NCBI GenBank assembly: GCA_964036195.1
Contig: OZ038451.1
Location: forward strand, 17,508,747-17,572,746
Reading direction: 5' to 3'
DNA length: 64,000 nt
DNA from: Sphaerolaimus hirsutus
Taxonomy: Eukaryota; Nematoda; Chromadorea; Monhysterida; Sphaerolaimidae
In this document: positions 1-64,000 of the stretch, in pieces
Position numbering within the stretch: the first letter of the stretch is position 1
How the letters are laid out: each line of letters begins with the position of its first letter
Translations under genes and position numbers: made by a program
Notes under the pieces: generated by a model
The model's input: the letters and a program-made list of their open reading frames with translations, nothing else
What the model was told of the DNA's origin: nothing
Databases searched by the model: none

Positions 1-120
1 ATTGTCCTGTCACAATCGAGTCTATTTTGAACCCAACTTGAAGACAACCGCAGCGAGATTCGCTGCGCAGCGTTGGGGTTATTCAGCAAGTGTTGCACAC
101 TGGTAGACTGGCTGGATGTA

Positions 121-657
121 TAGGGTGGCCCACGTCAGGCGCCCGGCTTCAATTGTCTCCCAACACGTCAATTTTCAATGAAAACTGCTCAAATTTGGTA
201 TGGGGGTAAATAAATGTACCCCATTTGTTGTGTTAAGTGCACAGTTCCACATATCAAATTTTCATGTCAAAACGTGAAGCATAGTTTGATACGTGTTTGA
301 ACGTGGCGCACAGGTTCAATCGTTTACCAAAGCACCAATTCTTCATAAAAAGGGTCCAAATTTGGCATGGCAGTAGATAAATCCACCCTTTTTAATATGT
401 TAAGCGCACACATTCATATCTCTAAAATTTTCTCATTTATCACATCATATGCAACGTCACCCCACATGACCACCTACAATGGCACACGTTTAAGCATGTA
501 AATATTAGACTTTTTACCGTTCCGACACGAAATCTTGCGATATGAAACTGTGCACTTAACACAACAAATGGGGTACCCATACCAAATTTGAGCAGCTTGC
601 ATTGAAAATTGACGTGTTGGGAGCCAATTGAAACCGGGCGCATGACGTGGGCCACCC
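121..657. mobile_element. 540-bp foldback element
   Basis: The left arm GGGTGGCCCACGTCAGGCGC and beyond pairs with the right arm at 540-657 (GCGCATGACGTGGGCCACCC). Inner segments such as TTAAGTGCACAGTT also pair across the centre near 400. No clear target duplication. It gives rise to long spurious open frames. Confidence 0.7.
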
Positions 658-2587
658 GGTAATTCCCCACTTGTTTATTACGACCATCTTTTTTACTTTT
701 CGTTATTCTTGATAAGGCACTGCCGCTAGACAAGGCGCAAGCTTGATACCGGGGGCGGGGGGTGCCAATAGAAGGAACCTTGCTTGCAGAACGCGGCAAC
801 TGAAAAAATGATAGCATCGGATACATGGACAGGTGATTTCTCATGTGTTTGAAAATGAAACGTTTGTTTAAGGCAGAAGATTTAGATAGCCAAATTGGGT
901 ATTTTGCAATTTTGCGTGCATCACTGCGTAACTGGATGTAACTATAAACAATATTTTCGAGTACTGCTTAACATTTCATGAAAATAAAAAATTGGCGAGC
1001 GATCGGTTGCGTGCAAGACTTTCTATATGACCTGAGTTGACTCGGTTTGTGTCGGCTTTCAGGGGAAGTCAATTTTGGAGCCAGTTGAGCCGATATTTGT
1101 GACAAATTGATTCTGTTAAATGCGGGCGCGGGGCAGAGGCAGTCATGCAGTTATATCTTATTTATTTAACTCCAGAACCGCTGAGCCAAAGTCCTTTATG
1201 TTTGTCAATACATGACATTCTTTCATGTTGAAGCTAGCATGAAAATCCAAGATACTTATATTTCTCTAGATGGCACGAAAAGGACATGCTAGATTACACT
1301 TGGAAGAAACAATCTAAGCGTGCAATAAAATATTTCCAAAGAAATAGTATTTTTTGGCGCGGGGAATTTTTAAATGTTTTTCCTATCGAAGCCTACAGAG
1401 CAAAATCCATGTAGTTGTATTTTTCTGAAGCAACCTTACTTACAATCAAGACTGGAGTTATTTATGTGGTTAGCACCTTCTTCTGTGTGGCCAGACAGGC
1501 TGCCAGTTTGAAGCTGCTAATCTTGGTCAATTCCCTGAAACTATTTATCATTTAAATACCAAAATGCTTGTGAATGCAAAGATGAAAAAGTGCAAAATAT
1601 GCATTAGTACTGAAAATTTTGGCCGTGGACTTTTTAGAGGTGAAAATAATTCCGGCCATCCCTAGAAAAGGCCGAGATCAACATTCACATTTTCCAGGAC
1701 TGGGACTTCCTTTTTGCATATTAAGACCCCTTTCACATAACCTTTCAAAACACTTGGCAACCTGGATTGAATTGAGACAATGTTATCTGAGCTGGCAACG
1801 CAAAAAAGTTTTGGGGGGTTGGAGGGAGGTTCACGGGGGTTCAATATATAGGCTTTTTCACGGTGTAGAAGGTAGAAAAAAGGGAAAAAATCGCTAAAAA
1901 TAGGGCAAATATAGCTAAAATAGGCAACAAAATTGAAATTTTTGCATGTGAACATACAATTCCCGACACAAATTGACATTGGTGGTTGGTTTTCATTGGT
2001 TTTATGGCATTTTTAGAGTCAAAGCGTCAAAGCCCTTTTCTGCATGCCTACCATATAATAAGCTGTGATTTGTCTCTGTAATTTATTATATAATATTATT
2101 GTAGTATCCTTTCACTCATCACTCATCTTATGTGACACTTAACATAGACATACTTTTCATCTATACTTTAGATTATTTTGAAAAAATCCGATTTTTATAC
2201 AAAAAAAATCAATTTATCTATCAAAAATCACTGGGTTTGACAAAACATGTTTTTTTCCAACTCTAGTGGCATACAACCCTAAACTTAAAACATAGCGATA
2301 AAAAACAAACCCTACCCTTTATCGTTGACTTATGGCTTAACAGGATTCTGATGCCTGATCCTGACAAATGCCCGAACTGCCCAGTGACGATCCAAACTCC
2401 CATCTCTACCAAAACCGTCAATACTGATATATTTTTTGAAATATTGGACCTATTAAATCAGTAACGAAACACACAAACCGCCCAAGAAAAAATGTAAAAC
2501 AATAAACCCGGGTCCGGGATAAGAACCGGGGGGACAATAAAACGCCCGTACTTCTAGGCCCACTGAACCTTTCCAGGGGCTAACCTG

Positions 2588-2760
2588 GGGGCAATCACAG
2601 ACCATGTAAAAAGCCCTGTAAAAAGTCAAAGGTCATACAAAGTGTCAAAAGTCATGGAAAATGCCCTGCTGCCATTCTGCAGGGCATTTCCCATGACTTT
2701 AGAAACTTTGCATAACATTTGACATTTTACAGGGCTTTCTACAGGGTCTGAGAATGGCGC
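2588..2760. mobile_element. Introner-family foldback copy
   Basis: The tips are GGGGCAATCACAGACC and GGTCTGAGAATGGCGC; a perfect CTG duplication lies at 2585-2587 and 2761-2763. The body is a palindrome of GTAAAAAG/GTCAAAAGTCATG words with the centre near 2672. It sits in the gene-free left part of the window. Confidence 0.8.
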
Positions 2761-5271
2761 CTGTAGTCACTTTAAAAATGTATTCGCAAAAGACAGCTGC
2801 CAACGCGACCGCAGTGTGACGACCGGCGCGGGCAACCGCACGGCACCGCGCCGGACCGCGGAACATGGCAGGCGAGGCTTCACACGGCAGAGCCGAGCAA
2901 TTCATCATTCCCATGCATTGATGAATAGGCGGCAAGTTTGCGGGTTCGTGCAGCGCAACGCATCTCACGCTGGCCGCCGTGCTGCACTGCACCCAGGTTT
3001 TCTACATTTGAAGCAATGAGGCAGTTGAGTAGACAATAGGGTTGAAAAAATAACGGGGTTTTTTTCTTCAATGACGCGGTTTTACAGCGCCCAATGTGAG
3101 TCAACATATACAGGTGTACCCCAGACAAGTGGCGGTACTTTATGATGTTATATATTTATATATACATATTAGCCATAGAAAAGCATTATAAATGGTGATT
3201 TCTGTCAAAAATATCCATTTTTATGTTGAATCGTTACGTATATCGCCTTTTGTTGAACGTTGGTGACTTAAGTGAAGTTAGACATGGAATAAAGCTTAAA
3301 TAATGTTGTAAGAGAAGGCTAACACTTTGAGAGTGATGTTTTACACTGGTAGTACCTGTGGGAAATATGATTGTGCTGGCTGCAGACCATTGGAACTTTT
3401 TGGCTGGCAAGTAGGGAGCATGGGGAAGGCGATGGCAGACAGTGTAGCAGATGTGTCTGGGGCCAGTTGAACACAAATCCAAAAGACATTCCAGATGAAA
3501 AAAAGTTTGTTCCTTTACACAACAAAAAGTTTTTTGAGGGGGTTCAGGGAGGGGGGATGGGGGAGGGGTGGTAAAAGATGCACCACATCAATGTATATGT
3601 CACCCAAAGGCAACCCCTCATCATAAAGGTAGCACCAGTCATGAAAAGGAATGATTTCTGCATGTCAAAGGATTTGTTCAGGATTTGTTCAGGTTCAAAG
3701 GACCTGGACCCTGTAGCACAAAATAAAGGTTGGTTCTCTTATTGAGTGATTGTTGTCCACAACCTGTGTGCTTTTCCACTGCTTTTACAATATAAAAATG
3801 CAAACTTGTTTGAAAATTTCAAAAAAAGCTCAATTATATTGGCCAGATGAAAATTTTTTACGGAAGGTGCCGTGTGGCTACATCATAGCAACCACAGACA
3901 CAGAGGTCCACAGAAATAGTGAGTATGTACTAAAATTGTTGGCTGCAGTTTAAAAAAACGGATTCCACGCTTGCATTTAAAAAAAACCCGTTAAAAACTG
4001 TTTAAAAGGATTAGCCTTCTGTTGCAACCTTACTTAAGATTATTCCATCTTTAAGTTAGGAACATTATACAAAAAATCTTTATATTTTCATAATGAGTTG
4101 ACATAAAAATGGACATTTTTTAAAGAAATCAGTGCTTAAAATGCTATCCCATGACACTACAACCATAATATGACCACACTAGAGATATGCGACACTTAAC
4201 ATAGACATATTTTCTCTTTAGACCCCCACTTTTGACAATTTTGAAAAAATCTGATTTAAACTGTGAACAAATCAACTTTTTAATTTATATTTTATCAAGG
4301 CATCAAAAAAAAGATTTTTCTAACCCTAAGAACGTCACACCAAAAAAATATTTTTAACAATCTTCACCAACAGTGAAGAGGCACAAGAGAGGGCGATTTG
4401 CTATCTAAATGAGGCATCAACTTCAAAAAGTTAATAATGCCAATTTTGACTATTGGGGTAAGCGCGGAAAGGGCATCTAGGTTTGGCCCGTTTATTTTTC
4501 ACCATTTAACCGAAAGAAATTCAACATCACAGCACCAAACATATGTGAGCACCATCATAGGTTCAAATCTTGTAGACACCTGCCGGCACAAAGCGGCTTC
4601 ACAGTAAGTAAATATGCATGTCAATTTCAAAGTCAGGTTTTAATACCGACCGCATCTATCCCGGCGTGTATTTATGTACATGTGCAGCAGCGCTAGCGTG
4701 CCGTACAACGGCGTCACGCACACTGGATGTCAACTGGTTTCGGTGTCAACTCGATTTTCGTTCAATTCAAGTTGCAGGACAATGTTCAAGTGCACATGCG
4801 GCAATGTCGAACAGGAGTCGATATTGTCATGCGCATTTAAACATGATCGCGCGATCCATCAACTAAAAATTTTAGTGGAAAGCAGTCGGCCCAGTTGACA
4901 CCCGATCACACTCAATGTCAATTGGGCCGAAAGGTTTCAGTTGATGGGTAGCGAAACCATCTTCAAATGCATATGGCAATTTCGACTCCTTTCCCACATT
5001 GCCAAAACTAAGATCGAGTTGACAACGAAACCAGTTGACATAAAGTGACTGCGGCGCCAAAGCGGTGGTAGCACGTCCAAAGGGAATGGAAGCTATCCTC
5101 TCGCGGCAGGTGAATTGTCACACTTATTTAGCTAGGTGTAACCGCTGCACACAAACAGTAGAGAAACTGATCAAAGCTTCTGCATTCGTCAAGTGTGTAC
5201 ATTTTCTTGGACAAATCCCATGATTGCATTATAAATATCTACATCAACCCCCAATCATAATTGTTATAACG

Positions 5272-5737
5272 TACCGTATTACCTCGAATTAACCCCCCCC
5301 CTAGAAATACCCCCCTAAAATTGAGTGTAGCGTGAACGTACATGACAAATACAGCAGTTTGTTATCTGTACAATGCAGAACACACGTTAAAACTGATGAT
5401 TAAGTGACGTTAGGGAAGGGTTTTTGTGTGTATACGGTTATATATGCCTATAAACACATATACATCTACCGTATTTCCTCGAAATACCCCCCGGGGGGTG
5501 ATTGTTTCATAGTGGTCCCGAGAGGGGGGGGGGGTCAAACGAGGGGGGGGTATTTCGAGGGGGGTATTTCGAGGAAATACGGTATGTAAATGTTTGATTT
5601 TTCTACGTCTGCGTATGGGGAATTTACGGAAATTTCTGGCGAAATAATAGACACCCCCCTCGAATTATCCCCCCCCCCCTCAAATTTTTGCTGGCTAAAT
5701 AATAAACCCCCTGGGGGTACTTCGAGGTAATACGGTA
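5272..5737. mobile_element. TACCGTATT-tip foldback elements, nested pair
   Basis: The outer ends are TACCGTATTACCTCGAATTA and TTCGAGGTAATACGGTA; an inner copy lies at 5467-5584. The arms are runs of C and G after TCGAAATA. Other copies: 16975-17052 (gene B intron 3), 19510-19655, 20368-20473, 21307-21745 (gene A intron 5), 26303-26467, 27342-28131 and 58910-59289. Confidence 0.75.
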
Positions 5738-7326
5738 CTAACATTTACTCGAAAAATACTTATACTCACGTACTGAGTAAATACGTTCATGTTGAAAACG
5801 AAAAGTACGAAAACGTAATTCAGATACCTAGATTAATGCGGCGCATAAAAAGCAAAAACTACTCAAACGAATTGAAACGGCTGCGAAAACGGCAGCGGAA
5901 ATGATCGAAGTTGCTATGGATAGGGAAAGCGAGGACTCTCACTTTTATGCTTGTATGCAATTCGAATGCCAGAAGGGTCAATGGCCTTGAGAAGGGCATT
6001 CAATTGGCCAGCGTACTACAGGGTAAAGTGCGACTAAATACAAAATACAACACACTTATACATTCGGTAGTAACATCAATACAGTGATACAATCAATAGA
6101 TATTTATTGTACAATCAATCAAATGTAACGAGTAATAGCGCGCCCAGTGGGCGCTGCCCACATTTTACCTACTTGTATTTATTGCATGTCTGACAGGGTG
6201 ATCAATTACCATACACAAAGATTCGTAGATGATGAATATGACAAGAAAATGGTGAATGGTTCTACACATTCCAGCCGAGAATCAAGAAATCGAGACCGGT
6301 GGCAAGTAGTCAAACTAAAACTAAACTAACCACCCAGCGCAAGTGATAAGCAAATGCAACAACTGAAAATAACTGACCATTGGGCGGCAGACAGGCGTTG
6401 AAGTCTATTCACACTTCAATTGGGGTATCCAAAACCGATCTGTTTGAGAAGCCGCATCCGCGCTCTGTAGCAGAAACGGTAGAAATTAAGACTAACAATG
6501 TGAAGATGATTATTTTATCAATGTTCCGATAGTGGCGTGTTGATTAGACCCTTGAACAAGGGGTATAAGATATTAAACTATTATTAACAGACCCAGTTCA
6601 TTAATAACCACAAATGCCAGTAGAGACAGGTTGTCTGCGTACCTTGTCCTTGAACGATTTTTTAGTGACAACAAGCCACCATGATCAGGGGGAAAAGCCA
6701 CTGAAGGTGTTCACTAGAGATGGAAAGTTTCCAACACACACTAGTTTTCACTGTGACTTCGTGTGAAAACAGAAAATTTTTCAAATTCAAAAGAATGAAC
6801 ACGGTTGAATGATTTTATTTAATTTGAATTGGAATTTAAATTGATGAAATTTAAAATTAATAGATTTGAAAACTACCGAGGAAAAACACATATAGCATAC
6901 AAAAAGTAGGCTGGATGTCGCCATCTCGCCAATTCAGTTTTCACATCGGTCACGGGGAAAACTAGTGTGTGTAGGGCCATTGGCTCCGCTCTTCAAAGGG
7001 TGATAGCAATGGTTGTCAAAAACACATTATGAGATTGCACAAAGCACTAGAGGTGTTGCGTTTTTAAAATGAGAAGTAGTTTTTTTAAGTGGTTTAAAAA
7101 CTGCTGACCATCCTACATCAAATAAACCAAACACTCAATCACATTTTGCATAGGCAAATATATAAATAGTACAGCTCTTACTTGCAACCTCGTATTTAGA
7201 AAAAATTGAAACATCGCTGCAACTGTACAGATGTGACAAACTAAACCAGTACCTAGTCGAAAATGATCACAGATACGACATAAACATAGCAGTGACTGAG
7301 CAGGGACGTATCTAGGGAGGGGGGTG

Positions 7327-7363
<37 letters not shown>

Positions 7364-7574
7364 TAGATACAAAGCGTTTTTGCGTCAATGCCAACGCCAA
7401 TGGCGCCATGGCGTCACGGCGACGAATGGCGCCGCTACGTCGCTGTTCTGGTGATTTTTTTTTTTGGGGGGGGGCTCAGTCTGGATACGTCCCTGTGAGT
7501 GACATATCACAGGCAAGATTTTTGAGGTGCTGGTGACATATTTACACACATTGCGGTAAATTGCGGAGTTCAGC

Positions 7575-8159
7575 TAGGGTTCAAACGGGATCCCGATCCC
7601 GATCCCGGATCCCGTGAAATTCCGGGATTTACCAGTCCCGATCCCGATCCCGAAACCCCAATCCCGATCCCGATCCCGAAATCTCAAAAATACCAATCCC
7701 GATCCCGATCCCGAAAGTTTTCAAATCCCGATCCCGATCCCGAGAAACTCCCAAGTCCGGGATCCCGATCCCGGAAAAATTAGTGGAAATTATAAAAAGT
7801 GAAATAATGACGTTTTTGCATGCAAAAAAGTGGATGCAAACCCCCAGCGTCAATTTTATGCCACTTTTCTGGCATCCAACAGTGTTTTGAGACCTTTATG
7901 AACAACTGTGAATGCCAGAAAAATGGCCAAAATATCTATCCTTAGAATCCAATCCCGATCCCGGAAAAATGCCTATCCCAATCCCGATCCCGATCCCGTG
8001 ACCCCAATCCCGGCCAATCCCGATCCCGATCCCGAAATCTCAAAAAACCAATCCCGATCCCGATCCCGAAACCCCAATCCCGATCCCGATCCCGATCCCG
8101 AAATCTCAAAAAGTGAATCCCGATCCCGATCCCGAAAAGTCAATCCCGTTTGAACCCTA
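7575..8159 (+). mobile_element. hAT-like element with ATCCCG-iterated body
   Basis: It runs TAGGGTTCAAACGGGATC to CCGTTTGAACCCTA with the perfect 8-bp duplication AGTTCAGC. Much of the body is GATCCC/ATCCCG iterations in direct orientation, broken by short spacers such as AAATCTCAAAAA. Open frames across it (Arg-Ser or Pro-Asp repeats) are products of the repeat, not genes. Confidence 0.88.
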
Positions 8160-8344
8160 AGTTCAGCCTCATCAATGAAAATTATCTCCCACATGCAGAA
8201 GAGACATGAACAAGTCTCAACTAATCGAGTGAAATAATGTTTTGGTCAGCTGCCCACACCATCTCTTTGCTTTACGAAAAAGTGGTTAAGCTGACTAACT
8301 GTAAAAATTCGCATTAATTAACCTAATCTATCAACAACAATCCT

Positions 8345-11234
8345 CTAATCCCTAGTGGGCAGATCAAAGACAATTGGGTCATTTACCGGCTTATACCTCA
8401 CATTACAAATAGACGGATTGACAAAAGTCGTTGTACCATCGGTGGTTACCCCATAACCCTCGTGAATATGTCCGAACACGTGGTACAGGGGGCGGACTCG
8501 AAAAGTGACCGTTTGCAACAGTTCGGCGCACCCGACCCGGGGGCAGTCACGGACCCTGAAAATACACTGTAAAATGTAAAATGTCATGCAAAGTGTCAAA
8601 AGTCGTGTAAAATGCCCTGCAAAATAGCAATTCGGTCAGCATTTTGCAGGACATTTTACATGAATTTTAACACTTTTAACGACATTTTACATTTTACAAG
8701 GCATTTTCAAAAGTCTGGGATAGCCACCAGCCTGTCGCCGCGGTGCAGCATGTCGCCGTGGCCCAGCGGCGGCCCGTGCGTTATCAACACGTCCGTGTCT
8801 GTGGGATAAAGTGACTATGTTGTTTTATACAGGCTTGGAATTATAAGTAGTGTGAAAATGAGGTGGGGGGTTGCGAGGGTTCAATATATAGGCTTTTTCA
8901 AGGGTAAAAGGAACAGAAGAGTTAAAAAATCGCTAAACGTAGAAGAAAAAGGCTGAAAAAGGTACTTATATAAGAAGATACAGTACTAAAAATAGCCGAA
9001 AATAGGCAGGTATGAAAAGGTATGAAAATTAGCAATTTTCAGCAAAAATTTGGGTATAATTTCTCAAACATTGCTCCGAATAGCTGGACCAGGAGTCTCG
9101 AATGGGGGGGGGGGTTACTATACCCCAATTTTCGCTCAAAATCGCTATTTTTCCTACCTTTTAATAGATTTTCACCTCCAAAATACTAGTTTTTATTCCT
9201 ATATACCTATTTTTAGTACTATATGCTCTTGTATACCCATTTTGAGCTATTTTACATATACTTTTAGCGATTTTTCTCCCTTTTCTTCCTTCTACACCGA
9301 GAAATAGCCTATATATCGAGCTACCACAACCCCACCCCCAATTTTTTCCAGCTATCTATCTATCCCAAAGGCCGCTCAGCTATCCATCCATTCGGAGGGT
9401 CAAAATTCAAGATACCCCTGAGCTGGACGATCGGGGGATAGTAGCCAAAAGATTTGCCTCCGAATAAATTTATAGCTGTGCGGTTCGGGGGGTATCGCTC
9501 CCCATTGGAGACCCCTGTAGGTCACTTTTTATGAATGACACTACCGGAAGGATTTTTCAAAGCAAATCCCACCTTCAGTCAATTATCGATATGGAAACTT
9601 CAACAAACCATCTGGTATCCGATTCCACATCCGCAGTAGCGCATTTCCGCGATTCACATTGAATGCCCAGTTCAAATGCCGCGGCTGCCACGGCGCGCCG
9701 TAGAATTTGTACCCGTATAGCTGAAAAAAGGTTAGGATATGGATTTCGCATTTAAATCCCAATTACCACCTGATTCATTCTAGCATTTAAGAAATATCGG
9801 ATTTATTGAATAGGGTCGGAATGTGGAGCTTTTAGCCCCGCACTGGAATATAATTGAGGCGTCTAATTCTAAAAGTCGACAAGTCCACAAAATGTAATTT
9901 TGAGTAAATCGCATTTTAAGTTTCCGATCCAATTCCAGGCCCGTGGTGCATGTCCAATTTGGCTCTCTCATGGTTTTCATAAAGTTCCATATGTTGACAA
10001 TAAAGTGTCAAATTTTCAGCCCTTTCTCTCAACCCTTATGTGAAAAATTGGGTGTCCATAAATTTCCATTCGGTCAGAGCAAAACTGTTTCGGGGAGGGA
10101 ATTGGACTTGTCGCCTTCTTGCACGCGAGAACATTTTTGTTCCCGGGGAAGCCGAGGCTGCCTTATGGGAAAAAGTTGGACTTGTCGCCCTTTAGAAATC
10201 GGTTTCCATAGTGGACTTATCACATTTCTAGCGTTTTTTCCCATAAAAAAAGGAAGCGGAGGATGGACTTGTCGCCTTTTAGCCCAAAACTAAGTGGACT
10301 TGTCGACTTCTTGCCCAAACTTTTTGCATTTTTCCCCAAAAATGTCAGATTTGGCACTTTGCCATATGGGCATGTGAGGTCAAAAAATTTATGGAAAATG
10401 ATGAAAAATGTGCAGAAGTAGCCCCAGATGACGTTTCTGGGCCTAACTCGAAATTTTCATATTTTGGACTTGTCGACTTTTAGAATTGGACGCCTCAATT
10501 GGGGAATTGGCAGCCCCAAAACTTTGATTGAATGGAAAAACTGACTGTAACATGAGAATCGAACAAATAAGTGCAGGAAGTGAGCAGTCGCTCCGGACTG
10601 TCATCTTCATTGTGCTTGCTCTTCGAACTGGTTGCCCGGTCGAAACTGAGCTCGTGATTGCCGGCGACAACCAGCTTGTGCGGGTGCGGCAACGTGCCCA
10701 GGGCCTCGTTGAATTGTTCAATTTCATTGAGAGCGCCTACAAACATAGAAAAATTTGATCAGTGTAGGCGGCCAAAACGTCCTAAACGCAAACCTGTAAA
10801 TGTGAAATCCCCCGCGTGTATAAGGATATCACCGTCTGGTATTCTATCTAAACACCTGTGCAGGCGACTGTGCGTGTCGGACAAGCACACCACGCGGATG
10901 GTGCCCTCCGGCTTGGGCTCCGACGAGTCTACCAAAGGTAGGGGCACGGTGTCGCAGCGCAGGCCGTGGCTAGACACCAAGTCTGCCCACGCCTCGTTTG
11001 GATCGTCGGTGAACGGATGCACCTGTGAAAAGTGCCAATTGTACGCAAAAAAAAAATTATGTGAGATACGGGTGATTTTGGCGCATTGCCAAGCATAGCT
11101 AGTCAGCCGATTCAGGTAGAACGACCTGATGCGAAATGTGAAAACCTCACCGTTATTCGATTGCTAGATTCAGGCGCGTCGAAATCCGCTGTCTCAGTGT
11201 CGTTGTTGTTAGTCTCTTCACTTTGCGAACCCAT
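8345..11234 (-). CDS. MPPED-type metallophosphoesterase (6 coding exons)
   Basis: Coding exons, in transcription order: 11151-11234, 10794-11022, 10546-10736, 9609-9720, 8728-8798 and 8345-8566 (or 8345-8536 if splicing is exact, see findings). The product is about 302 residues. Metallophosphoesterase motifs occur in order: SDTHS and HAGDF (metal ligands), AGNHE, THGPP and FGHIHEGYG. The order and the C-terminal FDLP ending match the animal MPPED1/MPPED2 (UPF0046) family, which are metal-dependent phosphodiesterases. The first exon encodes an acidic, low-complexity N-terminus (MGSQSEETNNN...) and the ATG at 11234 is the first in frame. Mammalian MPPED2 is known to carry Gly in place of His in the GHxH motif; here the His is present, so activity is likely more canonical. 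Intron 5 consists wholly of a foldback repeat. Intron 3 carries a 650-bp element (9852-10500). The family call is strong; the last splice acceptor is uncertain. Confidence 0.9.
8540..8727 (-). mobile_element. Introner-family foldback forming MPPED intron 5
   Basis: On the coding strand the element begins GTGGCTATCCCAGAC directly after the codons for HRGDRL and ends GACTGCCCC, then CGG and the codons for VGCAELL. In other MPPED proteins the corresponding residues are contiguous. Flanking triplets CTG and CGG are a decayed target duplication. The exact end lacks AG (CCCCCGG), so the plausible acceptor is the in-frame TTACAG at 8567-8572, leaving about 30 nt of element in the mRNA. Confidence 0.8.
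9852..10500. mobile_element. AATTGAGGCGTC element, MPPED intron 3
   Basis: Its inverted ends are AATTGAGGCGTC and GACGCCTCAATT. The body repeats GGACTTGTCGACTT and ends in the inverse GTCGACAAGTCC. A second copy at 29941-30579 has the same order of segments, so the interior is conserved as well as the tips. Confidence 0.8.
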
Positions 11235-12551
11235 ATCAGTTGCGCCTCGGCGGAAGATTGAGTTAAGGTAAGAAAGCATTAGTAGAATGATTCATTTTTA
11301 AATGAGTACAGCAATGGGAAAACGCCCCGCAAACAACACCGTCGTCAAGCACAGCAGTTATTGTCATTTTTACGAATGGATACCGTAAGAATATTTTTAA
11401 AACGTCATCGAAGTTTCCGTGCAGCACGCGCAGTTGTCAGTATCAGAGCGGATGAAAATGTATGCGGAATTATTCGCATAATAAACAAATCAATGTAAAC
11501 AATAAAAAAACCGTGAGAATTTGTTCATTGTAAAAAATAGCGCAGTCAGTTCACATTCGTTCCGCCAGTTACAACAATCGAACAACTTATGTTGTTTACT
11601 ATCATTAAGTAAATATTTCGCAACACCGGGACATATTTCGCAACATTTTGACACGCTTAAGTAAACACGGGAGAGGGGACACGCCAGGTCCGGCAGCCAA
11701 AAGTTGAGTCGGTTCTGGAGCCTACTCCGGTTCTAGGGGGGGGGGGGGGGTAAAAATCTGAAATTTTTGGGGAATATACTCTAAAAAAAACCCTTCGACT
11801 ATACACTGCAGAGGGGGCCCCGGCGACTCACCTGAGTGTGGGTATTTACATGAATATTTTTTTGAAAAAACAGGTGTCCGCGCGAGGTCATTTTGATTTG
11901 AAAATGGCGCAACTGCCCAACGGTTCCATCGTTGACGAAACCTTTTCAAGTCGCTGAAGCCCTTGCCGTCGTTACTAAGGCCACAAGTATTCTCCCACCA
12001 ATTCTTTACAATCTCTCAGAAAGTTCTATCAAAAGTACACTTTGATCGTTGGGCAAACCAATTGATTGAGTGATTGAAACTGGGTGATCCTGTAACATTC
12101 ATTATTTATGTTCACACAGCCTGTTATGTTCGCTCGAAAGGAGTAATATACTCTCGGTCAAAAATGAGATGCCACTTTGTAAAATAACGAGAATCACAAA
12201 TTACTGTAAAAAGCAGTCGTATGGGTGTGCAAGGTAAAAATATTTGCTTCCAAAAACTTTAAGTCTGTGTAGATTGCGAGGTTATAAATTTGCACTCATG
12301 CATATGCAAGTGTATGGTCACCGGGCAATACAAAACTGTGTACACTCAAATACCGTATATCTTAGAAAAAGACCCCAAGGGGTTATTTTTTCGTCAGAAG
12401 TGTTTAAGCCTGGGTTTTTCGAGGGAGGGGCAGTTATACCCGATCGGGCCCATACGGCGAATTATTCGAGAAGGAACTTTTTCAAGGATAAACGGTTCAA
12501 CAAATCCCCACTTTTCTAACCCTTTCAATTCAAACACAAATCACAATCACC

Positions 12552-15500
12552 TCACTTCTTAGTAGGGCAGAGCAGTCCACTGAACGTGTCGCCCAGCCCG
12601 CCGCTGCCCCCACCCCCAAAACTGCCGGCCAGCCTCCCCAGGAGTCCGCCTGACCCGCAGAACATCTCGGTGGCCTTGGACAGGTCCAGCGCCGACGTCT
12701 CCACGTCCTTGGGCAGGCGCGCTCGCAGCCGTTTGCACTCGGAGCGCACCTTGTTGACCACGCCGCCGAACTTGCCGTCGAGGACCGGTGAGAAACAGAT
12801 CTGGGGGGGGGGGTGAAGGTGGTTGTGGGGTAAAACGATGGCAAACCCTCCTAAAAAAATTATTTATATTTTTAAGTGTTTTTTCCTAACTGAATTTTCG
12901 AATTTTCGAATTTTTCCTCAAATTAATTTTCGAATTTAATTTTTGAATTTTTGAATCTTTTTGGACAATATTAGAATTTTTTGGCTAGTTTTCGAATTTT
13001 TTCAAATAATTTTCAAATTTTTTTGGAAAATGATTGAAATTAAAGCTTTAAAAACAGTATTTGGGCTGTTTTCATGTTTGGATTACTTTTTTAAACTCAC
13101 TGTATTTGTTGGAAATACCCCCACCCCTCCTTGAATTCGCCGCTTTCCCTCAAAATACCCCCAGGTCTGAGTGTCCACTCTGAATAAATAAACCCTCTGA
13201 GTGGGTAATTTGAGGAAATACAGTACCTATTTTCACTGTAAATTCATATGGTTTAGTAAATTTTGCACAAAAAAGTTTGACATTTTACATGACTGTTAAC
13301 ACTTTGCATGACATTTGACATTCTACAGGGCATTTTACAGAATCTGGAACTGAAAGTGACAACTGATGGACTTGTCGGACAGCGCTCTGTTCAACAACTT
13401 ACAACAGCAACTCAAGACAAATTTTTTGATGGAGTGGTGTCTGTTTTAGCAGAAGTAGCTCAACCACAAAGCAAGAGTATGTTGGGTGCATTCCTCAACG
13501 GATCTGTCAGGTCCATTGCGGACACCATTTCAACGCTTTTTGACGTTTTTCTTCTTCACATTACTGTTTTTCAGACGCACCTCATATCAATTGTTGATTG
13601 AATTATCACACTTAATGTAAGAATGCATTTTGTGGCCTCCAATTCCCTGAAAAATGCGAAAAAAATTTTCGAATTTTCGAATTCATGAATTTTCGTATTT
13701 TGAGAAAAAATCGATTTTTAAGTGTTTTTTCCAGGGGTGAAATAAAAATTCGAAAATTCCAAAAAAAATTCGAAAATTCGAAAATGTTTTCAAATTTTCG
13801 AATCTTTTTTTGCCATCGTTAGTTGGGTGGCTAGATCATTTTTTGGGAATTTTGGCCTAATGTGTTCATCGATATTTTTCGTCTGTTTTTATGAGTCTTT
13901 GTGAATGTTCGGAAGTGTTTCCACATTTCGTCCCTCATCTGCATCTCTTGCAGTTTTGACATCCCAGAGACGTATTTCCATAGAAGTATAGATACTCCGA
14001 AACACAACTTCATCAACAACCGGTGGGTGATTCAAAAAGCGTTATTCTAAGCTCACCGGTTCGCCGTTCTTCTTGTTCTCCTCGCACAGTATGTTGATGC
14101 CGCACACGACAAAGTCCTCTGTGATGATCGGCCCGCCCAATGCTGCGAGCGATTTGAACATGAGTATATCACAAATGGCACTATTAACGATGGCAAACCC
14201 TCATGAAAAAAGTATTTTTAACGACTTTTCGAATTTTTCCCAAAATAGTTTTCTAATTTTTTAATTTTTTAGATTACTTTTCGATTTTTTGCATCAAATT
14301 ATCGCATTTTTGAATTCTCAGTCTCAATTCATCTGAATGTTTTACAGACTTCTACACTGTTACTGCGCACATTGAGATTCTGCAGCTACAAAAAAATCGA
14401 AGCAAAGTTAGTGTTTTTGTTTTTTTTTGTTGCATTTTTACCAATTTTCAACCAAAAGTACCCGAAAAATTCGAAAATTCGAAAACGTTTTCGAATTTTC
14501 GAAGCTTTTTTTGCCATCGTTAGCCACTATATCAAATGGCCGCTGGCTCACTGTCGATGGGATTATTATCCGTCCTGATGAAGTTGCCCTCCCTGCCGGA
14601 TCTGACCCTGGCGCCGACCACACTGCCCGCGGCGTTCCTCCCAATAGCGTAGGCCTTGTCGGGCGCGCAGTGCGTCCGTTCGTCGATGCGCATCGCCCAG
14701 GGGCAGGGCGCGCTGCCGCCGTGGAAACCCGGCTTGGCCTTGTCCCAGTCGGGCACGCACGACTTGTGGCAGTCCTCCAGCTGCACCACGGCGAAGTCGT
14801 ACACCTTGCGCATGGTGCCCGTGTTCGACGTGCACGCGAGCGAGTCGACGGTGTGGTGCACCGCGGTCACTGGCTGAGAGGGTTCTTGTTGTAGAGAGGG
14901 CATTGTAAAGTTTTTCATTCATGCCCACGATTAATATTCGCAATACTCCGCTACGAAGCCCGTAAATAACATGGAATTTACTGTGTTTTTGTTTAAATCT
15001 TGAAAACCTGCATTAGTTGAGAATTTGAACCCAGTATCCAGAATTTCCAGGGGTCTCCAGAATTTTTACCCTCGCGTATTTTCAAAAGACAGCAAATCGC
15101 ATTCCCCGAGTCCGGAGGGAAACAAGTTGAAAGAATTGTTGGGGGTTCGCGGGGGTTCCACAAAAATGGATCGTCAAGGTGTTGAGAAGAAAAAAACGGG
15201 AAAAAATCGCTAAAAAGGAACCTAACTACCGTATTTCCTCGAAATACCCCCAGGGGGTTTATTTTTTCATATTGGAAATTTTGAGGGGGGGGTATTTCGA
15301 GGGTGGGGGCTTATTCGAGGGGGGGTTATTATTTCGTCAGAAATTTTCGAGACCGATCGTAGTAAAGAATGCTCTATTTCATACCCCAAACTGGTAATAA
15401 ATGCAGCGAACGAGGTTATACTCAACGATGGAAAAAACACAGAAATTGAACACAGAAACTCATTGAGTTTCTGTGTTTTTGTTTTACACAGAAACACGGA

Positions 15501-17813
15501 AACTCAAAAATTTTGAAAAACCCAAAACTCAAATGAGTTTTTTTATTGGAGAACACAGAAACACAGAAACACGGAAACACAGAAAATTTTTTTGAGTTTT
15601 TTCATTGGATTGGAGGAATACTGTGCTGTGGTTCACTGAACAAAATAAGAAATGTGCACAAGTCCATATCAACAGATAACAAAGGGTCCAAATTTAATAC
15701 AACCTAAGTAACAAAATGGCACCTGGTCATTATGACAATGATTGGAATTGTGTTTCACACTGACTGATTGACTTGCACCCACCAGCTCAGAGTTGAAACC
15801 TACCCCCAAAGCTGCCAAAAGCATAACCTGGTCACTTGTAAGGTATTTTTAAAACTTTAGTGGGTCAAAAGATGAGTTAGTCAAGTGAAACCAGTAGCGT
15901 AAAATGTCATCAAAAATACAAAATGTTCAACTTTTATTTTACATTTTGATTGACTGTGTACATTGTACAGACTATTTTACAGGGTCCCTGGACATGCATA
16001 AACAAATTTGTAATGAGAACACCACTGTTTTTGCATTTAACCACTGTATTTGAGTAAAAACTTGCATTTTATGAAAAAACTCGAGTTTTTATGAAAAAAC
16101 TTGAGTTTTTACAAAAAACACAGAAATAATAACAGAGTTACTCAAGTTTTTTTCGTGGAAAAAACTCAAAACACAGGTATTCATTTTTGAAAAACTCAAA
16201 ACACAGAAAGTGTTTTTTTCTGGAGAACTTACCCATCGTTGGTTATACTTGGACTTATCAACGTGTATCGCTACACGGAGCAGTCTATGTGTACCAACGA
16301 TGCAAATTGTTCCCAATTTATACGTCATGTATGTCGTATATACATGATGTACCTTCTTCCAGACGATGTGCCTTAATGTCCATGATGTACCTTATTTCGA
16401 GGGGGGGGGGTATTTTTTCCCCAGCTCGAAAACACCTGGGGGTATTTCGAGGGGGGGTTAATTCAAGGGGGGGGGGGTATTTCGAGGAAATGCGGTAGGT
16501 GAAAAAATAGCGATATTGAGTGAAAATTGTGGCAAAATAGCTCAAAATTCGCTCCAAGCGAACCCATTGATGCAGAGCAGTTTCGAAGTGAAAATTGTCG
16601 CCGCGTTCGCAATCGGAGTCCTCATCGAAGACGCAATGCGCGGGCACGATGGCCGCGATGACGGGCGGCTCGCTGGCCACGTTGTTGATGTTGACCAGTA
16701 CGCCGGTGCACTTCAATTTCTTGCCGTTGGGCGTGCGCGCGTACAGGTAGCCGATCGATTCGCGGTACAGTCGATTTATCGACGTTTTCGCAGTGCCAAC
16801 TGCGAATGTTTTTGCGCAGAAATGATCATTTAGTCGAGATGTCGTGGCTGGTTGGTGATTTGTTATTTTATTATTGATGAGATAAAAATCAGATTATAAA
16901 TAAACACCATATCAAGCGCAGTGTTCACCACAGTAATGACAAGAAATGGCGATGGAAATGGCTCGCAACGATAAACCGTATTTCCTCGAAATACCCCCCG
17001 GAATTTTTTTCAGAGTGAGAATTTTGAGGGGGTATTTCGAGGAAATACGGTAGGCATGAAAGTGTTTTAGAGCTCACGGCAGGGGTACATTCACAAACAA
17101 CATGCCAAACTGACTGTAAAACTCCGCCTCTGGGCTCTGTCTGTCGGGCATGTCCGACTCCTTGAACGACAACGTGGTCGGCTTCAGCGGGCCGTAGGTC
17201 CAACCGCGCCGAGTGATGTCACCGCATCCGCTGTTCACCTTGCACGATGGCGCTGTTGTGTTGATGGGGGGGGGGGGGGGTGAGTTACTACCTAGTTGGA
17301 CGGGTGAATGTGAGAAGTGGCGTCAATACCTACCAGACACTGTAAAGTTCCCTGTAAAACGTAAAATGTCATGCAAAGTGTCAAAAGTCGTGTAAAACGC
17401 TACGGAAAAGCAAACGTCCCGCATTTTACATGACATTCGACATTTTTCATGGCATTTTACTGGCTCTAGGATTGCCCCCTGAAAAGGTTCCATTGGTCAC
17501 TTACGGTCATCAGCACCCCCAGACAATTCAGGCCCATCTTCCGGCGCTGCCTTGAGTTTGTTGGCATCTCTGAGCCACCATTGGTTGGCTGAGCTGGCTG
17601 TCTGCGTCACTGTGTATCTGTCCGATGCTTCAGTCAGTTGTGCTGCTACGAGCAATACTGGGGGCACTCTCAGACACTGTAAAATGCCATGTCAAATGTC
17701 AAATGTCAATCAAAGTGTCTAAAGTCATGTAGAATGGTGTTTGCCATTTTACAGGGTATTTTACAGGGTCTGGGAATGGCACCTGCACTTGTGCAAAATA
17801 ATAATTTGAACAT
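12552..17813 (-). CDS. Secreted serine protease homologue B (catalytically dead)
   Basis: Seven coding exons: 17783-17813, 17505-17657, 17115-17252, 16564-16799, 14552-14873, 14057-14142 and 12552-12800; 404 residues. The first two exons join into a signal peptide starting MFKLLFCTSAVLLVAAQ. The trypsin-like fold shows as KCTGVLV then PAHCVFD (His and its Cys partner), YDFAVVQL (Asp position) and DTLGGPIIT where active enzymes have GDSGGP. The catalytic Ser is Leu here, so it should not cleave. No CLIP domain is apparent; the 60-residue N-terminal segment has a short Cys pair (CKVNSGC). Exon lengths 138, 236, 322 and 249 nt are identical to paralogue A, which supports every junction, including the weak GTTCGC donor after 16564. 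The C-terminus is a Gly-rich stretch ending LCPTKK. Intron 1 is a complete foldback element. Likely role: extracellular pseudoprotease or cofactor, inferred only from the family. Confidence 0.88.
14185..14522 (+). mobile_element. hAT-like element, TAACGATGGCAAA tips, gene B intron 5
   Basis: It is flanked by GGCACTAT and GCCACTAT (7 of 8). The body iterates TTTTCGAATTTT. A longer relative with the same tips and body spans about 12834-13820 in intron 6. The two make up most of introns 5 and 6. Confidence 0.78.
15423..16241 (+). mobile_element. hAT-like element, CAACGATGG tips, CACAGAAA body
   Basis: The perfect 8-bp duplication GTTATACT lies at 15415-15422 and 16242-16249. The body iterates AACACAGAAA / ACTCAAGTTTTT words. 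A decayed introner-type fragment lies inside at about 15895-15995. It is located in gene B intron 4; a shorter relative is at about 26802-26989. Confidence 0.85.
17331..17478. mobile_element. Introner-family foldback copy in gene B intron 2
   Basis: The palindrome carries CAGACACTGTAAAG and GGCTCTAGGATTGCCCC ends; CTG follows at 17479-17481 and the left tip is shortened. It lies wholly inside an intron that paralogue A also has, so it invaded an existing intron rather than creating one. Confidence 0.7.
17658..17782 (-). mobile_element. Introner: foldback element that is intron 1 of gene B
   Basis: The 125-bp intron equals a 122-bp foldback element (17661-17782) plus one copy of its 3-bp target duplication. 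On the coding strand it starts GTGCCATTCCCAGACCCTG and ends GAGTGCCCC followed by CAG. The same CAG precedes the GT, so removing the intron restores an uninterrupted GCAGTATTG inside the signal-peptide codons. The interior has the family words GTAAAATG and TGTCAAATG in inverted arrangement. Paralogue A has no intron here. Confidence 0.9.
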
Positions 17814-20812
17814 TGTTCTCCAGATGACTGTGGAAGGTAGATACGTAGGTGTAGGTACCTAATTGATTTTCACTTTTCGTTTTGTAAATCAACTTAAGTT
17901 GGACTTTTATTTATAAAACGCGCGTGTCGTCCGTATACACAAATGTTTTTACTGGTTTAGTCAGTGAACACGTCACCGTTCTTTCAAAACTCCACGCCCC
18001 AGGTTGTTTACGTTGATTTTGATGCGCATTAGCAGAAGATCAAGATAAAATCCATGAAAACAGACAAAATGTGCAGGTGCAGGACAAAACACGCGTTGTT
18101 GTTTTTGTTGCCGTATTTTTTCTAATACAACGGCAGACCTCCAAAAGAACGGCACTTCCAATAGAACGGCAGGTTTTGGCGCTTTTTGCACTCACAAAAA
18201 AATAGAAGGGCAGTCTTCAAGAGAACGGCAAGTAGATATTACATTGGAAGAGTGACGAAACACAAATGTATTCTTGACATTGAATATAGGTATATTACCT
18301 ATATACTGTATCCTGTGCGGAAGGACCAGACCTTATCTTGGCTGTCCCTTATGTATGAGTAAAAATTTTTAAATTGCTTGCACGTCGATCCGCTCTACCC
18401 TGAAATTAAATTAAATTAAATTAAAAATTGACGTTAATTACAATCAATGAAAAATTAAAAGCGTACGTTTGCCATTTTGCAGCGCATTTTCCATGACATT
18501 TGCAGAGTTGTTAAAAGTAATGAACTTTTTCAAAAGTAAACGTAAACGTAAAGTATTTATTTTTTACTCACAGGTGAGTACAGAAAACGTTAAGTATTTA
18601 TTTTTTACTTTTACTCATGAGTAAACGTGAGTAAATTACTTTCGTCACTGGAAAATGTAAAAGTGGGTATTTTTGTGAAATTTTGCCCCGATTTTCATTC
18701 AAAATCACTAATTTTCGAACTTTTCACCATAAAATTCTCTATTTACTTAATGTGTTTTTTCCTATTTTTGTGCTATTGAAGTGCCTTGAAAAACCCCATA
18801 AAAATCCTGTTTGAAATACGTTTTCTGTACTCGCGTACTTTGAAAAAGTATGCGAGTAAGTGAGTACCGGTATTTTTTTCTGGAAGTAATGTCAACATAT
18901 TTACGCAGTACTCAAGTATCTTTATTTATCGAGTATTTTAAAACGTAAATATGTTTTAACAACTATGGACATTTGACAGTTTGCATGACATTTAACATTT
19001 TACAGGTCTTTTTACAGAGTCTGGGAGTAGCACCTGATATTGAAATGTTGCTCAAGTTTCATTAATAGTAAAGCTGTGTCCAAATGAAAAATGTGTGGAT
19101 AAAATTTGTGGAAAAATAGAGTGACAGCCTCTAATAGAACGGCAGGTAAAAAAGTTGATGAAAAAATAGAACGGCGCCCTTCTAAAAGAACAAATGCGGT
19201 ATATAGATTCTGTTCCTTGTAAGCCAAATAAGCAACATGCAAACATGAGTAAATTATATGTTAATGATTTTACACTCTTGGTGTCACATGCACCATGTTA
19301 TTAATGAATAGAAACTCTAACATAACTAGGTAGGTATTTCACAATTACTAAAGAGCGTTCCATTTTTATTCTGTTTGGAATTCGAATTTCTGTATGCTAT
19401 CTTCCTTTCCGGCTCAACAATCGCATATCCCTGGGCATTGTGATGCTTTGAGGTGTCAATTATTTTATTTAGTATTGTGGTGTCGTATTGTGTAGTAGTG
19501 TTTTTAGGTACCGTATTTTCTCGAATAGTTCCCCCGGGGAATTATTATTATTTTTTATAAGTACCTATATGTAGTATTTTCGAGCATCAGTGCGGGGGGG
19601 ACTATTCAAGGGAGGGAACTGTGCAAGAGGGGGGAACTATTCAAGAAAATACGGTATACCTTATATTGATGTCGTCAGCTTTTTACTGTACCTTAGAGGG
19701 TACCTTTCGAAAGATTTAGCAAACATTTAACCAACAGTGAACAGTAACGCAATTCATTTGATCAAACTTGGAATGTAAAAAATGGTGAATCTGGTGCCAG
19801 TTCCGCAAATTGAGCAGTGAGAAGTGAAGTGGCAAATGCGAAGTGAATTGAGAATAAAATTGGCAAAAGCGAAGTGAAATGGCAAGTAAATTGGCAAAAG
19901 CAAAGTAAATATAAATATAAAAAAGTGATTTCCCTTCGCTTTTGCTAATTTCCTTCTCAATTCACTTCTCACTTTTCATTTCATTTCGCATTTGCCATTG
20001 CACTTCTCACTTGCATTGCGTTTGCATAACTGGCCCCAGCCCTAATACACGTTGACACAGAATTGTCTTGGTGCCCTTCCGTACATCGTGTTCGTGGTCT
20101 GCCATGTTTGGTCACTGTTTTTACAATTTCACGCGCCTTATATTAAAAAGGTATACAAACTAGTGGAGTATTAGATTAGTACCTCATGTGTATGTTTAAA
20201 TAATTTTCCGCTTTAAAAGCAATACTGAGGCCTCAAAAAATGTATGTTTTCTCGATCTAGATAACGACCGCTTCATTTATGTGTTTTTCTATGGGTCCCA
20301 GATTTATCGAGCTCGGTTTCATTGCCTTTTCATACTTTTGTCACGTACGTTTTTCTTTTACTGTTCTGCCGTATTACCTCGAAATACCCCCCCCCCCCCC
20401 ACTCAGAATAACCCCCTCAAAAATCTCACTCAAAAAAATGAACCCCCGGGGGGTATTTCGAGGAAATACAGTATCTATTTTTATACATATTTATCTAATA
20501 CACCTGTGATGCAATGACATTGGCAGTGGTCTGAATAAATGGAATGAAATGAAAATCGCGAAGGTTCGTGTTGGTCCCATTTCACTAGAACTCATTCAAA
20601 ATAATAAAAGACGTGTAAAATTGTATGACACATATAATTTAAAACTTGAAAGGCACACATTCAAATATCATGTTTTACTGGTCGAAGCGACTATCACTTT
20701 ATCAGGGTAGATTGCAGTGCCGATTGAATCACATCGTCATGGACGCACAGATAATTTTACAGGTACACTTGATGAACATACAAATGCACATAATCACATC
20801 AAAACGCTATCT
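17814..20812. other. Intergenic region between paralogues B and A
   Basis: It holds the 5' side of gene B and the 3' side of gene A. It contains the interrupted AGAACGGCA element (about 18110-19203), a GAGTACTTT-word repeat (18500-18960), a TACCGTATTTTCTCGAATAG element (19510-19655) and the palindrome 19794-20036. No third paralogue or fragment was found. Confidence 0.5.
19794..20036. mobile_element. Palindrome with GTGCCAGTTCC tip
   Basis: It starts GTGCCAGTTCCGCAAATTG after CTG and ends GCATAACTGGCCCC before AG. The body iterates GAAGTGAAGTGGCAAAT on both arms. It is a tip-relative of 22087-22766 with another body word. A third relative, body word CTCTTGACTT, is at about 31905-32099 after CAG. 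Confidence 0.65.
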
Positions 20813-23800
20813 TTAAAGTCTTAATACCCCGCGGTTGCACAGCAACTGCTTGAAGGTGTTACCCAAACCAAGGGTATCGCCGCCGGTTGACTGCGTTAGC
20901 CGATCTAACAATCCGCCGCACAGAAACTGCTGGCCCAGTTCTGGGTCGAGCACGCTCGTTTCAACTTCCTTTGGCAACTTGGCTCGTTCTGTGCGAATGG
21001 TTGCGCGTGCCCGATTCACCACCGTGCCGAATAGACCGTCCAGTACGGGTGAGAACAGCACCTGGAAAATGTAGGTAAAAACCGCCGTTTCAGTGTTCTC
21101 ATTTTGTGTACTCGTCGGCCAGCAAAGTATGCTCCCAAAATTGCTTATGTCTTGGGCGATAACGAATCAGTATGATGCACGCACTTTCACAAAAAAAAAA
21201 CATTTCGAAACAAAAAAAGCGAAGTCACGTACAGGCGACGAATGTATTTTACAACGTTTTTTCGGTTTTGGGGCAGTTTTATTTTATTGACAATGCGCGT
21301 GCGCACACTACCGTATTTCGTCGAAATACCACCCTGGGGGTTATTTTTTAAGAGTGAGAATTTTGAGGGGGGGATATTTCGAGGGGGGTAACTCAAGGGG
21401 GGTTATTATTTCGCCAGAAATTTTTTGAAAACCCAGTACTAATTTGTTGTTTGTAACATACGCAGACGTAGAAAAATGCGACAAAAACCACCATATATAA
21501 CAGTATACAGAGTATATGAGTCTACAGACCTAAACAAGTATGTCGATGTTATAAACAACGTGATAATGTAACACAGTTATAGTTTTTAACGTGTGTTATG
21601 CATTGCCAGTTCACAAAATGCACCTTTTGTCATGTACGTTCTATTTACACTCAATGGGGGGGGGGTATTTCAAGGGTGTTTATTAATTCATAGTGCCCAT
21701 TTTGAGGGGGCTTTTTCGAGGAGGGTATTTCGAGGAAATACGGTAGTTTACTGCCACATTTTGGTAAACTCATAAATCAGCTTTGAATGCATTTGAGTTT
21801 ACTGGAATGAGTTATTCTTAATCCCCATCAACTGCAGTTGACAGACACCTCAGCACCAATAACGTCATGGTGGAGTGCTTCCTTCAGAAAAATACATAGC
21901 GTGCGGTCCGCTGACTAGGTATACTCATTTTGGAAGTACTCACCGGTTTGCCGCCGCTCTTGGCAATCAGGTTCACCATACCGACGACCACGTAATCGTC
22001 GGTGATGATCGGACCACCGGTAGCTGAAAGTTTGTGTCACATGACGATTTGAGAGTCTAAAATGTTATCAAATGAGCCAACGCCAGGGGCCAGTTCCGCA
22101 AGTTTACAAGTTACTAGTTAAAACATAAGAGTTGAATAAAGTTACAAATGGTGAGTTAAGAGTAAAGTTTAAGTTTATGAGACAAGTGAAAAATTTAAGA
22201 GTTGAGTTAAAGGTTAAGAGTTGAGTTGAAAGTTGAGTTAAATGTCAAGAGTTGAGTTAAAGGTTAAGAGTTGAGTTAAAAGTTGAGTTAAGAGTTGAGA
22301 AAAAGGTTAAAAGTTGAGTTAAAAGTTGAGTTAAGAGTTGAGAGTTAAGAGACAAGTGGAAAATGATGATAAAATAATACTAAAAATAAAAAATGTAAAA
22401 TTGGCATCGATACAGCTGTTCGCTGGCATGGTGCCAGTTTGGAATGCACAATATTTTCTTCTTTTTTTAAAAACATTTTCCCCCATTTGTCTTTTAACTC
22501 AACTTTTAACCTTTTTCTCAACTCTTAACTCAACTTTTAACCTTTTTCTCAACTCTTAACTCTTAACTCAACTTTCAACTCAACTTTTAACCTTTTTCTC
22601 AACTCTTAACATTTAACTCAACTTTTAACTCAACTCTTAACCTTTAACTCAACTCTTAAATTTTAACTTGTCTCTTAAACTTTAACTTTACTCTTAACTC
22701 GCCATTTGTAATTTGACTCAACTCTTATGTTTTAACTAGTAACTTGTAAACTTGCGGAACCGGCACCAGAACTGTAAAACGGTCAAAATTGAGCAAGCCC
22801 TGACAACAACAGCGAACTCACATTCAATCGGAGGACTGTCCACTCTGAGGAAGCTGCCTTCCCTGTTGGCTCTGGCGCTAACGCCAACCACGGTGCCGGT
22901 GGCGCTGCGGCCGATGGCGAACACCTTCTGCGGCGCGGCGTGGTTCGCGTCGTCGTAGGCCATGGCCCAGGGGCAGGGCGACGGGCCCCCGTAGAAGGTG
23001 CTCTTTGCCTTGTCCCAGTCGGGCACGCACGCCTTGTGGCTGTGCTCCAACTGCACTATTGCGTAGTCGTAGGGTTTTCTGATGATCGACTGAGCCGCTT
23101 GGCAGGTGTACGCCTCCGGCAGGTGATGCACCGCGGCCACGCGCTGTTTTTGTGGGTAAGGCACGTTGATGGGTGTGTATAAATCTGGACAACATATTTA
23201 CACCATACAAGGCAGTCTGGTGCCAATCCCTGACCCTGTAAAATGTCAAATCTCATGCAAAGTGTCAAAACTCGTGTAAAATACCCTGGAAAATTGCAAA
23301 CGTACGTTTTACATGACTTTTGAAACTTTGCATGACATTTGCCGTTTTACAGGGCATTTAACAGGGTCTGGGACTGCCCCCACAACCTACCCAAATATAG
23401 GTGGCAGTCTGGAACTCGTAATTATCCGCGCGCTCGCAGCCCGACTCGGCGTCGAACACGCAGTGGCCGGGCACCAGCGCCACGATCATCGGCGGCTCGC
23501 TGGCGATGTTGTTGACGTTGATCAACGTGCCCGTGCACTTGAGCTTGTCGCCGGACGGCGTGCGCGAGTACAGGTAGCCGATCGACTCGCGAAACACTCG
23601 GTTCGTTGTTGTCGAGACGCTGCCGACTGAGGATAGGGTTGTTTTCGCTATTGTTCCACTTAGGGCCCACACGCACTAGTTGACATCGAAATAAATGTCA
23701 ACTAAATAATTAAACGTGACACTTAATTTTCATTGTTTCTGTCAAGTGTGATACTTTTAATTAATTTGTTGTGTTATTTAGTTGACATTCAGTTGACATT

Positions 23801-24327
23801 TATTTGCGATGTCAACTAGTGTGTGGGGGCCCTTGCTGTCTTTAAAAGGTATCACTGCTGCAGACTTGCTGCAAACTGTTCCATGGCGCAATTCGGTTCA
23901 AAAAAATCAACTCACTGTCGAATTCAGCGCTGGGCGATTGAAAGTCGGGCACTTCGCTGATCTTGAACGGCAGCGCCGACGGTCTGAGCGGGCCGTAGTT
24001 GTAGCTGGGCGTGGGCGACTTGCCGCACACGCCGTTTTTGTTGCACGAAGGAGCTGCGGGTGCGATGCGATGGATTTTGTCAATGCTAAGCAAATGTTTT
24101 AACATGGCAGCTTGTCAATATGCGAGAAATTTCCACTCACGATCGTTTGCAGCACCAGTGAATTCCAACGGTGCGGGGGCCTTCGCTTTGACTTTGTTGC
24201 CGTCTCTTATCCAGTAACTGCTGGCCGACTCCGGCTTGCTCTGTTCTATGTGGTATGGGTCAGTGGCGCCATCGATGCACAGTAGAAGAGCCGCCGCATA
24301 CGGTAGAATGGTCAAAATCACATTCAT
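20813..24327 (-). CDS. Secreted serine protease homologue A (Ser to Thr)
   Basis: Six coding exons: 24141-24327, 23916-24053, 23391-23626, 22822-23143, 21944-22023 and 20813-21061; 403 residues. The ATG at 24327 opens a clear signal peptide (MNVILTILPYAAALLLC). The catalytic-His motif PGHCVFD is near residue 163, YDYAIVQL (Asp) near 213, and ESTGGPIIT near 295-299 replaces GDSGGP, putting Thr at the nucleophile position. It is therefore probably a non-catalytic serine protease homologue; residual activity from Thr cannot be excluded. Intron positions and phases match paralogue B throughout, except that codons 1-62 are in one exon here. Tandem orientation and equal exon sizes indicate duplication. 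Introns carry repeats: an ACTAGTTGACA-tip foldback in intron 2, an introner-family copy in intron 3, a 680-bp palindrome in intron 4 and TACCGTATT elements in intron 5. Confidence 0.9.
22087..22766. mobile_element. 680-bp palindrome with introner-like tips, gene A intron 4
   Basis: The tips are GGGCCAGTTCCGCAAG and CTTGCGGAACCGGCAC, flanked by a perfect CAG triplet (22084-22086 and 22767-22769). The arms are built of iterated GAGTTAAAAGTT-type words and pair along almost their whole length. Tip asymmetry (GGGGCC at one end, GGTGCC at the other) and the CAG duplication match the introner family, while the body is different. Confidence 0.78.
23220..23380. mobile_element. Introner-family foldback copy in gene A intron 3
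   Basis: The element reads GTGCCAATCCCTGACCCTG to GGGTCTGGGACTGCCCC, preceded by CTG and followed by CAC. It is about 160 bp and palindromic around 23300. It is located inside an intron shared by both paralogues, again a secondary invasion. Confidence 0.8.
23663..23832. mobile_element. ACTAGTTGACA-tip foldback, different body, gene A intron 2
   Basis: The ends are GGGCCCACACGCACTAGTTG and CAACTAGTGTGTGGGGGCCC. The body consists of AAATGTCAACTAAATAA-type words rather than the GGTCTGTG type of 30788-31010. It takes up most of the 289-bp intron. Confidence 0.75.
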
Positions 24328-24534
24328 ATTGCTACTCGATACTTTTTAGACTTTTGTAGAATTCTTTAAACTATCTACAATGTTTGATTTAACAACGTTT
24401 CGTTGATCGCTCGTTCGCTCGTTTTAGTTATATTGACGCGCGCACACGACCTTTTTATTCAACTTCACGGGGTAGAGGTGTTTTTGTTTACAGTACACAA
24501 ACTTGCCGCCATCGGCAAGGGCACTCCTGTAGAT

Positions 24535-25244
24535 TACCGTATTTCTTCTAGTAGAACGGCATACCTCTAATAGAACGGCCGGTTTTAGCATTTTTTGCAT
24601 TGAAAACAATTGAACGGCAGCCTCCAATTGAACGGCACCTCCAATAGAATGGCAGTTAGAAATTGCATTGTAACAATGCCAAAACACTAAGAAAATAGAT
24701 AACAAGAACGTTCGGAATAGTGATGTGAAAAGCGCCAAGCGCCAAAAGCGCCATGGCGCTTTTCTGACCCCTAGCGCCAAGCGCCAATGGCGCCAGAGCA
24801 AAATGGCGCCAAGCGCCAGAAGTGTCATGGCTTTTTGCTTTGTCAACTGCGCCATGCGCCAGCGCCAGGCATTTTGTTCCTGGTCAGCGCCAGGCATTTT
24901 TTTCCTGGCGCCGGTCAAAAATGGCGCCAAGCGCCAAAAGCGCTATGGCGCTTTTTGCTTTGGCGCTAGCGCCAGCGCCATGGCGCTTTCACATCACTAT
25001 GTAGTTCGGAGCATTCAAATACCTAAATGTTAAATCTCAAATTGATGCACTGAGACTAAAATAGTGCTCAGTTTCATTGAAAAATAAAGCTAAGAACACT
25101 AATTAAAAATTAAAAATGTGTGTAAAAAATTGTTCAAGCAAAAAGAACGGCAGCCTCCAATAGAACGGCACCTCAAATAGAACGGTAGGTAAAAAAGTTG
25201 ACGAAAAAATAGAACGGCACCCTTCTATTAGAAGAAATACGGTA
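24535..25244. mobile_element. TACCGTATT-tip element with AGAACGGCA body, nested
   Basis: It runs TACCGTATTTCTTCTAG to TAGAAGAAATACGGTA, with a body of AATAGAACGGCA words. A second palindrome made of GGCGCCA/AGCGCCA words (about 24721-25000) interrupts it, flanked by GTTCGGAA and GTTCGGAG. A relative of the outer element spans about 18110-19203. Confidence 0.75.
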
Positions 25245-28171
25245 GTTCATGCGGCGGCGCCGCGCCAACTATCAATGTCTAGTGGCAATAAGAAAAATAA
25301 GTCAATGCGAAAAAAACGCGACACGGCGACGGATGGATGTTTTCGATTTGTGAATAATCCCTCAATCGTACAACTGTAGCCAGACGAATGTCCTAAAGAA
25401 ATCTCAGTTTAGGCAAACTTTGAGGGGGCATATCGTCCGTGAATCGGTTTGCACAGCTTGATAATAACTCAATCAAAAACATCTTGTGACGTCACGGTGG
25501 TGAGATTCAGGTGAAAACAAACAGTGTTGCAAACGCCCACGCTGTACGTGCAACATATTTATGTCATTACGCCAATATACTTAATTGCTGATCACTTCGC
25601 AGATTATTGTAGTCAACAAAATAAATGGTGTATAATTTTTTTAAACTATTCCTGAAAAACGAGCGAACATTAATTTGATTGAACTTTTCTTTGTTGATGA
25701 CATTTTCTGAAATTTGATCGACGAAGCAGACGTGTACGTGGGCAGGCAGAAATTGACGGAACGATTTGTATTAAATATAAATATTTGCCAAATTTGCCAG
25801 AACGTAAAATATATTAAAATATACTTAATAATCTAACCACTCGCAACTTCAGTTTAGACAGTTCCAAATTGTTTTTGTCTATTTACGTGATTCACTATCT
25901 TTTACACAACCGGTGATCATTACCTTTCGCGCATGCAGTGTGTCTATGCATTCCCCCTCTACTTGTTTAAACATAAAAAAATACTTTTAAATTTCAAATT
26001 TTATATTTGAATATTTCGAGTATGGTTTAGGCAGTAGTTTTAGAGTTTTAGTATTCCTACGCTGAACTTGTTTTTCGATTTCGTTTTTTCATTTCCATCG
26101 TTGATACACACATAAAAATCATATTTCTTATTTAATAGTGTTTTATTTTATTTTCAATACATTGTATTATTTCACGTGACGAGTGCCAAGCTTACATCGA
26201 ATAAATATAGTGATACTCAATGTGCAATATTTCTTCTGCTAGAATCCCACCGTTTAATTTGTTCCGTTTGTTTTTCCTCCACTGCCTCGGAGGTAACGTT
26301 ATACCGTGTATCCTCGAATAGATCCCCGGCTGAGTTATTTTTTCCAAAAAAAATTTTTAGGGGGCAGTTATTCGGCGGGGGGAGTTATTTTATCCACACG
26401 CTCACAATAGGGGGGAGTTATTTCAAGGGAGAGTCTTTCGATGGGGATTTATTCAAGGGTATACGGTAAATAAAAATGTACCATACAGTTGAAACACTTT
26501 CGCACCTTGCATAGGTGCGAAATACTAAATATAAAGTACTCACATTAGAAGAAAAATGGTAGATCAAGTCAATGTGAATAAAATGGAACGAGGAATTCTG
26601 AATAAAACAACTCACTGGCCTCTTTATGGCGAGTTTGCAAAATTCGAGCCAGTTCAATTTTGGTAAGGTGAGAGTAAGTAAATAAGTACTAAAAGACGTG
26701 TGTATGTATTTATGTTCTGATAAGTGGGTAATAGCAAACATGGCAAAAAATAGTAGCATGATCAAAAACATCATCATACTTATAATGACCAGATTTGCAG
26801 ACAACGATGGAAAATACAAACACATATTAAACTGTTTTTGCATTGCTGTGTTTGCAAACACTGCTTTTGGGTAAAATAACAACTTACATTTTATCAAAAA
26901 CTATAGTTTTCACCAAAAACACAGAAATAGAAGCAGAGTTACTCACGTACTCAGAAAGTGTTTCTAAAGAAAACCTACCCATCGTTGCTTGTAGATCATG
27001 AACAAATTAGGTACATCAGTAAAAGACGCAAGCAAAACTGTAACATTCACACCAGGTTACCATTCCAAGAGTGAATTATGCCTGATATATAAATACACTC
27101 AAAATGCTTAACTATCTAAAAGTATGTATCTTAAATGTAATCAAGTTACGGCATTTGGTATTATTGGGGTGGCATCGAAATACAACAAAAACAACAATTT
27201 ATCTCAACACGAATCCACTAGCAATGAGAAGACAAGCCATGATACCTATACAACACTTGCTCACAGGTACTTATTTAAGTATACAGCGATCGGCGACTCA
27301 AGCCACATGATACGGTCCCGCGAAATTCCACGAACCCAACTACCGTATTTAATCGAATAATCCCCCAGAAAAAGAGAGTTGTTTAAAGTACCAAACTTTT
27401 TCAAAGTATGCGTATGCGCTAAGTATTTTGTTTTTACTCGCCCAGAGTACAGAAAGCGTAAAGTAAAAATTATTTAATTTTACTCGCGAGGAAATGAGAG
27501 TAAAATACCTTTTTCACCAGAAAGCGTAAATGTGAGTATTTTTTCTCAGGAAAGCGTAAAATGACGTTTTCTTTCTGGAAAAAGCATTATGAATGTTTAC
27601 CTTGGACAACAAAAAGGTGTTTTCTTTCTATTAATAAGTATTATATATGAACAGCAGGGGTCTCGAATGGCAAAAATACTTGTTCTGTACTCACAAAAAT
27701 TACTCTACTGTACTTTAGTACTCTCAAAAGTAAGCCTACAGGCGAGTACAGATACTTTTTTCAAAGTATGCGTATGCGTATTTACTCGGTACTAGAGTAT
27801 GCGTACTTTTTGAGTAAAAGGAAATACTCATTCACAACTGTGCCGAACAATCCTCCCGCCTCGAATAATTTCTCCCCGTTAGACGAGTGAGGAAAAAATA
27901 ATCCCCCACCGAAGGAAGAAAAAATGCTGCTCATATTTATTTTTATTTAAAAACGATCGATGAATTATTTTGTTATAAAGCATATTTCATAAAATGAATT
28001 GATAGGAACATGCTTGAAAATTTTGAAGAAAAAATAACACCCACTTGCCTATAAATCCTTTCGAATAGTCGCCCCTCAAAAGTCTGACGAAAAAATAATT
28101 CAGCGGGGGAATTTTTCGAGCAAATACGGCGTAAAATCATTCTTTATAAACTCACTAGCCGTGACAACTAG

Positions 28172-28343
28172 GTGCCACTCCCAGACGTTGTAAAATGTCA
28201 TAAATACGAAGTGTCAAATGTCATGTAATATGTCAAGCGTCCGGTAAAAAATAGATGAAAATTTTACATTTTACAGTGTATTTACTATTTTACACGACTT
28301 TGATATATATTGCATGACATTTTACAGCGTCTCTGAGTGGCCC
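28172..28343. mobile_element. Introner-family foldback copy
   Basis: The tips are GTGCCACTCCCAGACG and CGTCTCTGAGTGGCCC; flanking triplets are TAG and CAG. A second, more decayed relative follows at about 28372-28528 (ends near CCAAACCCTGTAAAATG and GCAGGACCAGCCC, then CAG). Both lie downstream of the last syntaxin anchor exon. Confidence 0.7.
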
Positions 28344-28795
28344 CAGATGCACCGCTGGTCCCTAATAGCCGGTGTACCAAACCCTGTAAAATGTCAGAAT
28401 TTTTTAAGTATATCATGTAAAAAATATTTACTTTCTTCGGTAAAGTGTAAACGAATATTCATCGGGCATTTCAAATCCTGCACGACACTTACGAACTTTA
28501 GACAGTTTACAGGCAGCAGGACCAGCCCCAGTGAATCGCCGTGAAGTGACAAATTCTCGTGACTGTTTCGGCAATTTTTAGTGTTGTAAAAACGCCATGG
28601 CGGTGGCGCCGGTACTAGCGCAAACGCAGAAGGCACCATGGCGCTTGGCGCCAAAGTCATGGCGCTTTTCTGCTATCGTAAATACCCTCGCACCTGACAT
28701 GACGTTCGAAGCACGCCAAAAATCTGTCACTTGACCCAACGATTGGGACCAGCCCCAGAACGGCACATTTTTATCACTGGACAAATTTGCCGAGA

Positions 28796-28888
28796 TCAAT
28801 CACCACCGAACGGGCCAAACTTGAACACGAGCAGCAATATGACGATTATGACGATCACGGTTACGCAGGCGAGGATCATCAGCTTTTT
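28796..28888 (-). CDS. Syx1A: Syntaxin-1 alternative terminal anchor exon 3
   Basis: After CTTCACAG, 30 codons read [20 protein letters not shown] then [10 protein letters not shown] and TGA. It is the most distal of the three anchor exons and defines the 3' limit of the coding region seen here. The Cys near the start of the hydrophobic segment could be lipid-modified, as syntaxin anchors sometimes are; that is conjecture. Confidence 0.8.
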   Translation of the reverse strand, partial: KKLMILACVTVIVIIVILLLVFKFGPFGGD

Positions 28889-31800
28889 CTGTGAAGGTTG
28901 GAAATTGTTTTCGCCCATCACCGACAGAATCATTTAGGAATCACGAAAGCCCACCACCCAAAATGTTTTGGAAAAATTCCAAATTTGGATCCCCGTCGTA
29001 TTTATGTCAATAAATATTTATCTTTATTGGTTCATTTTCAGTCAACTTCGGTGGATGTATGTTGTAATTAAAAGGTATGTATGTGAATGGAGTGTGCGCC
29101 AATAAATATATCCCGTCGGCTAATATGGATCGTTATAAAATTTTCAAAAGATTTTATCCAAAATTCTGCAAGAGTTTCTGCCGAGTGGTTCATTCACTCT
29201 TCATCACATTGAAATGCACGGTTGTTGCGGTACGTGAAGGATTTTTTTCATAAAAAATAGGCCCACGTAATACATGCACGCGGATATTTGAAGAGAGAAA
29301 CGATGGGATATACTTCTGCACTTTTTATCACCAACATTATGCACGAACAATAGTCCACTTCACAACCAGCGAAAAATAAGAGAGCAGACATCACAATTTA
29401 CGGACTAGGCAACCCCAATTTTCAGATTGCGGAAAAACTGAAATGAAACACCATTTTTTAGAACAACACTGAAAAAAGCTACCTGCAATGTAGCATGCGG
29501 TGGATAACATGTGGGGAAGACATTGAAAAATTCAATGGGATCCCTTTTTATGTGCCATCATAAAATGTACCAGGTTTGTTCTAAAACTACCCGGGCATTG
29601 ACTTCATTTACAGCAACGTGGAGCTGCTGTAGTCAACTTAAAATCTGTTATATTTACCCTCAGAACAAACCAAGTAACTTCTATTTTCGCATAACCACAA
29701 AACACGAATAACGTGACACAAATCACGACACCAATCACAAAATTTCAAGCATGACCATTTCGGGCACTAAAACCCACTGCTAAAAATAAGAGGAAAGTGA
29801 AAATGTAATATTGATAATTTACGACAGCCAGAGACAGCTTCAACGAACGAGACGCCAGACAACACGATCCCTTGCTACAGATAAAAGAAAAAGATTGCTC
29901 AAAAGCACAGTAAATATTTTAGAAACCTGCGCCCAGATCCAATTGAGGCGTCTACCTCTAGAAGTCGACAAGTCCACAAAATGCGATTTTGAGTAAATCG
30001 CATTTTAAGTTTCCGATCCAATTCGAGGTTCATCCTGCGTGTCCAATTTGGCTCTCCCGCGCCTACCATCATGTTCCAAATGTTGACAATAAAGCATCAA
30101 ATTTTTAGCATCTTCTCTCAACGTATACGTGGAAAATGTGGTGTCCATAAAATTACATTTAGACAGAGCAAAACTGTTTTGGGGAGGGAAATGGACTAGT
30201 CGACTCCTTGCACTAACAAACATTTTTGTTCCTGGCCTGGATGATTCTCCCTTATGGTCAATTTATGGACTTGTCGACTTTTTGAAGTAGCTGTCCATGA
30301 CGGACATATCACATTTCTTGCTATTTTTTCCCAAAGAAAAAGGATGAAGAGGATGGACTTGTGGACTTCTTGCTCTAAACTAAGTGGACTTGTCGACTTC
30401 TTGCTGAATTTTTGTTTGCATTTTTCAAACAATGTCAAAATTGGCACTATGCCATATGGGCATGTGAGGTCAAAAAATTTATGGAAAATTATGAAAAATG
30501 TGCGGGAGTAGCCCAGATGGCCTAACGCAAAATTTTCATATTTTGGACTTGTCGACTTTTAGAAGTAGACGCCTCAATTGTAACGTCAAAAGTAGCTCGC
30601 AATAAGGCGCCCAACACAATGTAGGGTTCACTTTCAGTCTTTCGCCATGTTCCTGAACATGCTGATCACCCACAGGAGTAGCAGACCGATGGCGATTGTG
30701 ACCACAACCATGATGATAAGGGCCTTCTGCGATCGAGTGGGGCCGGGGTCGGGTTTACTAGTATTTAGATAACATTATACACGATATTGGCGGCTCGCAC
30801 ACTAGTTGACACACGAGTGTCAACTGGTCTGTGTCAACTCAGATTTCGGCTTCACGTGTCACAGAGTTATCTCCAAATGCACATGCGGCAATGTTGAAGA
30901 ATAAATATCACGGCAAGTGCATTGGTAGATCGCTCTGGGACACATGAAGCTGAAATCTGAGTTGACACAGACCAGTTGACGCAAGTATGTCAACTAGTGT
31001 GTGGTCCGCCATTGTAACGAACACTAGAGAAGCAGTGGTGATTGATGGAACCTGGATTTGAGCCGTGGAGAACATATATTAGGTAGACAAAAATTTTCAT
31101 TTTCCAGTTGTACAGAATTCACAAAAAAACGGATTATTTTTGACGGCAAACAAATCGTTTAATTCCACTAATCATGTGTACAAAGTGCATGTACCACAAA
31201 AGTAAAGGAAGAACGGCACAATACATACCCGTTGACACTGTTAATAAGAATTCATATGACAAAAGACAGAAATTTTTGTCAATGGGTACATAATGTCATA
31301 GAATCTGAAAATAAATAAATAAATAAATAAATGAAAAGATAAAGTCGGACATTAACGGTGTGAGCAAAAATTTAACAGAGAACGATAAAAACGGCCCACA
31401 CACTAGTGACAACGACACTAAATGTCAACTGGTCCCGATCCCAATACAAAGCTTGCTGACGAGCCGACGAATAACGTTCAAATGCAAAATGGCTGAATAA
31501 GGTTGGAAATGTGAGTGTTGGAAAAATGTTGCGGTAAAAATATGTGCAATGTACAAGGTTGGCATGTGTATACAATAATGAGTTTGGTTACTCCTCAGCA
31601 AGCTTTGCATTGGGATGGGAACCAGTTGACATGTGGTGCCGCTGTAACTATTGCGTGTAGGGCCAATACGCGAGCGAAAAATCCCAGGAAATCCCAGAAT
31701 TGTTGGTCAGTGAGTAAACGCTGATCTTCAATGGTTTGGTAGAATCGGGACAGTGGCCACATTGACCAGATAAATGACATCAGAGTTGGGAAAATGTGGT

Positions 31801-34800
31801 GGGGATGGGAACAAGATGAACTTTGAATAATTGGTTACAACGTTATTTAAGCTGTGCTGTCTTTTTGAGATTCAGATACCGCAAATCCTCGAATACTTCC
31901 ACAGTGGCCAGTTCCGCAGGTTGACAAGTGCTTTACTCTTGACTCTTGACTTGGCTCTTGACTTTCACTTGATTCTTGACTTTGTAACTTGCGAACCGGC
32001 AAGTGACAAAGTCAAGAGTCAAGGTAAAGATCAAGAGCCAAGTCAAGACTCAAGTAAAGAGTCAAGAGTAAAGCACTTGTCAACATACAGGACTGGTCCA
32101 AGGAGTTTTTTTCCAGCATTTTGTGACTGGGATGAGATTCGAATAAAACAATTTTTTCGAGAATTTGCCGTATTCAACTATGCGACATCCCTATCACTTT
32201 ACATAAAAACTGTTTTTACTTGGAGACTTCAAGATAGATTGTTCTGAAAGACAGCATATTCGGGGTCATAGAAAACTGAGATTCCGGAGGGGCTGGTGGG
32301 GGCAGACACCCTTTCTCTCCTACCAAACCCATGATGATCTCGCAGTCTGATCAGCAAAGTCATGGATGCTTATCTGCACGGGTGACTGAAGGTCAATATT
32401 TTTACAATACGAACAATATAAAACAGGCGCAGCACAGGAGCCGGATTTAGTGGATTTGCGCTTTGAACTTATCTTCTTCAAAAAGATGCTGCTTAAAGCT
32501 CAACTCTAAAAATGCGTAACTATCACATAGAAATTCTCTACTCTCACAAAAACACCAGAAATGCATGGGCTAAAGAATGAAGGTTCAATGTGCGCATGGT
32601 ATTCCTGTTGTAATACCACGAACACACGCTGAAATTTTCCTCCATATTGTTTGATGTCTTGATATAACGTGAAAATAGCCCCTAGCAATTGTATAAGCAT
32701 AAAAGTTACTGTAGTGTTACACCCGCTTCCATCTCGCTTAGATATTGGCGGTCCACACACTAGTTGACAGATGTGTGCCAAATGGCCTGTGTCTACTCAG
32801 ATTCAGGCTGCCGCCTTGTTAGGTTTAGGTGTCGCACAGCGCCAAATGCACATGCGGAAATGTAGAACAACAAATATTCCGGCAAGTGCATTGGAAGATT
32901 GCTCTGCGACACGTGAAGCCGGAATCGGAGTTGACACACTGTGTAAACTAGTGTGTGGGCCGCCATTCACACCTAAAAAACTTTACCGCTACTCTTGCAT
33001 TTGGGTGAAATCTCAACCGTCCACGAGCACAACGCACCATAAATACGATTGCACAATACAACAACATTGCATTCGAATCACTCGACCACTAGCAACATCG
33101 CAAAACCAACGCAAGGCAAGGCACATAGCAACAAAATGAAAAAGGTCGTAAAATCCGGGCGCTAAGTCGATCCTTTCATCGAGAAAATGATGACGATGAT
33201 TACGATGATGATGACGATCAGCAGGAACAGGAAGATGATCACTTTTTTCTGCGAGGAGCAAAGCAAACAAGGTGCACAGGAACAACACAAAACACTGCCG
33301 TGCAACCACACTGAACATGCGCCAGTGTCCGTGAATGAAAAAATAACCGTGTAGGGCCAAATCGGCAAAATGGCACTTCCCCATTTGGCATATCGTCAAA
33401 AAAATTCAACCCAGAATGTTGTGAAAATGATACCCGTGGAAACTGAACACCGAAAAATCCTAGAAGTAAAAATCCGCGCCACCGAATTGAAAACGGAAGG
33501 TAAGCCCGGCAAAAAATGGCCACCTTCCAAGCGATATTCGCTTACTTTACGCGCGGATTTTTGGAAGGCGACCGCCTTCTTCGTGTCGGACACGGCCGCG
33601 TCCACCCAGTTGACAGTTTTGTCCACATTATACTCAATTCGATCGACGATCTCCCCCTAAAACGGGAGGCCCCCAATTACAACTTTGCACTGTCAAAGGG
33701 CGCACCTTTCTCGCGGCCGCCTGGTATTGCATGGCTTTTTTCATGTCGCTAGTCGCCCGATCGACGTACTCCTTGGCGTGCTCCACGTTGTACTCGATCC
33801 GGTCTACCATTTCGCCCTAATTGGTGCGGTGCGAAACGGGACACTTTAGTACGTTGTATTGGATGGGATAAAACGATGATGCGATTTCAAAATCGGGTTT
33901 CACTCAAAAGAAAACAAAAGTTTCGGCAATGCTGCCAAACGGTCGCCACATTCTGCGTCCACATAACTAAGGGGGGATAGGGTGAACGGGGCAGGTCTGA
34001 TACGCACATCTGCCCATTACGCACATTTGCCCGTTTTTTCACTTGACACTTTTTCAAGTGATTTTCAGATATGAGTAAAGTGAAAAAAAGTTGCGCAATG
34101 ACAATAGTGAACTTTTTTCACTTCACTCATACCTGTAAATAACTTGACACATTTTAAAGTGATTTTCAGATATGAGTGAAGTGAAAAAAGTTCACTAATG
34201 TCATTGCGCAGCGCTTTTCACTTCACTCATATCTGAAAATCACTTAAAAAAGTGTCAAGTGAAAAAAACGGGCAAATGTGCGTAACGGGCAGATGTGCGT
34301 ATCAGTGCACCCCCAGGGTGAACTACCCTAAATTTTTTAATTGTAGATTTATGGTAATCATGACCAATGAGGGATTTTTGGCCATTATTAAAAGCATTGT
34401 ATATTTGTGTGCAAAATAGATTGCACAATCTAATCACACTCCGCGGACCGCATGCTATGCATTTCTCTGAACGAAACACTGCACCATGACCAGGGTAGGC
34501 AAAATCTCAGAAAAAAATAATGATAAAATAAAAATAAAATAGAAAATTGAAGAATAAAATAAAATAAAATGGAAAATTTCAAAATAAAAATAAAAATAGT
34601 AAAAAAATTCGAATTTTTGTAAATTTTTTTGTAAAATTGTATACAAATTCATATTTTTGTAAAAATTGTATAAAAATTCATCTTTTTTGTAAAAAATTTT
34701 ATTGTGTTGCTTGGGGTTCAACCTGTTTATTTGCAGAACTGGGGCAGTCCCAAGCCCTATAAAGTGTCAAATGTCATATGAAATGTCATGCAAAGTCTCA

Positions 34801-37800
34801 ATTGTCATGACAAATGTTAAGTAAGGTGTCAATTGTCATGACAAGTATAAATTAAGGTGGAAACTGTCAAGCAAATTGTATCCAAATCTTATGTTTTGTA
34901 TCCAAATCTGATGTTTTGTATCCAAATCTTGATGTTGTTTTTGTATCAAATCTTATGTGAACGTTTGGATACAAAACCATAAGATTTGGATACCAAAATC
35001 TTAATATTTGGATACCAAAACATAAGATGTGGTTACACAATTTATACTTTGCATGACATTTGTCATGACAATTTACACTTTGCTTGACATTTGAGATGTC
35101 AATTGATTCTACTTTACATTTGTCATGACAATTAACACCTTGCATGTTATTTGTACGAATGTGCCAGCACACTAGTAGTACTTCCACTGACAATGCAAAC
35201 CATTCATATCAATAATTGTAACTTAAGACTTGCAACTAGCTAACAATACCAACTGCATGCAACTTCTGTAAAGTAATGGAAAAATTTGTCACATGTTTTT
35301 CATGTTTAGGTCTTATTATAACATTTTTCTTGCCTTGCATGCAAGATTCTGATTTTTTGTAAAATTTCTGTAAATTTTTTGTAAAATGGTCCATTTTATT
35401 ATTTTATTAACATTTTGGAATAAAATAAAATAAAATGAAACAAGAATAAAATAAAAATAAAATACATTTTTATACAATTTGTATACAAATGATTTTTATA
35501 AAACCAACCCTGACCATGACGTCATCATCAATAATAAAAAAATTGCCCAAGAAGATAAATTTTTTTTCATTATTCTAGGCAGGAAACATGTGTACGATTG
35601 TACTCGACTCCGCCTATTTCTGTTCAAAATAGTCTTATTTTTGTGTGAAAGTGCATACATCTTGCTCACGCGTTATCAGCTAAAACATAAGGGCGCAGCG
35701 CATACTTTGTGGTCCGCCGAGTATAAGCATAGCCGACGATCTGAATATCACCCCCATTCTACACAAACACACAAAATCCAACTGTAACCCCACCTGACTC
35801 TCGACCAACATGGCCATGTCCATGAACATGTCGTGCAGCTCGCGTATGCTGCTCTCCAACTTCATGATGTCGTTGTGTCTCGCCTCGATGTCGGCCAGCG
35901 TCTGTTTCGCCTGCGCCGTGTCCGTGATGATGCCTTGGGTGAAGACGCCCGCGTCGCCCGACTCGAGCATCTCCTCCAGTTGCTCCGACGAGACGTGCTT
36001 GCCCGCTGAAACAGAGAGGGGTGGGGGTTGATAAGTTGATTTTAGTTACATGTTGCATGCAGGGTTCTTTTATAAGATGAAGTCGGCGCAACGTGACTTG
36101 ATGCGAATCACAACACGGTTTTTGGCGTTAGGCGCTCTTTAGAAAAAATGACTGATGACTCTAATATATTTTAATTATAGCGTATTTTTTCGGGCTGTAT
36201 GTAAATGGACCTGTATACCCGTTCAACGGCAGCCCCCCACCTATAGTATCTGGTGCCCTTACAATCATTTTTATCGTAACTTAATTCCACAGCACTACAC
36301 GCCGCGCCAAGAACCGCCACTTCAACCAAAACGCACCGATATCCATCTGTCTAGTTATTCTGTTCTTGCACCGCTCTCTGTACTCTGTCTGCGTCTTGTT
36401 GTAGTCGGTCATCACCTCGACGAACTTGCGCGACAGCGTGCTGTGCTGCGTCTTGCGGATGCGGAAGTCGGCGCTGGCCGCCGAGCCGGACGCCTCCTCT
36501 TGCTCGATCGACTGTTCGATTACTGTGAGACGATGCGAGGGTTTGTGAGTGATGCGATTGCAGCGTGAAGGTTTGGTGCACCGCACCGCTGGCCCATGGT
36601 TTATCGAAGGCCCATTGTCCTTCGATCCCTTGAAAAAGCTTACAGAAAATACTGAAATCTGAAATACGTTTTCTGTACTCGCGTACTTTCAAAAAGAGCG
36701 CATAAAGGTGAGTACCGGTATTTTTTCAGGAGGAAACGTAAATCTATTTACTCAGTACTCGAGTATTAACTGCTACACGAAAACGTCAGCGTCACAGAAA
36801 AAAGTTGCACACCATATCAATAACGAAACTGAACTGTGTGCTACGAGTTGTGTACGCCGTCAAGTGTATTTTGCATTTTACCGTTGGGCCCATGGTGACG
36901 TTTTCTCATCAGGACAAAGCTATTTTATCATGTAAGCAGCAACGCGACGTACCTTTGAGCTTGCCGCGAACTTTGTTCGCAGTCTTTTTGATGTTGGCCA
37001 TCAGCTCGTCCAACTCTTCTTTTAGCCCTGCGATGTCCAGATAATGTTAAATATCAAAACAAACACAAGTGTACGTTCTAAATTTTGCAAGCCCGACACA
37101 GAATAGGGGCTAATTGAAATCCCAACAGGAAAGAAAATCCCCCCTCCCCAAAAAAAAAAAAATATTTTTGACATGTCGAAAACATTCCAAACGTAAATTT
37201 CAGGGAAGTTCATGTGGTCACAGAAAATTTCGTCCATTGCTGCGCATACTTTTTCCAAAGTACATGTACACCTAGTCCCCTCCCACATCAAAAACATCTC
37301 AGACACTTTTCTGATTACAAATATAAAAAATAGTTGCATAACGAACTGGGGTCGTTGACTGGGTTGGAGAGGATCTCCGAGTGTTTCTTCTTGACTTCCT
37401 CCACATTTTGCTGGATCAAATCGATGCTGCATCGGATCTCCTCAACCTGGGTGTGAATTTATTTGTTCGTTTCTGAGTTTTAGGTACATGATGTGTACAT
37501 TTGGTTTTCAAATGATATGTTTGTGTTGATTATATTCCCATTTGAGCAGTATTTTGTATTTTGAGCGTGGTTTCATGTGGGTTTTTTCACACAATTCAGA
37601 CATGAATCATGGCATTATTCAGGCATTCTTGACATTCAGGCACCTCATATTCAATTTCGCACTGCTGTGTCAACTTCACTCTCGCAGAATTTCATACAAA
37701 TTAATTTTGCACTCGTGAAGCAGACATCAGCTGTGCAAAGTTACCAGGTGCACATAGGGCTCTGAGAGACTTGCGCATCAATAAATCAATTTCCTTCGCC

Positions 37801-40800
37801 ACACACTGCATTTGCTTGAAACGCAGACGAAACTACCTAAGCACATAAATCCGAGACCTTAACCAGCTGGAACGATTGATACGCCGCGATGCAACCGCGG
37901 CACGGCCAAACAGCGTGCGCTCGTTGGCAAACACCGCTGCACGGCTCCGCGGCGAGAACGCACGCGTAGTAACAATATCAGTAGCGGGGCGGCGCGCCCG
38001 CAGATATGGCCCCCATCAGCGGCGGGCGGCGAGCCATTTTTATGCACTCCAATAGCGGCGGATAGCGCCAGCTGCGCCTCGCCGCCGCCGCCGCCGCGTT
38101 GCAACGCATGCGCGCCGGACGGCGGCGGCGCGACGAAATGTCTCATGCACAAGGTGCGCTCGACTCGACGCGTCACACCTGGTGTGATGGAGCGTGACGC
38201 CGCGGCCGCGAGCCGCATCGGCCCGCTCGCAAACTCGGCGCCCCGTTGTACGCTCGAACGTCGGCAGCACGCCAAAGTTCCCATGCAAGTTTCAAGCATC
38301 CACGTGAGCTGCCGTTAACAACCGGTGGCGAAAATATAGCATGCCCTTTGCGCATCGTGAAGGGCAGTCGAATTGCAAAACCGAATTGGCTTAATCAAGC
38401 GGATAAAAAGTTATGAACACGACGGCGAGACTGCTCAGCGAGGGAGGAAGCATCCAGGAGTAGGGTTGGCCGATGTTTTTTTTTAAACGTTTTTTTTAAA
38501 AAAAAAACGTTTTTTTTTTAAAAAAAACATGACGTCCGAAATGTTTTTTTTTAAAAAAAAACATCAGCCGAAATTTTTAGTACTAAGCACTAGGTATTTT
38601 GCAAAATTTTTGCGCGCAAGCGCGCAATTTCACACACAAATTGACATTGGTGGTTGTTTTCATTGGTTTTGTTGCATTTTTAGTATCAAAACATCCATTT
38701 CTATGTGCTACCATGGGTGAATAAGCCGACATATGTTGCTGTAATATATAATATTGAGGTAATGTGCTTCCATGTACCTCCACAGTGTGTAACTTCACTC
38801 CCAAAGTAACAACCTCCTTTTATAACCTTGTTTGATCACCATTCCGTGCCAAACTTTACCTGAAGTCACGAACATTCGACTATAAGGCGATATACGAACG
38901 ATATGTCGACAAAAAATGGATATTTTTGACACAAATCACCACTTATAATGCTATCCCATGGCTCCACAGCCATTATATGGTCATATTTAACATCACAGAG
39001 TATTGCCAGTGTCTGATATACCTATATATGTTGACACTAGGTCATATCTGGGAGCTTTTAAAAAAAAACGTTTTTTTTAAAAAAAAACGTTTTTTTTAAA
39101 AAAAAAACATCGAGTTAAAAAAAAACGTTTTTTTTCCAACCCTATCCAGGAGGAGCTAAAAAGCAAGCCCAGGGCCGGCGAACGGAAGTACTCTGAAGTG
39201 CAGTGATCACGTGAAGACTTCAGCATTCTACCTACGTGCGCATGCGCGCAAAATGCAAGCATAAACCAGGTGTTTTCGCAGCGCGGCTTTCATGCCTGAA
39301 AAAGCAAGCCACATCGCTGCATTTATTCACCTTGGGTCAGTTTTGCCCCGGCGCCGTGAAATGATACGAATCTTAGAGTTGTGCGGTACTGCAGCGACAT
39401 ATGCAGTGAGGTTTCAGCTATGGGAAACCAAACTTTGGATCGACCACGCAATTTCCTCTCGAAGATAAAACGCCTCGGTGTAAGGCGTGAATATGGCGAA
39501 GTTTCAGAGGATCTGGGGCCGCCAAAAGTAACCTTCACAAAGAAACTAAAATACACAATTTAAGTATCATCCGCGTGGATGAGTAAAGGGCTCTCGGCTA
39601 ACAACATCAGCGCGCCCGTCGAGGAACGCCCGCATTCAACTGGGTGTAATTAAAGCGTCTGTAGCAGTGGGGCAAAAGGCGGCCGCGGCCCATCTCGAGA
39701 GCCGTGAAAAGGAAGCAATCATAGGCGAGTGCGGCGGCGCACGCGCGTACAACGCTGCCAGCTGCGCATACAGGCGGGCCGGGCCGAGCGAATGACGCAT
39801 ATCGCGATGGCGCCGCCCTGCTCGATTGAGAGTTCAATTTCAGCATGAACCAGCCCCCACGCCCGAAAATGACATTTTTGCAGCACACACGAAATTTCAA
39901 TAGTAAAACAAAACTATTGAACAGCATTTCGACTGCATGCATGATCAGCCCCCAGTAGTCTGTCAAGATTGGACAGAATGGGCATAAATTTTCGAAATGC
40001 ATTTCAGGCAATGCTAGCGCGAATAAAATCCGTGAAACCGTACAGCTTCGCTCCCATACGGCTTGAAATTGTCATGAAAACCATATCTAAAAAACTGCAT
40101 ATGGATAGCCGCTGTGCGTAGGTAGCCCTGCTGCCACTTTCATTCCGCGCGCATATGCAAAAAGTGTCATTGTAGGCGGTTGCAACGGTGTCTGGGTTTG
40201 AAACAACGCGGCCCATGTGAAACGAGCGCTGGTGCCAAATTTAATGAAGCCGGACTGTTTTTCGGGCAACCCGATTCAATGTATTTTATTCATAAGTTTC
40301 CCGATTCAATGGCAGTCCACACTATAGTTGACACATGTGTGTCAACTGGTCTGTGTCATTGTCAACTCAGATTTTGGCTTCACGTGTTGCAAAGCTATCT
40401 TCCAAGCAATTGTCGTAATTTATATTTTTCAACATTGCAGCATGTGCATTTGAAGATTGCTCTGCGATACGTGAAGCTGAAATTTAAATTAACACAGACT
40501 AGTTGACACACAAGTGTCAACTAGTGTGTGGGCCGCCAATGTGGTCCCGTTCGCCGGCTTAAACGTATTCAGATACATTATTCACATCTAGAGCAGCCCG
40601 ACAACAGCGTGTCGGTCAAAGAAATTCCGCCCCAGTTCACGTCTAATTTGATTTATGGACCATAGCCTTTTTTTAATCAACCCAAGAGACGCGATGTGAA
40701 ATGGATGGGTGCGCGCGCGCAAAAGACACAAAGAACGGGCTCGATATGCGACGCGGCCGCCATAAAGAAGGGCGAGCGCATTTTTTGCGCGTTCGCCGCG

Positions 40801-43800
40801 CAGGAAGCAGTTTCGCATGCAAACTGCGACCACACGCAGAAGGGCGCCGCCGAGACGCGCGGCACAGTCTAGCGACGCCGCAGTGCAGTGGCTACTTGCA
40901 GCGGCAGCCGCCCAGCGACCAGACAGAACGGGACCGAGTGCGGGCGACTAGCGGGGCACAATTAACTGATAGACTAGTCGCGCCGCGAAAGTCGTCAGCG
41001 GCCAGACAAAACGGCTTTCATATAGAAAATAAATACAGCAAATCTTTAGATATTTTAGGGGTTATTCAAATTCAAATTGCATAAATGCATTTCCTTTTGT
41101 AATTTCACACGTTACACTGCAATTTTATTCCGTATTTTTTTCAAAAATAAATACCTAATACTAATTACACGCCTATTAGTGAGGGGGGTGAGCGGTAGGG
41201 TTGGGGAACCGAACCGACCCGAACCGAACCGAACCGAACCGAGAACCGAGCACTATTTTGGAACCGAGAACCGAGAACCGGCACTTATACCCGGAACCGA
41301 AGTAAATACCCGAAAGAACCGAAATTTTCTAGGAATCTTAAAGTTTTTAAACAGCGTTTTTTCAACACCTAAACTGGTGGACAATATAAATGGAAAATTC
41401 ACAAAATAACATTTTAAAAATCACACAAGCAAGCCATCAGGCTGTCACTTAGTGTGAGGGTGCCCCAAAGTATATACTATATATAACCAAAGTGGCACCC
41501 CCTCAGGCCACCCTTGTTGCTGAAAATATTTTTTTTTCCACTTTTTTTCTGGTCAATATAAATGGAAAATCCATACAAATTTTTGTTCAGGCCAGAATTT
41601 GATTTATTTATAGAATGGGTTGGGGATGGTTTAGGCCACTGATTTTTTGGGACATATGAGATGGTAACTTCCTGCAACTATTCCACCCCCTCACAACTGA
41701 CGCAATCCCTACACCAAAATTTTGCTGAATATCAAACCTGAAATATTTTTTTGAACAAAACATATATTGGAACTAATGTGTCTTACACAGCCCCAGGCTT
41801 GTGATACAGCACATGGTGGCCAGGACTGGCTTCCTAAGTGTCATGAGCAACATGTGGCTGGTCCTGCACCACATTGTTGCACGAAGATTGCATTTATGGC
41901 GATCAGTGGAAATACCACTGTTCAAAGACAGCATTTCCGTAAAAGCGTGACCGGCCTCTGCAGCATCTGCATGCAAATCATTAAATGCTAGTGCCCATTG
42001 AATTCAGGCAACAATTTTCTGTTAAACATATACCAGGGGACAACTGGAAATGTGTCCTGTATTTTGTGTAAATGGGCCAGACAGATGAAGAGGTCATTCC
42101 CAGAAAGTGTAAATTTGTGGTTTTTGCAATCACAATCAAAATGTTTGCACTTGTAAAGTTCTTAATATGTTTGAATGTCATGAAGTGGCTGATATCTGCA
42201 AATTAGGATGGATTTTTGTGAGGCAGCAGCAGTGTGGGGACAGCAGCAGGTAAAAATCACCCTGCAACCTATGTGCGGCTCTGAGCGAGCCATTAGTGAT
42301 TTTTTTTCCATCAAAAAACTGCCAGCACAAGCGTATCCAATGCTTGTGTTGGCAGCATGCCAAAAATGGCAGCGCGCTTTCCCGCAGCAATATTCTGTGT
42401 GGGATTCCAAAATTTTCCATTTATATTGGCCAGAAAAAAAAATCGGAAAAAATATATAGAAGGCTGTCACGGCTAACCAGGGGGGTGCTGGGGGGTGCCA
42501 TTTGGGGACAATGTAAAGAAATGTTGGCCCCACATTCACACAAAATTTTAGCTAGATTGGGCTGATCATTTGCACATGAGAATATTTCGAAAATTTATGT
42601 AGTCAATTTTCCATTTAAATTGTCCACCAGTTTACATCTAAGCCTTTAAACAGCAGCTGAACATCTTGGTGCGTGTTCAGAATTGCAAAATTCATCTGTT
42701 TGCAAAATGATTGCGCAGGAGCATGTAATTTCACATATACTTTAGCGACATTACACCTTACAATGAAATCTTACCTTACATCCCACCTGAATAAAAGAAC
42801 AAACATAAAAAAAGTTCATCATATTTATCAAATTGCTTTGATAAATATGATGAAATTTTTTATGTATGTTCATTTATTCAGATGGGATATGGTAGATTTC
42901 ATTGTAAGGTGTAATGTCGCTGCAGTATACACATTATCACTGGTTTTCATTGGTTTTGTGGCAGTTTTAACCGTAGTTGGCAAAAGTTATTTATGTGTGT
43001 ACTAGGGTTGGCCGATGTTTTTTTTAAACGTTTTTTTATTATAAAAAAACGTTTTTTTTTTTTTTAAACATGACGTCCGAAATGTTTTTTTTTAAAAAAA
43101 CATCGGCCGAAATTTTTAGTACTAAGCACTAGGTATTTTGCAAAATTTTTGCACGCAAGCGCGCAATTTCACACACAAATTGACATTGGTGGTTGTTTTC
43201 ATTGGTTTTGTTGCATTTTTAGTATCAAAACATCCATTTCTATGTGCTACCATGGGTGAATAAGCCGACATATGTTGCTGTAATATATAATATTGAGGTA
43301 ATGTGCTTCCATGTACCTCCACAGTGTGTAACTTCACTCCCAAAGTAACAACCTCCTTTTATAACCTTGTTTGATCACCATTCCGTGCCAAACTTTACCT
43401 GAAGTCACGAACATTCGACTATAAGGCGATATACAAACGATATGTTGACGAAAAATGGATATTTTTGACACAAATCACCACTTATAATGCTATCCCATGG
43501 CTCCACAGCCATTATATGGTCATATTTAACATCACAGAGTATTGCCAGTGTCTGATATACCTATATATGTTGACACTAGGTCATATCTGGGAGCTTTTAA
43601 AAAAAAACGTTTTTTAAAAAAAAACATCGAGTTAAAAAAAACGTTTTTTTTCCAACCCTAGTGTGTACTCAAAAAAATACGCGTACTCACTTGCGTACTA
43701 CATAAATACATTTACATTTCCTCCAGAAAAAAATACCAGTACTCATTTACTCGTGTACTTTTTGAAAGTACACAAATACAGAAAACGTATATGTTCGCTT

Positions 43801-46800
43801 TTACACTTTTTAAATACCAGTATTATTATCACAACTCTGATTTCTGCATTCTACCATGAAATAATAAGCTGTGATATGCTCCTGTAGTATGAATTATCCA
43901 ACCAATGTACTTACACATGTAAACTTGGGTATATTGTTTTTCTGTTGTTCAGCCGATTATTACCCGATACCCGGTTATTTTATTACCCGGAACCGAAATT
44001 TTAATCATTTTAGAACCGAAAGAACCGAACCGGAACCGAGTTTAAGAACCGAACCGAGAACCGGAACCGAAAATTTTCAGGAACCGAGAACCGATACCCG
44101 AACCGAAATCTTTTGGAACCGAGAACCGGAACCGAAAATTTTGAAATTCCCAACCCTAGTGAGCGGGTTATTTCTTTAACAGGGATTTATTCGAGGGCTT
44201 ACCGAGCTTGCCGCATGTATTTATTTCGTTTTTGTAATCTATCATAAAATTTACGTAAATACTACGGAATATATCCTTGAACAAACTACAAATTCAAACA
44301 CAGTGAGAAGCCTAGGATATGAATAGTCAACTTATCAAACCATGGTTGCCCAGATGAACTTTTGCGGGGCTACACGCATAAGGAATGATTTCCCGCAAAG
44401 TAATTAGAGTTACCGAAGCGTGCACACCTCATCGCTAAGGTAACATGGGACCGGCCAGTGGAAATCCTGTCCAGCAGGGGTCTCCAAGGGGGGCTGGGCG
44501 TGGGCTGCCCCCCCCCCAAATCCGCCAGCTATCTATCTATCACGGAGGCCGCTCAGTTAACTATCTATCCCGAAGCAAATTTTTTGGCTACTACCCCCAA
44601 AGACCCCCCCCCCCCAAATCACTCAGCTATCTATCTATCTGGAGCAAGGACGTAGCCAGGGGGGGGCGGGGGGGGGGGCGGCCGCCCCCCCCTTTCCGGG
44701 TCGGACAAGAAAATATACCCGATATAATGGTGCTTCCGTAAAGCGATTTTGTCGCCAGTCCGGAAAAATTTTGCGCGCAAGCGCGCATTTTGGCGCCGCA
44801 CAGTATATTTTAGTTATACCTGTGGTTGAGGACCAAAAAAGCACTGAAAATTCGCCCCCGTCGCTGTATATGTATGTAAAATACATACAAGTACAGCACT
44901 ATTTGGCGCCAATGCCAACGCCAATGGTGCCATGGCGTCGCGCCTACAAATGGCGCTGGCGCCAAGGCGCCATTCCTTTACCACAGGGGTCAAATTTAGG
45001 GGGGGGGGGTTCGCCGAGTTCCGTATACAATCCGCCCCCCCCCCGCGCTCAAAAATCCTGGCTACGTCCCTGATCTGGAGTGGTTTTTGAGAAATTTTGC
45101 CCCAGTTTTCGCTCAAAATCGCCAATTTTCGCACCTTTTTATAGTTTTTCACCTTCAAAATTGTGCTCTCCGGCTATATGCATGGTTATATGCCTGTTTT
45201 GAGCCATTTTAAACCTACTTTTGACCACTTTTAACTAGGGTTGGCTGATGTTTTTTTTAAAACATAAAAAAAACAAAAAAAACATGACGTCCGAAATGTT
45301 TTTTTTTTTTAAAAAACATCGGCTGAAATTTTTAGTACTAAGCACTAGGTATTTTGCAAAATTTTTGCGCGCAAGCACGCAATTTCACACACAAATTGAC
45401 ATTGGTGGTTGTTTTCATTGGTTTTGTTGCATTTTTAGTATCAAAACATCCATTTCTATGTGCTACCATGGGTGAATAAGCTGACATATGTTGCTGTAAT
45501 ATATAATATTGAGGTAATGTGCTTCCATGTACCTCCACAGTGTGTAACTTCACTCCCAAAGTAACAACCTCCTTTTATAACCTTGTTTGATCACCATTCC
45601 GTGCCAAACTTTACCTGAAGTCACGAACATTCGACTATAAGGCGATATACGAACGATATGTCGACGAAAAATGGATATTTTTGACACAAATCACCACTTA
45701 TAATGCTATCCCATGGCTCCACAGCCATTATATGGTCATATTTAACATCACAGAGTATTGCCAGTGTCTGATATACCTATATATGTTAACACTAGGTCAT
45801 ATCTGGGAGCTTTTTAAAAAAACGTTTTTAAAAAACAACAACGTTTTTTTTAAAAAAAAACATCGAGTTAAAAAAAAACGTTTTGTTCCAACCCTACTTT
45901 TAACCGATTATTAGCGATTTTTTCCCTTTTCGGCCTTCTACGCACTGAAAAAGCCTATATATTTTGCCCCCGCGAGCCCCCCGCCCCAGAAAATTTTTTC
46001 AGCTATCTATCCCTCCGGAGGAGCGATTTGCTATCTATCCAGCCCCCGCGAAGGCCAAAATCTTGGAGACCCCTGCTGTCCAGAGGCAGAAAAGTGGGGG
46101 TTGGCGGGGGGGGGGGGGGGTAACCACCCCAAAATAGCCCACTTATCTATCCCGGAGTCAAATTTTTGGCTACTATCCCCTCACCCCCCACAAATTGCCA
46201 CGCTGTTTATCTATATGGAGCGATTTCTGAGAAATTTTACACGAATTTTCGCTCAAAAACGCTAATTTTCATGCTTTTTAGAGACATCTCGGAGACAAAA
46301 TTTTGGGCTACTATCCCAGAAAACCCCCACAAATCGGCCAGCTATTTACCGATCTGGAGCGATTTTTATTTAGAAACTGCACCTCAATTTTCGCTCAAAA
46401 TCGCTATTTTTCATGCCTTTTTATACATTTTTACCTCCAAAATATCTATTTCATGTGTCTGCCTTTTTTCAGCTATTTCTAGTACTATATGTGCTTATAC
46501 GCCCATTTTTAGCCATTTTCCACCTACTTTTCTCCTTTTTCTTCCTTATACACCTTGAAATAGCCTATATATATATCGAACCCACGCAACCCCCCCCCCC
46601 AATTTTTTTCCAGCTATCTATCTCAGATGCTGCTCAGATGAATATCTATCCAACGCGCCGGAGGGTCAAAAGCTAGAATATACCCCTGCTGTACTTCTAC
46701 ACCTTGAAAAAGCCTATACATACAGGGGTGGGCATCTTCAGTTACCGCTGGAAAAACGCGATAGCTTGAGTAGGGTTGGAAAAAAAACGTTTTTTTTTAA

Positions 46801-49800
46801 CTCGATGTTTTTTTAAAAAAAAAAACGTTTTTTTTTTAAAGCTCCCAGATGTGACCTAGTGTCAACATATATAGGTATATCAGACACTGGCAATACTCTG
46901 TGATGTTAAATATGACCATATAATGGCTGTGGAGCCATGGGATAGCATTATAAGTGGTGATTTGTGTCAAAAATATCCATTTTTCGTCAACATATCGTTT
47001 GTATATCGCCTTATAGTCAAATGTTCGTGACTTCAGGTAAAGTTTGGCACGGAATGGTGATCAAACAAGGTTATAAAAGGAGGTTGTTACTTTGGGAGTG
47101 AAGTTACACACTGTGGAGGTACATGGAAGCACATTACCTCAATATTATATATTACAGCAACATATGTCGGCTTATTCACCCATGGTAGCACATAGAAGTG
47201 GATGTTTTGATACTAAAAATGCAACAAAACCAATGAAAACAACCACCAATGTCAATTTGTGTGTGAAATTGCGTGCTTGCGCGCAAAAATTTTGCAAAAT
47301 ACCTAGTGCTTAGTACTAAAAATTTCGGCCGATGTTTTTTTTAAAAAAAAAACATTTCGGACGTCATGTTTTTTTTTTAAAAAACGTTGTTTTTTTAAAA
47401 AAAAACGTTTAAAAAAAAACATCGGCCAACCCTAAGCTTGAGCTACAGTTGAGCTATCACAATGAAATTTTAACACAATAGAGTAGACTCCATAGGACAC
47501 CTATGCTGAAGTTTGCAACCCAAACGGCCACAGTTTGGAGGAGTTGTGGAACACACAGTTTTTAGTGTAATTTTGTGACTTCACCCCCCCTTATCTCGGG
47601 ACTGGGGGACTATTCGAGTAAAAAAAGAATTTGGTAGTAGGCGCGACCACAACATACTCAAAGGGCATCAAAATCGGCCGATGTACGACAGAATGGGACG
47701 ACACCAACAACCGATGACCCCCCCCCCCCCCCCCCCCCCTCAAATGCCACCCTCGATTTATCCTATGGGTGACGCCAAGTCACAAAATTACACTAAAAAC
47801 CGTGTGTTCCACAACTCACCCAAAATGTGGCCGTTTGGGTTGCAAACTTCAGAATAGGTGTCCTATGGAGTCTACTCCATCGTGTTAAAATTTCATTCTG
47901 ATAGCTCAACCGTAGCTCAATCTATCGCATTTTCCCAGCGGTAACTGAAGATGCCCACCCCTGTATATTGAACAGTGGATCTGCAACACCAAAAATGCGG
48001 TGACTCACATTTGCGCAGAGACGTCAGATATGAACGCCCCCCGAAAGGCACGAACCAATAATACAGTGCCAATTCAATTCCATCTTAATATGCACATGAA
48101 TTCGAGCTCCAAAGAGCTCATGCATTTTACGAGCCCCGAACGGGACAGTGATAAAAATCGCTCGCTGGCGCATTTCGAATCTAAAGCCACGCCAACCGAT
48201 TGCTGCAAAGGCAAAGACCCCGCTAGCGGCAGACCACCGCAGTTCACAGTGCCGCTGAACTATTGTATTATATCACACGAGTAAATAACAGTTATAGATA
48301 TCATGGAAAAAGCGAGCACACGCAGCGCGGCCGGCTAAAAATGTGGAATGCATGCAGCAGCGCCGAACACGTCAACCAGCCGGCGTCGCCGCGGCAGACA
48401 GAACCTGCGGCGCTTTCAAATTGATTTGCGCACCGCCAGCGACCGGGCCCCATCAATTCCAACCGGCGACACTGCGAGTCCGATCGCCCACGTGCCGGCG
48501 CGGCAGCGTGTCGCCCCGCATCAAACATGCGACTACTAAGCGGCGCAGACGAGCAGTCGGTGCGGGACACGCCCATGCATGACAGCGGCCCCAACTGCGG
48601 GTCCACTTGTCACGCTAATGAGTTGGACACAACGCAAGCAAGCGTTTAAATGTGTCACATTCAGCGTCGTCCAGAGCTTCGTTTACACGTTAACGTTTTT
48701 ACGTTAACGTAAAAATAGAAAAGTACCCAGTAGAACTGCAGAAACGTAAAAATCGAGCCGGTCCCTCAAAACACAAATGGAGCAATGGCGCAATGCCGCA
48801 ATGGGGCGCGGGCAACATGTTGAATTCAGCACCGACGACAAGACAGACGCACCCACTTTATATCCTTAAATAAATAATGGACCCGACCCGACCCCAGTTT
48901 TAAATGCACTGAATGATGGGGCAAGGAAAGGAGCCAAAGTTGCGCGCGGCCACACGAAGCGGGCATGCATGCATGCAGCGCCGCACCGCTGCACATGCGC
49001 GGCCGATCAAACGTTTTAGAGATAATGAATGTGCGCAAGTAACATGCTATAATGTGGTTGAACTCGCCCATTGCAACGGGTATTATCGTCAAGCGGATGT
49101 GTTGTGTTTACGTGAAGACCTAGCGCTATGGAAAAATCGAAGGTGGCATTTTTATTGGCGGGGGGGGGGGGGTCCACCTGACTTTTCTACCTTCCAGTCC
49201 GGTCTCGACTTGGTCGCTTTTGACAGTCCTCCCTAGAAATTGGTTGAACTTCTTGAAGGGATTTAGTAGATTTTTTCTATTTTTCTCAGGACTGGGTGAT
49301 AAGAAAGGAAAAAAAATTGGCTATCACTTTTCAATCATCTTCCCCACACCTCAACAAATTTCAACAAAATCAAACTAGCCAAGGCACGTCAAAATGGGAA
49401 GGCACTGAAGTCTGACAGACCCCTAAAATGCCACTCTCAATCTTTTCTAAGCCCCCCCTCATCTTTTCTAAGCTCAATTCAAGCACAAATTTGGCCATGT
49501 GGTCATTCTAGTAGAGTAGAAAAATTAGAGTAAACAGAGGCGTGAATTTTCTATCCGCACTTGATAGCAAACTAATGAGAAGTCAAACGGGAACCATCGC
49601 GTGCGGTTGTCATTTCGTACTGAATAATCGTTTGACTACCACGTTGAAAGGGGCGAAAATGAGTAAATGTAAGTCAGCTGCCTGAGGCCTATGACAGGGA
49701 CGTATCCAGGATTTTTGAGCGGGGGGGGCTGCTTGTTTACGGAGGCCGGCGAGGGGGGGGGCTCAGCCCCCTCCCCTTAAAATTTTAGCTAGATAGTGGC

Positions 49801-52800
49801 GGAATGGCGCTATGACGCTGGCGCCATTAGTAGGCGCCACGCCATGGCGCTATTGGCGTTGGCGGCAGCGCCATGGCGCTATTGGCGTTGGCGGCAGCGC
49901 CATGGAACGCTGTATATGTATGTAAATATACATACAAAACAGCAAAAAGCACAACATTGAGTGTATTTACAACGATTCGCGGCCACATGGAGCAAATCTG
50001 ATGATAATACCTTAATGTCTGGTGAAGAATGCGCGCTTGCGCGCAAAAATTTTTATGCTGACGTTGAAAAAGTCGAATTTTCCGGTCACTTTCTGGTCTC
50101 GCCCCGGGAGGGGGGGGGGCTGCAGCCCCCCCCGCCCCCCCCCTGGATACGGCCCTGGCCTATGACAATTAGGGTTCAAACGGGACCAGTTTTTCGGACC
50201 GGGACCGGGACCAGAAATTTTCTAATGTCGGGACCGGAACCGGGACTGGGGGGTCGGGACCGGGTCCGGGACCGGGACTGGGGGGTCGGGACCGGGACTA
50301 GGATTTGCCGAACCATGTACCGGCACCGCGGTCTTGTTTGAACCTTATTGGTACGTAATATCAAGCCAATGTTGTTCCACACACATCCACTGTGTGAAGA
50401 ACCACGCTCAATGTATTAGCCTTCTCTTATAACATTATTCAAGCACTATTTCATTGCCATCTTCACTCGATTGTATACGGAGCCCAGCGAACGGGGGAGG
50501 GGGCGACGCCCCCCCCCCTAAGATTTGGCCCTATAGTTAAGAAACAGAGCCATGGCGCTGGCGCCATTTGTAGGCGCCAATGCCTACTATCTAGGTATCT
50601 TTATATACCTATATTTCATACTAGAATCATGTTGGGGACCTTTCTAACGCTTCTGTTACATTGCAGAAAAATACATAGTTATCATGGGGCGGGTATTGGC
50701 GCGCGCGCGCGCAAAATTTTTTATATGTGCCTACATAATCTTTAGAAAAGTGTCATTTCTGGCAAATTTTTTTGAAAAGGTCGTTGAAAATTACGTTTTT
50801 TCCATCCCTTGTCGGGACCGCTCTAAAATTCCGGGACCGGGACTGGGTGGTCGGGACCGGGACCGGGTCCGGGACTGGCTTTTTTGATTGTCGGGACCGG
50901 GACTGGGGTGTCGGGACCGGGACCGCCCCAGTCCCGACTTTTTGCCGAACCATGTACCGGGACCGCGGTCCCATTTGAACCCTAATGACAATCCAAACAT
51001 TTTGCAGCTTAACAGGAATAACCACCGCGGCTGGTAGTGAAGAAAAACCAAGGTAAATTTCTGACGATTTGCCGCCACATCTCTATATGACTAAATGGAA
51101 TAGCTAGGAGGGGGTAGATAGCTGGAAATGTTGGGGCGGGGGAGGTTAGGAAGACTAACAAAGTGCATTTTTGACCTCTTCCTTGAATACAGGTTTCTCC
51201 AATGCATTTTCTACCAAATTTTGAAGAAAGTTCGACGCGCTCAAAGAAAATAAATCCGTCTAAAAAGTGCCCAAGCGTTGCATCCCAGGCCCCTACTGAA
51301 CCCATACGCACTGGCGTAACAGAAGTCAGTGGAAGCAAGGGGCTGACGAACCTGTTCGAAGAACTCCTCCATGAAGGCGCCATCGCGGAAGTCTGCGCCC
51401 AGGTCATCGTCCTCGCCCGACCCAGCCTGCGAGCACAATCTCGTTGGTACAACACACAATGTACACAGGGGTCATGAAAAAAACCCAATGACTATCCCCT
51501 AAACCCCCCCCCCCAAAAAAAAATCGCACTGAGAAATTTACTGAGCAAACTATCCAGCCCCAACGAAGGATCAAAATCTAGTATACCCCTGCGTCATGTC
51601 ACATGACTTATGTGATGTGAAAAATGCGAAATTGAAAATTTGTAGCGAAAGTTGCCATACCGTGAGGTTTTATTGTCTCACCCCGTTTCACTCGGGTCAA
51701 GCCTAGGGTTGGCCGATGTTTTTTTTTATATAAAAAAAACGTTTTTTAAATAAAAAAAACATGACATCCGAAATGTTTTTTTTTAAAAAAAAACATCGAC
51801 CGAAATTTTTAGTACTAAGCACTAGGTATTTTGCAAAATTTTTTGCGCGCAAGCGCGCAATTTCACACACAAATTGACATTGGTGGTTGTTTTCATTGGT
51901 TTTGTGGCATTTTTAGTATCAAAGTATCCATTTCTATGTGCTACCATGGGTTAATAAGCCGTCATATGTTGATGTACTATATACTATTGAGGTAATGTGC
52001 TTCCATGTACCTCAACAGTGTGTAACTTCACTCCCAAAGTAACAACCTCCTTTTATAACCTTGTTTGATCACTATTCCGTGCCAAACTTTACCTGAAGTC
52101 ACGAACATTTGACTATAAGGCGATCTACAAACAATATGTCGACGAAAAATGGATATTTTTGACACAAATCACCACTTCTAATGCTATCCCATGGCTCCAC
52201 AGCCATTATATGGTCATATATAACATCACAGAGTATTGCCACTGTCTGATATACCTATATATGTTGACACAAGGTCATATCTGGGAGCTTTTAAAAAAAA
52301 CGTTTTTTTTTTAAAAAACGTTGTTTTTTTTTAAAAACATCGAGTTAAAAAAAAAACGTTTTTTTTTCAACCCTAGTCAAGCCTATCACGCATGTGGACC
52401 CATTATAAACACCTTATACCCACAGGGGTGCGGAAGGGGGCGGGTAACCCCACCGCAAACCGCCCAGCTATCTATCTATCTCTGGAGCAATTTTTCTGGC
52501 TACTTTCCCCTGAACACCCCCCCTCACAAATTGACTAGCTACCTAGCTATCTGGAGTGCTTTTGAGCAATTTTACCCCAATTTTCACCCAAAATCACTAA
52601 TTTTCATACTTCTTATATATTTTTACCTTCAAAATCACTAGGTAGTGTGTTTTATTGCCTTTTTTCAGCATGCCGGGTATAATAAAGTGTGTTCCAGGTC
52701 AACATGGGGGATGGGTTTACATGCGGAATAGTGCAGGCCCGTTTCACTCATGCATGTTGCCACATTGTCATAGCTGTCGCAGTTCTGCTGCTACAGGCCA

Positions 52801-53577
52801 TCATGTTAACTGATGTTTGTAACTGATAACCCATATAATTAATGTTTAAATGAGTGTATTGTTCAAAAGTGAGCTGTGATCCTTATAGCCAAAAATATAG
52901 ACATAACAATGGGAGAACCGTTTAATTTTGGACAAAACACACTTTGAAACTCAAATTATATGATTTCACGTAAAGATCCCATCAACTCATAAATTTTTCA
53001 CCAATTTTAATCAGTTTTAAAGTTCACATGAGGGTATCAGTGAAACTGTGGCAGCTGTGATGATCAGGCATACTGGATGAGTTCGGCACCCATGCAATAG
53101 TTGTTCCACCCAACCTTTTTTCCACCCACCCAGTCATTGACATGAAGGTGCCCTACCCCAAAAATCTCATTGACATGTAACTGATTTTGTAAGGCTATTT
53201 TTGTAAAAACTTCTGCCAGCCCTGTAACCGCTGTTTCCCAAATGCTCATATGCTGAGAGCCCCGTGTGGGCACAAAAGCACTTTGTGAATGGACCAGATA
53301 TTGTACTGCCAGGTCCGGTGCTCTGTCAACTACTTTGGGGAGGAAACAGGGGACCTGCCCCCAGCAGTTGCTAAAGCAGTGGTACACAAATTATCAATGA
53401 ATAGGTCTACTCAACCCATTCACGTGGTTTGCATCGGATTGGCAGAAATTGGAAGTAAGGCACCGCACAGAATGTTGAGATGCGCCGTCGCGGAGATCGA
53501 ACATTTTCAAAAAGAAGCATATCAAGTGATACCACAGCACTAACTTGTTTTAACTGGGCGAGCCTATCCTTGGGCAT
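28796..53577 (-). CDS. Syx1A: Syntaxin-1 (plasma-membrane t-SNARE), alternatively spliced
   Basis: Constant coding exons: 53545-53577 ([11 protein letters not shown]), 51352-51426, 37347-37446, 36953-37027, 36337-36522 and 35794-36005. One of two SNARE exons (33706-33816 or 33546-33656) and one of three anchor exons (33162-33248, 30634-30726 or 28796-28888) follow. The product is 292-294 residues, typical of syntaxin-1. Diagnostic segments are [44 protein letters not shown] (Habc region), [14 protein letters not shown] and [16 protein letters not shown], whose final Gln is the zero-layer residue. Syntaxin-1 pairs with SNAP-25 and synaptobrevin to drive synaptic vesicle fusion and binds Munc18. 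All junctions are in phase: phase 0 at both alternative boundaries. The 25-kb span is due to intron 2 (37447-51351), which is full of transposons. The family call is essentially certain; the splice choices are predicted. Confidence 0.93.
30634..30726 (-). CDS. Syx1A: Syntaxin-1 alternative terminal anchor exon 2
   Basis: After GATCGCAG, 30 codons read [20 protein letters not shown] then a short polar tail FRNMAKD and TGA. It is a hydrophobic tail anchor equivalent to the other two terminal exons, in the same phase. The extracellular tail is charged, unlike the small tail of terminal exon 1. Confidence 0.82.
   Translation of the reverse strand, partial: KALIIMVVVTIAIGLLLLWVISMFRNMAKD
30788..31010. 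mobile_element. ACTAGTTGACA-tip foldback
   Basis: It is a palindrome with GGCGGCTCGCACACTAGTTG and AACTAGTGTGTGGTCCGCC ends and inner TGTCAACTGGTCTGTG words. Close relatives are at about 32744-32967 and 40308-40541, with partial ones at 4690-5060 and 31393-31640. It lies in the syntaxin gene between anchor exons 1 and 2. Confidence 0.75.
33162..33248 (-). CDS. Syx1A: Syntaxin-1 alternative terminal anchor exon 1
   Basis: After a CTCGCAG acceptor, 28 codons read [12 protein letters not shown]..., an Ile/Val-rich tail anchor of about 20 residues, and end FSMKGST then TAG. It is the nearest of three terminal exons to the SNARE exons. All three start in phase 0 with a Lys-led dipeptide, so each can be joined to either SNARE exon. 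Confidence 0.82.
   Translation of the reverse strand, partial: KKVIIFLFLLIVIIIVIIVIIFSMKGST
33546..33656 (-). CDS. Syx1A: Syntaxin-1 alternative SNARE exon b
   Basis: A 37-codon phase-0 exon begins [18 protein letters not shown] and ends FQKSARK before GTAAGC, preceded by a TTTTAG acceptor. The first ten residues match exon a almost exactly; the following half differs ([20 protein letters not shown] against [20 protein letters not shown]). The exon a/b spacer is only 49 bp (33657-33705), which would sterically prevent a-to-b splicing and enforce mutual exclusion. Substitutions fall in the C-terminal SNARE layers and so could tune zippering; this is inference. Confidence 0.83.
33706..33816 (-). 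CDS. Syx1A: Syntaxin-1 alternative SNARE exon a
   Basis: A 37-codon phase-0 exon begins [18 protein letters not shown] and ends QYQAAARK before GTGCGC. It follows directly on the zero-layer Gln of exon 35794-36005 and supplies the C-terminal half of the SNARE helix plus the juxtamembrane basic residues. The sequence is close to canonical neuronal syntaxin-1. It lies first in transcription order, 49 bp ahead of exon b. Both exons have the same length and phase, so inclusion of only one preserves the frame, as expected for mutually exclusive use. Confidence 0.85.
38461..39144 (+). mobile_element. hAT-like MITE, TAGGGTTGGCC family, copy 1
   Basis: The 684-bp element runs from TAGGGTTGGCCGATG to CCAACCCTA, with a perfect 8-bp duplication TCCAGGAG at both sides. 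An 8-bp duplication and TAGGG/CCCTA termini are hAT hallmarks. The ends are runs of T and A around ACGTTT; the middle is unique and conserved between copies. No transposase is encoded. Confidence 0.9.
42747..42921. repeat. Near-perfect 175-bp hairpin
   Basis: The two arms (from AGCGACATTACACCTTAC to GTAAGGTGTAATGTCGCT) pair over about 80 bases with few mismatches around a loop ATTGCT near 42834. It lies within the element 41196-44158. Confidence 0.7.
43003..43660 (+). mobile_element. hAT-like MITE, TAGGGTTGGCC family, copy 2
   Basis: The 658-bp element has the perfect duplication GTGTGTAC and is nearly identical internally to copy 1. It is nested within the larger element 41196-44158, so it is younger than that one. 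Confidence 0.9.
44645..45072 (+). mobile_element. hAT-like element, CAAGGACGTAGCCAGG variant
   Basis: It has the perfect duplication ATCTGGAG, a poly-G/poly-C end zone and a GGCGCC-rich middle. A shorter member with a TA microsatellite lies at 7301-7495 (CAGGGACGTATCTAGG to GGATACGTCCCTG; flanks match 6 of 8). Confidence 0.85.
45236..45896 (+). mobile_element. hAT-like MITE, TAGGGTTGGCC family, copy 3
   Basis: The 661-bp element has the perfect duplication CTTTTAAC. It interrupts a member of the GCTATCTATC/TAGCGATTTTT repeat family, which dates that family as older at this site. Confidence 0.9.
46723..47964 (+). mobile_element. CAGGGGTGGGC-tip foldback element
   Basis: Terminal inverted repeats of about 50 bp start CAGGGGTGGGCATCTTCAG and continue through TTACCGCTGG. 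The left flank TATACATA and right flank TATATTGA agree at only 5 of 8 positions. It hosts MITE copy 4, and a poly-C run lies at about 47719-47738. Confidence 0.75.
46771..47434 (-). mobile_element. hAT-like MITE, TAGGGTTGGCC family, copy 4
   Basis: This is an inverted copy, 664 bp, with the perfect duplication AGCTTGAG. It is nested inside the CAGGGGTGGGC-tip element at 46723-47964. Confidence 0.9.
49695..50157 (+). mobile_element. hAT-like element, CAGGGACGTATCCAGG family
   Basis: It runs CAGGGACGTATCCAGG to CTGGATACGGCCCTG with the perfect duplication GCCTATGA. The ends carry G and C runs; the middle iterates GGCGCCA. Confidence 0.87.
50170..50984 (+). mobile_element. hAT-like element with GGGACC-iterated body
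   Basis: Its tips resemble those of 7575-8159 (TAGGGTTCAAACGGGA / TTTGAACCCTA), and the duplication is ATGACAAT (50162-50169, 50985-50992), but the body word is GGGACC(GG). The central part (about 50480-50720) includes a fragment of the GGCGCCA-rich CAGGGACG family. Confidence 0.87.
51704..52375 (+). mobile_element. hAT-like MITE, TAGGGTTGGCC family, copy 5
   Basis: The 672-bp element has the perfect duplication GTCAAGCC. It lies in syntaxin intron 1 and is slightly more diverged than copies 1-4. Diverged pieces related to the family interior occur at about 1960-2250, 3090-3330 and 4140-4330. Confidence 0.9.
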
Positions 53578-54383
53578 GTCGCCCCGGCGTTAATTCCGTC
53601 GAACGATAAAATGATCGAAGCAGAACGTCCAGAAGGCAGTTTGTGAAAAATAATATATAAGGTTGAGTTGTAAGCCGCGACAGTGGATGAAAATAATGGC
53701 GTGCGGGAGGAATTCACGTTTCTGGTCCGAAGTTGCGGCTATCCCAATGACGCATCGCGGCCAGCTGAAAAAAACGGGATGCAATTGACTCGCAAACACA
53801 CTGGGAACTGGAGAGAAAAAGTTTCTTTTTTTACCACAGGCAACTGCAAATATTTGCAAATTCCGTTACCCACCGACAACGGGAAAGCAATGGAAAGCAG
53901 ATCATCATTTAGGCTTTGTTAGGAGCAGTTTTAGTATGTTTTGAAAACCTTCAGTAAATATCGAAGCTACGAAAGATCACGACAGAAACCAACTTCGGAC
54001 GGTTCGGCTAAGATGCTTCTATGCAAAATGGCGGAAAGAAATGCTCGTACTGTTTATCCGGAATGTGATCATAAATTCGCTAGTCGCCTCAAATCACCGA
54101 TTTGGAAACTCTTACTTCCTACTCAGACACGTATATTTGACCTGTTGTAGTGTTTTAGTTATATATTTTTATCTATTAGTGTTTTACTACTGACTGTATT
54201 CAGTTCTGTACATTCAACATTCGTACCCATCAATGTACCGAAAGAACCGAAAGACGTCGGACATATTCCTGCCTATCTGGTACAAATGTTCCCGCGTATC
54301 AAAAAAAAAATAGCACGGTTCAGTCCGCACCGGTCGCCGTGATGTGAATCACATGCGAGGTTCTTACATTCAAATTAGCGGAA
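53578..54383. promoter_or_regulatory. Divergent intergenic region, syntaxin-1 / Q-rich gene
   Basis: This 806-bp gap separates the syntaxin-1 ATG (minus strand, 53577) from the Q-rich gene ATG (plus strand, 54384). It must contain 5' UTR or promoter sequence for one or both unless non-coding first exons lie elsewhere. It is one of the few stretches of the window in which I recognise no copy of the local repeat families. No TATA box or initiator was convincingly identified. Confidence 0.45.
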
Positions 54384-57300
54384 ATGATGACAGTATCTGA
54401 TGGTGCCCTACATTCGGACATCGAAGGCAGTTTCCAGTGGCAAGCTGCGCCCGCCATAGCGCAGCCAAGTGCAGAACAAACCAGTGATTGTCTCAAGCGG
54501 CGTGGTGAAATGCTTATGCAAAATCAGGTGCGGATTTGTCTACTCTCTGTGGTGGCTAGATTGAATATTTAAATAGCGTGTCTTTGTTATGATAGTGGTC
54601 TATCTGCGGGAACCCCCAGACCTGTAAAATGTCCTGTAAAGACCCGCAAAATGACCTGTGCCTGTAAAATGGCAAATGTCATTCAGAGTGTTGAAAGTCA
54701 TGTAAGATGCTTTGTAAAATAGCAAACAAATGTTTGCCATTTTACAGGGCTTTGACACTTTGCATTAAATTTTATAGGGCATTTTACAGGGTCTGGGAGT
54801 GGCACCTGGGCCATCTCAGTAGCTATGTTGCTCTGCGTTGTCCGTGAACGTTGTTTTTGTTCAATTTCAGGCGCCATCGTTTGCCGCGTGGAAGCGACAA
54901 TCTGAGCAGAAAAGGGCGCACTATCAACAGACCGCTCAACTGACACAGGAAAAGGAGTGCCAAGACACTGATTTCTTAAGACGGAGGTTTTTGGAAGAAC
55001 GCCAAAAGAAACTGGAACAGCAGGCGAAAAGTGCCGCTCACGAGCGCAACGCGAGCACCAGTGGAATGGTACATTTTTAAAGATTTGCGTTTACTATCTT
55101 TCCCATGGCTGCCGTGAAGATACGTGTTCACTTTGAAAAAAAGGCTCGATCTTCATTCAAAATTCATCCAGAACATTTTGCAACTTGCAGCCTACCCCGA
55201 TTGCCCCATCGATTGGTCACGAGGTGATGACCGCTCAGCACGCCGCCACCGGCTCAATTCACACTCAATCGACTAGAAAGAAACCGGTATGCTATTCTGC
55301 TTATTTGATATTTTGCCTAAATTTGACTCAACTATTGTTGTTAGCCTTTGAGTCAGCCAGATGCGCCGCATTAGAAGTTTATTGCCTTTTGGCCATAAAA
55401 CGTTTCTGACAAAGTAAACATTTCTTGGTCGTAAAATCTGTTCCGTAATTTTTCTGCTTCTCGATGTTTGTAGGGAAGGGATTATCCTATTTATTTTATG
55501 TTGTCGTTCATGAGCCCTACTTCCATGCGCGCTGTTATTTACACATGCCGCGTTTTCATACACCAGTCCGTTTCTCTAGATGCACATGCACCGCGTTCCA
55601 CCTCGCTACCCCCATCTGTTCCAATGTTTGGTGTCATGATGAAACACCTGGCTGGCGCCTGTCGGTTGCGTATAATGGTGTCAGTCTGATGTGCGTATGT
55701 TTGTGATCATGCAACAAATCTTTTGCGGTCACATATTAGGTTTGCGTCGGCGCGTTCAATTTGGATAGACAAAGATTTTATCGGCGGCACACAATTATGA
55801 GTGTTATTCATTCAACCAACAGCATTTCCAGTTCAATACATGCATGATAATATTTCATAATCCCCGCGACTGCAACCCACTCAGTCAGTCCAATATCAAC
55901 CAGTAAAGATCTGCCTTACACTACACGACCCAATCAAAACAGTTGCACGTGTCCAAGTGCATGGTGGCAAACAAAGGCGCCACATTCATTACCGACGCTC
56001 ATGAAATGTGAGGGTTGGTCATGCATTTTCTGGGGTCGCGTGCCCACTGCGCATACGCGCCTGTGTACGCGCGTGCACATGCGCACTGTTGTGTATACGG
56101 TGGCGGTCGGAATATTGAATAAATGGGGTCTAAGTGCATGAGACACGGGATGAGCCGTGTTCCACTCAGCGGGGGCGGGTCGCCGTTGGTTTGATCTTTG
56201 CCATTTGCGTAAACACAAGCCAAATATTGGGTGGGGTTGGCGAAATTGGTCGACCTGCCACTAAATGCCTTACCCCGCGCGTGCAATTTCGCTACTCTTT
56301 GTAGATTAACATTGGTCTTTGAAATCACGTTTCACATCCGCACATGGGGGCGCCGCTCGGCGGCGGGGCAAATGCAATGGCGCCTCGGCCAGCTAACAAC
56401 GGGCGCAGGTCGTACATATGCAGCCTCGGCTGTCTGGTAGCTAGCAATTTGCTAACCGCCGCCGCGCCCGCCCAGGGTGGCTCATTGGGCCCCCTCCCGG
56501 ATTGTTTAGCGCCGCCCCGCCGGTGTGAAATAGACATGTAAAGTGCACGGCGGCGGTGTCAAAGTGCTCGCGTCAGGTAACTCTCGTGTGTACTCTTTGA
56601 GTGTTCATGGTGTCGGTGCGGCCATAGCGGCGCGGTAGAGAGCGGGCGCTATTGCCGCCCGATTGATATATTGCCGTGTGTGTGTACAGTGCGGCGTAGC
56701 GGGGCGGCTGGCGCGGTTCGCTTCATTTGCGCGCAAACGGGGACGCTCGTCTGAATGTCTGAATCTCGCCCGAGTCGGCCAGTGCGCGCTTTGTTTTTGC
56801 TTCTGCTATTTATACCCGGTCTTGTGTCTCGGCCAAATGTTATGCGCCGCCAGCGAGTTATGGTGCTAAATTGTGGTTGGGGGAAGTGATGCCCTGATGC
56901 GGCATTTATTGGGTTGTTTACATTTTCGGACAAGTTCTTTGAGAACACATTTAAGTTGCTTCACCATAGGCATTAACGACACTTTTGAAAATGTGTTGTC
57001 GTCTTGTCAAAGTGAACCAATGGGAGGTGTAGTCAAGTCTGTTTGGCCTTGATGGCAGTCGTTAATGAATGAACGCCGCGTCAATTTTATGATCAGTTGT
57101 GTTTTGCTTTGTGTTCTTGAGCCATTTTGACGACCTTGCAGAGGGCAACGCTTTTTGCCTTGCCGTTTCGCGGTCACCATTTTGGTGGGGAATTTTTGGA
57201 CATTAGGTACTATGAACGGCGCTCAACTGTCGCTATCTATAGTCCGTCGCTGATCACGTCTGTGGCTGGCCAGACATCTTTATTCATAATAAATAGACAA

Positions 57301-60300
57301 CAAAATACAGATTTGTGTTTATATTTCAACCGGGAATCTCCAATAAAGGGGTCCCATAAATACGCAGGCTTTTGATCACTGCTTGGGTTTACAAAACGTT
57401 GTTTAAAACCCCTTGAAAAAACCCCAGACATCCCCAGGGTGAATTCACTCTGACATAATGCCCTGCGCACACTAGTGTTCACACGAATTTTCGAAAACTC
57501 ATAAATGAGCTTTGAACGTGTTTGAGTTTTCCACAATGAGTCAAATTTAATCTCCGTCAATTGTAGTTGACGGCCAACTCATTGTAGAAAACTCAAATGC
57601 ATGTTAAGCTGATTAGTGAGTTTTCGAAATTTCGTGTGAAAACTAGTGTGCGCAGGCACATTAACACATTTTTCTTTATACCCCCATTTTGGACTAGTTC
57701 GGAAAAAATCGGATTTTAATTTTTAAAAATCAAGGCGTTTGAAAAAATTGAATTATAGGAGGTTGATTGGTTATAGGTAGATTATTTTCGAGGTACGGGA
57801 GTATTTGTAACCGTTTTTCAGGATTTAAATTTTGAATTCATTCAAATTTTGAATTCTGGGAATACCTACCGTCAGCTTTTATCAGCTGCACTTATATCTT
57901 TATTTACAAAGATTTCATTTTCAGACTTTTAATTTCCCACCGCCATTGATTGCGTTATTTTGTGTTGGTTCAAACGTAACGTTACAAGTGCGCGCCGCCG
58001 CTGCACGCCTAGGGAACACCTAGACATGTCCGGATGCAAATGACGCATCGACTACGAAAATGATTGAAATGTCTTCATCATTGTATGTACGATCGGGCGC
58101 CCCGCGTTTTACGTGCGCAAATTTCGTACACATGTATAAACGCGATTGGTCAGGGTAGGGATGGCCAGAGGTTTTTAACCGTTTAAAAAAAGTTTTTTTA
58201 AACACGCAGTCGTTGAAACTGTTTTTTTTGTTGAAAAATGGCAGCTTCTAAATATTCTCCTTATTTATTATACTCGGATGACATTACACCGTACATTTTT
58301 CCGGAGGAAACACCCCATCATGACGTCATCACTTTAGTCAATTCTGGTGTTTACGTTTCTTTCAGAGACGTATCCAGGATTTTTGAGCGGGGGGGGCTGT
58401 TTGTTTACGGAGGCCGGCGAGCGGGGGGGGCTCAGCCCCCCCCCCTAAAATTTCACGTATACAGTGACGAATGGCGCCATTAGTAGGCGCAACGCCATGG
58501 CGCCATTGGCGTTGGCGTCAGCGCCTTGGAACGCTGTATATGTATGTAAATATACATACAAATACAACAAACAACACACAATTGAGTATGTTTGTAACGA
58601 TTTTGGCCACAGGGAGCAAATCTGTAGAAAATACATCACGTGTGGTGAAAAATGCGCGCTTGAGCGCAAAATTTTTCTACGCTGACGTTGAAAAAGTGCC
58701 ATTTTCCGGTCACTTTTTTGTCTCAGCCCGGGAGGGGGGGGGGGCTGCAGCCCCCCCCGCCCCCCCCCCCCTGGATACGGCCCTGGTTTCTTTTTTTTCT
58801 TTTTCCTTTTGCGAAATGTTGATGCATAAGTTTTCAGTTGGCCGTCTGCCAACCAAACACATAAATCATATCTATTTGTAGAGTATCATGTCTGCCGAGT
58901 ATACCTAACTACCGTATTTCCTCGAAATTCCCCTAGGGGGTTTATTTTTTCAGAGTGAGAATTTTGAGAGTGGTTATTATTTCGCCAGAAATTTTTGAAA
59001 TCCCAGTACAAAATTGTCATTTGAAACGTACGCAGACGTCGAAAAATGCAACAAAAATCGCCATTTATAAGACTCTAAGGACTTGTATAAGTGTGTAGAC
59101 GTATAAACACTGTTCTCACATAACAGAGTCATTGTTTTTAACGTGTGTTCGTCATTTCCCAGATGACAAACCGCAGCCTTTGTAATTTACGTTCTGTATA
59201 CACTAAATTGGGGGGGGGGGTATTTCGAGGGGGGGTTTATAAGTTCATTGTGTCCCCTTTGAGGGGGCGTATTTCGAGGAATTACGGTAGGTATTTTGAA
59301 AAAATCCAATTACCTAAAAAGTTAAAATGGGGCCGTTAAAGAAACCTTATTTCCATCCCTATGCCGGGGCGAGGGGCATGGCCGTTTGAGTGCGGCGACG
59401 CGGCCAGATTTTCATAAGGTTTTAGTTGCGGGCTGGCGGCAGTCTTCATTCTTTTTGTTGACATTGCCGCCGCCCCGGCCGAGATGCGTTTTATGCGCGC
59501 TGTGCGCGCGCGTGTGTTTCTGGCTGCACTAACCGCAGGTGAAATAAGTGCGTCAATGATGCCGTTACTGCCGGCGCGGCTGTCGACTTTATTCGGAGGT
59601 ATGATCGGCGTGTTAACGTTGACACGGACGCGCGTGATGTGATTGTGCGTAACACCGCGCGCGCGCCATTTTTGTGTAGTGACGCGAATGGCTACATCCG
59701 TTTAATACAAGTAAATCGATGGGGGGGGGGTTGGGAGTGATAAAAAGAACGTATATAAAAGTTTGTTGAGAGGGAACGGGTATTTAAAATACAACACGCA
59801 GTCTTTAACAGCCTTTAATCGCACACAGACGAAACGGAAACTGGAGCCGACGCCGTTGGTTCCTGGCAGCATGCAGCAGCAGCACATGCCGGCGCACATG
59901 CGCATGGCGCCCTGGCAAGTGGCCAACCCGGCCATGTTGGGCTTTGGCCGCCCGCCCATGTACCCGAACGGGGCCCAATACCCGGCTGCGTATGGTGGCC
60001 CGTGTATACCGCCTGGGGCGCAGGCCAATTTGGCCATGATGCACGAGCGGGAGAGACAGGTGATGTGGTACAGGCAGCAGCAGTTGTTGCTGCAGCAGCA
60101 ACAACAGCAGCAAACGCACCAGCAGCAACAGCAACAACAGCACCGGGTAAGCGTGGTTGCCGCGTTGATTATTATACTTTTGCTAACATACTGAAACGTA
60201 ATGATCAAATGGCGCATGCATTGAAAACCCAAACCCAGGGTCACATGGGCTTGAACTCGTCGGCGAACGCGTGCAGCGCCATGCCGAGCACGAGCAGTTC

Positions 60301-63093
60301 GTGCAGCTACGGCCAACAGCCGTCCGCCCAGCCGCTGGCGCAGTGCTCCTCGTCCACGTCGGCCGCGCCGCATCAGAAGCTGCAGCAGCAACAACACGAC
60401 CAGCTGCAGCAGCAGCAGCAGGGGGTCGGCAGACACCCCATGAACCACGTGCCAGATTTGGCGGTGGAGAGCCCTTTGAGCGGGCCGCCCAGCAGCGGCG
60501 TGGATCCTAGTTTTGAAAATATCAATCAGCTGCTCAATGGCAGCAAGGATTCCAGCGGCGACATGCCGAACTTGGATCCGGATACTGTGGGCAGAATTTT
60601 GTGTATGTTTTGTGTTTGTTGAATTCATGAAGCTGTCCTCGGGGTACTGTTGACTCCACGATAACAATGAAAAATTTCAGCCGATGGTCGATCGACATCT
60701 GCCGATGGCCTGTTGGATGAACCGTCGCCAGCTTTCAATGCTACGTCACCTCCGCAGAACGGTTCCCGTGTTCAGGTGTGTTTCAAAAAATCTACATCAG
60801 CAAGTTTGAACGATACTAGCGTGGATTATGGTCGTGTTTCCGCTCATGAAAATATTCATATCGAATAAATATAAATCGAAACAGGGGTCTCCAAGAGTTT
60901 TGCCCTCGCGGGGGCTTGATAGATAGAAAATCGCTCCTCCGGAGGGATAGATAGCTGAAACAGTATCTGGCAGTGCTCCTGTGGGCAAAATATATAGGCT
61001 TTTTCAGTGCATAGAAGGCAGAAATGGGTAAAAATCGCTAAAAACAGGTTAAAAGTAGCTAAAAATAGGTATATAAACATGTGTATAGGCGAAAGCCGCG
61101 ATTTTGAAGGTGGAAAACTATTAATGGTATGAAAATTAACGATTTTGAACGAAAAATAGGGCCAAAATAACTCACAAATCGCTCCAGATAGGTAGGTAGC
61201 TGAGCGATAGGGGCGGGGGGCTCTGGGGGTAGTAGCAGGGGTCTCCAAGATTTTGGCCCTCGCGGGGGCTGGATAGATAGCAAATCGCTCCTCCCGAGGG
61301 ATAGATAGCTGACAAAAATTTCTGGGGGGGGGCTCGCGGGGGCAAAATATATAGGCTTTTTCAGTGCGTAGAAGGCCGAAAGGGGAAAAAAATCGCTAGT
61401 AATTGGTTAAAAGTGGCTAAAAGAAGGTTTAAAATGGCTTAAAACAGGGCGTAAAGCAGCCTCCCCCTAGCCCCCCCCCTAGGCGACCCCTGGGTAGTAG
61501 CCAAAAAATTTGTCTCCGGATAGATAGCTGAGCGGTCTCCGTGATAAAGTATTTCGCGCACCGAATTTTTGAAAAATAATATCGTTTCACCCTCTACCGC
61601 CACTAGTATCGCTTTTGTCTCCACAACCCCCTTCTACCTCTCGCAGCCGGACCCCGACCAACCAGTCACCGCATCGGGAGAGTTCGCGCGGCCGAGCACC
61701 TCCTACCACAGCCAGTGCACCTATCCAGGTGCCATTTCCGTGGCCCAACAAGCGTCTAGTCAGTGCGGCGCTTTCGACTCTAGCGGCAGCCAAGCGCAGT
61801 CGACCGCTTACGCCGACGGCGCCGTCCAGCAGTCGCACAGGCAGTTCTGGCCCGCCTACAATCAGAGCCAGCAAAGTGGGGGCGTGCCTAGTTATGATCG
61901 CCACAATCAGCTGCAGATGGAGCAGCAGATGCGGGTCGGTGATTTGTTTGTTTGTAGGGTCCACACGGGATCCCCATCTTGAATTTCAATAATCAGGGAT
62001 TTTGCGGTCCCGGTCCGGAAAATTCGATCCCGTTTGCGAGGGTCTCAAAGGGTTTGGCCCTCGCGGGGGCTGGATTTAGGGTGTCAAAAAATTTTTTTTA
62101 CGGAAACGGAAAAAATTTTTCAGCGGCCGGAAAACGGAAAAAAAATTTGCACTTGGCGGAAAACGGAAACAGAAAAAAAAATTAAGCGGCCGGAAAACGG
62201 AAAAAGAGGCTGGAAAAATCAAATTTGCACGGAAATGGAAAAACTTGGTGAAATTTTTGCCGGAAAATGGATATAATTTGCTGAAATTTTGCTAGAAGTG
62301 GAAAAAATTTGCAGTAATTTTGCTGGAAAAGGAAAAAAAATTACATCATTGACAATCTGCATGAATTTTTACCAGTTTGGCTGATCAGAAAACAGAAAGT
62401 TGAGCCAGAAAAAGGTAAAATGAGGCGGAAGTGGAAAAAAGGCGGAAAAACGGAAAATGAGCTGGAAAAACGGAAACGGAAAAAAAGTTGCCGGAAAACG
62501 GAAAAAAAATTTCAGCAACTGGAAAACGGAACGGAAAACGGAAAAAAATTACCTGCGGAAAACAGAAAATTGACACCCTAGCTGGTTTGATTGCAACTCG
62601 CTCCTCCGGAAGGATAGATAGCTGAACACTTTTCTGGGGGGGGGCTCGCGGGGGCAAAATATATAGGCTTTTTTCAACGTATAGAAAGCAGAAAATGAAG
62701 AAAAAATCGCTAAAAGTAGCCAAAAATAAGTTTAAAATCGCTAAAAATACGTAAATAACTGCGAAATAGGTATATAACTTTGAAAAAAGCGTTTCTCAAC
62801 CCTGATTCGGTGGACTTCGTCCCACTCATGAACCCCGCACCTCTATTTGAATACCCCAAAATCGACCGCAGGTAGCATACTGGATCGAGCACCAGCGACC
62901 GGCGGCAGTCGCCGCGGCCCCGCCAAATGCAGCCAATATGTCGTCCTATCTCGATGCCGACTTCAACGTGAAACAGTCAGAGCAAATGGGCCAACAGTTG
63001 CAGTCTGCCAGTGCAGCCCCTGCCGCAGTTGGACAGGTTTATATGCCGCAGGCCAGACCCAATGTGGAGTACTTGCCGCATAGAATGGCTTGA
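54384..63093 (+). CDS. Glutamine-rich probable nuclear coregulator
   Basis: Eight phase-consistent exons: 54384-54527, 54871-55068, 55191-55286, 59829-60146, 60239-60602, 60681-60775, 61647-61934 and 62872-63093; 574 residues. Residues about 50-110 form a charged, Gln/Glu/Arg-rich helix (FLRRRFLEERQKK), likely coiled coil. A basic cluster RKKPTKRK (about 143-150) spans the exon 3/4 junction and looks like a nuclear localisation signal. Exon 4 is Met/Pro/Gly-rich and ends in two polyglutamine runs encoded by CAG/CAA; exon 5 is Ser/Gln-rich with FENINQLLNGSKDSSGDM. The last exon ends VEYLPHRMA. There is no enzymatic domain. The helix weakly recalls the N-terminal Notch-binding helix of Mastermind proteins, but I would not assign it on that. 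Intron 1 contains an introner-family copy and intron 7 a word-bodied hAT element. Exon structure is convincing, function is not. Confidence 0.72.
54607..54805. mobile_element. Introner-family foldback copy in Q-rich gene intron 1
   Basis: The left end AACCCCCAGACCTGTAAAATG is degenerate; the right end is GGGTCTGGGAGTGGCAC. CTG triplets flank it at 54604-54606 and 54806-54808. The palindromic centre is near 54727 (AAACAAATGTTTG). It occupies most of the 343-bp intron 1, but neither splice site belongs to it. Confidence 0.75.
58363..58785 (+). mobile_element. hAT-like element, CAGGGACGTATCCAGG family
   Basis: It has the perfect duplication GTTTCTTT and the same G/C-run ends and GGCGCCA interior as 49695-50157. 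It lies in intron 3 of the Q-rich gene. Confidence 0.87.
60885..61560. repeat. GATAGATAGC / AAAATCGCTAAAA repeat family
   Basis: Two head-to-tail units contain CAGGGGTCTCCAAGA, CTCGCGGGGGCTGGATAGAT, AAATATATAGGCTTTTTCAG and GGAAAAAAATCGCTA blocks. Other copies: 8850-9515 (two orientations), 15035-15215, 44465-44640, 45075-45235 with 45897-46075, 46100-46680, 52425-52650 and 62040-62760. No tips could be fixed. Confidence 0.6.
62077..62580 (+). mobile_element. hAT-like element with GGAAAACGG body
   Basis: It runs TAGGGTGTCAAAAAAT to AATTGACACCCTA; the flanks GCTGGATT and GCTGGTTT match at 7 of 8. The body iterates CGGAAAACGGAAAAA. It is inserted into a GGCTGGATAGATAGC repeat in intron 7 of the Q-rich gene. 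Confidence 0.82.
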
Positions 63094-63860
63094 GTCACCA
63101 GTGATCTTGTCAGAGTTGAACGGATTGTGTTGTAAATAGACTTGTTTTGTGTTCTTTTAAAAGAGTTCTTCTAAAAAAGTTAAAAATCTTTTGTGTTCAC
63201 CTTATTCACCGATCACATTTTTCATGCACATAAATACATGTAGGCGCACTGCACACGGATATTTACTTTTGCAAAAACGTTTTTATATAGATCCGGTTTA
63301 AAAAAACTTTTTAAAAACCGTTGACAAACGGCCGCCATATCTACGATAGGTAAGCTTTTCCTTATGAATGTTTCCGTCCGCTAGACCTACAAAAAAAACG
63401 TTCGAACGAATAACTTAAAATTTCCGTGTGCGGTGCACCGTGAGTGGGTAAATCGATTGTTCGGAATGTTCAAACTAGGGTTGGAATGTTTCACACCAGT
63501 CGCGGTGCCTTTGGCGCACCACACTGAAATTTTCAGCCGTGTGCTCGAATGGTTTGTGTACGCGGAACTACAAATGAGGAAAACGTATAACGAAAACGTT
63601 TGATCTACCTACATGCAAATTGCATAAAGATTTTCATTGCTTCATATTTTTTGTGTGCCCGTTTTTCGCTCAAAAATTAGAATTTCTGACGATCGGCTTA
63701 CCCTTTGGATCGCCTTTCGGAATTAAATTCAAAGCAAAATTTTTTTTAAACTACCAAGACTATTTCAGTGATGTATTTAAACAATGTCAAAACGGTAATT
63801 GGGGGTGCTGAGTAAATGATCACATTCTAACGGTTTCACACTTGGCAAGTGCACCCCTAG

Positions 63861-63985
63861 TGGCAGTCCCAGACCCTGTAGCGTAAACTAGTGTCAAATG
63901 TCATGTAAAATGACGATCAAAACAAGAAAAAAGATATTACTGAACTTTGCATGACATTTTACACTTTATAGGGTCTGGGACTGGC
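63861..63985. mobile_element. Introner-family foldback copy
   Basis: It reads TGGCAGTCCCAGACCCTG to AGGGTCTGGGACTGGCA, with TGTCAAATGTCATG body words. It is one of the better-preserved tip pairs and lies downstream of the Q-rich gene. Further fragments of the family are at 13268-13352, 15895-15995, 18962-19033 (followed by CTG) and 34742-35110 (preceded by CTG). Confidence 0.7.
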
Positions 63986-64000
63986 AATCGCTGTGGTTTT

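Follow-up and report, generated by a model that had tools for sequence, protein, structure and literature searches.

Short foldback elements with CWG target duplications as candidate introners in the nematode Sphaerolaimus hirsutus

The origin of introns is an old question, to which introners offer the best living answer. As described in the main text of a survey of these sequences, introners are non-autonomous DNA elements, many of them with TIRs and/or TSDs, that make an intron at insertion; one splice site comes with the element and the TSD provides the other, as in the Chrysochromulina example, which carries the 5'SS and co-opts the 3'SS, and introners were recorded there in only two animal groups (PMC9860276). 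The word Harbinger is absent from the main text of that survey. NuwaI, which belongs to the PHIS elements (PIF/Harbinger, ISL2EU and Spy), is presented in the text of PMC4482050 as an element of animal genomes with a 5'-CWG-3' TSD and a TIR that usually starts with GGG, and the word 'intron' is absent from the main text of that paper. In the available portion of PMC13326754, introners are mentioned once and a family of GTGCCA-tipped copies is not described. Our literature search found no description of such a family in the texts covered, which for PMC9860276 were those outside its supplementary tables, where a listing is possible.

The family that we describe here is like the Chrysochromulina introners in that it would carry the 5'SS and take the 3'SS from the TSD, but whereas those elements have 4-bp TSDs and no TIRs, it has a 3-bp CWG TSD and long foldback TIRs. 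It resembles NuwaI in its CWG duplication, seen at exact tips of the CAG type (2504) and the CTG type (2351). As for the termini, the right tip is GGGGCA and the left tip, whose letters were preset by the search, is GTG and not GGG. Unlike NuwaI, the members of the family are short; coding capacity was not seen in them, and neither a DDE nor a Myb/SANT gene has been linked to them. MITEs such as Tourist are short, high-copy elements with TIRs and a 3-bp TSD of TWA. The present family shares their small size, high copy number, TIRs and TSD length, but its TSD is CWG and it is predicted to work as an intron; from PIF/Harbinger elements proper, too, it differs in duplicating CWG rather than TWA.

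The copy from which the analysis started lies in gene B, in a window of 64 kb (the whole stretch of DNA that was analysed), close to the related gene A. The original prediction held that intron 1 of gene B is a foldback element plus a single 3-bp CAG duplication, that its donor GT is the tip of the element and its acceptor AG belongs to the duplicated CAG, and that excision restores the reading frame MFKLLFCTSA|VLLVAAQ. The features concerned are as follows.

17658..17782, minus strand: gene B intron 1, consisting of the element and one TSD, as read from the sequence
17661..17782, minus strand: introner/MITE copy of 122 nt, with tips GTGCCATTCCCAGAC and (other strand) GGGGCACTCTCAGAC
17658..17660, minus strand: CAG, the 3' TSD copy, with the predicted acceptor AG
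17783..17785, minus strand: CAG, the 5' TSD copy, the last exon bases ahead of the donor GT
17783..17813, minus strand: gene B exon 1 (MFKLLFCTSA...), 31 nt
17505..17657, minus strand: gene B exon 2 (VLLVAAQ...), 153 nt, followed by GTAAGT
24141..24327 (24327-24141), minus strand: gene A exon 1, 187 nt, with the homologous codons unbroken, followed by GTGAGT

On the minus strand, the order is exon 1, CAG|GTGCCATTCCCAGAC...GTCTGAGAGTGCCCC|CAG and exon 2, and both the composition of the intron at 17658-17782 and the assignment of its donor and acceptor were upheld at the level of sequence. The foldback arms (17660-17720/17723-17783) are 72% complementary, and a stop codon is met when the intron is read through. 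Removal of the element with one CAG is predicted to leave the gene B coding sequence whole. In agreement with the proposed frame, the joined gene B peptide aligns end to end with gene A exon 1, scoring 71 with BLOSUM62, whereas none of 500 shuffles exceeded 8. We also verified that the corresponding codons of gene A are uninterrupted (187 nt, compared with 31+153=184 nt in gene B). The further claim that all other introns of the two genes agree in position and phase held for the next two introns, the only ones compared, which by eye have the same place and phase. The exons of genes A and B that were run against Pfam had no match there, and a query of the whole genome with the N-terminal sequence returned only A and B and no third member. 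By eye, the product of the two genes looks trypsin-like.

To place this copy in its family, we searched the genome (348.5 Mb, 762 contigs) for the element tips. This revealed 2504 exact occurrences of the CAG-flanked tip CAGGTGCCANTCCCAGAC (CAG|GTGCCANTCCCAGAC), 8035 occurrences of the same pattern with at most one mismatch, CTG tips included, and 2351 exact occurrences of the CTG-flanked tip CTGGTGCCANTCCCAGAC (CTG|GTGCCA...), with 0 in the reversed-pattern control in each case. The exact tips of the two types are almost equal in number (p = 0.03 for the CAG excess), and with nearly half of those counted flanked by CTG, the target duplication of the family is CWG. We then sampled contig C1 over about 0.46-9.28 Mb, taking 90 exact-tip copies; they come from a list of 100, itself an incomplete run along C1, of which the other 10 copies were left out. 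Seven of the 90 were without a partner tip, which left 83, and 77 remained when 6 duplicates were dropped. Among the 83, CAG formed the right flank in 55 and other sequence in 28, and 70 measured 116-200 nt. The tips were GTGCCANTCCCAGACCCTGTAAAATG on the donor side and GGGGCANTCCCAGACCCTGTAAAATG at the opposite end (GTGCCA versus GGGGCA); on the left, the search pattern had itself specified the CAG and the first 15 letters of the tip. C occupied position -4 in 50/77 copies on the left and 40/77 on the right and is thus favoured on both sides, implying a target of C|CWG|G. A blastn search of the element against a phage collection gave no match. Genes such as those for cadherins, STRAD and VWD point to an animal host; the arthropod marker Chitin_bind_4 had 0 matches, a weak result given that the control genomes were silent as well.

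It had further been proposed that the family is an introner, with a genome-wide search for introns with the same ends as a check. When this check was run on the sample, exact introns were found to recur in unrelated conserved genes, in support of the proposal. In 15 of the 90 C1 copies the interrupted sequence is recognisable as coding: 12 of these have some support from Pfam or PDB, and 3 were identified by eye. Joining of the flanks yielded a calmodulin-like protein at L024 (8.4e-19 for the best chain), STRAD at L119 (PDB 2wtk, 1.4e-15), OSCP1 at L069 (Pfam, 1.7e-17), PAN at L090 (Pfam, 5e-8), LRR at L025 (Pfam) and C2H2 at L073 (1.8e-7). Cadherin matches lay on either side of the junction at L038 and L112, and at L111 downstream only by Pfam, the remainder being read by eye; Pfam support was weak for L109 (0.009), L084 (0.016) and L107 (0.004). 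The cases counted by eye were L089, for its similarity to L090, together with L027, which we take to be SMYD, and L083, presumably an S9 peptidase, neither of which had a Pfam match. L110 and L114 also appeared coding by eye, yet had no Pfam match and were left out of the 15. In addition, a BLAST match on another contig, outside the 90-copy sample (L008), restored alanine aminotransferase with an ungapped junction (PDB 3ihj, 1.3e-20), although this fragment had no match in Pfam.

The right flank was CAG in 13/15 exonic copies, and the intron boundaries were those of the element and TSD in the same number; at L073 and L119 the acceptor needed a few bases past the tip. Similar sequences therefore stand as introns at many unrelated gene positions (15/90 and L008), while an intronless homologue with unbroken codons is available for one pair only, gene A against gene B. 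Applied to all 2504 exact-tip copies, the proportion of 15/90 would give some 400 introner introns, an extrapolation from a single stretch of contig C1. L089 and L090, separated by about 23 kb of C1, are related PAN-type genes with an introner in both; the two copies probably represent one insertion, which is probably older than the duplication of these genes.

As a control, the same flanks of the same copies were joined in antisense. For Pfam, the best frame of each strand was chosen by rule (68 sense, 59 antisense) and trimmed to 45 aa on each side, and L128 was left out of both sets, giving 67 sense and 58 antisense fragments. Domains meeting or flanking the junction were present in 7/67 sense fragments and in 0/58 antisense ones (sign test p = 0.016 for 7:0). 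Four of the seven span the junction (L024, L025, L069 and L090; p = 0.125), L025 by three residues, and the other three are marginal (L038, L112 and L119). The sole antisense match was to GDT1, at L126, with E 0.03 and 26 residues from the junction. Open frames of at least 30+30 codons separated the strands little (46/77 sense, 39/77 antisense).

The foldback structure was analysed at the RNA level. The focal copy has a predicted fold of -34.2 kcal/mol (z -5.3), with 0/200 dinucleotide shuffles as low. For the 72 copies no longer than 240 nt, duplicates included, the median z was -11.4 against mononucleotide shuffles. In these predicted folds the terminal AG was unpaired in 71/72 copies and the GU in 60/72. 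A decoy acceptor, UUUUACAG, was present in 47/72, in 44 of them at a distance of 19 nt from the end, as in the focal copy, and in 3 at 31 nt; in 45/47 it was predicted to be paired over at least 6/8 bases, and the hairpin may be what hides it. Since 19 is no multiple of 3, use of the decoy would break the frame of conserved downstream domains, and the terminal CAG should therefore be the main acceptor in those genes.

In light of these data, we are confident that gene B intron 1 is an introner, namely a MITE, non-autonomous and NuwaI-like (PIF/Harbinger-related), whose insertion point was a CAG within an intronless coding stretch. A NuwaI-type transposase would have cut and duplicated CWG, so that the upstream CAG was kept as the exon end, the element tip furnished the GT donor and the downstream CAG became the acceptor. 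Splicing would then remove the element and one CAG and restore the mRNA exactly, from a transcript whose hairpin may leave the end GU and AG free and hold the decoy paired. The proto-splice consensus is MAG|G, which C-CAG-G fits; counting against the proposal, the donor consensus is GTRAGT and the element's GTGCCA is far from it. More broadly, it may be that a CWG-targeting Harbinger-related transposon was pre-adapted to intron-making because its target C-CWG-G equals MAG|G, that a single tip change of GGG to GTG made it an animal intron factory whose foldback RNA hides the decoy, and that somewhere between hundreds and about a thousand genes acquired introns in this way, a scenario for and against which we see the chances as even. 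A large animal introner family with a target rule readable from sequence would explain new introns at MAG|G sites, and the element could supply genes with new introns while hardly damaging the encoded proteins. This leads to a testable idea: any CWG-duplicating transposon should become an introner on gaining a GT tip.

Could an ordinary MITE instead have landed inside an older intron, its match to the splice sites arising by chance? Passenger copies do occur in other introns of A and B, but in gene B not one base of the intron lies outside the element and TSD, and unrelated conserved genes repeat this exact fit, which renders this explanation extremely improbable. Nor is it at all likely, if slightly less improbable, that exon 1 of gene B is mis-modelled, with the start elsewhere and the element upstream or in a UTR. 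The gene model was drawn from sequence only, chance signal peptides come easily and the gene B protein matched nothing in Pfam; set against this are the full-length alignment of the joined peptide with gene A exon 1 (71 vs 8) and the independent recurrence of the same rule in other genes.

The explanation that deserves most weight among the alternatives, though still an unlikely one, is that the intron was not gained in B but lost from A, the introner being older than the duplication of the two genes and its loss in A precise. Only A and B were found by the N-terminal query and no outgroup roots the pair, and the paralogous copies L089/L090, both with the introner, indicate that duplication after insertion probably occurs. 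However, loss in A requires one extra exact event, and A bears no footprint of it. Insertion into gene B after the A/B duplication, as originally proposed, thus appears the better account, and the direction of change would be a gain in this gene.

In the window, a search allowing up to 3 mismatches found the 15-base tip 16 times, against a shuffle mean of 3.2, and nhmmer found ~10 copies in the 64 kb, partial or degenerate ones included. Those outside gene B intron 1, with one host gene, are listed here.

2588..2760: copy with a CTG..CTG duplication (CAG on the other strand)
8348-11163, minus strand: host gene of the next copy, an MPPED2-like metallophosphoesterase gene whose first part was recognised by eye only
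8540..8727, minus strand: CTG-type copy at an exon junction of the MPPED2-like gene; the donor side has the GT tip, and the element end lacks AG
17318..17481: passenger copy in gene B intron 2
23220..23380: copy in a gene A intron, 10 nt past the likely donor and not at an intron boundary
28172..28343: copy flanked by TAG..CAG
54607..54805: copy flanked by CTG..CTG (by eye)
63860..63987: copy without a clear duplication

Turning to the CTG-type copies, the exons of the MPPED2-like gene joined around 8540-8727 matched PDB 3rl4 (6e-31). An internal TTTTACAG acceptor in this copy would preserve the frame at the cost of ten extra residues, and the intron is likely spliced through it, with the ten-residue tail retained. 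From this one case, CTG-type copies, too, may give rise to introns, though less exact ones. The near-equality of CAG and CTG tips rules out a fixed polarity of the element toward CAG. It also speaks against the introner reading in one respect, being a smaller depletion than the 15/90 exonic copies would suggest; the weak depletion of CTG-type relative to CAG-type copies may be explained by CTG-type copies becoming introns as well.

PF13359 (DDE_Tnp_4) is present in the genome. The commonest DDE_Tnp_4 family was tried as a possible autonomous partner, and no partner with the tips of the introner was found there: it has other ends, and the focal tip is absent in 29/30 loci, which may not reach both ends of that element; in the remaining locus, L058, one focal tip lies outside the shared DDE_Tnp_4 element. 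The members of this family (L039-L068) share about 2.55 kb, are mostly about 98% identical and appear young. Their profile match covers about 633 nt and in most cases includes 4 TGA codons, which suggests that the transposase gene contains an intron of about 190 nt. A palindromic MITE in gene A intron 2, at about 23650-23845 (GGGCCC...CACACTAGTTGACAT), has ends that by eye resemble those of the 2.55-kb family. A second palindromic repeat, ccgtatttcctcgaaatacccc...ggggtatttcgaggaaatacgg, was recognised by eye at 15226-15310, 16980-17050 and 20385-20470 in the window.
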